Shown in pieces: positions 1-7,165 of a stretch of DNA of 7,165 bases (positions within the stretch are counted from its first letter, which is position 1; each line of letters opens with the position of its first letter). The DNA lies in NCBI GenBank assembly GCA_029932675.1, contig JAOZPP010000096.1:1-7165 (forward strand), in the 5' to 3' direction. Under the pieces are notes generated by a model that saw only the letters and a program-made list of their open reading frames with translations, did no database searches and had not been told where the DNA came from. Position numbers and translations under genes: made by a program. The DNA is from a bacterium. Lineage in GTDB: Bacteria > SM23-81 > DAOVCL01.

Positions 1-483
1 TGCCCCTGTGGTTACTATGGCGATCCCAACCACTCCTGCACCTGCACCACCGTGCAGATCCAGAAGTATATGTCCAAGATCTCCGGACCCCTTTTGGACC
101 GCATCGATATCCAGATCGAGGTACCGGCGGTGAAATACAAGGAACTTTCTGGAGAGCCGACAGGGGAACCCTCCAAGCTGATCAGGGAGAGGGTGAACAG
201 AGCCCGCCAGGTTCAATTGGAGAGGTTTAAAGGAAGGAAGAACCTCTACTGCAATGCGGATATGAATTCAAAGGAGATAAGGAGATACTGTAAGATAGAT
301 ACGGATTCTGATGAACTCTTGCATACGGCGATTACTAAGTTCGGCCTCTCTGCCCGAGCCTACGATCGCATCCTCAAGGTGGCCAGGACGATAGCGGATT
401 TAGAAGGGGCAGAGGAGATAATGTCCCCACATATCTCCGAGGCCATCCAATACAGGAGCTTGGACCGCAGCCTTTGGAGGTAA
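1..483 (+). CDS. comM: ComM/YifB-family Mg-chelatase-like AAA+ ATPase, 3' part only
   Basis: The reading frame is open from base 1, so the N-terminus and the Walker A and B region lie outside the window; about 160 C-terminal residues are present. It begins with the cysteine-rich segment [16 protein letters not shown], typical of this family, followed by the conserved [14 protein letters not shown] stretch of the AAA+ module. The Mg-chelatase C-terminal domain comes next, with the pattern [21 protein letters not shown] and the family ending [10 protein letters not shown]. Family knowledge: ComM is a hexameric helicase that promotes branch migration of incoming single-stranded DNA during natural transformation, and homologues occur in most bacteria including non-competent ones. 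The GTG at 52 is internal, because conserved family sequence continues upstream of it. The stop is TAA at 481-483. Family assignment is secure; a role in transformation in this organism is inference. Confidence 0.93.
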
Positions 484-486
484 AAA

Positions 487-558
487 GTTTCAGGGATGAG
501 GACCCTTTTCATTCTCAATTCTACATCTCCTAATTTCCTCACTACTCCCCCCTGAAAC
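487..558. repeat. Nested inverted repeat in the comM-smr gap
   Basis: GTTTCAGGG at 487-495 is exactly complementary to CCCTGAAAC at 550-558. Inside it, TGAGGA at 497-502 is complementary to TCCTCA at 536-541, so both arms can pair in one nested hairpin with an 8-nt bulge on the right and a 33-nt pyrimidine-rich loop. The outer arm ends 16 nt before the GTG start of the Smr gene. No T-run follows the outer arm, so it is not a classical intrinsic terminator. It could be a structured leader, a processing site or a small mobile-element remnant. The pairing is seen directly; any role is inference. Confidence 0.4.
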
Positions 559-574
559 CGCTTACTGGCTTAAA

Positions 575-934
575 GTGAAGTTCTGGCTAAGATTCGGTTC
601 CCTCCTCAAGGTTTGGGGGAGAAGGCTCTTTCCCCCACCCCCTTCTGTGAATGGGGATGGGGAAATTCCTCGTTTGGTAATTATCACCGATACCCTTGAC
701 CTCCATGGATACTTTCCGGAGCAGGTCCCTCAGATGCTCGCTGATTTTATCGAAAACGCCCATCGGTTGGGGTTAAGGGAAGTAAGAATTATTCACGGAA
801 AGGGGGGGAGCATAATGAAGAGGCTCGTATGGGAGAAGTTGGCGGAGAACCCATTAGTGGAGGAATACCATAATGCACGTTCCCTTTTTGGGGGGTGGGG
901 AGCAACCATAGCCCTCTTGAAAGTTGAAGATTAA
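575..934 (+). CDS. Stand-alone Smr-domain protein (MutS2 C-terminal type)
   Basis: A 119-residue protein. After a basic N-terminal segment with a proline run (residues 20-23) comes a complete Smr domain: LDLHGY at 41-46, the HGKG loop at 74-77 and the closing GGWGATIALL at 106-115. Smr domains occur at the C-terminus of MutS2 and as short single-domain proteins. Known members bind or nick branched DNA, or cleave RNA; the LDLHG and HGKG motifs form the putative active face. The usual HGKGTG reads HGKGGS here. GTG at 575 is chosen as the start: the frame is open back to about 500 but offers no ATG, GTG or TTG upstream. No Shine-Dalgarno sequence is visible before it. A later in-frame GTG at 647 would still keep the whole Smr domain. 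The 3' end overlaps the next gene by 11 bp. Whether the substrate is DNA or RNA cannot be told. Confidence 0.85.
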   Translation: MKFWLRFGSLLKVWGRRLFPPPPSVNGDGEIPRLVIITDTLDLHGYFPEQVPQMLADFIENAHRLGLREVRIIHGKGGSIMKRLVWEKLAENPLVEEYHNARSLFGGWGATIALLKVED

Positions 935-1313
935 ACTATTGCTGATTAGTTTGGCCTTAGCTACAACCTGGGTAGGCACTAGCGAGGGCAGATGGGGCCA
1001 GGATCAAGCTATCACCCTGCCGAGGGAGATTGGCTCAATGGAGGGGAAGAAGGAAGATAGGTGGCTGGGGGACGATAAGCTTAAGCACCTTATGGTGAGT
1101 GCATTTCTTACCGGAATTGGTTACCGACTATGCTATGACGGCCTTGAATGCCGCCGGGAACGTTCGAAAGTCCTTGCCTCTTCCCTTACCCTCTCCCTGG
1201 GGTTGGGGAAGGAGCTGAGGGATCGGCAGAGAGGGGAGATCTTCAGCTATAAGGATCTGATCGCTGACCTCTGTGGTATTGGAATGGGCCTTCTGGTCTT
1301 CACTAGCTGGTAG
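924..1313 (+). CDS. DUF2279 / YfiM-like exported protein
   Basis: A 129-residue protein resembling the DUF2279 family (E. coli YfiM), a predicted periplasmic or lipoprotein family of unknown function. Conserved features are DKLKH with Asp51, Lys52 and His55 followed by a hydrophobic helix, then SLGLGKELRD at 91-100 and FSYKDLIADLCGIGMG at 107-122. Residues 1-20 (MKIKLLLISLALATTW and onward) look like a signal peptide, but I see no lipobox cysteine, so it may be secreted or anchored rather than a lipoprotein. The TTG at 924 is chosen because it keeps this signal and overlaps the Smr gene by 11 bp, suggesting coupling; the ribosome site before it is weak. An ATG at 1038, with GAGGGAG upstream, is an alternative start that would remove the signal while leaving the conserved domain intact. 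No biochemical function is known to me. Confidence 0.75.
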   Translation: MKIKLLLISLALATTWVGTSEGRWGQDQAITLPREIGSMEGKKEDRWLGDDKLKHLMVSAFLTGIGYRLCYDGLECRRERSKVLASSLTLSLGLGKELRDRQRGEIFSYKDLIADLCGIGMGLLVFTSW

Positions 1314-1314
1314 G

Positions 1315-2616
1315 ATGGGAAAGGGGCATCAAGTATGGGGATGGGTAATCTACGACTTTGCCAATACCATCTTCTCCATGAATGTGGTCTCCCTCTACTT
1401 CTCCCTCTGGATCACTGTTGATAATGGAAGGGAGGATATCCTTGTCTCCATAGCCAATTCTCTCTCTATGCTCCTTGTGGCCCTATCAATGCCTGGCTTG
1501 GGGGTGGTCTCTGATAGGTACAAAAGGAGGTTACCCTTTCTCTTAGGATTGACCATCTCCTGTGTGACATTTACAGCTCTGATCAGCATTGTCGGTTGGA
1601 TAGTCCCCTCAATGGGTTGGAGGGTAACCTTGGCCCTCTGCCTTTTTGTGGGGGCCAACTATTCTTATCAGGGAGGATTGGTCTTCTACAATGCCCTCCT
1701 CCCGGTGGTTAGCCCCCCCACGCAGATGGGGAGGGTCTCCGGCTATGGGACAGCTATGGGTTACTTAGGGGCCATAGCGGGGCTGGCCTTGGTTATGCCC
1801 TTCAACCAAGGGAGTCTCTTCGGCTGGCGGATTCCCTTCATCAGCGGTGGGGGGAGGGTAGCAACCTTCCTCCCCACTGCCGGCTTCTTCCTCCTCTTCT
1901 CCATCCCTACCTTTCTCCTTATCAGGGAGAGGGAGGAGAAGGGATCACTTTCTGGGGTAAATTTGCAGGAGATATGGGGGAAGGTCTGGGAGGGACTTTC
2001 CAATACCAAGAGATTCCCAGGGGTCTTGCGTTTTTTGATCTCCAAATATCTCTATGAGGATGCCATTGCCACCGTGATCATCTTTATGGGGGTTTATGGG
2101 AACAAGGTGATGGGCTTTAGTGACTCGGTCCTGGTCCCCTTCCTTATGGTCTCTACCTCTGGGGCCATAATAGGGTCACTTGGCTTTGGTAGGTTGACGG
2201 ATCGAATTGGCCCGAAACGGACCCTCTCCTTGGTCCTCGTTGGATGGATCCTCTCCTTAGGGGCTCTAATTCTCTGCTCAGCCCCCTTTCTCTTCTGGAT
2301 CATCGGTTCCCTGATTGGGGCTTTCTTAGGGGGGACCTGGGCATCATCTCGACCCCTCCTCGTGGATCTTGTCCCCCAGGAGATGTTGGGTGAATTCTTT
2401 GGCCTCTATTCCCTCTCTGGAAAGCTTGCCGCTGTCGCTGGCCCCCTGATCTGGGGCGGGGTTGTCTTGCTCTTTCGCCCCTTAGGCCTGGTGAGATACA
2501 AGTTTGCCATAGCCTCCCTTATCCTAATGTTGGCTGCGGGTTTGATTGTCCTCTGCGGAGTTCCCTCCCGTGGATGGCCTCTGCAGGGGGAGTCTTCTCG
2601 AAAGGTGAAGAAATGA
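1315..2616 (+). CDS. MFS transporter, Atg22/UMF1-like family
   Basis: A 433-residue inner-membrane protein with roughly 12 hydrophobic segments, the usual MFS size. It opens with WGWVIYDFANTIFSM (residues 8-22), the hallmark of the UMF1 / vacuole-effluxer Atg22-like branch. The two halves carry the MFS loop signatures GVVSDRYKRR (63-72) and GRLTDRIGPKR (292-302). Late in the protein the family signature is present as SRPLLVDLVPQEMLGEFFG (345-363), followed by YSLSGKLAAVAGPL. Eukaryotic Atg22 exports amino acids from vacuoles; bacterial members are mostly uncharacterised, so the substrate is unknown. The start is set at ATG 1315, one base after the previous stop. A GTG at 1273 in the same frame would overlap the upstream gene by 41 bp and add 14 residues not needed for the YDFAN motif. 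The TGA stop overlaps the purF ATG as ATGA. Confidence 0.88.
   Translation: MGKGHQVWGWVIYDFANTIFSMNVVSLYFSLWITVDNGREDILVSIANSLSMLLVALSMPGLGVVSDRYKRRLPFLLGLTISCVTFTALISIVGWIVPSMGWRVTLALCLFVGANYSYQGGLVFYNALLPVVSPPTQMGRVSGYGTAMGYLGAIAGLALVMPFNQGSLFGWRIPFISGGGRVATFLPTAGFFLLFSIPTFLLIREREEKGSLSGVNLQEIWGKVWEGLSNTKRFPGVLRFLISKYLYEDAIATVIIFMGVYGNKVMGFSDSVLVPFLMVSTSGAIIGSLGFGRLTDRIGPKRTLSLVLVGWILSLGALILCSAPFLFWIIGSLIGAFLGGTWASSRPLLVDLVPQEMLGEFFGLYSLSGKLAAVAGPLIWGGVVLLFRPLGLVRYKFAIASLILMLAAGLIVLCGVPSRGWPLQGESSRKVKK
2601..2607 (+). promoter_or_regulatory. Ribosome binding site deciding the purF start
   Basis: AAAGGTG sits 5 nt before ATG 2613, at the end of the MFS gene. It supports ATG 2613 over the in-frame ATG at 2574, which has no comparable purine-rich site in front of it. 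Confidence 0.6.
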
Positions 2617-3953
2617 AGGAAGATTGTGGCCTTTTTGGCATTTGGGGAACCCCAGAGGCAACCTCCTTTACCTACTTGGGCCTTTACTCCTTGCAACATA
2701 GGGGACAGGAGAGCGCGGGGATTGTCTCCTTTGATGGGCGGGATTTCTTCGAACATCGAGGGATGGGCTTGGTCTCAGAGGTCTTTTCTCCGAGGCTGTT
2801 TAATGGGATGAAGGGGGAAGCAGCTATCGGCCACAATCGCTACTCCACCAGTGGGGAGTCATCCCTGAGAAACGCCCAGCCCCTCTTGGCCAACCTCCGG
2901 GGGCGGAAGTTCTCCATTGCCCACAATGGAAACCTGGTTAATTCCCAGGAGCTTACCAGGGAGCTGGAGGCCACTGGCTCAATCTTCAGGTCTACCTTGG
3001 ACAGTGAGGTCATAGTCCATCTGATGGCCCGCACAAAGGAGGATGATCCCATAGAGATGACTGTGGAGGCTCTAAAGAAGGTAAGAGGAGCATATTCCCT
3101 CCTCATCCTCACCGAGGGGGGCTTGATTGCGGTTAGGGACCCCTGGGGGGTGAGGCCCCTCTGTATGGGCAAGCTGAATGGGGCCCCAGTCTTTGCCTCT
3201 GAGTCTTGCGCCTTTGACCTCATTGGGGCTAACTGGGAACGGGAGGTCGACCCTGGTGAGTTGGTCTGGGTGGGGAAGGAAGGAGTTGAAGGTTTCCATC
3301 CCTTCCCCAAGAGTCCAAGTGCGGCCTGCATATTCGAGTTCATCTATTTTGCCCGCCCAGATTCACGGGTCTTTGGGGTCACCGCTGATCGGGTGAGGAG
3401 GGAGATGGGCAAACAGTTGGCCCGGGAAAAACCGGCCTGGGCCGATATAGTCATATCCGTTCCTGACTCCTCAAATACCGCCGCCTTGGGCTATGCCCAG
3501 GAGTCGGGGATAGGATTGGAGATAGGGCTTATCCGTAACCATTATGTAGGGAGGACATTCATCAAACCCGACCAGCCAAGTAGGGACCTGGATGTGAGGA
3601 TAAAGTATAACCCAGTCCGTGGCGTCCTCAAGGGGAAGAGGGTAGTAGTTGTAGATGATTCCATCGTCAGGGGGACAACAAGCAGAAAGCTGGTGGCGAT
3701 GATCCGCAGGGCCGGAGCCAAGGAGGTCCATCTGCGGGTGAGCTCCCCCCCCATCAGATTCCCCTGCTTCTATGGCATCGACACCCCCACCAAGGAGGAG
3801 CTCATCGCCTCCCGTTGGAGGGTAGAGAAGATAAGGGAGTATCTGGGGGCGGACAGTTTGGGCTACCTCTCCATTGAGGGTATGCTCTCCTGTCCCTCCC
3901 TCCCTCCTATAGGGTTCTGCACCGCCTGTTTTGACGGCAATTATCCCATCTAA
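2613..3953 (+). CDS. purF: Amidophosphoribosyltransferase (glutamine PRPP amidotransferase)
   Basis: Catalyses the first committed step of purine synthesis: PRPP plus glutamine gives 5-phosphoribosylamine, glutamate and pyrophosphate, in the cytoplasm. The 446-residue protein has the N-terminal nucleophile glutaminase domain, with catalytic Cys5 in MKEDCGLFGIWG, then YSLQHRGQESAGI (25-37), RYSTSG (76-81) and AHNGNLVN (103-110). The phosphoribosyltransferase domain carries the PRPP loop VVVVDDSIVRGTTS (344-357). Cys239, Cys385, Cys436 and Cys439 match the four ligands of the 4Fe-4S cluster of the Bacillus-type enzyme, so this is the oxygen-sensitive, iron-sulfur form made as a precursor. If translation starts at ATG 2613, the leader before the nucleophile is only four residues; starting at 2574 would make it 17, against 11 in B. 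subtilis. The C-terminus ends soon after the last cysteine pair (FDGNYPI), shorter than in Bacillus. The start overlaps the MFS stop by 4 bp, and prmC follows after 3 bp. Confidence 0.97.
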   Translation: MKEDCGLFGIWGTPEATSFTYLGLYSLQHRGQESAGIVSFDGRDFFEHRGMGLVSEVFSPRLFNGMKGEAAIGHNRYSTSGESSLRNAQPLLANLRGRKFSIAHNGNLVNSQELTRELEATGSIFRSTLDSEVIVHLMARTKEDDPIEMTVEALKKVRGAYSLLILTEGGLIAVRDPWGVRPLCMGKLNGAPVFASESCAFDLIGANWEREVDPGELVWVGKEGVEGFHPFPKSPSAACIFEFIYFARPDSRVFGVTADRVRREMGKQLAREKPAWADIVISVPDSSNTAALGYAQESGIGLEIGLIRNHYVGRTFIKPDQPSRDLDVRIKYNPVRGVLKGKRVVVVDDSIVRGTTSRKLVAMIRRAGAKEVHLRVSSPPIRFPCFYGIDTPTKEELIASRWRVEKIREYLGADSLGYLSIEGMLSCPSLPPIGFCTACFDGNYPI

Positions 3954-3956
3954 CCT

Positions 3957-4820
3957 ATGCAGATTATGCCCCTGCTCAAAAAGGCCCAAGGTTACCTCTC
4001 CCAGAAGGGGATAGAGAATCCCAGGCTCTCGGCAGAGGTCCTCCTCGCCCACTGCTTGGGCTTAAGGAGGATTGACCTCTACCTCAATTACGATCGTCCC
4101 CTTACAGAGGAGGAGCTTTCCACTTACCGAAAACTCATTTCCAAGAGGGCCAGGCATTATCCCCTTCAGTACCTAACCGGTGAGGTGGAGTTTTATTCCT
4201 TAAAGTTTCTGGTCACCGAAGGGGTCTTCATCCCCCGACCGGAGACTGAGGTCCTGGTGGAGAGGGTAAAGGAGGTAATTGAAGGAACAGCCACAGTTGC
4301 TGATATAGGAACCGGCTGTGGGGTGGTAGCTATCTCCCTGGCCAAGGTCCTTCCTACGGCTAGCTTCTATGCCAGTGATATCTCAGAGGAGGCACTGGAA
4401 ATAGCTGTGGAGAACGCAAAGAAGAATGGGGTGGAGGGGAGGATAACCTTCCTCCTCGGTAGTCTCTTTTCTCCGTTTCAGGGGCTGGAGGGGAAGTTAG
4501 ACGCCGTGGTCTCCAATCCCCCCTACATCCCTGAGGAGAAATTGGTTGGTCTCCCGGATGAGGTGAGGCTGTATGAGCCGAAGAGCGCAATAGATGGAGG
4601 GAAAGGAGGGATGGAGCTACTGAAGCGGATAATAACTGAAGCCTTGCCCTACCTGAGGGAGGAGGGGATACTGGCCTTAGAGGTAGGGGATTCCCAGGCG
4701 CAGTCGGTAATGCACCTGATGAAGGAAGGTTATGTCAAGATAGAAACATTTCCTGACCTCAATGGCGTGGATAGAGTGGTGTTCGGAAGAAGGGCACCAG
4801 GAAGGGGGGGAGATGGCTAA
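3957..4820 (+). CDS. prmC: Release factor glutamine N5-methyltransferase PrmC
   Basis: Methylates the glutamine of the GGQ motif in release factors RF1 and RF2 using S-adenosylmethionine, raising termination efficiency. The 287-residue length is normal. The N-terminal helical domain includes NPRLSAEVLLAHCLGL (21-36) and the stretch HYPLQYLTGEVEFY (67-80), which is typical of the family. The Rossmann methyltransferase domain has IPRPETE (92-98), the SAM-binding DIGTGCG (116-122), acidic Asp141 at the end of strand 2 and the catalytic NPPYIP (187-192) that holds the target glutamine amide; DLNGVDRVV (267-275) closes the fold. In many bacteria prmC follows prfA, but here it follows purF. Neither ATG 3957 nor the in-frame ATG 3966 has a visible Shine-Dalgarno sequence; with only 3 bp after the purF stop, initiation is probably by coupling. 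The last 8 bp overlap the next gene. The glycine-rich tail (PGRGGDG) appears to be a by-product of the overlapping ribosome site. Confidence 0.96.
   Translation: MQIMPLLKKAQGYLSQKGIENPRLSAEVLLAHCLGLRRIDLYLNYDRPLTEEELSTYRKLISKRARHYPLQYLTGEVEFYSLKFLVTEGVFIPRPETEVLVERVKEVIEGTATVADIGTGCGVVAISLAKVLPTASFYASDISEEALEIAVENAKKNGVEGRITFLLGSLFSPFQGLEGKLDAVVSNPPYIPEEKLVGLPDEVRLYEPKSAIDGGKGGMELLKRIITEALPYLREEGILALEVGDSQAQSVMHLMKEGYVKIETFPDLNGVDRVVFGRRAPGRGGDG
4799..4805 (+). promoter_or_regulatory. Ribosome binding site for the DASS symporter gene
   Basis: AGGAAGG, followed by a G-run, lies 7 nt before ATG 4813, inside the 3' end of prmC. It is the strongest ribosome site in the window and favours ATG 4813 over both the in-frame ATG at 4762 and the ATG at 4966. 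Confidence 0.65.
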
Positions 4821-6693
4821 GGTCTTCAGGCTGGTTTACAGATGGAGCGTGGCTGAGGGGATAAGGGCAAAGGCCCTCCTTTCGGCGACCGTGTTACCAT
4901 GGAGGTTCCCCCTTCTCTTTAGCCTAAATAGGGAAGAGAGCAGAAGGGAGACGGTCGTTGAGGAGATGGAGGAGAGGAGGTCCCTGGGATTGAAACCGAA
5001 AATTGGTCTGGGACTCGGGGTTGGGCTCTTCCTCCTGCTCCTTCTTGTCCCTCCCCCGGAGAGGATGTATATCCCTGCCACAAAAGTAGTGCTCAGACAC
5101 TGTCAAAAGGGTGTAGTCCAGACCCTGCTTAGGGGGACATCACTTGCCGGGGAGGTTAGACCCATCCAAAGCATTGATGCCAGGAATATAAGGCTCATCT
5201 TAGAGAGGGCTAAAGGGATGCGGGTAAAGGTCCCCAAGAACTTCCACTCCTCTGGTGTCCAAGGAATAAGTCTATCCGCAGAGGGGCAACCGCTAAGGGA
5301 GGTGATTAACCACCAGGTTGGTGGCCTGAAGAAGACTATTGGCTTGGCCCTGCTGATGGCCATCCTCTGGATAACCGAGGCCCTGCCCATCCCGGTCACC
5401 GCACTTCTCCCTCTGGTCCTCCTTCCCCTTTTAGGCATCGCCCATTACAAGTATGCCCAGCTACCTGGATACTTCGTCGCCTACGCCCCTTATATGCACT
5501 ATCTTGTAGTCCTCTTCATCGGGGGGTTTACCATCGCCGAGGCGATGAAGAGGTGGAGGCTCCATGAGAGGATCGCCCTCCATTTTATCCGCTTGATTGG
5601 CTTTTCCCCCCGAAGGATCATCCTTGGGCTGATGGTGGCCACAGCGGTTCTCTCTATGTTCGTCTCCAACACGGCAACCACGGCGATGATGATGCCTATT
5701 GGCTTGGCCATAATCCTGGAGGCGGGTGGTAAGCCAGGGGAGAGCAGGTTTGGGCTGGCCCTGATGTTAGGTATTGCCTACGCTGCCTCAATTGGGGGGA
5801 TCGGCACCCTCATCGGCACCCCACCAAACGTGGTCCTGGCCGGTTTCGCCGATGCCCTCCTCCATATCAAGGTTACCTTTGCCGGTTGGTTGCGGGTCGG
5901 CCTCCCATTGGTGGTGGTCCTTCTCCCCCTTACTTGGCTGATGCTCCTCAAGCTTAACCCCTTTGAGGAACTGAAGTTTGCAGGCTCAAGGGGGTTGATC
6001 GCCCGAAGGATAAGGTCCCTTGGTCCCTTGCGAGGTGGGGAGTTGAACACATTTGTCATATTCCTGGTGATCGCCCTGATGTGGATCTTTCAGAAGCCTA
6101 TCTCCGGCGCGCTTCACCTCCCCTGGTTGGGGGATTCAGTAATCAGCATCATCGGCCTCCTCCTCTTCTACCTCGTTCCGGTCAGCCTGCGCAGATGGGA
6201 GTTCACCTTAGACTGGCAGACAAACCTGCAGATACCCTGGGGGACCCTCCTCCTCTTTGGCGGGGGGATAGCTCTAGGGCAGGCCCTGGATCACACCGGA
6301 GGGGCGGAGTTCATCGCTATGCACCTGGTGGCCCTTAGGGCCGTCCCCCATATCCTCCTTCTCTTCTTTATCATCCTCTTGGTCGATTTTCTCACCGAGG
6401 TGACCTCTAATACGGCTACCACCAATATGATGATGCCTGTCCTGGTTGCCTTGGGTATGGCCATCGGGCGGGATCCGCTGACGCTAATGATTGGGGGAGC
6501 AGTGGCCGCTTCGATGGCCTTTATGCTCCCTGTGGCTACCCCGCCAAATGCCATCGTCTACGGGACGGGGTTTATCAGGATGGGGGATATGGTGAGGAAT
6601 GGCTTTTTGCTCGACCTCCTAGCCGCCTCCACCTGGACGGTGATCCTCTACTTTGTGGTCTCCCTCCTCTCCCCCCTGGTTACGATCCGATGA
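4813..6693 (+). CDS. DASS/SLC13-family anion:sodium symporter with extended N-terminus
   Basis: Inner-membrane carrier of the divalent-anion:Na+ symporter family, whose members import dicarboxylates, citrate, sulfate or related anions with sodium. Both family signatures are present: VSNTATTAMMMP (Ser285-Asn286-Thr287) and TSNTATTNMMMP (Ser532-Asn533-Thr534), each followed further on by GTPPNVVLAG or ATPPNAIVYG. These are the paired sodium and substrate hairpins of the two inverted-repeat halves. The core starts at about residue 171 with AILWITEALPIPVTALLPL (183-201). The protein is 626 residues; most bacterial relatives are about 450-500. The excess is at the N-terminus: about 62 polar, Arg-rich residues, one membrane helix at 64-80, then about 85 soluble residues (84-170) before the usual second helix. 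ATG 4813 has a good ribosome site and overlaps prmC by 8 bp; ATG 4966 would remove the first 51 residues but keep helix 1 and the insert. The exact anion cannot be read from sequence. Confidence 0.92.
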   Translation: MAKVFRLVYRWSVAEGIRAKALLSATVLPWRFPLLFSLNREESRRETVVEEMEERRSLGLKPKIGLGLGVGLFLLLLLVPPPERMYIPATKVVLRHCQKGVVQTLLRGTSLAGEVRPIQSIDARNIRLILERAKGMRVKVPKNFHSSGVQGISLSAEGQPLREVINHQVGGLKKTIGLALLMAILWITEALPIPVTALLPLVLLPLLGIAHYKYAQLPGYFVAYAPYMHYLVVLFIGGFTIAEAMKRWRLHERIALHFIRLIGFSPRRIILGLMVATAVLSMFVSNTATTAMMMPIGLAIILEAGGKPGESRFGLALMLGIAYAASIGGIGTLIGTPPNVVLAGFADALLHIKVTFAGWLRVGLPLVVVLLPLTWLMLLKLNPFEELKFAGSRGLIARRIRSLGPLRGGELNTFVIFLVIALMWIFQKPISGALHLPWLGDSVISIIGLLLFYLVPVSLRRWEFTLDWQTNLQIPWGTLLLFGGGIALGQALDHTGGAEFIAMHLVALRAVPHILLLFFIILLVDFLTEVTSNTATTNMMMPVLVALGMAIGRDPLTLMIGGAVAASMAFMLPVATPPNAIVYGTGFIRMGDMVRNGFLLDLLAASTWTVILYFVVSLLSPLVTIR

Positions 6694-6789
6694 ACTCCCA
6701 ATCGGAGGAGCAGCTTTGAGAAAAAACCCTTGGGAGGACGGGGAGTTCCACCCGCATAAGCCTCTCCCATATGGAAGATTAGCCATCTT
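6694..6789. other. Non-coding junction between symporter gene and IS remnant
   Basis: No gene is supported here. GAACTCCC at 6692-6699 (starting within the symporter stop codon) and GGGAGTTC at 6741-6748 are perfect 8-bp inverted repeats, 41 nt apart. No T-run follows on the plus strand, so I do not call a terminator. The outer end of the insertion sequence must lie somewhere in this stretch, but I could not identify its terminal repeat or a target duplication, because the other end is outside the window. Confidence 0.4.
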
Positions 6790-7163
6790 TCACCTTCTCT
6801 TAGTGACAGGTTTGATTAAACCCAATAGGCCAGGATCGTTAAGTATCTTCTCTTGTTGGCTCGTCAATGGGATAACATCTCTTTTTGTTGCACCAGATAG
6901 TCTATCTTTTAGCGTGACCATTTGACAACGCTCAAAGGGACGATATAAATTAGGGGAATTGAGATAATCTCTCTGTTCAACCTCCTTTCTCCTTGCGGCA
7001 AAGGATTTATTGAGGAAATAAGCTAAGATACAGATGGTATAGACTGCCCTTACATGTTCATCGGTATTTACAAAAAATGGCCTGATCTTGAGGAATGACT
7101 TGATGTGCTTGAATCCAGGTTCCGGAAAAAAATTGAAAGATTAAGGTATATCAGGTAGTTACC
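6790..7163 (-). pseudogene. IS1634/IS4-type DDE transposase, C-terminal fragment with frame break
   Basis: On the minus strand a frame without a start codon runs from 7140 down to a TGA at 6790-6792 (116 residues). It reads PEPGFKHIKSFLKIRPFF, then VNTDEHVRAVYTICILAYFL, and ends with LTSQQEKILNDPGLLGLIKP. Glu followed six residues later by Lys (E-PGFKHI-K), then the RPFF..TDEHVR..Y.ICILAYFL block, matches the C-terminal end of IS1634/IS4-type transposases, including the last acidic residue of the DDE triad and its E-(6)-K signature. Upstream this frame meets a TAA at 7141-7143. The expected preceding Tyr-Leu segment (YLNLS) appears in another frame, 7161 to about 7134, so the frame breaks near the run of seven A at 7126-7132. 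Either the copy is dead or the run hides an indel error. The N-terminal and central parts lie beyond the window. Confidence 0.72.
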
Positions 7164-7165
7164 CA
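6790..7165 (-). mobile_element. End of an IS1634/IS4-type insertion sequence, continuing past the window
   Basis: This is the minimum extent of the element, defined by the transposase fragment it carries; the true outer end is between 6694 and 6789. The region is visibly A+T-richer than the genes to its left (24 of 60 G+C at 6841-6900, against 35 of 60 at 3241-3300), consistent with an acquired element. It points towards the operon, tail to tail with the symporter gene. Confidence 0.65.

Follow-up and report, generated by a model that had tools for sequence, protein, structure and literature searches.

The window (the whole stretch of DNA analysed, 7,165 nucleotides) encodes a DASS/SLC13 symporter of 626 aa when the gene is read from position 4813, in which case it shares its first 8 bases with the end of a prmC-like gene (Table 1). 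DASS proteins constitute a medically and metabolically important family of elevator transporters, and the window protein scores above the family cut-offs of both TIGR00785 (279.8 bits versus a curated cut-off of 198.6) and PF00939 (229.3 versus 27, 1.2e-67). SNTATT occurs twice and is accompanied by GTPPN and ATPPNAIV, all of which are invariant with the relatives in the alignment; with both SNT and TPPN motifs intact, normal sodium-coupled elevator transport of di-/tricarboxylate-like anions is therefore expected from the sequence. Modelled by AlphaFold from the alternative start at 4966 (23 aligned sequences), the full-length chain has a mean pLDDT of 88.8 and a VcINDY-type fold, with NaCT/NaDC3 as the closest folds (Z of 46.6 to NaCT, 8uvb, and 40.5 to VcINDY).

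Either of two starts is possible for this gene. The ATG at 4966 would yield 575 aa and an N-terminus that lines up with the starts of the relatives. Among these proteins, the 51-residue N-terminal extension (4813-4965) is present in the window protein alone, its 51 codons look coding (frame score 0.219 versus -0.32 and -0.65 in the other frames), and a strong Shine-Dalgarno-like GGAAGGGGGGGAG lies upstream of 4813. Residues are numbered from 4813 below.

Table 1. Features of the symporter gene in the window
Feature	Position	Strand	Basis
DASS/SLC13 sodium-coupled anion symporter gene	4813..6693	+	TIGR00785, PF00939, NaCT 8uvb fold match
Membrane helix 1 (TM1), residues 62-79	4996..5049	+	aligned with TM1 of all homologues; predicted helix 10-27 (numbering from 4966)
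Inserted domain, predicted periplasmic, residues ~82-172	5056..5328	+	loop lengths, alignment, AlphaFold models
Predicted helices of the insert	5059-5097, 5107-5133, 5188-5214	+	AlphaFold model (32-44, 48-56, 75-83 numbered from 4966)
Predicted short strands of the insert	5221-5229, 5266-5274	+	AlphaFold model (86-88, 101-103 numbered from 4966)
Continuous predicted helix from the insert (LREVINHQVGG) into membrane helix 2 (LKKTIGLALLMAILWITEA)	5293..5376	+	H110-137 in model from 4966
TM3-TM4 loop, 17 residues in carriers	5443..5496	+	alignment; PGYFxAFxPYMHYL conserved in relatives
First SNT motif (SNTATTAMMMPIG), anion/sodium site of hairpin HPin	5668..5706	+	invariant in alignment
Second SNT motif (SNTATTNMMMP), hairpin HPout	6406..6438	+	invariant in alignment

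The initial annotation had pointed to an extra segment between TM1 and TM2 (residues 84-170, 5062-5322), free of stops, and the segment is indeed open, in frame and real. Measured in a single alignment of all relatives from the end of TM1 (V79) to K173 before TM2, this stretch comprises 93 aa in the window protein and 82 in three relatives (L004, L005 and L015), versus 1-20, with 9-10 in the majority of cases, in further DASS homologues down to ~24% identity, the sole exception being a distant DASS clade with ~131 aa. The net gain is ~83 residues in the window protein and ~72 in the three relatives, the difference of 11 residues falling in the loop after the second helix. The assertion that the segment shares the codon habits of its surroundings holds only roughly: the segment scores 0.095 in frame, a positive value compared to -0.59 and -0.55 out of frame, yet falls short of the gene core in both this score (0.486) and GC3 (0.56 versus 0.73). 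The proposed boundaries are about right, except that from residue ~161 (REVINHQVGG) the chain is predicted to be an upward extension of the TM2 helix and not part of a separate module.

The insert is predicted to be folded as a small alpha/beta domain. In the full-length model its pLDDT by block is 92, 78, 78, 94, 93, 61, 94, 94, 95 and 88, local dips aside, and when the insert was modelled alone from four sequences the same elements were obtained with a mean pLDDT of 80, though of the five models two reached this confidence and two were poor. Confident fold prediction and conservation in three proteins of another phylum together exclude a chance or frameshifted stretch, and the possibility raised beforehand, that the segment is disordered and unconserved, is contradicted by its predicted order and its conservation among carriers.

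As originally suggested, the segment resembles no recognised domain in the Pfam, NCBIfam, PDB and Foldseek searches; these null results apply to the libraries searched, and a family outside them is possible. Every Pfam or NCBIfam match was confined to a single one of the carrier inserts, and we attribute to chance both a HerA_antiphage match (2.2e-4), given by the window sequence and by 0/3 of the other carriers, and a ribosomal S17 match given by L004 only. SIR2/HerA chains do appear low in the Foldseek list, yet at E 2.4 and TM 0.17 they lend no support to a HerA reading. The sequence search of solved structures returned nothing apart from a repeat artefact, in which WD40 matches were summed over repeats for a 21-residue stretch while no single stretch passes. 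By fold, the best results were E 0.87 (Foldseek) and Z 2.6 (VIA), and this lack of a match does not equate to a new fold.

Carriers of the insert are rare among the genomes searched. The homologue alignment, named beforehand as a possible refutation, showed that most close SLC13 relatives do not have the segment: presence splits by identity, with relatives at or below 47% lacking it and the three at 58-59% (tblastn) possessing it. These three, the only other carriers found, all belong to one other phylum, WOR-3, where the insert occurs in 3/147 genomes, while in the window's own phylum it occurs in the window's genome and no other (1/4); it is found in none of several hundred other genomes, all counts being derived from profile or sequence searches. 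A scan of 84,980 species, which rests on short peptide patterns, recovered 36 relatives, of which 3 were carriers, and a search of viral contigs found no relatives. Several candidates were rejected: two weak matches in the search of other genomes cover TM1 only, L079 has a short TM1-TM2 loop, and a haloarchaeal plasmid match (L081, residues 94-622) has a loop of just 10 residues. More carriers surely exist than have been found.

In a tree built on the core, with the insert and the TM3-TM4 loop left out, the four carriers form one clade (support 100/100) beside 37 insert-lacking rows. The insert has a single origin and, because of this clade, marks a small DASS subfamily by the core phylogeny. 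Within the WOR-3 proteins, the window protein pairs with L015 (98/73), a placement that suggests transfer between phyla without firmly establishing it. Within the subfamily, the insert of the window protein is 32-35% identical to those of the other carriers, compared to ~60% for the whole protein, and 17 positions are invariant across the 98-residue piece aligned in all four carriers. The conserved core of the insert includes H93, K96, N122, A130, K136, P138, K139, F141, G145, G148, I149, G155 and Q165, with an invariant run KxPKxF..(S/T)G..GI. Judged from the four sequences, the insert is thus a conserved core that drifts faster than the rest of the protein. Its net charge (K+R minus D+E) is 9, 11, 5 and 3 in the four carriers.

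A second feature common to these proteins is a TM3-TM4 loop of 17 aa (4/4 carriers) versus 9 in all others but one; the single other row with a longer loop, L048, has 29 residues. By published topology this loop and the insert lie on one membrane face. The static scaffold of DASS proteins is built from TMs 1-4 and 7-9, and LaINDY has extra sequence in its TM3-TM4 loop that protrudes on the periplasmic side close to the dimer interface (PMC7553777). Based on both observations, the insert should sit at the outer edge of this scaffold. The periplasmic placement suggested at the outset has indirect support from two sources, DASS topology as published and the resemblance of the fold to VcINDY and NaCT. 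It is a reasonable guess that the insert packs against the enlarged TM3-TM4 loop, and it probably does so. It should be noted that the insert and the longer loop are not independent; both mark one clade, count as one event, and may be unrelated to each other.

We infer that the carriers would be DASS elevators with an ordinary core, importing di-/tricarboxylates or similar divalent anions with sodium, into whose short outer TM1-TM2 loop an alpha/beta domain of ~70-80 net residues would have been inserted once in the ancestor of the subfamily. The domain would be placed at the periplasmic edge of the half of the transporter that serves as static scaffold. Helices would tether it at both ends, TM1 from below and, opposite, the unbroken helix that becomes TM2, and it would probably pack on the longer TM3-TM4 loop that lies on this face. 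Its likeliest role would be structural, as a rigid cap stiffening the outside of the scaffold or the dimer, and its basic surface may raise the local concentration of anionic substrate. We give roughly even odds (about 0.5) to this reading of a rigid periplasmic scaffold cap with possible electrostatic attraction of anions, and favour it over the alternatives below. The intact core, the folded insert, the restriction to one clade, the longer TM3-TM4 loop, the LaINDY precedent, the basic charge and the lack of a shared neighbour gene count in its favor. Counting against it, the carriers are few (n = 4), and the faster divergence of the insert fits weak constraint better than a purely structural cap.

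The basic charge also bears on an alternative, the substrate-capture role put forward in the initial annotation, in which the His/Lys-bearing domain binds anions in the periplasm and passes them to the outward-facing site, much like a tethered miniature binding protein. All four carriers are net basic, H93, K96, K136 and K139 are invariant, and the family topology places the domain on the outer side, but the charge falls to +3 in L015 and invariance across four sequences is weak evidence for a site. Further, the ~80 residues have no similarity to any binding-protein family or fold, and the TM1-TM2 loop belongs to the scaffold and not to the moving transport domain. A basic insert with conserved H and K suits an anion-attracting surface and proves nothing beyond this, and we regard a dedicated capture module as unlikely. 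Somewhat less likely still is neutral expansion, in which selection would act on a tolerated, folded insertion only to keep it from interfering. The rapid divergence relative to the core, the 11-residue length difference between the window protein and its relatives, and the lower codon score are in keeping with such an origin, yet the insert has been kept across two phyla with the 17 invariant positions, including the KxPKxF..(S/T)G..GI run.

The domain could alternatively be a docking site for another envelope protein, in line with the partner-binding role also proposed at the outset, as may be imagined for an extra soluble domain on the outer face whose core is conserved between phyla. However, the window and each of the WOR-3 loci place different genes beside the transporter; across the four they are prmC, a SLOG-family gene and an amidohydrolase gene, a Na+/H+ exchanger gene, and an AbiEii gene. 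No neighbour gene recurs among these loci (the window contig ends 472 bases past the transporter gene) and thus there is no hint of a dedicated partner; docking is a poorer prospect than neutral expansion. As a separate observation, the AbiEii-type nucleotidyltransferase gene beside one WOR-3 transporter gene (L004, 2453-3905) lies on the opposite strand with an overlapping upstream gene, and the two are likely a type IV toxin-antitoxin pair.

The genome context of the window contig was also considered. The contig fits its genome in GC and tetranucleotides, yet a genome of the same genus (G001), called 90% complete, has no match to the window PurF or PrmC, while other phyla do match PrmC; G001 is possibly a reduced or incomplete genome. 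The window PurF (2613-3950) is only 36-37% identical to PurF of the same phylum, compared to ~51% for PrmC, and the window purF may be of different origin. Judging by composition and matches, contamination of the contig is unlikely. A frameshift, misassembly or gene fusion artefact, to which the lower codon score of the insert might point, is already refuted by independent relatives, as the same segment occurs in three independent assemblies of another phylum, its fold is predicted with confidence, the contig fits its genome, and the best match of the window PrmC (51%) lies in a same-phylum genome.

The large loop of the distant DASS clade (L057, L083, L084 and L087) provides a second case of enlargement. 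Its ~131-residue stretch (~120 net extra) occurs at exactly the same junction as the window insert, after PPT.GM at the end of TM1, but differs in length and sequence; the N-terminus of L084 was trimmed in the loop-length alignment, and the same large insert was seen in this protein in another comparison. Homology between the two inserts was not supported (hhalign probability of 14.5% over 23 columns next to TM1), and the distant proteins form a separate 100/100 clade far off on the tree. Based on this unrelated-looking and larger insert at the same junction, the TM1-TM2 site is one that, in the sequences compared, has been elaborated at least twice, and the loop seems to accept domains. The members of the distant clade come from two families of other phyla and have a conserved insert, with SDH in place of the first SNT. 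Two tandem copies of a gene of this type are present on one contig of genome G321.

Taken on its own, the window insert represents a modest departure from a familiar type of transporter and leaves the view of the family mechanism unchanged. Given the second clade, the finding stands less alone, and as a pattern it gains slightly in interest. Enlargement of the TM1-TM2 loop in two unrelated-looking clades identifies a tolerated site, useful for the insertion of tags or fiducials in structural work, and raises the testable question of whether DASS transporters are regulated from their outer face. The carriers are a small DASS subfamily defined by a predicted periplasmic domain; the transporter core is of a known kind, and a search of an open-access literature library returned no account of a TM1-TM2 domain in DASS proteins.

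Comparison with known systems places the window protein within the family. VcINDY, NaCT (SLC13A5), NaDC1/3 and NaS1 share its transmembrane core, both SNT hairpin motifs and the TPPN motifs, and solved DASS/SLC13 structures align to the window model with VIA Z of 37-47 at 31-37% identity, but these proteins have a short TM1-TM2 loop where the window protein has its ~83 extra residues. TRAP/TAXI transporters have a related elevator fold (Z of 18-23) and exemplify the delivery of substrate to such a transporter by a soluble component on its outer side. Their binding protein, separate or fused, has ~300 residues, while the window insert has ~80 and matches none of them. It is improbable that the insert is an undescribed small fold with which a secondary transporter captures substrate within its own chain, as TRAP systems do with their separate binding proteins. 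Periplasmic elaborations of the static DASS scaffold are scarcely described, and the precedent found is the TM3-TM4 extrusion of LaINDY from Lactobacillus (PMC7553777). Like the window family, LaINDY has an insertion in an outer scaffold loop; it differs in being an exchanger and in bearing that insertion at TM3-TM4, where the window family has 8 extra residues and instead carries its large insert at TM1-TM2.
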